DNA from: Borborobacter arsenicus
GTDB taxonomy: Bacteria; Pseudomonadota; Alphaproteobacteria; Rhizobiales; Rhizobiaceae
Length of the DNA: 37,814 nt
NCBI RefSeq assembly: GCF_003934165.1
Contig: NZ_RKST01000035.1
Span: forward strand, 1 to 37,814
Reading direction: 5' to 3'
Every line of letters begins with the position of its first letter. Position 1 is the stretch's first letter. Positions 1-37,814 of this stretch are shown here, in pieces. Under the pieces are notes generated by a model. The model worked only from the letters and a program-made list of their open reading frames with translations, was not told the origin of the DNA and did not search any database. A program made the translations under genes and the position numbers.

Positions 1-11
1 ATCCAAAACGC

Positions 12-40
12 AAATGCCTCCGATGAAACCGGAGGCATTT
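12..40 (+). terminator. Rho-independent-type terminator hairpin
   Basis: A perfect 10-bp stem (AAATGCCTCC / GGAGGCATTT) with a 9-base loop is followed by one more T. The A/T ends make it usable in both directions. It probably ends a gene that lies left of the window. Seen directly; the termination role is inferred. Confidence 0.75.
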
Positions 41-119
41 TGATGACCCCACGTTAAGGGGTCCCGTTTGGACGAAAATCACCCCTCAAACAGGGTCCTC
101 ATTCCACGAAAAATCACAC

Positions 120-803
120 TCAAGCTGCCACGACACACGTGATTTCGCGCCAGGTTTCCATTGCAGCGCCGCGCAGATGACGATAGTCGAATGATGAAAG
201 ATGATTACGGGACAGGTGAAACAGATTGGCGATCGGATCGTGGATGAGATGAAACGTTGAAGCTGTCTTGCTGACTTGAAGCGCTTCATGATCCGCTCCC
301 GTCGTCGGATCGGCTGGTGTGAATTCTCTGCGCGGTTGTTCAAGCCTTTATGCAAGCGATGTTCGCGCCGGGCATGATATCCTGTCTGGCCCGGCCGTAG
401 GACCGCAGTTTATCTGGGATCATGATCCGAGGTGCATGGCCTTGTGCTTTCAGCAGCTTGCGCATCAACCGCTACGCAGCTTTAACATTTCGGCGGCTTT
501 GCACGAGCACGTCGAGGACGAAACCATCCTGGTCGACGGCTCGCCAGAGCCACTGCTTCTTACCGACAGGTGATCACGCATTCGTCCAGGTGCCATTTGC
601 CGCCGAAATGTCCTGCAGATCGGCGCTTGATGTCGTTCGCAAACCCACGGCCGAATTTCTGATGGGTGACGATGATGCCACGGGAGGTCAGCATGTCCTC
701 GACCATACGCAGGCTGAGCGGGAAGCGAAAATAAAGCCAGATCGCACGGGCAAATCACTTCGGCGGGAAAGGCGGTGGCGACGATGTAGCCGGTTACGAT
801 CAT
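120..803 (-). pseudogene. IS6-family transposase, decayed
   Basis: Read on the minus strand, this is an IS6-family DDE transposase broken into several frames. Recognisable pieces in order are an N-terminal MIVTGYIVATAFPAEVI stretch, FPLSLRMVEDMLTSRGI, KWHLDECVIT, WLWRAVDQDGFVLDVLVQSR, KLRSYGRARQDIMPG, HKGLNNRAENSHQPIRRRER and the C-terminal HLSRNHLSSFDYRHLRGAA, ending at a TGA at 120-122. I see frameshifts near 250 and 358, further ones in the 5' half, and an in-frame TAG just before RLMRKLLKAQG. The whole element should be about 800 bp, which this span fits, but clear matching terminal inverted repeats were not found. It cannot make a working transposase. Confidence 0.85.
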
Positions 804-1158
804 GCTTGGTCATACCGCCTATTCGCAAACCTTCCTCAGCCAATCGTTAAGTTTACGGTGCCCTCTGAGCCCCTATTCGAGGCAGCTGCGAACCTTCCTT
901 GAACCTTCGAAAGCGCAGCGCAGCTCGGAAAAGGGCTCTTCTCGCAATCTCGACTACGAGCACAAGACCATCTTTATAGTATTGCCGACTTTTTCGTTGG
1001 ATACCATCAATCTTACAAGTGCATCTTCGACCTATACCACTAAATAATAAATTTGTATAAAATTTTAATTACATAATAGGCTTAAATAAACCATCTCCAT
1101 TAGCTGGATATACAAACCCTCCTGCTAGCTTTCACGTTGACAAGCTGAGGGCAGATAT
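804..1158. other. AT-rich intergenic stretch, no gene seen
   Basis: No supported gene. The part from about 1020 to 1120 is strongly AT-rich, unlike the flanks, and probably carries the promoter of the downstream protease gene. A GAGGGC element about 10 bases before 1159 can serve as its ribosome binding site. Confidence 0.5.
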
Positions 1159-1959
1159 ATGATTGGCGGTAGATTTGTACCGGCGGGTAAATTGGCGAGA
1201 GCCGCACTCACCACTATGGCGATTGGTTGCCTCCTGGGCGGAAGCGCCGCGGGAATTGGGGAGCGCCAATCGCCAGCATCGCCAGAGAAGCTCGACTTCA
1301 CGAGTACGGGATCGATAGCCGGCGGGATATTTTCTTCGGTTGCCTTTCCCTTCAAACCCGGGATAGCCACTCGCTGGCAAGAGATCGAAAAGAACGCAGG
1401 CCAACTCGGCCCGGGAAATTGCGATGGCGATGCGACCTGCCGCACCCGGCTCGGTATCCTGGAAGAGGCTGTAAAGGCAACACAAAGCCTGCCACTCGCG
1501 CAGAAGATCAATGCGATAAATAGAGCCGTCAACCGCCTGATAGACTACCGAAGCGACAAAGATGTTTACGGCACGCTCGACTATTGGGCGATGCCGAAGG
1601 AAATTCTCGCGATTGGGAAAGGTGATTGTGAAGATTTTGCCATCATGAAAATGGCCGCTCTGCGGTCAGCAGGTGTTCCGGCCGAAAGTATGGCACTTGT
1701 CGTGTTACGTGATTCGGGCCGGAACTTCTATCACGCCGTGCTGGCAGTCTCGACCAGCAGCCATACCTATGTCCTGGACAATCTGCGTGATGTCGTGCTG
1801 ACGGACAGGCAATTGCCGCAGTATCAGGCGCTTTATTCGCTAGGCGCCCAGAAGGCATGGATCCATGGCTATAAGCGAGGCTCGGAATTTGCCATGCAGA
1901 AGCGGCCGACCTCGCTTGAAACGATACAGCCGGGTGAAGGTATTCCTAACCCGTCATGA
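1159..1959 (+). CDS. BTLCP transglutaminase-like cysteine protease (LapG-like)
   Basis: A 266-residue protein of the bacterial transglutaminase-like cysteine proteinase family (DUF920). Family members such as LapG act in the periplasm and clip the N-terminal retention module of giant adhesins exported by type I secretion, releasing biofilm cells. The papain-like triad is visible: Cys157 in GDCEDFA, His192 in YHAVLAV and Asp207 in YVLDNLR. A hydrophobic N-terminal segment (about residues 12-32) fits a signal peptide. An internal pair of cysteines (88 and 94) may form a disulfide. The gene converges on the type I exporter operon, the usual company of LapG. No LapD-type regulator and no adhesin substrate are in the window, so the LapG role is inferred from fold and context only. 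Confidence 0.85.
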   Translation: MIGGRFVPAGKLARAALTTMAIGCLLGGSAAGIGERQSPASPEKLDFTSTGSIAGGIFSSVAFPFKPGIATRWQEIEKNAGQLGPGNCDGDATCRTRLGILEEAVKATQSLPLAQKINAINRAVNRLIDYRSDKDVYGTLDYWAMPKEILAIGKGDCEDFAIMKMAALRSAGVPAESMALVVLRDSGRNFYHAVLAVSTSSHTYVLDNLRDVVLTDRQLPQYQALYSLGAQKAWIHGYKRGSEFAMQKRPTSLETIQPGEGIPNPS

Positions 1960-2001
1960 TTGGAGCATGCTCGGGACAAGCATGCCTGCCTAGTTCAATC
2001 C

Positions 2002-2625
2002 TCACAGCAACACATAGCAAAGCACAACATTCTGGCCTGAGACCGGTGCCAGAAGAGTATTTAGCTTGCCGCGAACCCTACGCTCGCCAACACCTACCAC
2101 GAAACCAACGACTATCGGGGCATTCCCGTTTGTCTTCAGGCTTTGGGCCAGATCAGCGAGGTGAACATCCAGCGCCAGGCGCAGGTCCTTGCCGGTAAGG
2201 TTCTGCTCCGTATAGGAAAAGCGCGCCCGGACGAAGTTCAGGAACGACTGGTTGTAGGCAACAATCCGCTTGTCCAGCCCAAGGGCAAATGCTGCGCCCG
2301 GAGAAGCTCTGATCAAATTGATGACAAGAGACGGATCTGCAAGCCGGCGTGTGGCCTCCAACTCACCGATCATCCATTTAAGACAGTAGACACGAAGGAG
2401 CGACGTTGTGTTGGTCAGGCCCGGCGCTTGATCAATGATCGATTTGACCAATGCACCCGGCCTCTGTGCCGTAGCATGGGCGATATTCCGTAGCACCTGC
2501 CAGTAAATGCGCTCGAGACGAATACCTCGCCGCGTCTCCTGATCTTCTACCACACGAAACACCGGCTCGGCGTCCTTGGCAAGCGATGTAGAATCCGTTT
2601 CGGCAGGCACTGTGTCAGAAGTCAT
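2002..2625 (-). CDS. PAS-like protein coupled to type I secretion adaptor
   Basis: A 207-residue soluble protein that I do not recognise by name. The segment from about residue 105 to 190 (ASPGAAFALGLDKRIVAYNQ, then FLNFVRARFSY and a final VVGVGERRVRGKL strand) has the look of a PAS sensor fold. The N-terminal half is predicted to be helical. There is no signal peptide or membrane segment. Its ATG lies one base after the TAG of the HlyD adaptor gene, so translation is very likely coupled and the protein should work with, or regulate, the secretion system. It is last in the operon and converges on the LapG-like gene. The function is unknown, and the PAS call is a weak structural impression. 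Confidence 0.6.
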   Translation of the reverse strand: MTSDTVPAETDSTSLAKDAEPVFRVVEDQETRRGIRLERIYWQVLRNIAHATAQRPGALVKSIIDQAPGLTNTTSLLRVYCLKWMIGELEATRRLADPSLVINLIRASPGAAFALGLDKRIVAYNQSFLNFVRARFSYTEQNLTGKDLRLALDVHLADLAQSLKTNGNAPIVVGFVVGVGERRVRGKLNTLLAPVSGQNVVLCYVLL

Positions 2626-2626
2626 G

Positions 2627-3907
2627 CTATCGTTCCCGCATGGCTTCCGTTCTGGCCTTATTGATCGGTTTCAGGAGATACTGAAGCACCGTCTTCATGC
2701 CAGTCATGATGTCGACCGACGCCACCATGCCGGGAATGATCGCATGGGATTTTCCATCGTGCACGATCTCCGACTTGTCGGTCTTGACCTGAACCAAGTA
2801 GAAAGTTTCCCCCGATTTCTCATCGAAGATGGAGTCTGCTGAAACATTGGCAACCTCACCATGCAGACCTCCATATATGGAAAAATCGAAGGCGGTGATC
2901 TTCACAAGGGCGGGTTGCCCCACCCGTATGAAAGCGACGTCCTTGGGCGAGATACGTGCTTCCACCAGGAGAACGTCCGAGGTGGGCACCACTTCTGCAA
3001 CCACCGTGCCGGGTTGCACATAAGCTCCGATGGTCGTGATTTCCAAGCGGTTCACAACGCCGTCCACGGGGGACCGCAAATCCGTTCGCTCGACCCGGTC
3101 CGACGCACCGCGGATGGTTTCGATCACTACGGAAAGGTCGGCCAGGACCTTGGTCTTTTCGGCCAGGGCCTCCTGCTGGAAAACCAGCATCAGTTCATCA
3201 ACCTGAAGTGACGCCTCCTTGATAGCGGCGCGGATACGGTCGAGAGATTCCTGCAACAAATTCAGCTGGCCGGTCGAATCGGTCAATTCCTTCTGGATGC
3301 GCAGGAGGTCGGTTTGAGGGGCGAGCTTGCGGGCGACGAGAGGCTCCAACAGAGCAGCTTCCTTCCGCGACAGCGCAATGTTGTCTTCCAAACGCTGGAT
3401 GCTTACTAACGCCTCGTCAAGTTCCTTGCGCCGTTGCAAGTGTCTTTCCTGCAGCACGGAAAGTTTGTTCTGGAAAGCGTCGCGTCGTGCCTTGAGCAGC
3501 CGGGCCTCATTGTCGCAAATCTCAGGGCTGGTCTTCTTGACGAGTTCCGGGCAGGTCATCGGCGAACTCATGTCACCGATTTGCTCAAGTTCAAGACGAG
3601 CCACCTGCACACGCAAGGCTCGGGCACGTGCTTCGAGTTCACCCAAAGTCGACGTTGTTGCCGTGTCATCCAGCCGGACGATGAGATCGTCCTTCTTCAC
3701 GACCTGACCAACCTGGACGGCAATTTCCTGTATGACGCTCGCTTCGCTCGCCTGAATGACCTGCGTACGAGAGATGGGAATAACCTTACCCTCCCCACGA
3801 GCGATTTCTTCCACCTGCGTAATCGCTGCCCAAGCGACGAACGATACGATGAGCAGAACCACCACCACAAGGCTGGCACGTGCCCAGAACGGAGGGCTAT
3901 CAGTCAT
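2627..3907 (-). CDS. HlyD-family type I secretion periplasmic adaptor
   Basis: A 426-residue membrane fusion protein that links the inner-membrane ABC exporter to the TolC channel. Residues 11-31 form the single N-terminal membrane anchor. A beta-barrel/lipoyl-like half domain follows (VIQEIAVQVGQVVKKDDLIV), then a long coiled coil (about 85-260) with heptad leucines. The returning lipoyl half is RSPVDGVVNRLEITTIGAYV (from about 277), and the C-terminal domain is typical of HlyD/PrtE. Length is normal for the family. A strong ribosome binding site (AGGAGG) precedes ATG at 3907. It sits between the ABC exporter gene and the PAS-like gene in one minus-strand operon. The cargo is not encoded nearby. 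Confidence 0.92.
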   Translation of the reverse strand: MTDSPPFWARASLVVVVLLIVSFVAWAAITQVEEIARGEGKVIPISRTQVIQASEASVIQEIAVQVGQVVKKDDLIVRLDDTATTSTLGELEARARALRVQVARLELEQIGDMSSPMTCPELVKKTSPEICDNEARLLKARRDAFQNKLSVLQERHLQRRKELDEALVSIQRLEDNIALSRKEAALLEPLVARKLAPQTDLLRIQKELTDSTGQLNLLQESLDRIRAAIKEASLQVDELMLVFQQEALAEKTKVLADLSVVIETIRGASDRVERTDLRSPVDGVVNRLEITTIGAYVQPGTVVAEVVPTSDVLLVEARISPKDVAFIRVGQPALVKITAFDFSIYGGLHGEVANVSADSIFDEKSGETFYLVQVKTDKSEIVHDGKSHAIIPGMVASVDIMTGMKTVLQYLLKPINKARTEAMRER

Positions 3908-3961
3908 GGCTGCCCCCCTCCTGCCCGATCGAGGCGGACACCAACTGCTCCACGATGCCCG

Positions 3962-6145
3962 TCATGTCGACCGCACCGCATTTTTCTGGAGTTGCTCGAT
4001 AACCGCTTTCTTGGGTCCGTCGGCGACAACGCGACCGTTTTCCAACACGATCAAACGGTCGATCAATTCCAGCATACTGTAACGGTGGGTGGAAATGATG
4101 AGGGTTGTTTCCGGCTCGAATGCCGTCGCAAGTTGATTGATGAGCCGACGCTCGGATGCCAGGTCCATGGCGCCAGACGGCTCGTCGAGAAAAACAATCT
4201 TGGGCCGAGCCAATAGCAGACGAGCGATCGCCATGGCCTGTCGTTGCCCACCCGACAGATTGCTCCCACGCTCACCGACGGGCATGTCATAGCCGCGCGG
4301 GTGGCGGGAAACGAATTCATCCACTCCGGTCTTACGCGCCACGTCGATGATCTCCGCGTCAGTCGCGTCGGGCCTGCCCATCAGCAGATTTTCCTTGACT
4401 GAGCCGGAAAACAGATCGGCTGCCTGAGAGGCAACCGCAACGGCAGAACGGATAACCGCGGGATGATACTGGCGCACGTCGATACCGTCGATCATCAGGC
4501 TTCCACCACTTGGTGGATAGAGTCCGCCGAGCAGACGACCAATGGTGGTCTTGCCGGAACCGATACGACCGATAATGCCGATGCGCTCTGCTGGACGAAC
4601 AGTAAACGTAAGCCCGTTCAGTACTTTTTGGTCGGAACCCGGATAAGCAAACTCGACATTTTGGAAGGAGAAATTGCCTGAATGGATTTCACGGTTGACA
4701 AAGCCTGTTCCCGTCGGCCGATCCTCCGGCTGCTCCATAACGGCGTCCAGTATACGAAGCGACAGGATTGCCTGACGCATGCGCGAGAGCGTCATCGCGA
4801 TCTGGCCCATCGGGGCAACGGTGCGTCCCGACAGCATCACCGCAGCAATGATCGCGCCGGACGACATGTTTCCCTTGGAAAATTCATAGGCACCAGCAAT
4901 GATGATAACCACCGACACCAGTTGCTGGACGAACTGGGTCCAGTTTGCGGCAGAAGCCGAAAGCTGTTTGATCTCTTCGGAGGTCAGTGACGCCTTCTTG
5001 GACAATTCATGCCACTTGCGTAGCAAGGTTCGCTCGGCACTGAGCGACTTCACAGTCTCGATTGTCGAGATCGTCTCAACCAGCAGCGATTGCTTCTGGG
5101 ACGATTCGTTGGCAGCTGCCGCAACCCTGCGCCCTATCCGGTGCTGCGAAATTAATCCGATGACAAGAGCGAGAATAAAAGCAAGTGTCGGAATGATGAC
5201 AATCCAGCCGGCTACCAGATAGATCACAATAAGAAATACAAAGACAAAGATCGTATCGATCAAAACACTGATCGTGTTTGAGGTAAAGAACTCCCGCACG
5301 AATTCATATTGTGTAACCCGGCTGGCATAATCCCCGGTCTGCATCGGGCGCGATGCCAATGTTGCATTCAGGACCTTCTCGAACAGCAGATAGGAAAGCT
5401 TGATATCGGCACGCCGGCCGGCATAGTCGATAAGCGCCGCGCGCACTGTCTTCAACAACAGGTCGAAGAGGACGGCACCCGAGACGCCAAGCGCCAATAC
5501 CCACAGCGTCGACGCTGCATTATTAGGCAGAATACGATCATAGACGTTCATCACGAAAAGTGGCGACGCCAGTGCCAGCAAATTTATGAACAACGCCGCA
5601 ACCGCCACCCGCGCGTAGGAGCTCCAGAACGGTAAAAGCGCGCTGGCCAGCCAATGCTTGCGGGCAATGCGCCCATCGAGGCCTTCCACAGCAGATTGCA
5701 TCGTGTCGGCACTGACGATGCTGAACGACAAGACGGCCTTTACGTCTGTCTTTTGCAGTGCGCCGCCTTGAATGCGCGTGTTCGCCAAAGCCAGCAAATG
5801 CGATTTGGCGTGTACGCTTTCGCCTTCTATGCTCTCCAGCAGCGAAATGGCCGAACCATCGTTCAGCAGAAGAACGGCAGGGAGATCGAGATTGCCGGAC
5901 GCCAGTTCATGCCAGCCGGAATCTCGTACCTCCAGGCCGATGCGATCGCTGAGACGCTGCACGTCTTCAAGACCGGGAGAGGCTTCGTCAAAGGGAACGC
6001 CGGAAAAAAGAACGACATCCGATCCCGGTCTTCCCAGGAAGATGGCGACTTGCCGGAATGCGGTCCTGAACGACTGCCCCATGGCCGGCTTCGCTTGATC
6101 GGCAATCGCGGGTCGTGTGCTGGGCAGCTCAGACGCCGAATTCAT
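3962..6145 (-). CDS. Type I secretion ABC transporter, permease and ATPase
   Basis: A 727-residue HlyB/LapB-type exporter. Residues about 25-140 correspond to the C39-like domain. The family's catalytic cysteine is not seen there, so it is the non-cleaving form that recognises RTX or adhesin cargo. A six-helix membrane domain covers about 160-430. The ATPase domain has Walker A GRIGSGKTT (about 527), signature LSGGQRQ (about 628), Walker B IVFLDEPSG (about 648) and the H-loop ISTHR (about 682). A GAGAGG ribosome binding site precedes ATG at 6145. The HlyD adaptor follows after 54 bases, and the TolC-type gene lies 132 bases upstream, giving a full tripartite exporter. LapG-like protease next door suggests adhesin export. 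Confidence 0.93.
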   Translation of the reverse strand: MNSASELPSTRPAIADQAKPAMGQSFRTAFRQVAIFLGRPGSDVVLFSGVPFDEASPGLEDVQRLSDRIGLEVRDSGWHELASGNLDLPAVLLLNDGSAISLLESIEGESVHAKSHLLALANTRIQGGALQKTDVKAVLSFSIVSADTMQSAVEGLDGRIARKHWLASALLPFWSSYARVAVAALFINLLALASPLFVMNVYDRILPNNAASTLWVLALGVSGAVLFDLLLKTVRAALIDYAGRRADIKLSYLLFEKVLNATLASRPMQTGDYASRVTQYEFVREFFTSNTISVLIDTIFVFVFLIVIYLVAGWIVIIPTLAFILALVIGLISQHRIGRRVAAAANESSQKQSLLVETISTIETVKSLSAERTLLRKWHELSKKASLTSEEIKQLSASAANWTQFVQQLVSVVIIIAGAYEFSKGNMSSGAIIAAVMLSGRTVAPMGQIAMTLSRMRQAILSLRILDAVMEQPEDRPTGTGFVNREIHSGNFSFQNVEFAYPGSDQKVLNGLTFTVRPAERIGIIGRIGSGKTTIGRLLGGLYPPSGGSLMIDGIDVRQYHPAVIRSAVAVASQAADLFSGSVKENLLMGRPDATDAEIIDVARKTGVDEFVSRHPRGYDMPVGERGSNLSGGQRQAMAIARLLLARPKIVFLDEPSGAMDLASERRLINQLATAFEPETTLIISTHRYSMLELIDRLIVLENGRVVADGPKKAVIEQLQKNAVRST

Positions 6146-6277
6146 AAAGGCCTCTCACCACACGAGGCAAAACTACGGCAGAGGCCGACAAGAGACCTCT
6201 GATCAAACGAATAGGCGAGCTTGCTACCAAGCCACCCGTTCGCCGCATCGTATGCCACAAGGGCTCTTTCCCGCTGG

Positions 6278-7711
6278 TTACTTTATTGGCGCCAGCAGAT
6301 CCAATGGAAGGTCGTTGACCTGCCGGGAAGGCAGACGCCGGTACGTTTCAGTCGGTGCCGTCTCGGGAACATTGAATTCCGTGCGGGCATAGGCTTCCGA
6401 CTGCTTGGCAGCCTGCAGGTTCATTGTGCTCAGCAACGTTCCGGTTGCAGCCAGCAGACGATACTCAGCAAATCGGGCTGCATACTCAGCTGTCTTGGCC
6501 AGGATATTTACAGTGTAACGCGAATTCTGCGCACCAAGAACGTCGAGCAGCGACCGGCGCCCCACAGCGAGTTGCTCACGATAGGAATTGACCAACTGGC
6601 CATTCGCGGCCGCCTGCTCCCGCAACGTGCCGGCCAGATCTATCTGGCGAAGTCTACGGTCCCACGAAATCCGGACTGCTTCCTCGACTTCCCTGTGATT
6701 CTGGTGAAGCACCAGCCTTTGTTCGCTAGCGCGACGGATCTGTTCCTGCTCATTGGCGAGATCGATACCGCCACGATAGAGGTTCCACTTCGCAACCACG
6801 CGACCCTGCAGATCAGATGTGCGTCCTTCACTACCATCGATGTCGTGGCCTGTACGGGCGCGACCTTCCAGGAAAATTTCGGGAAACAGCTTGGAGCGAG
6901 CGGCATCAACCTGCGCGTCACTAGCATCGATGTCGGCGTTCGCAACCCTGATTCGTGGATTGTTTACTCGTGCCAGACCGATTGCAGCATCAAGCGACTT
7001 GGGCAGCGCCGATACCATCGACTGGGGCATCGACGCATTGGCAAAGGGCTTCCCGACCAGCTTCAGAAAGCGGATCTTCGCAGCTTCCAGCTCTTCTTCT
7101 GCTTCCTTGGTGCGAGCCTTGGCGGCAAGCAGGCGCTCCTGCCCTTGCTGGCGATCGGCCTCGGTCAGTGTGCCACCCGAGATCAGTGAGCCAATATCTC
7201 CCAGGACCTGCTGATGGAAGCCGATGTTACGGCGCGACTCTTCAACGATCTGTGCCTGAAGGAGAATCTCAAGATATTCCCGGACCACCTGCAGACCGAC
7301 GGATTCCGATCGCTCGAGCACCCGGAATGCGGCGCTGTCGACACGAGCAGCCTGACGTTCCAATTCGGCCCGGCGCCCGCCTCCATCAAAGAGCTTCTGG
7401 GTAAGGACGACGCCGACTTCAGATGGGTAGAGGGGGTCGTCGTCAAGCCCGCCGAAACGCCTGGATGCGTCGTCCAGACCACGAGCGCCCACGGATGCCT
7501 CAAGATCGATGCTGGGCAAATAGAGGCCACGTGCCTGACGAAGCTCAAACTCGATGGCCTCACGATTCTCTGAAGCCTGGCCAATCTCCGGATTTGACTC
7601 CAGCATGACCGCCATCGCTTCCTGGAGCGAAAGCGCCTTGGCACTCACTGGCGCAAGGACAACGCCCGCAAGCAGTGCTGCCGAAATGGCTCGAAGTATT
7701 GAGATGCGCAT
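6278..7711 (-). CDS. TolC-family outer-membrane channel of type I secretion
   Basis: A 477-residue outer-membrane efflux/secretion protein when started at the ATG at 7711. This start places a clean signal peptide (MRISILRAISAALLAG, cleavage after SAKA) at the very N terminus. The ATG 48 bases further upstream would add 16 polar residues. The body shows the two-repeat TolC layout of long helices: SLQEAMAVMLESNPEIGQA early, then INLARVNNP-type motif IGLARVNNPRIRVANADIDA and WNLYRGG. The C terminus has YREQLAVGRRSLLDVLGAQN, the usual TolC/PrtF signature. It is the first gene of the minus-strand exporter set and would supply the outer-membrane conduit for the ABC and HlyD proteins. Confidence 0.92.
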   Translation of the reverse strand: MRISILRAISAALLAGVVLAPVSAKALSLQEAMAVMLESNPEIGQASENREAIEFELRQARGLYLPSIDLEASVGARGLDDASRRFGGLDDDPLYPSEVGVVLTQKLFDGGGRRAELERQAARVDSAAFRVLERSESVGLQVVREYLEILLQAQIVEESRRNIGFHQQVLGDIGSLISGGTLTEADRQQGQERLLAAKARTKEAEEELEAAKIRFLKLVGKPFANASMPQSMVSALPKSLDAAIGLARVNNPRIRVANADIDASDAQVDAARSKLFPEIFLEGRARTGHDIDGSEGRTSDLQGRVVAKWNLYRGGIDLANEQEQIRRASEQRLVLHQNHREVEEAVRISWDRRLRQIDLAGTLREQAAANGQLVNSYREQLAVGRRSLLDVLGAQNSRYTVNILAKTAEYAARFAEYRLLAATGTLLSTMNLQAAKQSEAYARTEFNVPETAPTETYRRLPSRQVNDLPLDLLAPIK

Positions 7712-7867
7712 GTCCCGCCAACCCCGCTTTGTATCCGGCCACGCAACCATACGCTGCATTGACCCATCCCGATCCCCAAAATCACCCTAAAGCCTATGCC
7801 CTCTGGGTTAAGATTCATCAACCCCCATGGCAAGGTACCTTCTCGCCTGTATATAAATCATCTATAT

Positions 7868-7885
7868 TGTTGCACTCGTGCAACA
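7868..7885. promoter_or_regulatory. Perfect 8-2-8 palindrome upstream of TolC gene
   Basis: TGTTGCAC-TC-GTGCAACA is an exact inverted repeat. It lies 157 bases upstream of the tolC-type start and 15 bases beyond the stop of the transpeptidase gene, in an AT-rich setting. The two-base centre suits a protein-binding dyad better than a terminator, and no T-run follows on the minus strand. Which regulator binds is unknown. Confidence 0.45.
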
Positions 7886-7900
7886 TATGAATTTTAGAAT

Positions 7901-8548
7901 CTACTTAACTACGACAGGGCTTCCGACACGAACCTTGTTGTACAAATCAATGACATCGTCGTTCGCCATTCTTATGCAACCGGACGATACTGCCTTGCCC
8001 AAGGTCCACGGTTCATTGGTTCCATGTATTCTGTAGAGGGTGCCACCAAGATAAAGCGCCCGCGCGCCGAGCGGATTATCTGGACCACCTTCCATTGTGA
8101 TTGGCAGTATACGGCCCCGGTGGGCCTCACGACGCCTCATTTCTTCAGGCGGCGTCCAGCTCGGCCATTCGGCCTTGCGGCTGATCTTTTCGGATCCCTT
8201 CCAGGCGAAACCTTCACGACCGACGCCAATGATATACTCGGTAGCGGTGCCGTCTCCGTTGACATAGAGCAAACGTCGCCGCTCAGTGTCGACGATGATG
8301 GTCCCGGGCCCGGCGCCTCCCTCAAAGGCAATAAGTTGTGGCGGCACGGGTGCGGCGTTCAGCTTGCCGGCAAGCTTGCTGTTATCCACACGTCTTTTGA
8401 CCCATGTGCCACTTCGCGGATCGAATTGGCGAACCTCCTGCATTTCTGAGGCGGCCGACATATTCCACGCGGTAACGAGCGGCGCCAAGCCTGCGGCGAT
8501 AGAAAGCACGATCCGGATGACAATACGGGCCGGTGAAATAAATGGCAT
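7901..8548 (-). CDS. L,D-transpeptidase (YkuD domain)
   Basis: A 215-residue periplasmic L,D-transpeptidase. Such enzymes make 3-3 crosslinks in peptidoglycan or attach proteins to meso-diaminopimelate. The YkuD catalytic block is clear: HGTNEPWTLGKAVSSGCIRM, with His175 and nucleophile Cys191. The chosen ATG at 8548 has an AGAGGAG ribosome binding site and starts an N-terminal signal/anchor (FISPARIVIRIVLSIAAGLA). An ATG 54 bases upstream would add a charged leader and is less likely. The gene is divergent from the GGDEF gene and upstream of the TolC-type gene on the same strand. In rhizobia, transpeptidases can tie outer-membrane proteins to the wall, but a link to this secretion system is only positional. 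Confidence 0.9.
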   Translation of the reverse strand: MPFISPARIVIRIVLSIAAGLAPLVTAWNMSAASEMQEVRQFDPRSGTWVKRRVDNSKLAGKLNAAPVPPQLIAFEGGAGPGTIIVDTERRRLLYVNGDGTATEYIIGVGREGFAWKGSEKISRKAEWPSWTPPEEMRRREAHRGRILPITMEGGPDNPLGARALYLGGTLYRIHGTNEPWTLGKAVSSGCIRMANDDVIDLYNKVRVGSPVVVK

Positions 8549-8684
8549 AGAATGCTCCTCTGAGATTCGTACCTTAACCAAGTCTGCAACAGAATCGATC
8601 AAATGCGATATGTCACGGCAACGTCAATTTTACACCCACCGGCTATTGGATGACCGATAACGAAAACGGGGATTTGGCAGGACG

Positions 8685-9476
8685 ATGTTTTGGGAAGCAG
8701 CAAGGACCTTTTTTTTCCGGCATAAGCCCGTTCTTTATTGGACGGTTGGCGGTATGGCTGCCGGTCTCGTGGTAGCCTTGGCTACCGTTGGCCTCTTGAA
8801 TGTGATGTCCCCGACCGCCAATGGTGCGCGCGAAGCTGGCCTTGCCGTGGTGGTGTCGATCCTTGTGGCAATGCCGCTCGCATTTGCGTGTGGCCTGATG
8901 GCATCACGCGTCGGTGCTCTGCGAAAGCAGGTCCAGCGCCTAGGTCAGAATGACAATCTGACGTCTTGCCTCGACGAAGCAACGTTTTCGGCACTGGTCG
9001 ACACATACTCCAATCGCAACACCGCGCCAGGAAGCGATCCGCTTGGCACTATCTTGTTGGTTAACCTCGATGATCTGAGAGTGATCAACAGCCGTTTTGG
9101 CTATTCCTGGGGCAACGAGGCACTAAGCAACGTAGCGGCGACGATCCGGGGAACGGTACGCAACGGCGACATTGTGGGGCGGGTGTCCGGCGATCAATTC
9201 GGCGTGTTTCTCCCTGGAGCGAACGAAACCGACGCCCGTGGCGTTGCCGAGCGCATCCACGACAACGTGGCTAAAATCCAATTCTATCCCGCTGGTACAC
9301 ACTATCTGCTGTCGATCCGGGCCGGTGCCGTAATCATATCCAGTCGGATCGGCTTCGATCAGCTGCTGCGCAAAGCTAATGGAACGCTGGAGATGACGAA
9401 GTCGCCGGGACACGACTGGATAAAATATGCGTCCTTGGATGCCGGTGCTGCCGATCGATCGAAGACTCTCCAGTAA
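8685..9476 (+). CDS. Membrane GGDEF-domain protein, likely c-di-GMP receptor
   Basis: A 263-residue protein with two N-terminal membrane helices (about 17-40 and 52-75) and a cytoplasmic GGDEF domain (about 90-255). The active-site loop reads SGDQF (168-172), with serine for the first glycine and glutamine for the catalytic glutamate, so cyclase activity is doubtful. The product-binding I-site RNGD (159-162) sits exactly five residues before it and is intact. Known proteins of this pattern act as c-di-GMP receptors. The periplasmic loop between the helices is only about ten residues, and there is no EAL or HAMP domain, so it is not a LapD-like protein. Its position beside the type I secretion/LapG-like locus suggests a c-di-GMP input. 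Confidence 0.85.
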   Translation: MFWEAARTFFFRHKPVLYWTVGGMAAGLVVALATVGLLNVMSPTANGAREAGLAVVVSILVAMPLAFACGLMASRVGALRKQVQRLGQNDNLTSCLDEATFSALVDTYSNRNTAPGSDPLGTILLVNLDDLRVINSRFGYSWGNEALSNVAATIRGTVRNGDIVGRVSGDQFGVFLPGANETDARGVAERIHDNVAKIQFYPAGTHYLLSIRAGAVIISSRIGFDQLLRKANGTLEMTKSPGHDWIKYASLDAGAADRSKTLQ

Positions 9477-9890
9477 TTCCCCCCCTGCTAACCTCGCCAA
9501 ATCTCAGTAAGGTGCCGGCTTATTTAAAGCTGCGCGATGGCGGAGAATGCGCCGGAAGGGCTGGTGCCGATGCCCGCGTCGCCGGGGCAAAAATTTGCTG
9601 GACAACCGCACGATCGGTTTTACTTCGTGCGCACGGCGGGCCGCGGGAGCACGAAGCGATCGAAAGCGCATTCGTGAGATGAGAGGCGCCGGCGTCCGCA
9701 TCTCCGAACTAGTCCACTCAGTGAAGTTCCGCGTGAGACCGGATCCACCCGGTGCCGTTGCAATATGTCTCCGTCCAGGCCCGCCCGGACCATCGTGATA
9801 CCATCGATGGCATCATCATGTGGATGCACGCCCACAAGCCGTTCCGTCGACCGACATTTACATGGACGACGCTACATCCGTGTAACGGAC
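9477..9890. other. Intergenic stretch, no gene recognised
   Basis: About 410 bases between the stop of the GGDEF gene and the convergent large gene. Short open frames exist on both strands, but none has a convincing ribosome binding site or a recognisable product. It could contain a decayed gene that I cannot identify. Confidence 0.4.
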
Positions 9891-12800
9891 TTAGACCATC
9901 TGGCCTCTCAGGAACTTGCTCTCCTGGTCAGCGCCCAGAAGGACATTCGCTTCGAACTGGCTAATGAGGGCTCGAACGTTGGAGTTCAGTTGGCCGTCCG
10001 GGATCATTGCCGTCAATGTCGTGACCAAGAAATAGTTGGCCAGCCGGCCGTAGGCTTGTTTCAACTCGTTGATCACCGTTTGGTACTTGTCGAACTCGCG
10101 ATCGAACCGCTGCGACAAGCCGCTGACCAACATGCCCAAGCCTGTGCCGACCGGTACACTGAAAGCAGGTGGGACGGGAAGCGTAGCTATATTGAACACG
10201 ATCCCGGCTTCGGTTTCCCACGCCGTTTTCGCTCTTGATATTCGCGCAGCCTCCTGAGTAACCGCCGTCCGGATCATTTCGTCATACCAAGCCAATGCAA
10301 TGCCGAGCCTTTTTGCAACGTACACTACGTCGAAAGGCACGTTGATGCTGGCAGACGGCGCGAGTCCTCCTCCAGCGATGATCGGGTTCGCCGCTTTCGC
10401 GGCGTCATAGCTGCTCGCCAGTGCGATACAGTTCATTGCGGACAGAAGCTGCTCGCGCCCGTTGGCGTTGTTTACGAGCGTGAACCGGTTGTTGACGATC
10501 GAAAGAGCTCCGTTCCGGAGGTCACCTTCAATCTCTTCTGGAGAAGCAAAGGCAGCGCCGATAGCATCGGCTCCGAGCACTTCTGTAGCGCCGCGGAAGA
10601 AGCCGCGACTAATCCGCTCATTGTAGTGGTCCCTAAATATACTCGCGAACTCGTTCGGTGCGGGGAAGTCGATCGTCGGCCACTCGAGCGGCCCCGGAAC
10701 CGACCCGCCCAGGTTGAAATAGGGTCCGCTAGGTGAAGCTGCTCCGCCGGTGCCACCGGTCGGGATAATGCTCGCTAGCGGCCCCCCTATTTCCCCGTAG
10801 AGGGCGCGACGATACGCGAGATCGTAATCGTCGCCGCTTTCGCTTGGCCGGGTGCCAGTCCAAGGTTGGCTGCCCAAGACACCTCCCCCGGCGCCGCTGC
10901 CGCCGCCAGTCGGCGACATGTTGGCGCCGATGGCGCCGCTACCCGCAGCCCCGCCGTTGGATTGCCGCGCCCTGTCACGCCTTTCGCCTGCGTTGAGCAG
11001 TGATCCCATTTCCGAGATGTTCTTGGGCGTGCCACCTGATACACTGGGCTTACCCATCATCGCGAGCGCGACCTGTGCAGCGATCCGATCCTTCTCGATT
11101 TCTTTCTGCGCTGCGACAGCCAGGTTCGCGGCCGCGAGCTTGCCGGAGTCAGCCGCCGCACTCGTCGCTTCTCCGACACTGCTCGTCGCAAGCCCGATCG
11201 TCGCTGCAAGACTGCTCATGTCGCGGAACATGTTCCCGTTCTGCAGCGCGGCAAACGCCGCCCCGAGGCCCGCCGGATCCGGCAGGTTCGTCGGGTTGAC
11301 GATGTTAAGAACCGGCTGGCCCAGCTGACCCGGCGTCACGTCCATGGACTGCGCTCGCGACTGCATGCTAATGGCAGCAACTTCTGGCGGTTGCAGCGGA
11401 ATTGGGGAATCTTGCCAGTTCCAGAACCGGGTCGCGTCCAGCTTCTCTGCCGCGTTGGACCGTCCGAGCACAGCCTCGGCGAACACTCCACCTGTCGGCA
11501 CCGGGATGAGCTCCTCGTTGGAGGTGGCTGGACCGAAAACTAAACCCCTGCGCTGCAACCACCTAGCCCAATTTTGTCGGGCTTCGGTTTCGGCGGCCTC
11601 CCCTTCTTCAGCAGATCCTCGCGGCTGTCCGGCGCGCACCGTAAATGCAGGCATACGGAACACAAGGTAGTTGCCGGCGACCTGGATCGGCCGTGGATCT
11701 ATCAGATTGGCGACAGGCATGCCCTCGAACTCGAAGCGCGAGAGCAGAAGCGCGACCGTCGCACTGTCCAGCGAGCGCCAGACCGCTTGGTTGTAGTGCA
11801 GGCGATTGGCGCGCAGATGCTCCACGAGTTCAGGCCCGGCTCCCGTATCGCCGATCTTCGCAACGACCGTCGAAGCGCCAGCGGAAGCTTCGACTGGAAT
11901 GGTGACCGGGAAGCTTGCCCCGCGATAGACCAGGCCGAGCGAAAGCCCACCGCTGAGACGCCGATCTGCCTGGCCCGTCGTTACGATAATCTCCAGAAGA
12001 TTGCCGACGCTCACCTCGCCAGGTACGTCCCAGCCAAGGGACGTGCGGGCGAGATCAACGTTGTTGTCGGACTGAAGGCGGAACGAAATTGCTGCGATCT
12101 GCGGTCCCCCCTCGGACGACGTGAAGGTCAAAGTCTCCAGTGAGGCTTCGCGCGGGAGTAGGATCGAGCTGCTTCCCGGCCGGATGAGTGGGGTTGCGGT
12201 GAGCCGGCTCGCAACTCGCAATTCCTCGCGCGACCAGCTCGTGATCTGCGGTGCGATGGGTCGCTCCGTGGCCGCGGTCTCGCCCTCGTCTCCGGTGGTG
12301 GCTGCCGCCACCCGGGCCATGACAGCGGTCGTGGCCGCGAAGCCCGTGACAAAAGGCCTGATCGACCGGGTGGAGGTCAGGTTGACCATTCCGAATTCGG
12401 TGGCTAACAGCTCGCGTGCGCGCCGCGAAAGCGCCGCATCTGCAAGTACGCTGCGATATTTCTCGATGACCTTCTCATCGAATTCGGTCAGCTTCATCGG
12501 AATGAACAGGCAGCGTTCCACCTCATGCAGACGCGAGATCACGCGATAGAGTTCGACGACCTCGTAATATTGCACGGTCAGCGCGTGCATGTGGTTGTAA
12601 TTGGCGAGGATCCGCGTCGAGACTTGCTGCTGCTCCGATTGCGATATTTCCTTGATGATACTCGCGCGCCGGCCACGCACGGTGGACGCCGCCTGCTGCG
12701 TCGCGTCTGACACCTGCTGGCTCATCGTTGCTCCGATCGAACGCGAGCCCGCCGATGTCGAAAAGCTGTTAGCGTCGGTCGTTGTGGTCCCGGCCGAACC

Positions 12801-13760
12801 GCTGCCGCCGATCGTGAGCGGACCGAGCCCGAGCCCAAACCCGACCCCGCCCGATGCGGTGGTCGCCTCGCTGTGCGTCCTCGAAAAGCCGGTCTGAACT
12901 TCGTTCGCGACGGCTTCCTGTACCTCGTTGATCGCGCGGTTGTGGGTGGTGACGTTGGTTAGCCGCTCAGTCTCGCTGATGTCCTCGGAACCGCGGCCGG
13001 TGTCTCGCCGGTCCCAAGTCTCCACCGCGATTCGGGTGCTTTCCCCCGGCGCGAGTGCAACCGAATGCAGCAGGTTGCCGAGGGCCATTCCTTGCGCGAA
13101 CCACGACTGCTCAAAGGTCACGCGGGCCCCAATCGCCGGCGCACTGAAGCCGAAGGTCGCATCCAGCGCCGGGCTGATGTCGATCGCACCAGCCTCGCCG
13201 AGACTGGTTGGGTTGGCGACCGACACATGGTCCATCAGCATTGTCGTATAATATCGACGCTCGGTCGGGTAATCCCCGAGCGTTGGCACCAACTTTAGAG
13301 TTTCTTCCTCCTCGCCCCCGAGCTCGCGCCCGTTTACGGCGGAAAGAATGGCCAAAGCTCCGTGATAAGGCGGCCATCGGCCCAAGTCGGCGATCGACTC
13401 GGCGTGCAGCGATGACTTCAGCGCTTCCGCCTCCTCCACGGAAAGGCTGCGCAGCACCGTGAGGTCGGCGTGCGCGAAGTCAGTCAGGTCCTGGGGTGCA
13501 TCCTCCGACGCGAGCCCGCCCGGTACCAGCCTGAGACTGTTCAACGCGCTTTTGAAGCTGCCGTCAATCGACTTCGAAAGCGCATTGGCAAAGGCGAACA
13601 AAGGTGATGTCGCGAGATCGAAGACCGAATCCAGGCCGATCCTCTGAAGAGCGCCACTGGCGGATTCGTCACTCCCTACCAGTACTGTGATGGGTTGGCG
13701 AAGTGCGGCGAGAGGATCGAGTCCACTTTCGCTTACGCGAAGGGCTTGGCGGTATGTCAT
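9891..13760 (-). CDS. Large uncharacterised protein with Gly-rich helical hairpin
   Basis: A 1289-residue protein that I do not recognise. The start ATG at 13760 has a good GGAGG site. There is no signal peptide and no obvious RTX repeat. Two short helical modules resembling helix-hairpin-helix units stand at about 38-62 (LQRIGLDSVFDLATS) and 103-140 (LSVEEAEALKSSL). Residues about 165-255 look like a beta domain (LMDHVSVANP, LAPGESTRIAVETWDRR). From about 262 to 410, two long polar helices flank a Gly/Ser/Thr-rich segment (GGVGFGLGLGPLTIGGSGSA), a layout seen in membrane-inserting hairpins. After this come conserved-looking NYNHMHALTVQYYEVVELYR and ERCLFIPMKLTEFD. Middle and C-terminal parts are Ala/Gly-rich with low-complexity linkers (about 960-1040) and a helical end. 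The open frame is intact and the gene stands alone. Confidence 0.75.
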   Translation of the reverse strand: MTYRQALRVSESGLDPLAALRQPITVLVGSDESASGALQRIGLDSVFDLATSPLFAFANALSKSIDGSFKSALNSLRLVPGGLASEDAPQDLTDFAHADLTVLRSLSVEEAEALKSSLHAESIADLGRWPPYHGALAILSAVNGRELGGEEEETLKLVPTLGDYPTERRYYTTMLMDHVSVANPTSLGEAGAIDISPALDATFGFSAPAIGARVTFEQSWFAQGMALGNLLHSVALAPGESTRIAVETWDRRDTGRGSEDISETERLTNVTTHNRAINEVQEAVANEVQTGFSRTHSEATTASGGVGFGLGLGPLTIGGSGSAGTTTTDANSFSTSAGSRSIGATMSQQVSDATQQAASTVRGRRASIIKEISQSEQQQVSTRILANYNHMHALTVQYYEVVELYRVISRLHEVERCLFIPMKLTEFDEKVIEKYRSVLADAALSRRARELLATEFGMVNLTSTRSIRPFVTGFAATTAVMARVAAATTGDEGETAATERPIAPQITSWSREELRVASRLTATPLIRPGSSSILLPREASLETLTFTSSEGGPQIAAISFRLQSDNNVDLARTSLGWDVPGEVSVGNLLEIIVTTGQADRRLSGGLSLGLVYRGASFPVTIPVEASAGASTVVAKIGDTGAGPELVEHLRANRLHYNQAVWRSLDSATVALLLSRFEFEGMPVANLIDPRPIQVAGNYLVFRMPAFTVRAGQPRGSAEEGEAAETEARQNWARWLQRRGLVFGPATSNEELIPVPTGGVFAEAVLGRSNAAEKLDATRFWNWQDSPIPLQPPEVAAISMQSRAQSMDVTPGQLGQPVLNIVNPTNLPDPAGLGAAFAALQNGNMFRDMSSLAATIGLATSSVGEATSAAADSGKLAAANLAVAAQKEIEKDRIAAQVALAMMGKPSVSGGTPKNISEMGSLLNAGERRDRARQSNGGAAGSGAIGANMSPTGGGSGAGGGVLGSQPWTGTRPSESGDDYDLAYRRALYGEIGGPLASIIPTGGTGGAASPSGPYFNLGGSVPGPLEWPTIDFPAPNEFASIFRDHYNERISRGFFRGATEVLGADAIGAAFASPEEIEGDLRNGALSIVNNRFTLVNNANGREQLLSAMNCIALASSYDAAKAANPIIAGGGLAPSASINVPFDVVYVAKRLGIALAWYDEMIRTAVTQEAARISRAKTAWETEAGIVFNIATLPVPPAFSVPVGTGLGMLVSGLSQRFDREFDKYQTVINELKQAYGRLANYFLVTTLTAMIPDGQLNSNVRALISQFEANVLLGADQESKFLRGQMV

Positions 13761-14552
13761 GGGTGGCCTCCTTCACTTGGTGCACATCCTCCCCATTCCC
13801 CGTTTTTCGGAGCACCCCGACAGGTAATTCTTTCCTTCTAGTATAATTCGGCGGGATCACCGTGGCGTTTAAATAGTTAAAATGCAAGATATTTGAGCAT
13901 CGCAAAGCGAATCTCAAGCATGCTTCAACCATTTGCCAGCGCTCTTTTGCAGACCAACGCGCATTAATTCTATTAATATACAATCAAAGCGCATCTTCAA
14001 CAATAGCAATTCGGCTGGCCATTGTTCACGCAAGCTCTGAAATCGAGTGGAGCAAACGTTATACCCGCTTCCACGCTCTTGCTGCTGATTGGTACGTGAC
14101 TGCTTAAGGTCCACTCTGGGGTTGCCACATACCAGCTCCGAAGGAGTGCAGAGGACTTCGCGCGCCCAGCGCAGCGTCAAATCGCTGGCGCAGCCGCGAC
14201 TGGTTGCCAATCCGACACCGACAGAAGTTGCGCTGGATGCGGTCGCCTACGCCGTCGTAAACGTCCTTTTGGCCATTCTTGCAATTGCTTCCGGCATCGA
14301 GTTCTGGCGCGATCGTAGCGATGGGTTACCATCGCAATATGGAATGATCGCTGCTTATGCGGTCGTTTCAGGATTCTTTTGCTGCACGGGTTCGGTGAAG
14401 GCATGCCCAACCGTCTTCCCGACAACGTGATGCTCACGGTACATTTGTTCGTCGCCTTGCTCCCCCGCGGCAGATCGTTCCCTCTGGCGAGACCGAAATG
14501 AGCGTGAACTATCTCATCGACGTGTGAGGAATTGGGCGACAGTTATCCGAAC
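13761..14552. other. Long intergenic stretch, no supported gene
   Basis: The first 250 bases are AT-rich and probably carry the promoter of the large minus-strand gene. A plus-strand open frame at 14089-14430 (113 residues) contains two hydrophobic stretches (LDAVAYAVVNVLLAILAIAS and a second near its end). It lacks a ribosome binding site and resembles nothing I know. It may be the remains of a small membrane protein gene. Confidence 0.4.
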
Positions 14553-16124
14553 TTAGACCAAGCCGTTTTGAATAGCCCGTGAAAGGCGCAATGCCAGTGC
14601 GACTGCGGTCAGTGTCGGATTGGCAAAACCAGTCGAACGGAAAGTGGCGGCGCCGGCGATGAAGAGATTGTTCGTGCCGAAAACCTTCAGATTGCTGTCG
14701 ACCACTCCGTCTCTTGCGGACCAGCCCATGCGGGCCATGCCCATCTGGTGATAGCCATCATCGATTTGCGTGAGAAATGCCGGATCCTTATCGACCAACA
14801 GCGGATTGAGCGTGACTTTGGCCAAGCCCTCTCGCTGCAAAAATGTCGCCACTTCATTACCGAACTCGATCATCGTTGCCAGTTCGGCACCATCAACTTG
14901 CCAATCCATTTCTACGATTGGCATGCCCAAGGCGTCAGTTTCGTTCCCAAGCCGCAATCCGCTCGTTGGAAGAGCTATTTGTTCTGTCGTCAACCTCAGT
15001 TGGATCCGGTGTCCGGTGGGATTGTAGATTCGGCGATGTCTAAGATACCGCGTGACCAATGGTAACGCGGTCTTGGCCAAGGAAACGATTTGTCGCGTAT
15101 CCTCAAGCATCCTCACGTCGGGTTTGCCGTTAAGAAGGCTTCTGGCAAAGGCTTTTAGTGCCTTTAGCTCCTGCCCATTTTCCGTATCGGAGACGAAATG
15201 AGCCGCGATCCCCAGCAGTTTTCTTGCATGTTGTGCACTTTCAGACAGCTTCAGTTTTGGGAGGTACTTAAGCCCGCGAAGGACGGCGGCATCAAATAGC
15301 TGCTGAAAGCGCTTTACGTTAATCGGCGTTACTGCGCCGGCATATACGTCGACGTGATCGCAAAAACCTCGACCAACCCAACGATTATCTGTCCACGGCG
15401 CTACGCGATCATCGGTAAACGGGATAGATAACAACCTCGCGATCTCGATCGTGCCGTGTGCAAGGATAACTTTTCCAGCAGATAGCCTATGCCGCGTGCC
15501 GTTGGTGCCAGTAATTACTACACCAATATTCTTCCCGCTTTCGTCGGACCATAAACCTGTCACCGGAGCTCTGGTCAGGACCTCAAGCTGGGTAAGGGCA
15601 AGAAGGTCGCGCTCAAACAAGCGTGCGAAATTGGTTTCAGGCGCCCAGCGGGTGAAAAAGAAATCGAGATCGGTCCCGGTGTCTGGCGGCGACACCTTCA
15701 ATTGCTTCCAAACGGCACAGTCATCCAGCCGACACCGCATACCCAGGAGGTCGAATGCGAGTTCGTAGTCTGACTCCAATTCGTTGGCAGAGATCGGCCA
15801 TTCGCTATCGGGAAGCCATTCCCGCTTTCCGAAAACGATGGGATCGAACTTTAAAAGTTGGCCTCCCCAAAGGTTGGTGGTTCCGCCGAGAGCCCGGGAT
15901 CGCGCCTCATGCAGCCCTGTCAAATTATGGCCGGTGCAAGTTGCGCTTTTGAAAATGGCCTGGCTTTCAGGGGAGGGGTTTCGATCCCCAGCCTCAAGGA
16001 GCAACACTCTCTTTCCGGTGCGTGCCAGGTGGACGGCCAGCGTAAGACCAACCGCGCCAGCGCCGACTATGACTATTTCTGGATCATGTGAGAGTTGCGT
16101 TGCAGCGCGAAATTCCTGGAGCAT
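14553..16124 (-). CDS. GMC-family FAD-dependent oxidoreductase
   Basis: A 523-residue flavoprotein of the glucose-methanol-choline oxidoreductase superfamily. The FAD-binding Rossmann motif IVIVGAGAVGLTLAVHLA is at residues 17-34, with ALGGTTNLWGGQL (about 78) packing on the flavin. The C-terminal half carries DDGYHQMGMARMG and VDSNLKVFGTNNLFIAGAAT, then the closing FANPTLTAVALALRL. The His of GYHQMG and the Asn of FANPT are the usual catalytic pair. The substrate is an alcohol or sugar hydroxyl of unknown identity. Length fits the bacterial group without a signal peptide. There is no clear ribosome binding site before ATG at 16124, and no partner subunit or cytochrome is adjacent in the same operon. 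Confidence 0.88.
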   Translation of the reverse strand: MLQEFRAATQLSHDPEIVIVGAGAVGLTLAVHLARTGKRVLLLEAGDRNPSPESQAIFKSATCTGHNLTGLHEARSRALGGTTNLWGGQLLKFDPIVFGKREWLPDSEWPISANELESDYELAFDLLGMRCRLDDCAVWKQLKVSPPDTGTDLDFFFTRWAPETNFARLFERDLLALTQLEVLTRAPVTGLWSDESGKNIGVVITGTNGTRHRLSAGKVILAHGTIEIARLLSIPFTDDRVAPWTDNRWVGRGFCDHVDVYAGAVTPINVKRFQQLFDAAVLRGLKYLPKLKLSESAQHARKLLGIAAHFVSDTENGQELKALKAFARSLLNGKPDVRMLEDTRQIVSLAKTALPLVTRYLRHRRIYNPTGHRIQLRLTTEQIALPTSGLRLGNETDALGMPIVEMDWQVDGAELATMIEFGNEVATFLQREGLAKVTLNPLLVDKDPAFLTQIDDGYHQMGMARMGWSARDGVVDSNLKVFGTNNLFIAGAATFRSTGFANPTLTAVALALRLSRAIQNGLV

Positions 16125-16560
16125 AGGGTGGCACCTTGGGTGTCTGCGGCATCAGCGCAGAAGCCATAGGATCCCAATGCCCAATCCATATCGGGAAGAG
16201 CCTTTGGCTGATTATGTGGGGTTGAACCTAACAGTCGGACTTAGGAGTCAGTCGGCGATGAATTGCCCAAAACCGTAGAAAGGCAGGCTGCCTCTGGCGT
16301 GCCGGCGGTCGATCGCTGACAATCTGATGAATATAGGCAATTTACAATCCTCAACGAACTCAATCACCACCGCCGGTCAGGAGGCTAACCGTAGCTATGC
16401 TGCGCCGCAACGAAAAAGTTGCAGACTCCGTCGAGTTTTCGCCCACAAGTATCCGATACCTCGAGTTGACTTCCACGCCGAGGCTTTAGCGTGGTGGCTA
16501 GCCGTCCTGCCCGCGATGGATGATTATAGTCTTGCTACGAACTTTCGGTCCGATGCCCTA
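16125..16560. other. Intergenic stretch, no gene seen
   Basis: About 435 bases between the oxidoreductase start and the cytochrome remnant. Short open frames lack ribosome binding sites and recognisable content. The promoter of the minus-strand oxidoreductase gene must lie in its left part. Confidence 0.4.
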
Positions 16561-16982
16561 GCCGTTCATTGCTCATGCGGTTGATAGCTGTCGGCTCGAA
16601 GCCCCAGCGCACCTTGCGCACCAGGTTGTGACCAAATTTGCCATTACATTCCATATGGCAGGTCTGGCCGCCTTCGCCGAGCGCTGCGGGCAACGGCTTT
16701 TCCCAGTCCCACGAAGCGCCTTGCGTCTTGTAGATGACGCCGTGCTTGGACAGGCTGAATGCCTCGAATCCATTATGGCGACGCCGTTGTGGCAGGTCGA
16801 GCAGGCCTCAGCTTGCGCGCCTCGGCGGCGGAGAATTCGTGGCGGGTATGGCAGGAATTACATTGTGTGGCAGAGCGAGCAGCCATCGGCCACCTCGCGC
16901 TGCGCCATGCCGGCCCAGATCGCCGTTTCGACATTGGACTGCCATGACAGGGCATGCGAAGGCCGCCCCGCCAGCCACTGGC
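16561..16982 (-). pseudogene. Broken multiheme c-type cytochrome, HAO-like
   Basis: The minus strand encodes a piece of a multiheme cytochrome spread over three frames. In order: [20 protein letters not shown] with heme motif CSLCH; then [17 protein letters not shown]; then ACSTCHNG; then HNGFEAFSLSKHGVIYKTQG, WDWEKPLPAAL and TCHMECNGKFGHNLVRKVRW. Three CXXCH motifs and the SKHG block match the hydroxylamine oxidoreductase-type octaheme family. The frame changes near 16860, 16808 and 16770 each look like loss of about one base, and a heme motif near TCHMEC seems damaged. Both ends of the gene are missing. It starts directly after the stop of the 311-residue gene and points the same way. The exact family member is uncertain. 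Confidence 0.65.
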
Positions 16983-17918
16983 TCACGCGTGATGCCGCAG
17001 CCAATGACGGTCGAACACGTTGACAATTGTGCGGAAACTGGATTCCGTAATCTGACACGGGCCGTTGTTTCCGTCTTCATTGAGAAATTGCCACAGTTGA
17101 CGATCGAGCGGATGGCTTTCGCTATCCAAGGCTATTCCCAGTCTTCCTAAATCTTCGACGATTGATCCCGAGGACAGGAGGTATCCTCCCCAGTCGTCCG
17201 GGAGGTTCGTCGACTTGGGCAGCCTGATCATGAGAATGCGCACTGCAGAGGGCAAGGGTTCCGGGCCGATGATCGTTGTGCCGCACATATAGCCGGCAAG
17301 AACGCTACCCGGCGGCGACGGCAGAAAAAGGCTGAGGAAGAACTGTGCATCGCCTCCGGATTCCCGCAGGTGTATGTAGAGTCCTCTTTTTGCGAGCGTG
17401 ATCGGTCCTGTCATGAGAAACGAACCGGTCGGTAAGGCCTCCTTATACGTGGCAGTCATGCTGCGCGATCGCCTATCCATTTTGATGGACACGGTGCTGC
17501 GGATTAGCTGGCCGCGATAATATGGGGACAGCGCCTTGGAATAGCAGGCGTATGCCCCGGACATCGTCGCATCTATGCCTTGGTCGACCAGGCGGGAAGG
17601 CGATATGTGGGAACCCATCCGGCGTTCCAGTTCCTCCCGGTCAACACCATGGTGCTCACAAACGGCTTCAGCGAAAGCTTCCACTTCGCATTGCGCAATC
17701 CACGCTCCAGGGCGATCCAGATCCAGAACCTTCGACCAATCTTCATATACGCTGAGCTGGCGCGGCTGCGAACGGCCTTGGAGCCATTTATCGGCACGGC
17801 CAAGATCAAATGCAGTTTCCGGATTGGCGCGGCGAAATGCAGCGGCCAGATCCTTACGCGAAATAGCTCCAAGCAGCGCTGCAGTTACCCGCAACTTCTC
17901 GGCAATATGCTGCGCCAT
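16983..17918 (-). CDS. Hypothetical protein with possible N-terminal HTH
   Basis: A 311-residue protein that I cannot assign. Residues about 18-62 ([20 protein letters not shown], then [15 protein letters not shown]) read like a helix-turn-helix of the kind that selects a DNA site. The rest has an alternating beta pattern ([50 protein letters not shown]), which suggests a ligand or partner-binding C-terminal domain. No signal peptide or membrane helix is present. ATG at 17918 is preceded by GAGGGAAAA. Its stop lies against the broken cytochrome remnant. A regulatory role is a guess. Confidence 0.6.
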
Positions 17919-18194
17919 TTTTCCCTCAAGCCCTGACTCGATACTATTTCCTCCAAAAATCCAAAGATTTCCAGGGAATTTCCGCTCGGAAAACTTGTTG
18001 GCGAAGAACTGCTGATTTTACGTTGCCGGCAAAAGGTAATGGCGGATTCGACCTCTAGCAAGCGCCTTGAATTTCTGTTCCTGGACGGAAATGCGATGGT
18101 TTCGGAGGTGGGAGACATGCCTGAAATCAAGAACTTAAACCGTGCGGAATCTCGCGACGCGCGTTTAAGTCGCGAGGCGGAAGGGAAAAGGAAG

Positions 18195-18668
18195 ATGTTT
18201 CGTACGGGAATTGTGCTCGGAATGGTTATGGCTACTTCAGCCGCCACCGCAGCGGATGTGGTTTCGATAGAGGAAGGATTGCGCATTGCCACGATAGGTG
18301 GCTGCCATGATTGCCACACAGAAGGTTTTGCCGAGAACGGCGGCCAGGTCGATCTGGCGAAGGCGCTGATGGGCAGTCATGTCGGTTTCCAGGGGCCGTG
18401 GGGCACGACCTATCCCGCCAACCTGCGCCTTACACTGTCCAAGATGAGCGAGGACGAATTCGTCCGCTACGGCCATGAGGTCAAGACGCGGCCGCCGATG
18501 CCATGGTTCGGCCTCCATGCCATGACGGACAACGAACTGCGGTCGATCTATCAATACGTCAAATCGCTCGGAGCGCCGGGAGAGCCCGCACCGGACTATG
18601 TGAAACCCGGCGAGGCGCCCAAGACCCCCTTCATCGTGTTTGCTCCGCCGCAGATACCGGCAAACTAA
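18195..18668 (+). CDS. Secreted small c-type cytochrome
   Basis: A 157-residue monoheme cytochrome c. A signal peptide (MFRTGIVLGMVMATSAATAA) begins at the chosen ATG at 18195, which follows a purine-rich AAAAGGAAG site. Upstream in-frame ATGs would bury the leader inside the protein. Heme attaches at CHDCH (Cys37, Cys40, His41). A later Met such as that in RPPMPWFGLHAM could be the sixth ligand. The fold resembles the cytochrome subunits that pass electrons from periplasmic dehydrogenases. It is monocistronic, with a hairpin right after its stop. The neighbouring broken multiheme cytochrome and GMC oxidoreductase suggest a former periplasmic electron-transfer locus. Confidence 0.85.
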   Translation: MFRTGIVLGMVMATSAATAADVVSIEEGLRIATIGGCHDCHTEGFAENGGQVDLAKALMGSHVGFQGPWGTTYPANLRLTLSKMSEDEFVRYGHEVKTRPPMPWFGLHAMTDNELRSIYQYVKSLGAPGEPAPDYVKPGEAPKTPFIVFAPPQIPAN

Positions 18669-18671
18669 GCG

Positions 18672-18698
18672 ACGGCCGCTCGTATTATCCGCGGCCGT
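18672..18698 (+). terminator. Hairpin after cytochrome gene
   Basis: A perfect 8-bp stem (ACGGCCGC / GCGGCCGT) with an 11-base loop starts three bases after the cytochrome stop. No T-run follows, so intrinsic termination may be weak. Confidence 0.55.
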
Positions 18699-18839
18699 GC
18701 CGTCGCATGCCGCCCTGCTTTGAGCAGGAAAACGGTAAATCGACGCCTTCGAGCGAAGCCGGTGGATGGCCGGGCCATCGTCAGCTTCACGATCGCATTC
18801 GACAAGTATTCAACCGTAAATTACGTCCCGCAGCGGTGG

Positions 18840-19657
18840 GACTCGGGGGCAGGCAGATCACCTGGGGCGGCACCGACGGCGACGGCAATGCCGCCGAACT
18901 CGACCGCTCCATCGGCGGCTTCTTCACCGGCATCGACGGGCTGGTTGCCGAGAATGTCCGGCTGGGCATCATGACCGGCTACAGCCATGACAGTTTCGAT
19001 GTCGACGGCCGCGCCTCGTCGGGCTCGAGCGACAACTATCATCTCGGTCTTTATGGCGGCACGCAGATGGGTGCGCTCGGCTTCCGCTCGGGCCTTGCCT
19101 ATAGCTGGCACGACATTGAAACGGCCCGTTCGGTCGCCTTCCCCGGCTTTGCCGACAGCCTGAGCGCCGACTACGATGCCGGCACCTTCCAGGCCTTCGG
19201 CGAACTCGGCTACCGCGTCGACACGGCGACCGCCTCGTTCGAGCCCTTCGCCAACCTCGCTTATGTCAATCTGCATACCAACGGCTTCACCGAGAAGGGC
19301 GGTGCGGCGGCGCTGACCAGTCCGTCACAGACCACCGATGCCACCTTCACCACGTTGGGTGTCCGCGCCTCGACCGGCTTCGACCTTGGCGGCATGAAGG
19401 CGACGGCGCGCGGTATGCTCGGCTGGACGCATGCCTTCGGCGACACCACGCCGCTTGCCACACCAGCCTTTGCCTTCGCCGGCGGGGACGCCTTCACGAT
19501 CGCCGGCGTGCCGATCGCCAAGGATGCCGCCGTCCTTGAAACGGGGCTCGACTGGAACCTCACCGAAGCTGCAACACTCGGCGTCGCCTATCAGGGACAA
19601 TTCGGTAGTGGTGCAACGCAGAACGGCTTTGATGCGACGCTCCACGTGAAGTTCTGA
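18840..19657 (+). pseudogene. Orphan autotransporter beta-barrel domain
   Basis: About 270 residues form a complete-looking C-terminal autotransporter translocator. It runs from WGGTDGDGNAAELDRSIGGF through LGIMTGYSHDSFDV, LGLYGGTQMGALGF, FGELGYRVDTATASFEPFAN, ARGMLGWTHAFGDTTPLATP and LETGLDWNLTEAATLGVAYQ to a terminal LHVKF. Alternating strands and the final aromatic residue are typical of outer-membrane barrels. The passenger domain and signal peptide are missing. Sequence before about 18840 has no relation to the family and overlaps the cytochrome terminator region. The frame is open upstream, but no start with a leader exists. It is best read as a 5'-truncated gene. Confidence 0.8.
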
Positions 19658-19804
19658 TGCATTGGCCTGCTGCCGGTTTCGTGACACCGAGATTAGGTTG
19701 TTTACCGGATCTGGAGAGTGTACGGGCCGATTTTCAGGAAGGTTATCTGTCAGATCGAATAGCCGGAATGAAACGGGGTTCTGTGTATCGGTCGAACGAG
19801 TTTA

Positions 19805-20022
19805 CCGCCGGAGTGGACCCGACCCATGATCGGCTTCAAATCCACCGGCTGCGCAATGACGATCCTGGCTGGGATCGAGATGGTGCACATGATGCGCAAA
19901 CGGCAGGCGAGGCCTACAATCCAGCACCGTCAATCGCCGAGCATTTCGAGATCCTCGTCGCGCGTGAAGACGGGCGAGCGAACTACTCATGTTCCCGATG
20001 CGGATTTACGACACAACCCTAG
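19805..20022 (+). pseudogene. IS6-family transposase C-terminal remnant
   Basis: The frame read from 19814 gives WTRPMIGFKSTGCAMTILAG followed by IEMVHMMRKRQAR, the C terminus of an IS6-family transposase. The expected end, AYNPAPSIAEHFEILVARE, continues in another frame from about 19910, so a frameshift separates the two. Everything N-terminal to this is missing. It belongs to a different IS6 subgroup from the remnant at the left edge, since the tail motifs differ. It abuts the stop of the first acid-sugar gene and may mark an old island border. Confidence 0.8.
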
Positions 20023-20031
20023 TTCTGGTCT

Positions 20032-20832
20032 CTAAATGTGCGCGGGGCTTCCATTCAATGCGGCGAGCCAGGCGAGGCCTGCCTCCGTGTCGCCGGCCGG
20101 CACGTATTCGCAACCGAGGCGACCGCGATAACCGATTTCAGCGAGCATCCCGCCGATCCGGTCGAAATCAAGCGAGCCCGAACCGGGCTCGTGGCGGCCT
20201 GGATAGTCTGCGATATGCACATGGGCGATGAGGCCAGCATGAGTCCTGATCTCTTCGAAAATATCGAGACCCATATTGGCAGTGTGGAAGATGTCGAGGA
20301 GCAGGCCGAGATTGGTGCCGCCGGCTGCAGCGATCGCGGCAGCAGCGCGGTTAGCCGTATCGATGAAATAGTCGGGCACAGCGCCGGCGCTCATCGCCTC
20401 AATGAGGATGGTAATGCCGCGCTTGCCCGCCTCGCCGGCGGCATAGGCCAAGTTTTCCACATAGCAGTCCCAATGTTCCTGTTTGCGGTTCGCTGCGGGC
20501 AAGACGCCCGCCATGGCATGCACCATGCCCACGCCAATCGCCTCGGCATAGTCCAACCCGTCCTCGACGCTGCGGCGAAATTCCTCGCGCCGCTCGGGGA
20601 AGATCGCCAACCCCTTCTCACCGCGTTGCGCGTCGCCGGAATACAGCCCGAACTGCGTGTAGGGCAGACCTTCGGCCCGGAGCCATTCTGCCATTTCCTG
20701 TGCCGGAACACCGTAGGGCGCTGGATACTCGACCGCCGAGAACCCGTGGCGTTTTGCGGCTGCAATGCGCTCGCGCAACGGCTTGTCAGTGAACAGGTAG
20801 CCAATATGGGCGCTATAGGGGAAGTCTGACAT
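20032..20832 (-). CDS. otnI: Hydroxypyruvate isomerase-family TIM barrel (OtnI-like)
   Basis: A 266-residue sugar-isomerase TIM barrel of the Hyi/OtnI family. OtnI converts 2-oxo-tetronate to 3-oxo-tetronate in threonate/erythronate breakdown; Hyi interconverts hydroxypyruvate and tartronate semialdehyde. Metal ligands line up as Glu145 (TILIEAMS), Asp180 (GLLLDIFH), His206 (HVHIADYPG) and Glu242 (GCEYVPAG), with the same spacing as in Hyi, where the third ligand is Gln. PGRHEPGSG is the usual family signature. Otn-type function is preferred because the kinase and decarboxylase of that pathway lie in the same cluster. It follows the M24 gene after 63 bases in the same operon, and GGAG precedes its ATG. 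Confidence 0.82.
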   Translation of the reverse strand: MSDFPYSAHIGYLFTDKPLRERIAAAKRHGFSAVEYPAPYGVPAQEMAEWLRAEGLPYTQFGLYSGDAQRGEKGLAIFPERREEFRRSVEDGLDYAEAIGVGMVHAMAGVLPAANRKQEHWDCYVENLAYAAGEAGKRGITILIEAMSAGAVPDYFIDTANRAAAAIAAAGGTNLGLLLDIFHTANMGLDIFEEIRTHAGLIAHVHIADYPGRHEPGSGSLDFDRIGGMLAEIGYRGRLGCEYVPAGDTEAGLAWLAALNGSPAHI

Positions 20833-20895
20833 CGTCCGCTCCGCCAGGGTTCCTGAAGTACAGATACTGGTGGACGGCGCCGTACCGTCCGCATT

Positions 20896-22104
20896 TCACC
20901 GGCCCGCGATGTTCCAGCCGCGACCATGGTCGCCGAAGCCTTCGCAACCATCCTTCGTGATCGCCACCGTATCCTCCAGTTTGATGAAGCCGCGCTTGGT
21001 GTGATGCAGCTCCGTCTCGATGGAGACGACCATCCCCTCTTCCAGCGGCAGGTTGCGGTGGTGGGCCGGATAGTTCGGGAAAGCATTGTTCATAAGCCAC
21101 GGCGCTTCGTGGCTCACAATGCCCATGCCATGAGCCATGAAGAACATCTGGTCCTTGGCCGGGCACTGGGCCAGGGCAGCGTTGGCGTTCTCGAATATCC
21201 CGGCTCCGATCGTACCGGGGCGCAGGTTGCGGCGAGCTGCCTGCTGGACGAGTTCAATCTGACCGAGCAGGTCCACCAGTTCCTGATCCGGTTCCGTGGT
21301 GTAGGCCATGCGGCAAAGGTCGCCGATATAGCCCTTGTAGTTGCCGCCCGAATCGAGGGCCAGCGTCTCGCCTTCCTCCCAGATCTTGTCGTAGGGCGCA
21401 CGGTTGAATGCGGTGCCGATGTTGGTCAGCGCATATTCGAACTTGAGGTCGCGCGCCGTCTCTTCCTGACGCAGCGCCTCAAACAGCGCGCGCTTGCTCA
21501 CGCCGGGACCGTGCTTGGAGATGACGGCCAGCATGGAATCGACCACCTTCTCCGAAGCTTCGCGAATGATGGCCAGCTCCGCAGGAGTCTTGAGCGCACG
21601 CAGGATCTCGAGCGTGTAGGTGCCGTCCACTATTTCGGCCTGCGGCAGTTCCTCCTCAAGGACGCGGTAGGCGTCGATGGGCATGAAGCCCACTTCGATG
21701 CCAATGCGTCCCCGGCCGCCACCCAGGCTCTTCAGCAACTCGGCGGCGGACTTGGCGTAAGCCTTGGCAAAATGGTTCTTCAGGTCGAGGTTGGAAACCC
21801 AGAATTTGCCGAGCTGCTTCTCGTAGCGCTCCATCGGCGCACCGACATAGCCGGAATCCAGCGGCCGGCCTTTCACATAGATGAAGAAGGGCAGATAGCG
21901 GCTCAGCCCATGCGCATCCATGTAATCGTAGAAGAAGAACCGGTAGCCGCCCAATAAGTATTGGATGCTGTGCTTGGAGGTGACCAGGAGAGCATCCAGC
22001 GTCGCCTCCTCCATCAGTCGATCCAGGCGGCCGGTGTCGAATGGAGGCTTGTGCAGCTTCGAGGTATCCTCGACCGGGTTGCCTTCAGAATATGCGAAGC
22101 TCAT
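20896..22104 (-). CDS. M24-family metallopeptidase (creatinase/Xaa-Pro type)
   Basis: A 402-residue pita-bread-fold protein. An N-terminal creatinase-like domain (about 20-165) precedes the M24 catalytic domain (about 172-395). The five metal ligands are present: Asp251 (LALDSGGNYKG), Asp262 (IGDLCR), His325 (MAHGMGI), Glu363 (SIETEL) and Glu377 (KLEDTV). So it should bind a two-metal centre and cleave a C-N bond, as in aminopeptidase P, prolidase or creatinase. It shares an operon with the OtnI-like isomerase. An operator-like dyad lies about 107 bases upstream of the start. A peptidase-fold enzyme in an acid-sugar cluster hints that the substrate arrives as an amide or N-linked conjugate, which is inference. 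Confidence 0.88.
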   Translation of the reverse strand: MSFAYSEGNPVEDTSKLHKPPFDTGRLDRLMEEATLDALLVTSKHSIQYLLGGYRFFFYDYMDAHGLSRYLPFFIYVKGRPLDSGYVGAPMERYEKQLGKFWVSNLDLKNHFAKAYAKSAAELLKSLGGGRGRIGIEVGFMPIDAYRVLEEELPQAEIVDGTYTLEILRALKTPAELAIIREASEKVVDSMLAVISKHGPGVSKRALFEALRQEETARDLKFEYALTNIGTAFNRAPYDKIWEEGETLALDSGGNYKGYIGDLCRMAYTTEPDQELVDLLGQIELVQQAARRNLRPGTIGAGIFENANAALAQCPAKDQMFFMAHGMGIVSHEAPWLMNNAFPNYPAHHRNLPLEEGMVVSIETELHHTKRGFIKLEDTVAITKDGCEGFGDHGRGWNIAGR

Positions 22105-22202
22105 TGATCTGCCTTTGATGATTATTTGAAACCCAGCGAAACAGGCTCGCTTTGATCTCCATCATTCTTGAATCGCCTGCCGAATCAATCAGTTACTTGA
22201 CG

Positions 22203-22219
22203 ATTTACCGATGTGAAAA
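22203..22219. promoter_or_regulatory. Putative IclR operator upstream of M24 gene
   Basis: ATTTACCGATGTGAAAA matches the TTTTCAC-NNN-GTGAAAA dyad at 11 of 14 arm positions and is 15/17 identical to the site upstream of gnd. It is centred about 107 bases before the M24 start. The right arm is perfect and the left arm degenerate. Confidence 0.5.
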
Positions 22220-22301
22220 TCCGTGCATTGAGAGCCTGTGCGCGTCGGGAAATCGACTCTCGCTTCCCGGCATCGGGGTTCTCCTTCCTTTGCCACTGAA
22301 C

Positions 22302-22340
22302 GCCAGCAGCCATGACGCCGGCGGCGCCATGGCTGCTGGC
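22302..22340 (-). terminator. Strong hairpin after tctA
   Basis: A perfect 13-bp stem (GCCAGCAGCCATG / CATGGCTGCTGGC) with a 13-base loop lies 18 bases beyond the tctA stop. It separates the transporter operon from the M24 operon. There is no T-run. Confidence 0.6.
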
Positions 22341-22357
22341 AAATCAAGCAGGATGGA

Positions 22358-23851
22358 TCAAGCTGACACGGCCTGCTTTTGCCGTTGCGCCCTGACCATG
22401 CCCACGACCTGAAGGACGACAACGAGCAAGGACAGGCCGAAGAAAAAGAGCGAGATCGGCGACAGGAGGATCGTTGCATTGTCGCCGGACATGATCATTG
22501 CTGTCCTCAGTTCGCGCTCCATAATCGGACCCAGCACCAGGCCGAGCAGGATTGGCGTTAGCGGAACCCGCGCCTTTTGCAGGAGATAGCCGATCAGCCC
22601 CACCACAACCATGGCGCCGATATCGAACATGGAGTTGCGCAGGGAGTATGACCCGACGACACACAGCACCATGATCGCCACCGCCAGCAGATGATGGGGA
22701 AGCTTCAGTGCCTGCACGAATACCTTGACCCCGAACAGCATTGTTAGCGTGACAAGCACATAGGACAGGCCAAAGAAGAAATAGATGCTGTAGACCGTTT
22801 CCGGCTGTTCAATGAAAAGCAGCGGGCCAGGTTGGATGCCGTGGACGAGCAGTCCGCCCAGGATCAGCGCAGTTGCCGGATCTCCCGGAATGCCGAGCCC
22901 GAGCATCGGGATCATCGCCCCGCCCGTGACCGCATTGTTTGCGGTCTCGGGCGCAACCACACCCCCCATCTCACCCTTGCCCCAGCGTTCCGGATTGCGT
23001 GCCAGACGCTTCTCTTGCGCATAGGCGATGAAGGCCGCGACGGTGCCGCTGGTCCCCGGTATTGCGCCGATGACGGTACCAAGAAGGCTCGATCGCAGAA
23101 GGTTCCAGCGGAAGCCCAGGATATAGCCCAGGCTTGGCAGTTCCACCTTGACCGATTTGCTCTCGACGGCAGTGCCATTCCTGTGAGTTGCCAATGCGTC
23201 GACTACCTGCGGGACGGCAAACAGGCCGATCATGGCGACGAGCAGGTCCACGCCCTGCAGGAGTTGGACATTGCCGAAGGTCAACCTCGATACGCCGTCG
23301 ATGGGATCCTGGCCGATGGTCATGACCATGAGGCCGATCACGCCGCCGATAAGCCCTCGCACAAGGGACTGCTCAGCAAGGCCGCATATCATGGCCATCC
23401 CGAAAACCACGAGCGCGAAAATCTCCGCCGGCCCAAACACAAGCGCCACCTCGGCCAGGAACTTGACCGAAAAGACCATCACGACAAGGCTGAAGATGCC
23501 ACCCAACGTGGAGGAGATCGTCGCCATGGCGATTGCAAGACTAGCCTTGCCTGATTTGGCTAGCGCGTGGCCATCGCTCACCGTCGCGGCAGAAGACGGC
23601 GTTCCCGGAACCCCGATGAGAATGGCAGCCACCGTTCCTCCGCTTGCTCCACCGATATAGGTGGATATGAGCATCGCGATCGCCATCATGGGATCCAGCG
23701 TGAAGGTCAGCGGCAGGATCAAGGCCAGCGCCATAGTGAAGGTCAGGCCCGGAATACATCCGAATGCAAGCCCGAAAAGGCTGCCTATGACGAGGGCCAA
23801 AAGCGACTGGGGTTGAAAGGCCAGAACAGACGCGGTGATAAATGCGTCCAT
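22358..23851 (-). CDS. tctA: Tripartite tricarboxylate transporter, TctA large permease
   Basis: A 497-residue inner-membrane protein of the TctA family with about 11-12 hydrophobic segments. It is the main translocation subunit of a secondary, binding-protein-dependent carboxylate importer. Family motifs are clear: GCIPGLTFTMALALILPLTF, then IGVPGTPSSAATVSDGHALA near residue 80, and the repeat copy GAIPGTSGTVAAFIAYAQEK with GLGIPGDPATALILGG in the second half. Its ATG is one base after the tctB stop, so translation is coupled. The operon order is tctC-tctB-tctA on the minus strand, ended by a strong hairpin. Context points to a sugar acid as substrate. Confidence 0.95.
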   Translation of the reverse strand: MDAFITASVLAFQPQSLLALVIGSLFGLAFGCIPGLTFTMALALILPLTFTLDPMMAIAMLISTYIGGASGGTVAAILIGVPGTPSSAATVSDGHALAKSGKASLAIAMATISSTLGGIFSLVVMVFSVKFLAEVALVFGPAEIFALVVFGMAMICGLAEQSLVRGLIGGVIGLMVMTIGQDPIDGVSRLTFGNVQLLQGVDLLVAMIGLFAVPQVVDALATHRNGTAVESKSVKVELPSLGYILGFRWNLLRSSLLGTVIGAIPGTSGTVAAFIAYAQEKRLARNPERWGKGEMGGVVAPETANNAVTGGAMIPMLGLGIPGDPATALILGGLLVHGIQPGPLLFIEQPETVYSIYFFFGLSYVLVTLTMLFGVKVFVQALKLPHHLLAVAIMVLCVVGSYSLRNSMFDIGAMVVVGLIGYLLQKARVPLTPILLGLVLGPIMERELRTAMIMSGDNATILLSPISLFFFGLSLLVVVLQVVGMVRAQRQKQAVSA

Positions 23852-23852
23852 G

Positions 23853-24347
23853 TCAAATCCCCAATACGATCAGGCCCGATGGCAGATAGACGCCAAGCAG
23901 GCTGCTCATGAGCAGATACAATCCAAACCCGAGCCCGATTGACATCGCCCCGATCACGGCAGGTGAGCGCTCTTTCAGGACTGTCACGAGGAAAACCGCG
24001 ACCGCGAGAATCGTGGCCAGAGTGAAGCCCAGAATATACGTGGCGATGACGTAGAAAATCAGGAAGCCGAATGTGGCCAGTGCGGCCCAAATCTCTCGGG
24101 CCATGCCTCCCTTGTCGGGCATCTCGACGACCTTTTCCCGACGATGCTTGCGCTCCACGCCAAGCAGGCCGATCAGGGCGAGGCCCGACAACAGAACGCC
24201 CAGCGTTACAGGAAAGGTTCTTGGGGAAATATGCGACCCCGAATATCCGTTCGGGATCGTCACTACCGAGGCGATCACCCAGGCAACGCCCACCACGAAG
24301 AGGGTGATGAACAGCAGCCTGTCGCGTAGGATGCTCGTCATCGCCAT
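23853..24347 (-). CDS. tctB: Tripartite tricarboxylate transporter, TctB small permease
   Basis: A 164-residue membrane protein with four hydrophobic segments, as in the TctB family. It partners TctA in the membrane and is poorly conserved in sequence, so the call relies on size, topology and position between tctC and tctA. The N-terminal helix (LLFITLFVVGVAWVIASVV) is followed by a loop with PRTFPVTLGVLLSG, a pattern common in TctB. The gene starts two bases after the tctC stop. An ATG at the third codon is an alternative start. Confidence 0.9.
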   Translation of the reverse strand: MAMTSILRDRLLFITLFVVGVAWVIASVVTIPNGYSGSHISPRTFPVTLGVLLSGLALIGLLGVERKHRREKVVEMPDKGGMAREIWAALATFGFLIFYVIATYILGFTLATILAVAVFLVTVLKERSPAVIGAMSIGLGFGLYLLMSSLLGVYLPSGLIVLGI

Positions 24348-24349
24348 CC

Positions 24350-25303
24350 CTACCTGTTGTTCATGCCGAGTTTTGACATCAGATCACTGATAACGGCATC
24401 GTCCTTTGCAATAAGTTCGCCGAACTCCTGCGCCGGCAGATAGGCGGGCGTAAAGCCGAGATTGACCACGGTTTTCTTGAATGCCGCGCTTTCAACGGCC
24501 TGCTTGGCGGTTTCCTCAAGCTTCTCGACGACTTCCGGCGGCGTGCCGGCTGGAGCGACCAGGCCGCGCCACATCGTGATGTTCATTCCCTTAGCGCCAG
24601 CCTCCGCGCAGGTAGGAACGGCACCTTCCGCCTCGATCTTCTCAATGCCGGTCGAGCAGACCAGCGTGAGCGTGCCATTGCGCACATGCGACTGGAACTG
24701 GCTCGGCCACTGGATGGCCACATCCACGCGCCCTGCCAGCAGTTCGGCCGGTGCACGTCCCTCACCATAAGGAACATAGACGACCGGGACCCCGAGCTGG
24801 TTGAACAGTGCTGCCGATACCAGATGGGTAAAGGAGCCCAACCCCGAAACGCCCACACGCAGCGGAGTGCCGCGCTGCTTGGCACCAGCGGCGAGCGCCT
24901 CAAGCGTATTCCAACCGCTGTTCGACCGCACGGCGACCACCGGCACTTCGACGCCCACACGGGCGATCGGCGTGAACGCCTTGTAATCGAAAGGCAGGTT
25001 GCCCTGATAATAGACGGTCGAAATGGAATTTGAGTTCCAGACGATATTGTAGCCATTTGCTTCTGTCGCCTGGGCATAGCTGTAGCCAACCGCGCCGCCG
25101 CCGCCCGGCCGGCTCACCGCAACCACCGGCTGCGAGGAGAGCTTGGACATTTCCTCTGCCAGGACCTGGCCAACGGTCTGAGCCGATCCACCGAACAGGA
25201 TCGTCATTTCGATCGGGTGCTGCGGAAAATCAGACTGTGCCTGGGCCACGCCTGCTGCGGCACAAAGCGCCACCCCGGCCAGCATCGTTGTATAGTTTTT
25301 CAT
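24350..25303 (-). CDS. tctC: TctC/Bug periplasmic substrate-binding protein
   Basis: A 317-residue periplasmic binding protein of the Bug/TctC family. The signal peptide is MKNYTTMLAGVALCAAAGVA, cleaved near AQA. The mature protein begins with FPQHPIEMTILFGGSAQTVG, and the family signature VVAVSRPGGGGAVGYSYAQA follows. A carboxylate ligand is normally held through water-mediated contacts in the first-domain loops. The ribosome binding site is excellent (AAGGAGGAG before ATG 25303). It heads the tctCBA operon, just beyond the terminator of the dehydrogenase gene. No copy of the operator dyad was seen in its upstream region, so control may differ from the other units. Confidence 0.94.
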   Translation of the reverse strand: MKNYTTMLAGVALCAAAGVAQAQSDFPQHPIEMTILFGGSAQTVGQVLAEEMSKLSSQPVVAVSRPGGGGAVGYSYAQATEANGYNIVWNSNSISTVYYQGNLPFDYKAFTPIARVGVEVPVVAVRSNSGWNTLEALAAGAKQRGTPLRVGVSGLGSFTHLVSAALFNQLGVPVVYVPYGEGRAPAELLAGRVDVAIQWPSQFQSHVRNGTLTLVCSTGIEKIEAEGAVPTCAEAGAKGMNITMWRGLVAPAGTPPEVVEKLEETAKQAVESAAFKKTVVNLGFTPAYLPAQEFGELIAKDDAVISDLMSKLGMNNR

Positions 25304-25425
25304 TTTCTCCTCCTTGCTTCATCAACCCAAAACCGCCGCGGCACTGGCGCCACACCTCCCTTGGTTCCGGCCACGAAGTTTGTGCTGATCTATTTTGGCG
25401 TTCCTGCTCCGGTCCACAAATGATT

Positions 25426-25451
25426 AAGCCGGCGCTCGAAGGCGCCGGCTT
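25426..25451 (-). terminator. Terminator between dehydrogenase and tctC
   Basis: A perfect 10-bp stem (AAGCCGGCGC / GCGCCGGCTT) with a 6-base loop lies nine bases beyond the dehydrogenase stop. It is followed on the minus strand by a TTAAT run-out. It should end the dehydrogenase transcript. Confidence 0.8.
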
Positions 25452-25459
25452 TGCAAAAG

Positions 25460-26623
25460 CTATTCCGCAGCCTTGAGCTGGCGTGCGGCGTGCTTGTTCT
25501 TGACCACGACCTTGATTGCATCCTCGACGCGCTCCCTGGCATAACGCAACGCCTCCGGCAAATCTTCCATGTCGAAAGTATGAGTGTGGATGAGGGTGGC
25601 GTCGAAGCGCTTCTGGCGCATGAACGCCTCGGCGCGATGGGTCGCCGACTTGCCCTCGCCGCGGATGCCGTAGAGATAGATGTTGTTGCGCACCAGATAG
25701 GCCACGTCGATCGGCACTTCCTCGCTGGGGAAGGCGGCCAGGCAGATCTTGCCGCCGCGGTTGAGCATCTGGGCGGCCTCGTTGACCGCGTTTGGCGCAC
25801 CCGAGCATTCCACCACGAAATCGACACCCTTGCCGCCGGTCAGCTTGCGTACCGCCTCGACGACATTCTCCTTGCGCACATTGATGACGTGGTCTGCGCC
25901 GAGCCGCTTGCCGATTTCGAGGCGGTTGTCGCGGGTTCCTGTGAGGATGACCGGTTGTGCGCCGAGCGCCTTGGCGACCGCCGCGCCGAGCAGGCCGATC
26001 GGCCCCGGTCCGCTGACCACGACCGCATCGCCGGCAATCAGGCCGCCGAGCTCGGTGAGACCATACATGGAGGTTCCCGCCGTGACGACCAAAGTCGCTT
26101 CCTCGTCGCTCATCGAATCGGCGACATGAATCAGCGTGTTGACATTGTTGACCTGATATTCGCAGAAGCCGCCATCGGTGGTGAAGCCGTTGGCGCGATG
26201 CCCCTTATCGACATCGCCGTAATTCTTGCCGTAGTTGTGGCAGGAGGTGTACATGCCTTGGCGGCAGCGCTTGCACTGGCCGCAACCGGCATGGATCTCC
26301 ACCGTCACCCGGTCACCGATGGCGAATTCATCGACACCCGGGCCGAGCGCCACCACCGTGCCCATGTATTCGTGACCCGGAGTGAAATTCTTGTTGAAGG
26401 GGGCGCCGCCCTGAATCTGCGCCGGCGGACCATGGGAAATGATCTCGAAGTCGGTCGCGCAGATGGCGACTGCATCGATGCGCAGCAGCACCTCGGCCTT
26501 TTTCGGCATTGGGACCGGCTTGCCCACCAGCGTGAGTTGATTTGGATCGCCAAGCACCCAGGCCTTCATCGTCTCCGGAACCGGATAGTCCGGATGGGTT
26601 TTCACATTGTCTGGTTGTGGCAT
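25460..26623 (-). CDS. Zinc-dependent medium-chain dehydrogenase
   Basis: A 387-residue zinc alcohol/polyol dehydrogenase (MDR superfamily). Catalytic zinc ligands are Cys55 (AICATDFE) and His84-Glu85 (TPGHEYMG). The structural zinc lobe is CGQCKRCRQGMYTSC (Cys114, 117, 120, 128). The nucleotide fold has VVVSGPGPIGLLGAAVAKAL. It likely oxidises a secondary hydroxyl of a polyol or sugar acid with NAD(P)+. ATG at 26623 is fixed by GGAGGAGG eight bases before it; the frame is open further upstream but without such a site. It is a single-gene unit with an operator-like dyad about 230 bases upstream and a terminator behind. The long N-terminal extension (about 18 residues) is unusual. Confidence 0.9.
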   Translation of the reverse strand: MPQPDNVKTHPDYPVPETMKAWVLGDPNQLTLVGKPVPMPKKAEVLLRIDAVAICATDFEIISHGPPAQIQGGAPFNKNFTPGHEYMGTVVALGPGVDEFAIGDRVTVEIHAGCGQCKRCRQGMYTSCHNYGKNYGDVDKGHRANGFTTDGGFCEYQVNNVNTLIHVADSMSDEEATLVVTAGTSMYGLTELGGLIAGDAVVVSGPGPIGLLGAAVAKALGAQPVILTGTRDNRLEIGKRLGADHVINVRKENVVEAVRKLTGGKGVDFVVECSGAPNAVNEAAQMLNRGGKICLAAFPSEEVPIDVAYLVRNNIYLYGIRGEGKSATHRAEAFMRQKRFDATLIHTHTFDMEDLPEALRYARERVEDAIKVVVKNKHAARQLKAAE

Positions 26624-26844
26624 TCTGTTCCTCCTCCGCAAAAACGGACTCGACACCCTGACAGAACAGACTGCTCTGCCCTGTCTATTAACTTTGAAAT
26701 TTTCAGGAATTAAGGAATAATTCTTTCTATTCCTCAAATCGTCTTTCTTTTTCTTCTCTGCCGCAAGACGTTTTGCACTACAACGGCAAATAATTCTTGA
26801 AACTATCGCGTGGCCCGGCAAAAGGGTCAACGAGAGAGAAGACT

Positions 26845-26861
26845 TTTTCGCAATATGAAAA
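26845..26861. promoter_or_regulatory. Putative IclR operator upstream of dehydrogenase
   Basis: TTTTCGCAATATGAAAA matches the TTTTCAC-NNN-GTGAAAA dyad at 12 of 14 arm positions, with one more T/A pair on the outside. It lies between the gnd stop (26887) and the dehydrogenase start (26623). The intervening sequence is AT-rich, as expected of a promoter. Confidence 0.5.
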
Positions 26862-26886
26862 ATGATGGGCTGAAACGGCGCTTGGC

Positions 26887-28311
26887 TCAGTCGGCCGGCC
26901 ATTGATGATGATGCGCGCCATGCGCATCCAGGCGGCGGAATGTGTGGGCGCCGAACAGGTCGCGCTGCGCTTGGATGAGGTTGGCGCAGCCACGGGTACG
27001 GCGGTAGTCGTCGAAATAGGCAAGCGAGGCCGACAGCGCGGGAACCGGAATGCCGGCCTCCACCGCCTTTACCACGACACGGCGCAAGGCCTGCTGGGTC
27101 GCCTTCATGCGTCCGGTGAAATAAGGCTCCTGCAGCAGGTTGACCACGGACCTGCCCTCGTCGAAGGCCCTGGCGATGTCCTGCAGGAACACGGAGCGGA
27201 TGATGCACCCGGCGCGCCAGATGCGGGCAATCTCGCCTAGCGGCAGGTTCCAGCCGAATTGCCTCGAGGCCGCCGCAAGGGCGGCGTAGCCTTGGGCATA
27301 GGCGACGATCTTGGCCGCTTCCAGCGCTGCCTCGAGCTCGCCTATCCCCTCCGAACTGTTTTCAAAACCGGCCTGCCTGCAATCCAGATTGCCGTAGATT
27401 TCGCCGGTGGCAAGGCGCTCATGGCGCAGCGCCGAGATTGTGCGTGCCGACACCGCCGCCTCCAGCGTGGTGGCGCCCACGCCAAGCCGCTGCGCGGCGA
27501 TCACCGACCAGCGCCCGGTGCCCTTCTGGCCGGCTTCGTCAATGATGACGTCGACCAGCGCCTCCCTGGTCCGCGGATCGCGCTCGGCAAGCACGATGGC
27601 CGTGATCTCGACCAGATAGGAGGAAAGCCCGCGCCGGTTCCAGTCCGCAAAGATGCGCGCCATGGCGGCGGCCGAAAGGTTGAGCCCGTCGCGCATGATA
27701 CCGTAGATCTCGGCGATCATTTGCATGTCGGCATATTCGATGCCGTTGTGGATGGTCTTGACGAAATGGCCGGCGCCATCCGGGCCGAGCCAGGCAACAC
27801 AGGGGCTGCCTTCATATTCTGCCGCGATCGGTTCGAGCAACGGCTGTAGCCGGCCCCAGACCTTGCGGTCGCCTCCGACCATGATCGAGGGGCCATGGCG
27901 CGCGCCCAGTTCTCCGCCGGATACGCCCATGCCGACGAAATGGATGCCGGTCGGGTCCCAGCGCCGGTTCCTCGCTACAGTGTCGTTGAAGTCGCTGTTG
28001 CCGGCATCGATGACGACGTCACCTTCATCCAGCAGGTGCATCATCGCCTCGAGCTGGGCATCGACCGCCGGGCCCGCCTCGACCATCAGCACGATGACCC
28101 GCGGCGCGCGCAGCGCCGCGACGAGATCCTCGATCGAGGCTTGCGGGTGAAGGCGCTCGCCCAACCCCGGATTATAGGCGCGCAGCTTCTCGGCTTTCTC
28201 AGGCGTGCGGTTGAACAAGGCGACATCCGACCCGTTCTCCGCGAAATTCAGGGAGAGCATTGCCCCCATTGTGCCGAGCCCGATCACACCGAGGTCGCAA
28301 ATCTTCTTCAT
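26887..28311 (-). CDS. gnd: 6-phosphogluconate dehydrogenase, decarboxylating
   Basis: A 474-residue full-length 6-phosphogluconate dehydrogenase, which oxidises and decarboxylates 6-phosphogluconate to ribulose 5-phosphate with NADP+. The Rossmann motif GLGTMGAMLSLNFAENG is at residues 11-27, and FNRTPEK suggests NADP preference. Substrate residues are in GVSGGELGARHGPSIMVGG, the catalytic Lys and Asn in FVKTIHNGIEY, and the C-terminal RDLFGAHTF closes the site of the dimer partner. No gluconate kinase or glucose 6-phosphate dehydrogenase gene accompanies it. Its own operator-like dyad lies about 85 bases upstream. The enzyme may therefore act on a phosphorylated acid made by this pathway rather than in housekeeping metabolism. 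Confidence 0.93.
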   Translation of the reverse strand: MKKICDLGVIGLGTMGAMLSLNFAENGSDVALFNRTPEKAEKLRAYNPGLGERLHPQASIEDLVAALRAPRVIVLMVEAGPAVDAQLEAMMHLLDEGDVVIDAGNSDFNDTVARNRRWDPTGIHFVGMGVSGGELGARHGPSIMVGGDRKVWGRLQPLLEPIAAEYEGSPCVAWLGPDGAGHFVKTIHNGIEYADMQMIAEIYGIMRDGLNLSAAAMARIFADWNRRGLSSYLVEITAIVLAERDPRTREALVDVIIDEAGQKGTGRWSVIAAQRLGVGATTLEAAVSARTISALRHERLATGEIYGNLDCRQAGFENSSEGIGELEAALEAAKIVAYAQGYAALAAASRQFGWNLPLGEIARIWRAGCIIRSVFLQDIARAFDEGRSVVNLLQEPYFTGRMKATQQALRRVVVKAVEAGIPVPALSASLAYFDDYRRTRGCANLIQAQRDLFGAHTFRRLDAHGAHHHQWPAD

Positions 28312-28387
28312 CGCCAGCCCTTACATGCAACTGTTCAGTCGTACAGTTACACCCAGCGCGATTCATCTTAACTATTGTATTTACAGC

Positions 28388-28404
28388 ATTTTACGATGTG
28401 AAAA
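28388..28404. promoter_or_regulatory. Putative IclR operator upstream of gnd
   Basis: ATTTTACGATGTGAAAA matches the TTTTCAC-NNN-GTGAAAA dyad at 12 of 14 arm positions and is centred about 85 bases before the gnd start. A second small dyad (AACTGT, 8 bases, ACAGTT) at 28329-28348 lies between it and the gene. Confidence 0.55.
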
Positions 28405-28461
28405 CCAGGCGGCCGGCTCGTCGGGACTGCTGCTGCCAAGCCGAATTCCGTGTGTCGGCGT

Positions 28462-29319
28462 TTAGACGAAGCAGCCTGCCGGCATGCGGCCGGAAAGCTC
28501 GCGTGCACAATCGACGACGGCATGGGCGACATGGGTGCGATAGGCGTCGCTTGCCCGGCTGCGCGGGATGGTGACCGCGATGGAACAGACGATGGCGCCG
28601 GACATGTCCCGCACTACCGCGCCATATCCCACCATGTCGGCACGGAATTCGCCATCATCCATGGCAAAGCCGGCGCGGCGCACCAGCCGAAGCTCCTCAA
28701 TCAGAGCGCTCAGCGTCGTGATGGTATTGTCGGTGAAGGAGGCGAGCCCGTTATCGGCGACGACGCGGGCAAGCTGCGCCTCGGGCAGCCAGGCCAATAT
28801 CGCCTTTCCGGCAGCCAGCGCATGCACCGTATGCGGCTTGGTATTGTCGCGCAGGTCGAGCTGCGGCTTGATATGCGAGGCGAGCATAATCTGCGCCACC
28901 AGCGCCGAGCCACGCAGCACGCACATCTGGGCTGCCTCGCGCAGATTGGCGTTGAGCTCCTGAAGCTTCGGGCGCACGAATTTCACCAGGTTGAAATCCC
29001 GCGCCGAGCGCTGGGCGATGGCCTCGAGTCCGGAACTGAGCGAATAGCCGCTGCTACGGCCGGCATAGACGACATAACCGCGCTTGACCAACGTGCTGAC
29101 CAGATGATGGCAGGTGGACAGGTTGATGCCCACGAGCTTGGCAATCTCGTTGAGCATAAGCGGCGTGTTGCTGAGTGATAGCGCTTCGAGGATCGAAAGC
29201 GCGCGGTCGACGGACTGGATGCTCTTGCCGCCACTCTTGCCGGTGACCTTGGACGACATCGCATACTGGTTCTGGCGAAATTGGCCATCCCGCCACGCCT
29301 GCTCCTTGACGGCCTCCAT
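28462..29319 (-). CDS. IclR-family transcriptional regulator
   Basis: A 285-residue IclR regulator. Residues about 34-95 form the winged helix (SVDRALSILEALSLSNTPLM, then EIAKLVGINLSTCHHLVSTL as the recognition part, and the wing GYVVYAGRSSGYSLS). The C-terminal effector domain (about 110-275) has the usual HALAAGKAILAWLPE and GFAMDDGEFRADMVGYGAVV motifs. ATG at 29319 has GGAGGAAG before it. It is divergent from the kinase operon, and two near-perfect dyads lie in the shared 321-base intergenic region. It most likely senses a pathway intermediate and controls both directions plus the gnd, dehydrogenase and M24 units. Confidence 0.93.
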   Translation of the reverse strand: MEAVKEQAWRDGQFRQNQYAMSSKVTGKSGGKSIQSVDRALSILEALSLSNTPLMLNEIAKLVGINLSTCHHLVSTLVKRGYVVYAGRSSGYSLSSGLEAIAQRSARDFNLVKFVRPKLQELNANLREAAQMCVLRGSALVAQIMLASHIKPQLDLRDNTKPHTVHALAAGKAILAWLPEAQLARVVADNGLASFTDNTITTLSALIEELRLVRRAGFAMDDGEFRADMVGYGAVVRDMSGAIVCSIAVTIPRSRASDAYRTHVAHAVVDCARELSGRMPAGCFV

Positions 29320-29391
29320 CGGCTTCCTCCATTTCCTCCGGCGATATTGGTAGGAACCGCCCCGGACCTCGTCAATATGCGCACCGGGTGA

Positions 29392-29408
29392 TTTTCACAT
29401 TGTGAAAT
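29392..29408. promoter_or_regulatory. IclR operator, site 1 of divergent region
   Basis: TTTTCACATTGTGAAAT holds a perfect 6-3-6 palindrome (TTTCAC / GTGAAA). It is centred 81 bases upstream of the iclR start, where autoregulation is expected. Confidence 0.7.
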
Positions 29409-29480
29409 TCGCGTCGCGAAGATGCCGCCTGACGCCCGCCTAACCCAAGGGATTGGCCGATAGACGGCACCCTTCGTGCA

Positions 29481-29497
29481 TTTTCACAAGGTGAAAA
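29481..29497. promoter_or_regulatory. IclR operator, site 2 of divergent region
   Basis: TTTTCACAAGGTGAAAA is a perfect 7-3-7 palindrome, the best copy in the window. Its centre is 89 bases from site 1 and about 152 bases before the start of the binding-protein/kinase operon. Confidence 0.72.
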
Positions 29498-29640
29498 ACC
29501 GTTTTGCAACATTGACCTGCCGGCCGCCCGCGCCTGTAATCGGCCTATCCATGGCCGTAAGATAGGACGCCTGCGGGGAGACGGCGCGGCTGCCTTCTGT
29601 CGCTGCAGGCCAAGATAGGAACTGCACGCTAGGAGGGACC

Positions 29641-30348
29641 TTGCCCGACGCTCTCAAAGTCATGAGCACGCTTGCGGTGGCGCTGGCGCTTAAACGCTCG
29701 ATCCTGTTCGCCTGGGAGGCCAGTGGCAGGAAGGTAGACATGCAGTGGAACCCGACCGGGGTACTGGTGGAGCGCGTTCGCGGCGGAGAGCGAGCCGACG
29801 TCATCATCTCCATCGATGAGCCGACGCTGGCACTGGCCGGCGAGGGCGTGCTTTCGGTATCCACGATCCGGCCGCTCGCCCGCGCCGGCTTTGGCCTAGC
29901 GGTGCGGGCCGGTGCGCCGCGCCCCGACATTTCTTCGCCGGAGACCTTCAAGGCAGCGCTGCTTGCTTCGCGCGCCATCGCCTATTCGCTTACAGGCGCC
30001 AGCGGCCTCCATCTCCAGGAAGTGGCGCGGGCGCTCGGTATAGCAGATGAGGTCGAGGCACGCGCGGTGACCATTCCGGCGGGATTCACCGCCGAAAAAC
30101 TGATTTCCGGCGAGGCGGATCTCGCCGTCCAGCAGATCAGCGAATTGATGTCGGTCGAGGGCGTCGACATTGTCGGCCCCTTCCCCGCAGTCTGGCAAAA
30201 GCACACCGACTTTTCCGCCGCCGCCTTCTGCGAGGCCCGTCGACCAGCCGAAGCCCTGGCCTTCATCGACCATCTGGCGAGCCCTGCTTCCATGCAGGCC
30301 TATGCCAATGCCGGACTGGCGCCGCGCGCCGCCGGCACATCTTCATGA
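29641..30348 (+). CDS. Leaderless ModA-like substrate-binding protein
   Basis: A 235-residue protein with the type II periplasmic-binding fold of the molybdate-binding (ModA-like) group. It shows GGERADVIISIDEPTLALA, FGLAVRAGAP, an IAYSLTGASGLHLQEVARAL block that often touches the ligand, and an AVQQISELMSV segment. It starts at TTG, placed by AGGAGG a few bases upstream. There is no signal peptide, so the protein should stay in the cytoplasm. No ABC permease or ATPase is nearby. Its stop overlaps the racemase-like gene by 4 bases (ATGA). A cytoplasmic ligand sensor or carrier role is more likely than transport. Confidence 0.8.
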   Translation: MPDALKVMSTLAVALALKRSILFAWEASGRKVDMQWNPTGVLVERVRGGERADVIISIDEPTLALAGEGVLSVSTIRPLARAGFGLAVRAGAPRPDISSPETFKAALLASRAIAYSLTGASGLHLQEVARALGIADEVEARAVTIPAGFTAEKLISGEADLAVQQISELMSVEGVDIVGPFPAVWQKHTDFSAAAFCEARRPAEALAFIDHLASPASMQAYANAGLAPRAAGTSS

Positions 30349-31025
30349 GTCCGGCCATGTCCAGCAACAAGCCCAGAATTGTCCTTTTCCATGCCACCCC
30401 TGTGGCGATGGACCCGATCAAGACCGCCATGGCCGAACTGTGGCCGCAGGCCGAGCCAGTCAATCTGCTCGATGACGGGCTGACCATCGACCGGGCCAAG
30501 GAAGGCCCGGAAATGTCCGAGGAGCTGATCGACCGCTTCGTCGATTTCGGCCGCTATGCCAGGCGCATAGGCGCCGACGGCATCCTTATCACCTGTTCCG
30601 CCTTCGGGCCGGCCATCGATCGCATGGCGGCCGAACTGCCGCTACCGGTGCTGAAGCCCAACGAGGCGATGTTCCGCGATGCGATTGCCTCGGGCAAGCG
30701 CATCGGCATGCTGGCGACCTTCGCGCCCGCTGTGTCGACCATGGAGGAGGAGTTCCGCCAGTTCACACAGGAGGCGGGTGCTTCGGCCACGCTCGAAACC
30801 ATCGTCGTGCCGGACGCCATCGACGCGTTGCGCAAGGGCGACGCCGCCACCCATAACAGGCTGGTCGCGGAATTTGCCCCTAGGCTCACCGAGCATGACG
30901 CGATCATGCTGGCGCATTTCTCGACCTCGCGCGCGGCGGAAGATGTGCGCCGCGCCGTCGAGCGGCCGGTCTTCACCGCGCCGGAAGCGGCGGTGATGCG
31001 CATGAAAACGCTGGTGGAGGGCTAG
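30345..31025 (+). CDS. Asp/Glu racemase-superfamily protein, one catalytic Cys
   Basis: A 226-residue protein of the Asp/Glu/hydantoin racemase fold. The first half-site cysteine is Cys84 in LITCSAFGPAID. The second cysteine, expected in a VLGCTH-like turn, is replaced in DAIMLAHFSTSRA, so the classical two-base racemisation cannot work. One-cysteine members of the fold include decarboxylases and isomerases. Start ATG 30345 overlaps the preceding stop by 4 bases; the ATG 12 bases later is an alternative. The kinase gene follows after 6 bases. In this operon it may act on an oxidised sugar acid or amino-acid-like intermediate, which is inference. Confidence 0.82.
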   Translation: MSPAMSSNKPRIVLFHATPVAMDPIKTAMAELWPQAEPVNLLDDGLTIDRAKEGPEMSEELIDRFVDFGRYARRIGADGILITCSAFGPAIDRMAAELPLPVLKPNEAMFRDAIASGKRIGMLATFAPAVSTMEEEFRQFTQEAGASATLETIVVPDAIDALRKGDAATHNRLVAEFAPRLTEHDAIMLAHFSTSRAAEDVRRAVERPVFTAPEAAVMRMKTLVEG

Positions 31026-31031
31026 GCCGGC

Positions 31032-32309
31032 ATGCTGCTTGGCGTAATTGCAGACGATTTCACCGGCGCAAGCGACATCGCCAACACGCTGACCCGCGGC
31101 CATAATGGCCAGGGCGGGTTGGCGACGGCGCAATATATCGGCGTGCCCGACCACGACGCGGCGCCGGATGTGGAGGCTGGCGTGGTTTCGCTGAAATCCC
31201 GTTCGGTCCCCGCCGAAGAGGCGGTCGAGCTCTCGCTTGCCGCACTCGCCTGGCTGCAGGCGCAGGGCTGCCGCCAGATCGTCTTCAAATATTGCTCGAC
31301 CTTCGATTCGACCCCTGAGGGCAATATCGGTCCGGTCGGCGAAGCCCTTGCCAAGGCGGTCGGTACCGCTGGTGTCGTCGCATGCCCTGCCTTTCCTGCG
31401 ACCGGGCGGACCGTCTATCAGGGCCATCTGTTCGTGCATGACCGGCTGCTGAGTGAGTCAGGCATGCAGAACCATCCGCTGACGCCGATGACGGATCCCG
31501 ATATCAGGCGCTTTTTGCGCAAGCAAACACAAGACGATGTCGGGCTCGTGCTGGCGGCAACGGTGCATCAGGGCGCAGACGCCATCAAGGCGGCACTGCA
31601 GACAAGTGCCACGCACGGCGAGACGCTGGCGATCGTGGACGCCATCAGCGATGCGGATTTGGCCGAAATCGGCAAGGCCTGCGCCGACGCACCCCTGCTC
31701 ACCGGCGGATCGGGCATCGCGCTTGGCCTACCCGGAAATTTCATTGCGCGAGGCCTCGCCAGCGGCAAGGCGGCCGGCTTTGCGGGAAGACCGGGTCCGG
31801 AGGCCATTCTTGCCGGCAGTTGCTCTGGCGCCACCCGCGGCCAGATCGGCGTCCATGCAAGCAGCCATCCGGTATTGGCGATCTCGGTAGACGATGTGAT
31901 GGCCGGGCGCACCACGGCCGACGACCTCGTTTCCTTCATCACGGCCAATGAGGGCAATGCGCCGCTCGCCTATTCCTCCGCCACGCCCGAACAGGTGGCC
32001 GAGGCGCAGCGCCGCTACGGTCGCGAGGAAGTCGCCGGCCGGCTGGATGCACTCTTTGCCGACACGGCGCGGCGCCTGGTCGATGACGGCGTCAGGCGGC
32101 TGGTCGTCGCCGGTGGCGAAACCTCGGGCGCGGTCGCCCAGGCGCTCGATCTCGGCGACCTCGCCATCGGGCCAGAAGTGAGCCCGGGCGTGCCCGTCCT
32201 CGTCAGCCGGCGGCGCAACATCGCGCTGGCGTTGAAGTCCGGCAATTTCGGCGGCCCCGCCTTTTTCAATGACGCGCTTCGCGCACTGGCAGGAGACATA
32301 AGGTCATGA
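31032..32309 (+). CDS. otnK: Four-carbon acid sugar kinase, OtnK-like (DUF1537)
   Basis: A 425-residue kinase of the DUF1537 family. OtnK phosphorylates 3-oxo-tetronate to 3-oxo-tetronate 4-phosphate with ATP. The N-terminal substrate domain begins with LGVIADDFTGASDIANTL (residues 3-20) and includes FKYCSTFDSTPEGNIGPV near 97. The C-terminal nucleotide domain has VVAGGETSGAVAQAL (about 356) and closes with LALKSGNFGGPAFFNDAL. A PLLTGGSGIALGLP linker joins them. Length is normal. It sits six bases after the racemase-like gene and overlaps otnC by 4 bases. The wider DUF1537 family also covers other acid sugars, so the C4 substrate is the best but not the only reading. Confidence 0.9.
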   Translation: MLLGVIADDFTGASDIANTLTRGHNGQGGLATAQYIGVPDHDAAPDVEAGVVSLKSRSVPAEEAVELSLAALAWLQAQGCRQIVFKYCSTFDSTPEGNIGPVGEALAKAVGTAGVVACPAFPATGRTVYQGHLFVHDRLLSESGMQNHPLTPMTDPDIRRFLRKQTQDDVGLVLAATVHQGADAIKAALQTSATHGETLAIVDAISDADLAEIGKACADAPLLTGGSGIALGLPGNFIARGLASGKAAGFAGRPGPEAILAGSCSGATRGQIGVHASSHPVLAISVDDVMAGRTTADDLVSFITANEGNAPLAYSSATPEQVAEAQRRYGREEVAGRLDALFADTARRLVDDGVRRLVVAGGETSGAVAQALDLGDLAIGPEVSPGVPVLVSRRRNIALALKSGNFGGPAFFNDALRALAGDIRS

Positions 32310-32944
32310 GCCAGGAACAGGAACTGCGCGAGAAACTGGTGCGGATGGGGGCGCTGCTCTACAATCGCCAGCTCGCCCATGGCAGCGCCGGCAATCTCTC
32401 CGTGCGGCTAGATGACGGGTCGATCCTGATCACGCCGACCAATTCGAGCCTCGGCTTCCTCGAGCCGGAACGTATCTCCAAGATCCGCCCGGATGGCGCG
32501 CTCATCGCCGGCGATCCGCCATCGAAGGAATATTTCTTCCATCTGGCCGTTTATGAAGAACGCCCCGCCGCCAGGGCGATCGTGCATCTGCATTCGACCT
32601 ATTCGGTGGCGGTCTCGTGCCTTTGCCATGAGGAGACGGAAGACGTGTTGCCGCCGCTGACGGCCTATCATGTGATGCGCGTGGGCAAGCTGCCGCTGGT
32701 GCGCTATTTCCGACCCGGCGACCGTGCTCTGGCGAAAGCCGTGCGGGAAGCCTCGAAGGACCACCGTGCCATCATGCTCGCCAATCACGGCCCCATCGTC
32801 TCCGGCGCCACCATCGAGGAGGCGGTCTATGCCTATGAGGAGCTGGAGGAGACGGCGAAGCTCTATTTCATCATCGGCGATCGCAAGACTTCGCCCCTGA
32901 AGGCCGAACAGATCGCAGAGATCAACCGCACGTTCTCCAACTGA
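32306..32944 (+). CDS. otnC: Class II aldolase, OtnC-like decarboxylase
   Basis: A 212-residue class II aldolase/adducin-family enzyme. OtnC decarboxylates 3-oxo-tetronate 4-phosphate to dihydroxyacetone phosphate and CO2. Zinc ligands are His94 and His96 (VHLHSTYS) and His161 (LANHGPIVSG); Glu75 (SKEYFFHLAVY) is the probable acid/base. N-terminal GNLSVRLDDGSILITPTNSS makes the phosphate pocket. Its ATG overlaps the otnK stop (ATGA), and it is the last gene of the binding-protein, racemase-like, kinase operon. A terminator hairpin follows 46 bases after its stop. Confidence 0.9.
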   Translation: MSQEQELREKLVRMGALLYNRQLAHGSAGNLSVRLDDGSILITPTNSSLGFLEPERISKIRPDGALIAGDPPSKEYFFHLAVYEERPAARAIVHLHSTYSVAVSCLCHEETEDVLPPLTAYHVMRVGKLPLVRYFRPGDRALAKAVREASKDHRAIMLANHGPIVSGATIEEAVYAYEELEETAKLYFIIGDRKTSPLKAEQIAEINRTFSN

Positions 32945-32989
32945 ACATTTCGATCAAGCCCCGATCGGTAGCGATGGTTCTTGTAAGTC

Positions 32990-33016
32990 GGCTGCGGGCC
33001 TGCTCATCCCGCAGCC
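32990..33016 (+). terminator. Terminator of the kinase operon
   Basis: A perfect 9-bp stem (GGCTGCGGG / CCCGCAGCC) with a 9-base loop is followed by ATTCC. It lies 46 bases beyond the otnC stop. Confidence 0.7.
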
Positions 33017-33508
33017 ATTCCAATATCCCTGCCTAAGTGTTCAGTCTGTCTTGGGTCGGATTTAGGTTGAACCTTGAGCGGCCTGTCGACAAGCTGGAGC
33101 AACGAAATTGCGGCGCTTGTTCGCGACAACGTCTGTCCTGTCATTAGTCCTCGGGGGGCTGTAAGCACCTTCAAGACATTCAGGATCCGGCCAAGCGCTT
33201 GGATCTCTGACAACCTTCGAATTGCGTCGCCTGTTGTTAACCGCCAACGGCAAATTGCAAGGTATCCCCGGACCGCACCAACCCGAAGAGGCATGTTGAT
33301 CTGAAGAGCGTCGGGACGGAAGCGCTTGCGGGCTAACTGGCGCCGGGAGCGCTAGTGGAGCTTAGGCAAGCCCGCTTTGCTCAAAGCTTATTGCGTCGAC
33401 CCACTTCGGGCAGGACAAATCGCGTAAAATGCACGATGATGGGGGCCGCTTCCCACAGCGAGCGTGACACCTGTTCAAAATGCCATCAACTCCATGGAGT
33501 AGGTTGCA
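33017..33508. other. Intergenic stretch before efflux operon, no gene seen
   Basis: About 490 bases. Short open frames on both strands lack ribosome binding sites and recognisable products. The right part should hold the promoter of the efflux operon. No TetR-type regulator gene is present on this side. Confidence 0.4.
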
Positions 33509-34729
33509 ATGAACGCGCGGGACATACGATTTTTTTTCGACAGTGATCACCCCTTTGCGCGCCTGCCCACAACGATGGCCCGGGTTGGCAAAGTCGTCAT
33601 GTCCGCAGCCTTGCTTTCCGGGGTTCTGGGCGAGGGAAAAGCAATTGCTCAACAACAGGATCCCCCCGTCGTATCCGTCGCCAAGCCGGTCGTCCGCGAC
33701 ATCGTCGAGGACGATGAGTTCGTCGGACGCTTCGAGGCAGTTGACGAAGTCACGATCCGCTCGCGTGTCAGCGGCTATCTCGAAGAAGTCCATTTCAAGG
33801 ACGGCGCGCTCGTCAACAAGGGCGACCTGCTGTTCACCATCGACCAGCGTCCCTACGAGGCAGCCTATGATGCAGCTAAGTCGCAGGTCGACGTCGCAAG
33901 CAGCCTGCTCGACTTCACCAAGGTGCAGTTGGAACGCGCCGAGGAGCTCGCCAGGTCTGGCAATCTTTCAGCGGCAACACTCGACGACCGCAGGCGGGAA
34001 TATCTCTCCGCCCAGGCCACGTTCCAAGGCGCGAATGCCTCGATGCGCAAGGCGAGCCTCGAGCTCGAATTCACCGAAATCAGAGCGCCTCTGACAGGCC
34101 GCATCGACCGCCGCCTCGTCTCGGCCGGCAATCTCGTCCAGTCCGATTCGACATTGTTGACGACGATTGTCGCCCAGGACCCAATCGACTTCTATTTTGA
34201 CATCGACGAGCGGCTGTATTTCACCTATGCGGCCGACGCGCGTGAACGCGGGGGCACGATGCAGGACGGCGGCAGCGGGCTCGACGTGGTGGTTCGCATC
34301 GCTGACCAAAGAGAGGCCTCGTTCAAAGGCAAGCTCGACTTTGCCGAGAACCGCATCGACAGTGCGACCGGGACCATGCGGGTCCGCGCCCGCTTTCCGA
34401 ATACCGGCGGCATTCTGCAGCCCGGTATGTTCGGGCGCATCAATGTGCCGGGTTCGCTCCCATACCGCGGCGTAATGCTGCCTGACGAAGCTATAGGCGC
34501 CGACCAGGATCGCCGTATCGTCTTCGTCGTCGATGACACCGAAACCGTTTCCGCCAAGCCGGTGCGCACTGGCCCGCGCATTGATGGTTATCGCGTCATC
34601 CGCGAGGGACTGACCGGCAACGAGACCATCGTGATCAACGGCCTGATGCGCGCCAGGCCCGGCGCCAAGGTGAAGGCCGAGATGGTCACCCTGCCCCCGA
34701 CTGCCGAAACTGTCGGATTGCGGAAATGA
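33509..34729 (+). CDS. RND efflux periplasmic adaptor (AcrA/MexA type)
   Basis: A 406-residue membrane fusion protein of a multidrug RND pump. The N terminus has a charged leader and then a hydrophobic segment (RVGKVVMSAALLSGVLG, ending near AIAQQQ), so export is expected, perhaps with an extended signal. The lipoyl halves are VRSRVSGYLEEVHFKDGALV-like (TIRSRVSGYLEEVHFKDGAL) and ELEFTEIRAPLTGRIDRRLV. A helical hairpin lies between them (about 115-180). DFYFDIDERLYF and TGTMRVRARFPNTGGILQPG lead into the beta-barrel and the membrane-proximal domain. ATG 33509 has GGAG about 13 bases upstream; an ATG at residue 23 is possible. It overlaps the permease gene by 4 bases. No outer-membrane gene accompanies the pump. 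Confidence 0.93.
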   Translation: MNARDIRFFFDSDHPFARLPTTMARVGKVVMSAALLSGVLGEGKAIAQQQDPPVVSVAKPVVRDIVEDDEFVGRFEAVDEVTIRSRVSGYLEEVHFKDGALVNKGDLLFTIDQRPYEAAYDAAKSQVDVASSLLDFTKVQLERAEELARSGNLSAATLDDRRREYLSAQATFQGANASMRKASLELEFTEIRAPLTGRIDRRLVSAGNLVQSDSTLLTTIVAQDPIDFYFDIDERLYFTYAADARERGGTMQDGGSGLDVVVRIADQREASFKGKLDFAENRIDSATGTMRVRARFPNTGGILQPGMFGRINVPGSLPYRGVMLPDEAIGADQDRRIVFVVDDTETVSAKPVRTGPRIDGYRVIREGLTGNETIVINGLMRARPGAKVKAEMVTLPPTAETVGLRK

Positions 34730-37700
34730 GGTTCGCGCATTTTTTTGTCGATCGCCCGATCTTCGCCTCGGTCGTTTCCATCGTTCTGTTGATCGTCGGC
34801 GCCATCGCCTATACGCAGCTTCCGGTCGCGCAATATCCCGAGATCGCCCCGCCGACGATTGTCGTACGGGCGCAATATCCAGGTGCGGACGCCGAAACGG
34901 TCGCCGCAACCGTGGCGACGCCGCTGGAGCAGGACATCAACGGCGTCGAGAACATGCTTTACATGTCGTCTTACTCCACGGGCGACGGCGCCATGGCGCT
35001 GACCGTTACCTTCAAACTCGGCACCGATCTCGACCAGGCGCAGGTGCTGGTCCAGAACCGGGTATCCACAGCCGAGCCGCGCCTGCCCGAGGAGGTGCGC
35101 CGGCTCGGCGTCACCACCGCCAAGAGCTCGCCCGACCTGATGATGGTCGTGCATATGCTGTCGCCCGACGACACCTATGACCAGCTCTACGTTTCCAACT
35201 ATGCCCGCTCGCGGGTGCGCGACGTGCTGCTGCGGCTGGACGGCGGCGGCGATCTCATCATCTTCGGCGAACGCGAATATTCGCTGCGTATCTGGCTTGA
35301 CCCCGAGAAACTGTCGGCATTGGGAATGACCGCGAGCGACGTCGTGCAGGCCCTGCGCGACCAAAACGTGCAGGTGTCAGGCGGCTCCATCGGCGCGCCG
35401 CCAACAGATAGAAGTGTAGCGTTCCAATACACGGTCACGACGCAGGGGCGCTTTGAGGAAGCCCGCGACTTTCGCTATGTCATCGTCAAGTCAACCGAGG
35501 ACGGCAGGCTGATCGCTCTCCAGGATGTCGCGCGGATCGAACTGGGGGCCCGCGACTACGTCACCAATTCCTATATCAACGGTAAGCAGGCGGTTGCGCT
35601 GGGGATTTTCCAGAGACCTGGCACCAACGCGCTCGCCTCCGCCGCCGAAATCCAGGCCAAGATGGCCGAACTCGCCCGCGATTTTCCACCCGGGCTCGCC
35701 TACCAGATCGTCTACAATCCGACCGAATTCATCTCGGAATCGATCAACGAGGTCTACAAGACGATCCTCGAGGCGATCGCGCTCGTCGTCATCGTCATCA
35801 TCATATTCCTGCAGTCCTGGCGCATGGCGATCGTGCCTATCGTGGCTATTCCGGTCTCGCTCATCGGCACGCTGGCTGTCCTCTACGCCTTTGGTTTCTC
35901 GCTCAACATGCTGACGCTGTTCGGCCTGGTGCTGGCGATCGGCATCGTCGTCGACGACGCCATAGTGGTCGTCGAGAATGTCGAGCGCAACATCGCGCTT
36001 GGACGCCAGCCCAACGATGCCGCGCATCGAACGATGGACGAGGTCGGAACCGCCGTGCTGGCAATCTCACTGGTGCTGATTGCGGTCTTCGTGCCGACGG
36101 CCTTCATTCCGGGCATTTCCGGCCAGTTCTATCTGCAGTTCGCCGTTACAATTGCAGTGTCGACGGCCATTTCGGCAGTCAATTCGCTGACGCTGTCTCC
36201 GGCACTGGCCGCGCTGCTGTTCAAGCCGCATCATTCATCGGCGCCGCCGCGTTATATGCCGGCACGCTTCGGCCGCGCGCTCGCCAATGGCTTCAATCGC
36301 GGCTTCGATCGGCTGGCCGGCTATTACGCGCGCATCGTGCGTGTGCTGGTTGGCTCAACGGTGGCGCTGGTTGCGATGCTTGCGATATTTGCCGGGCTGA
36401 TCTACGCGACCTATCATATGCTGCAGACGGTGCCACGCGGCTTCATCCCGACCATGGACCAGGGTTACGCCATCATCGTCGTCCAACTGCCCGAAGGTGC
36501 CTCGCTCGCCAGAACCGATGCCGTAGTGCTGCAGGCCTCGCAGATCATCCGCAATACGCCGGGGGTCATGGACGCGGTGGCGTTCGCCGGCTTCTCCGGC
36601 GCGACCTTCACCAATGCCAGCAATGCCGGCGCCATTTTTGCAACCTTCGATACCTTCGAGCACCGGCTGGCGGCCGGGCAGTCGGCCGACCAGGTCATCG
36701 GCAGCCTCTACAGCACGCTGCAAGGCATTCGCGAGGCCTTCATCATTGCCCTGCCGCCGCCGCCAGTGCCGGGCATCGGCAATTCCGGCGGCTTCAAGAT
36801 GCAGATTCAGGAGCGGGCGAGCTCCGACGTCCGCCAGATTCTGCAGCTTGCCTATCAGATCGCCGGAGCGGCCAACCAGATACCCGGTCTGACCGGTGTT
36901 TTCACCACCTTTTCTGCATCGAGCCCGCAATTCTTCCTGCAGATCGATCGAGACAAGGCGCGCATCCTCAATGTGCCGATTCCGGCCATCTTCGAGACGC
37001 TGTCGATCAATCTCGGCACCTCCTATGTCAACGATTTCAATGCGTTCGGCCGCGTCTATCAGGTGCGGGCTCAGGCCGACCAGGCCTTCCGCCTCGACCG
37101 CGACGACATACTGAAGCTGAAGGTGCGCTCCGCTTCAGGTGCCCTGGTGCCACTCGGCACGCTGCTTGAAATCCGCGACGTCACCGGACCGGCACTGGTT
37201 CAGCGCTACAACATGTATGTCTCCGTTCCGCTGCAGGGCAACGCAGCGCCAGGCGTTTCGACAGGTGATGCGCTGGACAGGATGGAGGGAATTGCCGCAC
37301 AGGTCCTGCCGCAGGGCACATCTTTCGAATGGACGGAACTCGCCTTGCAGGAGCGGCAAACGGGAAATACCGCGCTCTTGATATTCGGCCTTTCGGTGCT
37401 GTTCGTGTTCCTGGCGCTGTCCGCGCAGTATGAAAGCTGGATCATGCCATTTGCGATCGTGCTGATCGTCCCCCTGGGCATATTGGCAGCACTGCTCGGC
37501 GTGTCGTTGCGAGGTCTGGATAACAACATCCTTGTTCAGATCGGTCTGATCGTGCTGGTCGGCCTCGCGGCAAAGAACGCCATCCTGATCGTCGAGTTCG
37601 CCAGGCAGGCGCAGGAACGAGGCGCGACTGCGGTAGACGCGGCGGTCGAAGCCTGCCGGTTGCGGCTGCGGCCGATCCTGATGACGGCCCTTGCTCGCAT

Positions 37701-37814
37701 TGCCTCAAGCAAAATGTTACCGATAGTGTTGATGCTCCAGCTGGGATGGCCATGGATCGCTGTTCCGGTTTGGGGGACGGATGGCGGGGCTCAGCATGGC
37801 GACACGGTCGGAAC
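34726..37814 (+). CDS. RND multidrug efflux permease, partial at window edge
   Basis: The inner-membrane, proton-driven pump subunit (AcrB/MexB family), open for 1029 codons to the window end. It starts MRFAHFFVDRPIFASVVSIV. Porter-domain motifs such as PEIAPPTIVVRAQYPGADAE and the TM4 aspartate pair Asp410-Asp411 (GIVVDDAIVVVENVE) are intact, as is GLAAKNAILIVEFARQAQER in the second half. From about codon 991 (base 37696), directly after PILMTALA, the sequence no longer follows the family pattern. The final one or two transmembrane helices are not recognisable. The natural C terminus would lie at about 1040-1060 residues. The gene is probably complete in life and cut or miscalled here. Confidence 0.9.
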   Translation, partial: MRFAHFFVDRPIFASVVSIVLLIVGAIAYTQLPVAQYPEIAPPTIVVRAQYPGADAETVAATVATPLEQDINGVENMLYMSSYSTGDGAMALTVTFKLGTDLDQAQVLVQNRVSTAEPRLPEEVRRLGVTTAKSSPDLMMVVHMLSPDDTYDQLYVSNYARSRVRDVLLRLDGGGDLIIFGEREYSLRIWLDPEKLSALGMTASDVVQALRDQNVQVSGGSIGAPPTDRSVAFQYTVTTQGRFEEARDFRYVIVKSTEDGRLIALQDVARIELGARDYVTNSYINGKQAVALGIFQRPGTNALASAAEIQAKMAELARDFPPGLAYQIVYNPTEFISESINEVYKTILEAIALVVIVIIIFLQSWRMAIVPIVAIPVSLIGTLAVLYAFGFSLNMLTLFGLVLAIGIVVDDAIVVVENVERNIALGRQPNDAAHRTMDEVGTAVLAISLVLIAVFVPTAFIPGISGQFYLQFAVTIAVSTAISAVNSLTLSPALAALLFKPHHSSAPPRYMPARFGRALANGFNRGFDRLAGYYARIVRVLVGSTVALVAMLAIFAGLIYATYHMLQTVPRGFIPTMDQGYAIIVVQLPEGASLARTDAVVLQASQIIRNTPGVMDAVAFAGFSGATFTNASNAGAIFATFDTFEHRLAAGQSADQVIGSLYSTLQGIREAFIIALPPPPVPGIGNSGGFKMQIQERASSDVRQILQLAYQIAGAANQIPGLTGVFTTFSASSPQFFLQIDRDKARILNVPIPAIFETLSINLGTSYVNDFNAFGRVYQVRAQADQAFRLDRDDILKLKVRSASGALVPLGTLLEIRDVTGPALVQRYNMYVSVPLQGNAAPGVSTGDALDRMEGIAAQVLPQGTSFEWTELALQERQTGNTALLIFGLSVLFVFLALSAQYESWIMPFAIVLIVPLGILAALLGVSLRGLDNNILVQIGLIVLVGLAAKNAILIVEFARQAQERGATAVDAAVEACRLRLRPILMTALARIASSKMLPIVLMLQLGWPWIAVPVWGTDGGAQHGDTVG

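What the first reader, a model, noticed from the sequence alone, without database searches (positions are those of the whole stretch)
22203..29497. Shared operator dyad links five sites into one IclR regulon
Near-identical dyads of the form TTTTCAC-NNN-GTGAAAA stand upstream of four transcription units: two copies between iclR and the divergent kinase operon (29392, 29481), one before gnd (28388), one before the dehydrogenase (26845) and one before the M24/otnI pair (22203). Spacer length is three in all. The right arm is perfect at three sites and one base off at the other two. They occur only in intergenic DNA next to starts, which argues against chance.
Basis: partly seen in the sequence, partly recalled or inferred. 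Interest (0 to 1): 0.8.

Follow-up and report, generated by a model that had tools for sequence, protein, structure and literature searches.

The report
Promoter boxes of one sugar-acid regulon
Five short mirror-image DNA boxes in front of a set of genes for breaking down four-carbon sugar acids are most likely the docking sites of the IclR-type switch protein encoded among them; this is an ordinary kind of bacterial gene control, but three of the boxes keep a fixed distance to the promoter, which suggests the protein turns the genes on.

Summary
The five dyads are real, at the stated places. In the window's genome (5.45 Mb) only 14 sites have at most two mismatches to TTTTCAC-N3-GTGAAAA, and 4 lie within these 2.7 kb. 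A matrix built only from sites in six related clusters ranks exactly these five positions 1-5 in the window. The weakest (22203) barely exceeds a coding site at 1635. Dyads recur before iclR, sbp, gnd and the dehydrogenase in every related cluster whose gap could be read. Before M24 they occur in all three clusters with a tct transporter upstream, window included, and in none of four with dctA. The motif matches a published IclR-family motif type (PMC8222616). New here: the dyad stands exactly 14 nt before TTGA(C/T), the predicted -35, at sbp, adh and M24 promoters (15 of 15), but not at gnd or iclR. A cluster read after the prediction gave 14 at sbp and adh and 15 at M24. That puts the dyad near -58, which fits an activator better than a blocking operator. 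Verdict: new member of a known kind.

The parts
29481..29497 (+). dyad TTTTCACAAGGTGAAAA before the divergent sbp-racemase-otnK-otnC operon
   Evidence: 0 mismatches; PWM 28.3, rank 2 in window; counterpart before sbp in 8 of 8 clusters, window included
29512..29517 (+). predicted -35 TTGACC, 14 nt after the dyad; predicted -10 TGTAAT at 29535-29540 (spacer 17)
   Evidence: offset 14 in 7 of 7 clusters and in the later one
29392..29408 (-). dyad 72 nt before iclR (autoregulatory site)
   Evidence: 1 mismatch; PWM 29.7, rank 1; TTGACG at offset 16
28388..28404 (-). dyad 76 nt before gnd
   Evidence: 2 mismatches; PWM 23.4, rank 4; counterpart in 6 of 6 relatives with gnd next to iclR; no -35-like hexamer at offset 14 in the window
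26845..26861 (-). dyad 221 nt before the zinc dehydrogenase (adh), first gene before tctCBA
   Evidence: 2 mismatches; PWM 25.2, rank 3; counterparts in 6 of 6 relatives with the gap
26825..26830 (-). predicted -35 TTGACC of adh, 14 nt after the dyad; -10 GATAGT
22203..22219 (-). weak dyad 98 nt before the M24/otnI-like pair
   Evidence: 3 mismatches; PWM 18.3, rank 5; counterparts in G242 and G798, the other two clusters with tct upstream of M24; TTGATT at offset 14
28462..29319 (-). IclR-family regulator, 285 aa
   Evidence: Pfam HTH_IclR 53.9 and IclR_C 93.9 bits, above cut-offs; no NCBIfam equivalog cut-off reached
29641..30348 (+). solute-binding-like protein (sbp), first gene of the divergent operon
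   Evidence: Pfam SBP_bac_11 99.8 bits
30345..31025 (+). Asp/Glu racemase family protein
   Evidence: Pfam PF01177
31032..32309 (+). 3-oxo-tetronate kinase OtnK
   Evidence: NF043035 538 bits, cut-off 350
32306..32944 (+). 3-oxo-tetronate 4-phosphate decarboxylase OtnC
   Evidence: NF043034 316.5 bits, cut-off 250
26887..28311 (-). gnd, 6-phosphogluconate dehydrogenase family
   Evidence: NF006765 612.9 bits, cut-off 413
25460..26623 (-). zinc-binding dehydrogenase (adh), Tdh-like, below the tdh cut-off
22358..25303 (-). tctCBA tripartite tricarboxylate transporter genes
   Evidence: Pfam TctC, TctA and TctB
20896..22104 (-). M24 peptidase-fold protein
   Evidence: Pfam PF00557
20032..20832 (-). 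OtnI/hydroxypyruvate-isomerase-like protein, below both equivalog cut-offs
   Evidence: NF043033 237 bits of 325; TIGR03234 261 of 353

Best explanation
The five dyads are binding sites of the IclR-family protein encoded at 28462-29319, which controls its own gene and a local regulon for four-carbon sugar acids (3-oxo-tetronate kinase and decarboxylase, OtnI-like isomerase, dehydrogenase, transporter, gnd). A dimer most likely sits on the dyad about 58 bp before the transcription start, 14 bp upstream of the -35 hexamer, and with its inducer helps RNA polymerase at the sbp, adh and M24 promoters; at its own promoter the same box gives autoregulation. Shown by computation: the sites, their conservation, and the fixed spacing to a -35-like hexamer at three promoter types. 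Inferred: binding, activation, and the inducer (a four-carbon sugar acid or its oxo form). The confidence given is for the whole statement, sign of control included; for the regulon alone it is 0.85.
For: PWM from 19 sites of six relatives, no window site: the five sites rank 1-5 in 37.8 kb and all exceed the maximum (16.7) of 399,680 own-genome background positions. Enumeration of 40,960 dyad types over 19 gaps (3 of them the window's): best TTTCAC-N3-GTGAAA, 18 of 19 gaps with >=10 of 12 matches; the best dyad of each of six resampled sets had at most 3 such gaps. In G242 all 3 genome-wide <=2-mismatch sites lie in the cluster. Dyad-14-TTGA: 15 of 15 sbp, adh and tct-type M24 promoters; over all 21 non-iclR promoters with a dyad, 15 at offset 14 and at most 1 at any other offset from 0 to 59; 3000 shuffles never exceeded 3. 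The intervening 14 nt are only 31% identical among sbp promoters. In the own genome dyad-14-TTGAC at <=3 mismatches occurs only at sbp and adh (2 places; reversed control 1). Prediction written before reading: G798 has 5 sites >=15 in 38 kb, all at the expected places. Motif type and activator precedent: PMC8222616 sections 4, 13; BhcR.
Against: No binding or expression data. The gnd promoters lack TTGA at offset 14 (0 of 6; five have only GAC at positions 3-5 of the hexamer). iclR has its -35 at 16 or 25 (26 in G798), so the rule is not universal. G798's M24 has offset 15, not the predicted 14. Orthologous promoters are not independent: the spacing rests on three promoter types. The sbp core promoter (TTGACC-17-TGTAAT) is good enough that repression is conceivable. 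G798 has the regulator and all five dyads but no racemase, OtnK or OtnC at E <= 1e-5 within the 10.3 kb of contig on the sbp side, so the sugar-acid role of the regulon is not shown there. The background sample covers 0.4 of 5.45 Mb. The coding site 1635 scores 17.8 against 18.3 for 22203.
Confidence: 0.57

Rival explanations
1. Same regulon, but the IclR protein is a repressor: it covers the region just upstream of -35 and keeps polymerase off until the sugar acid arrives.
For: IclR-family proteins include repressors (PMC8222616 section 4; the Salmonella regulator of PMC12445098 is called a repressor in passages seen). The sbp core promoter is close to consensus.
Against: The dyad does not overlap the predicted -35 or -10 at sbp, adh or M24 and keeps a fixed 14-nt distance, as expected for contact with polymerase.
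Confidence: 0.3
2. The dyads are bound by another regulator encoded elsewhere, and the iclR gene is a bystander.
For: Binding was not tested; the genome may hold other IclR-like genes (16 loose first-look candidates, 6 scored).
Against: The motif has the form published for IclR-family WTT-11-AAW sites; two dyads lie between iclR and sbp in 8 of 8 clusters; a related iclR subfamily in other clusters has such a dyad before its own gene (8 of 8 loci examined, scores 16.6-28.8).
Confidence: 0.07
3. Four sites are real, but 22203 before M24 is a chance match. (This can be true together with either sign of control.)
For: 3 mismatches; 92 such or better sites in the genome; coding site 1635 scores almost the same; no site before M24 in 4 of 4 dctA-type relatives.
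Against: A dyad before M24 in 3 of 3 clusters with tct upstream, window included, scores 18.3, 21.8 and 17.4; TTGA at offset 14 in window and G242, 15 in G798; a strong hairpin after tctA in all three, T-tailed in G242 and G798, fits a separate promoter, but strong hairpins without T tail also occur in 2 of the 4 dctA gaps.
Confidence: 0.15

Closest known systems
IclR-family WTT-11-AAW motif subgroup (Suvorova and Gelfand 2021, PMC8222616; abstract, sections 4, 5, 13, 14, 15 and passages seen)
   Same: 17-bp palindrome WTTYCRYW3RYGRAAW; 29392 and 26845 match every position by direct reading, 29481 all but one spacer base; local regulon around the regulator gene
   Different: 28388 and 22203 depart at 2 and 3 positions; the words erythronate and threonate and the labels COG3395 and COG0362 do not occur in the main text; its supplementary tables could not be read, so this group may already be listed there
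BhcR of Paracoccus denitrificans (PMC11323563; passages and section 5 seen)
   Same: IclR-family regulator divergent from its target operon; candidate palindrome upstream of the -35; activator in vivo, autorepression proposed by its authors
   Different: The window protein scores 132.7 bits against a BhcR cut-off of 350; other pathway; several conserved sites here
MhpR of E. coli
   Same: IclR-family protein with a 17-letter motif (PMC8222616 Table 1); that it activates from a site near -58 is recalled, not read (papers not held)
   Different: Aromatic acid pathway; different half-site
VdtR, DeoR-family regulator of erythronate genes in Brucella (PMC10580937, search listing only)
   Same: Controls catabolism of four-carbon acid sugars
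   Different: DeoR family, not IclR

Membership tests
IclR family of regulators | N-terminal HTH_IclR and C-terminal IclR_C domains | tested here: met
   53.9 bits (cut-off 22) and 93.9 bits (cut-off 24)
BhcR / IclR / AllR / KdgR / PcaR-PcaU equivalogs or subfamily | NCBIfam score above the curated cut-off | tested here: not met
   132.7/350, 98.8/380, 56.8/406, 80.8/275, 96.9/284.75 bits
IclR WTT-11-AAW regulon | 17-bp palindrome of that form before the regulator gene and its targets, conserved among orthologs | tested here: met
IclR WTT-11-AAW regulon | the protein binds the motif | not testable with these tools
   no binding data
Tandem-site IclR regulators (centres 18-22 nt apart) | second dyad about 20 nt away | tested here: not met
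   the window's two neighbouring sites are 89 nt centre to centre; a second dyad 20 nt on is seen only weakly in the related subfamily (L039, score 14.6)
Class I type activator promoter | site upstream of -35 at fixed spacing | tested here: met
   sbp, adh and M24 promoters 15 of 15 at offset 14; G798 14, 14 and 15; not met at gnd (0 of 6) or iclR (16 or 25)
Class I type activator promoter | transcription falls without the regulator | not testable with these tools
   needs expression data
3-oxo-tetronate (DUF1537) pathway | OtnK and OtnC above equivalog cut-offs | tested here: met
   538/350 and 316.5/250 bits
3-oxo-tetronate (DUF1537) pathway | OtnI above equivalog cut-off | tested here: not met
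   237/325 bits; OtnI-like only

The most novel reading that the evidence does not exclude
A so far undescribed IclR-type activator ties four-carbon sugar-acid breakdown to the oxidative pentose phosphate genes (gnd here; gnd with zwf, fbp and often fba in relatives), using a fixed dyad-14-(-35) promoter; when the transporter in the cluster was swapped between dctA and tct types, the downstream M24-otnI pair gained or lost its own dyad promoter.
Probability: 0.45. Interest if true: 0.5.

Novelty: new member of a known kind. Interest (0 to 1): 0.36.

Why it matters
It gives a regulator, a site matrix and an explicit activation geometry for a sugar-acid cluster found in scattered Rhizobiales. 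It predicts co-control of sugar-acid catabolism with pentose phosphate genes, and it offers a case of promoter gain or loss beside a swapped transporter. For the field it is an incremental result: IclR proteins with adjacent palindromes are well known.

Tried and rejected
Plasmid search with the IclR protein at E <= 1e-60: no match. Promoter scan alone: 3 sites in 8 kb against 2.2 expected, uninformative by itself, though it contains the adh promoter. A -35 inside the gnd dyad (TTCACA-17-TACAAT in the window) was not seen in the relatives' gnd gaps looked at by eye, so it was not used. Genomes of the same genus as a control for dyads without iclR: 3 of 3 lack both adh (E <= 1e-150) and iclR (E <= 1e-70), so the comparison was not possible. 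Class-wide search for more orthologs at E <= 1e-90: only the window's own genome of 385. Composite pattern at <=1 mismatch in 397 order genomes: 23 genomes hit, among them 3 of the 6 with an iclR homologue at E <= 1e-60; Fisher p 0.003; the other 20 genomes hold one hit each, G275 two. Of these only G366 (L066) was looked at: no IclR gene recognised by eye in its 3 kb. Literature: OtnK+IclR 0 papers, erythronate+IclR family 0, IclR+tetronate 0; DUF1537/IclR/threonate, two of three terms, 10 papers, none of which links an IclR protein to this pathway in the listing or in the passages of the one opened.

Full report
Observation. The five dyads were read directly and found by pattern search. Mismatches to TTTTCAC-N3-GTGAAAA are 0, 1, 2, 2 and 3. 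The window has 7 matches at up to 3 mismatches where 0.72 are expected; the two extra ones, 1635 and 28980, lie in coding DNA. Genome-wide (5.45 Mb) there are 14 sites at up to 2 mismatches, against 25 for the reversed control, 4 of the 14 here, and 92 at up to 3, control 98. So the motif is not common in the genome; its clustering here is the signal. The first four sites stand out by themselves; the fifth does not.

Genes. By NCBIfam and Pfam the units are: iclR; a divergent run of solute-binding protein, racemase-family protein, OtnK and OtnC; gnd; a zinc dehydrogenase followed by tctCBA; and an M24 protein with an OtnI-like isomerase. OtnK and OtnC pass their cut-offs, OtnI does not. The dehydrogenase that would feed the pathway is not identified.

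Comparison. Orthologous clusters (iclR 63-82% identical over matched stretches) came from genome contigs (L021, L022 Falsochrobactrum, L023 Xaviernesmea oryzae, L024, L025; the sixth locus returned, L026, matched only 66 residues and was left out) and from G242. With the window that makes seven. Each has two dyads between iclR and sbp (7 of 7). Each cluster with gnd next to iclR has one before gnd (6 of 6; L023 has no gnd there). Each with the gap present has one before adh (6 of 6; L025 is cut short). Most relatives also carry zwf, fbp and fba in the cluster: L021, L024 and G242 all three, L022 fbp and fba, L023 fba, L025 zwf and part of fbp before its contig ends. None of the three is found in the window at E <= 1e-5.

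Fifth site. Four relatives (L021-L024) have dctA upstream of M24 and no dyad there (best scores -2.2 to -12.7). G242 has tctCBA upstream of M24, as in the window, and a dyad 76 nt before M24. G798, read later, has tct genes there too and a dyad scoring 17.4. So 3 of 3 tct-type clusters, window included, against 0 of 4 dctA-type; L025 ends before M24. The gaps after tctA hold strong hairpins (-39.9, -26.6, -27.8 kcal/mol), with a T tail in G242 and G798 only; two dctA-type gaps also hold strong hairpins (-22.3, -34.6) without T tail.

Independent motif tests. A matrix from 19 relatives' sites puts the five window sites first to fifth; the next is the coding site 1635 (17.8 against 18.3). The maximum over 399,680 background positions of the own genome is 16.7. 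Enumeration of all dyads of 6-mers with spacers 0-9 over 19 gaps gave TTTCAC-N3-GTGAAA first, total 208 of 228, against 158-161 for the best of each of six resampled sets. Three of the 19 gaps are the window's, M24 gaps were left out, and a few gap limits (G242 adh, L024 gnd, L025) were set by hand after the sites had been seen. In G242 all three sites at up to 2 mismatches in the genome lie in the cluster. In three other relatives 3 of 8, 2 of 17 and 3 of 11 do (genomes of L021, L022, L023), so matrix plus position, not the pattern alone, is needed there.

Promoter geometry. Downstream of the dyad, TTGA begins at exactly 14 nt in 7 of 7 sbp, 6 of 6 adh and 2 of 2 M24 promoters, and in 0 of 6 gnd promoters, of which five have only GAC at positions 3-5 of that hexamer. 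The four dctA-type M24 gaps have no dyad and were dropped before this count. Among all 21 no other offset from 0 to 59 has more than one, and 3000 shuffles never gave more than 3. The 14 nt between are not conserved at sbp (31% identity; 50% at adh), and distances from dyad to start codon vary (72-143 at sbp, 121-221 at adh), so the spacing looks constrained. Orthologs share ancestry; the three promoter types are the independent units. With a 17-nt spacer and the -10 at -12 to -7, the dyad centre falls near -58 (arithmetic, assuming a typical start). At iclR the -35 lies at 16 (4 of 7) or 25 (3 of 7). A related iclR subfamily (L033-L040, 41-56% identical) has a dyad before iclR with TTGA 24 nt (6 of 8) or 25 nt (2 of 8) on, roughly one helical turn more (counted by eye).

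Test of a written prediction. Before reading G798 I wrote down what should be there. Five sites scored 15 or more in 38 kb, at iclR, sbp, gnd, adh and M24; the offset was 14 at sbp and adh but 15 at M24, one base off the prediction, and about 26 at iclR by eye. A later look showed that G798 has no racemase, OtnK or OtnC at E <= 1e-5 on the 10.3 kb of contig beyond sbp: the boxes and the regulator are kept there without the kinase genes beside them, so in G798 the link to the oxo-tetronate pathway rests on the OtnI-like and M24 genes.

Mechanism. IclR proteins may activate, repress or do both (PMC8222616 section 4). BhcR, an activator, has a candidate palindrome upstream of the -35 of its target (PMC11323563 section 5). 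The geometry here is of that sort, so I favour an activator, about two to one over a repressor, with the regulon itself much surer (0.85) than the sign of control.

Novelty. The motif type, the protein family and the pathway are known. Searches of the open library found no IclR regulator of this pathway, but supplementary tables of PMC8222616 were not readable and may already hold the group. I file it as a new member of a known kind.

Noticed in passing
1635-1651: A dyad TTTTGCCATCATGAAAA inside a coding ORF scores almost as high as the fifth site (17.8 against 18.3); probably chance.
   Followed up: partly
25426-25451: A hairpin with 10 pairs directly after the adh stop and before tctC; tctCBA may need read-through, and no dyad precedes tctC.
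   Followed up: no
L085:1501-1536 (G242:C50): An exact dyad-14-TTGAC element outside the cluster in G242, before a RidA/L-PSP family gene; possible extra regulon member.
   Followed up: partly
L033-L040: A related iclR subfamily (41-56% identical), in 7 of 8 loci followed by adh, with tct genes farther on, carries the same type of dyad before iclR with the -35 24-25 nt on; in L034 molybdenum-hydroxylase-like genes lie between adh and tctC (by eye).
   Followed up: partly
window cluster 20032-32944: Accessory: 3 of 3 other genomes of the genus lack the adh and the iclR of this cluster at the thresholds used.
   Followed up: partly
L092 (G798:C3:1-10318): G798 keeps the regulator, sbp and all five dyads but shows no racemase, OtnK or OtnC beside sbp.
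   Followed up: partly
L021, L022, L024, L025, G242, G798: Related clusters carry fbp, all but L022 also zwf, and several fba; the window cluster keeps only gnd.
   Followed up: partly
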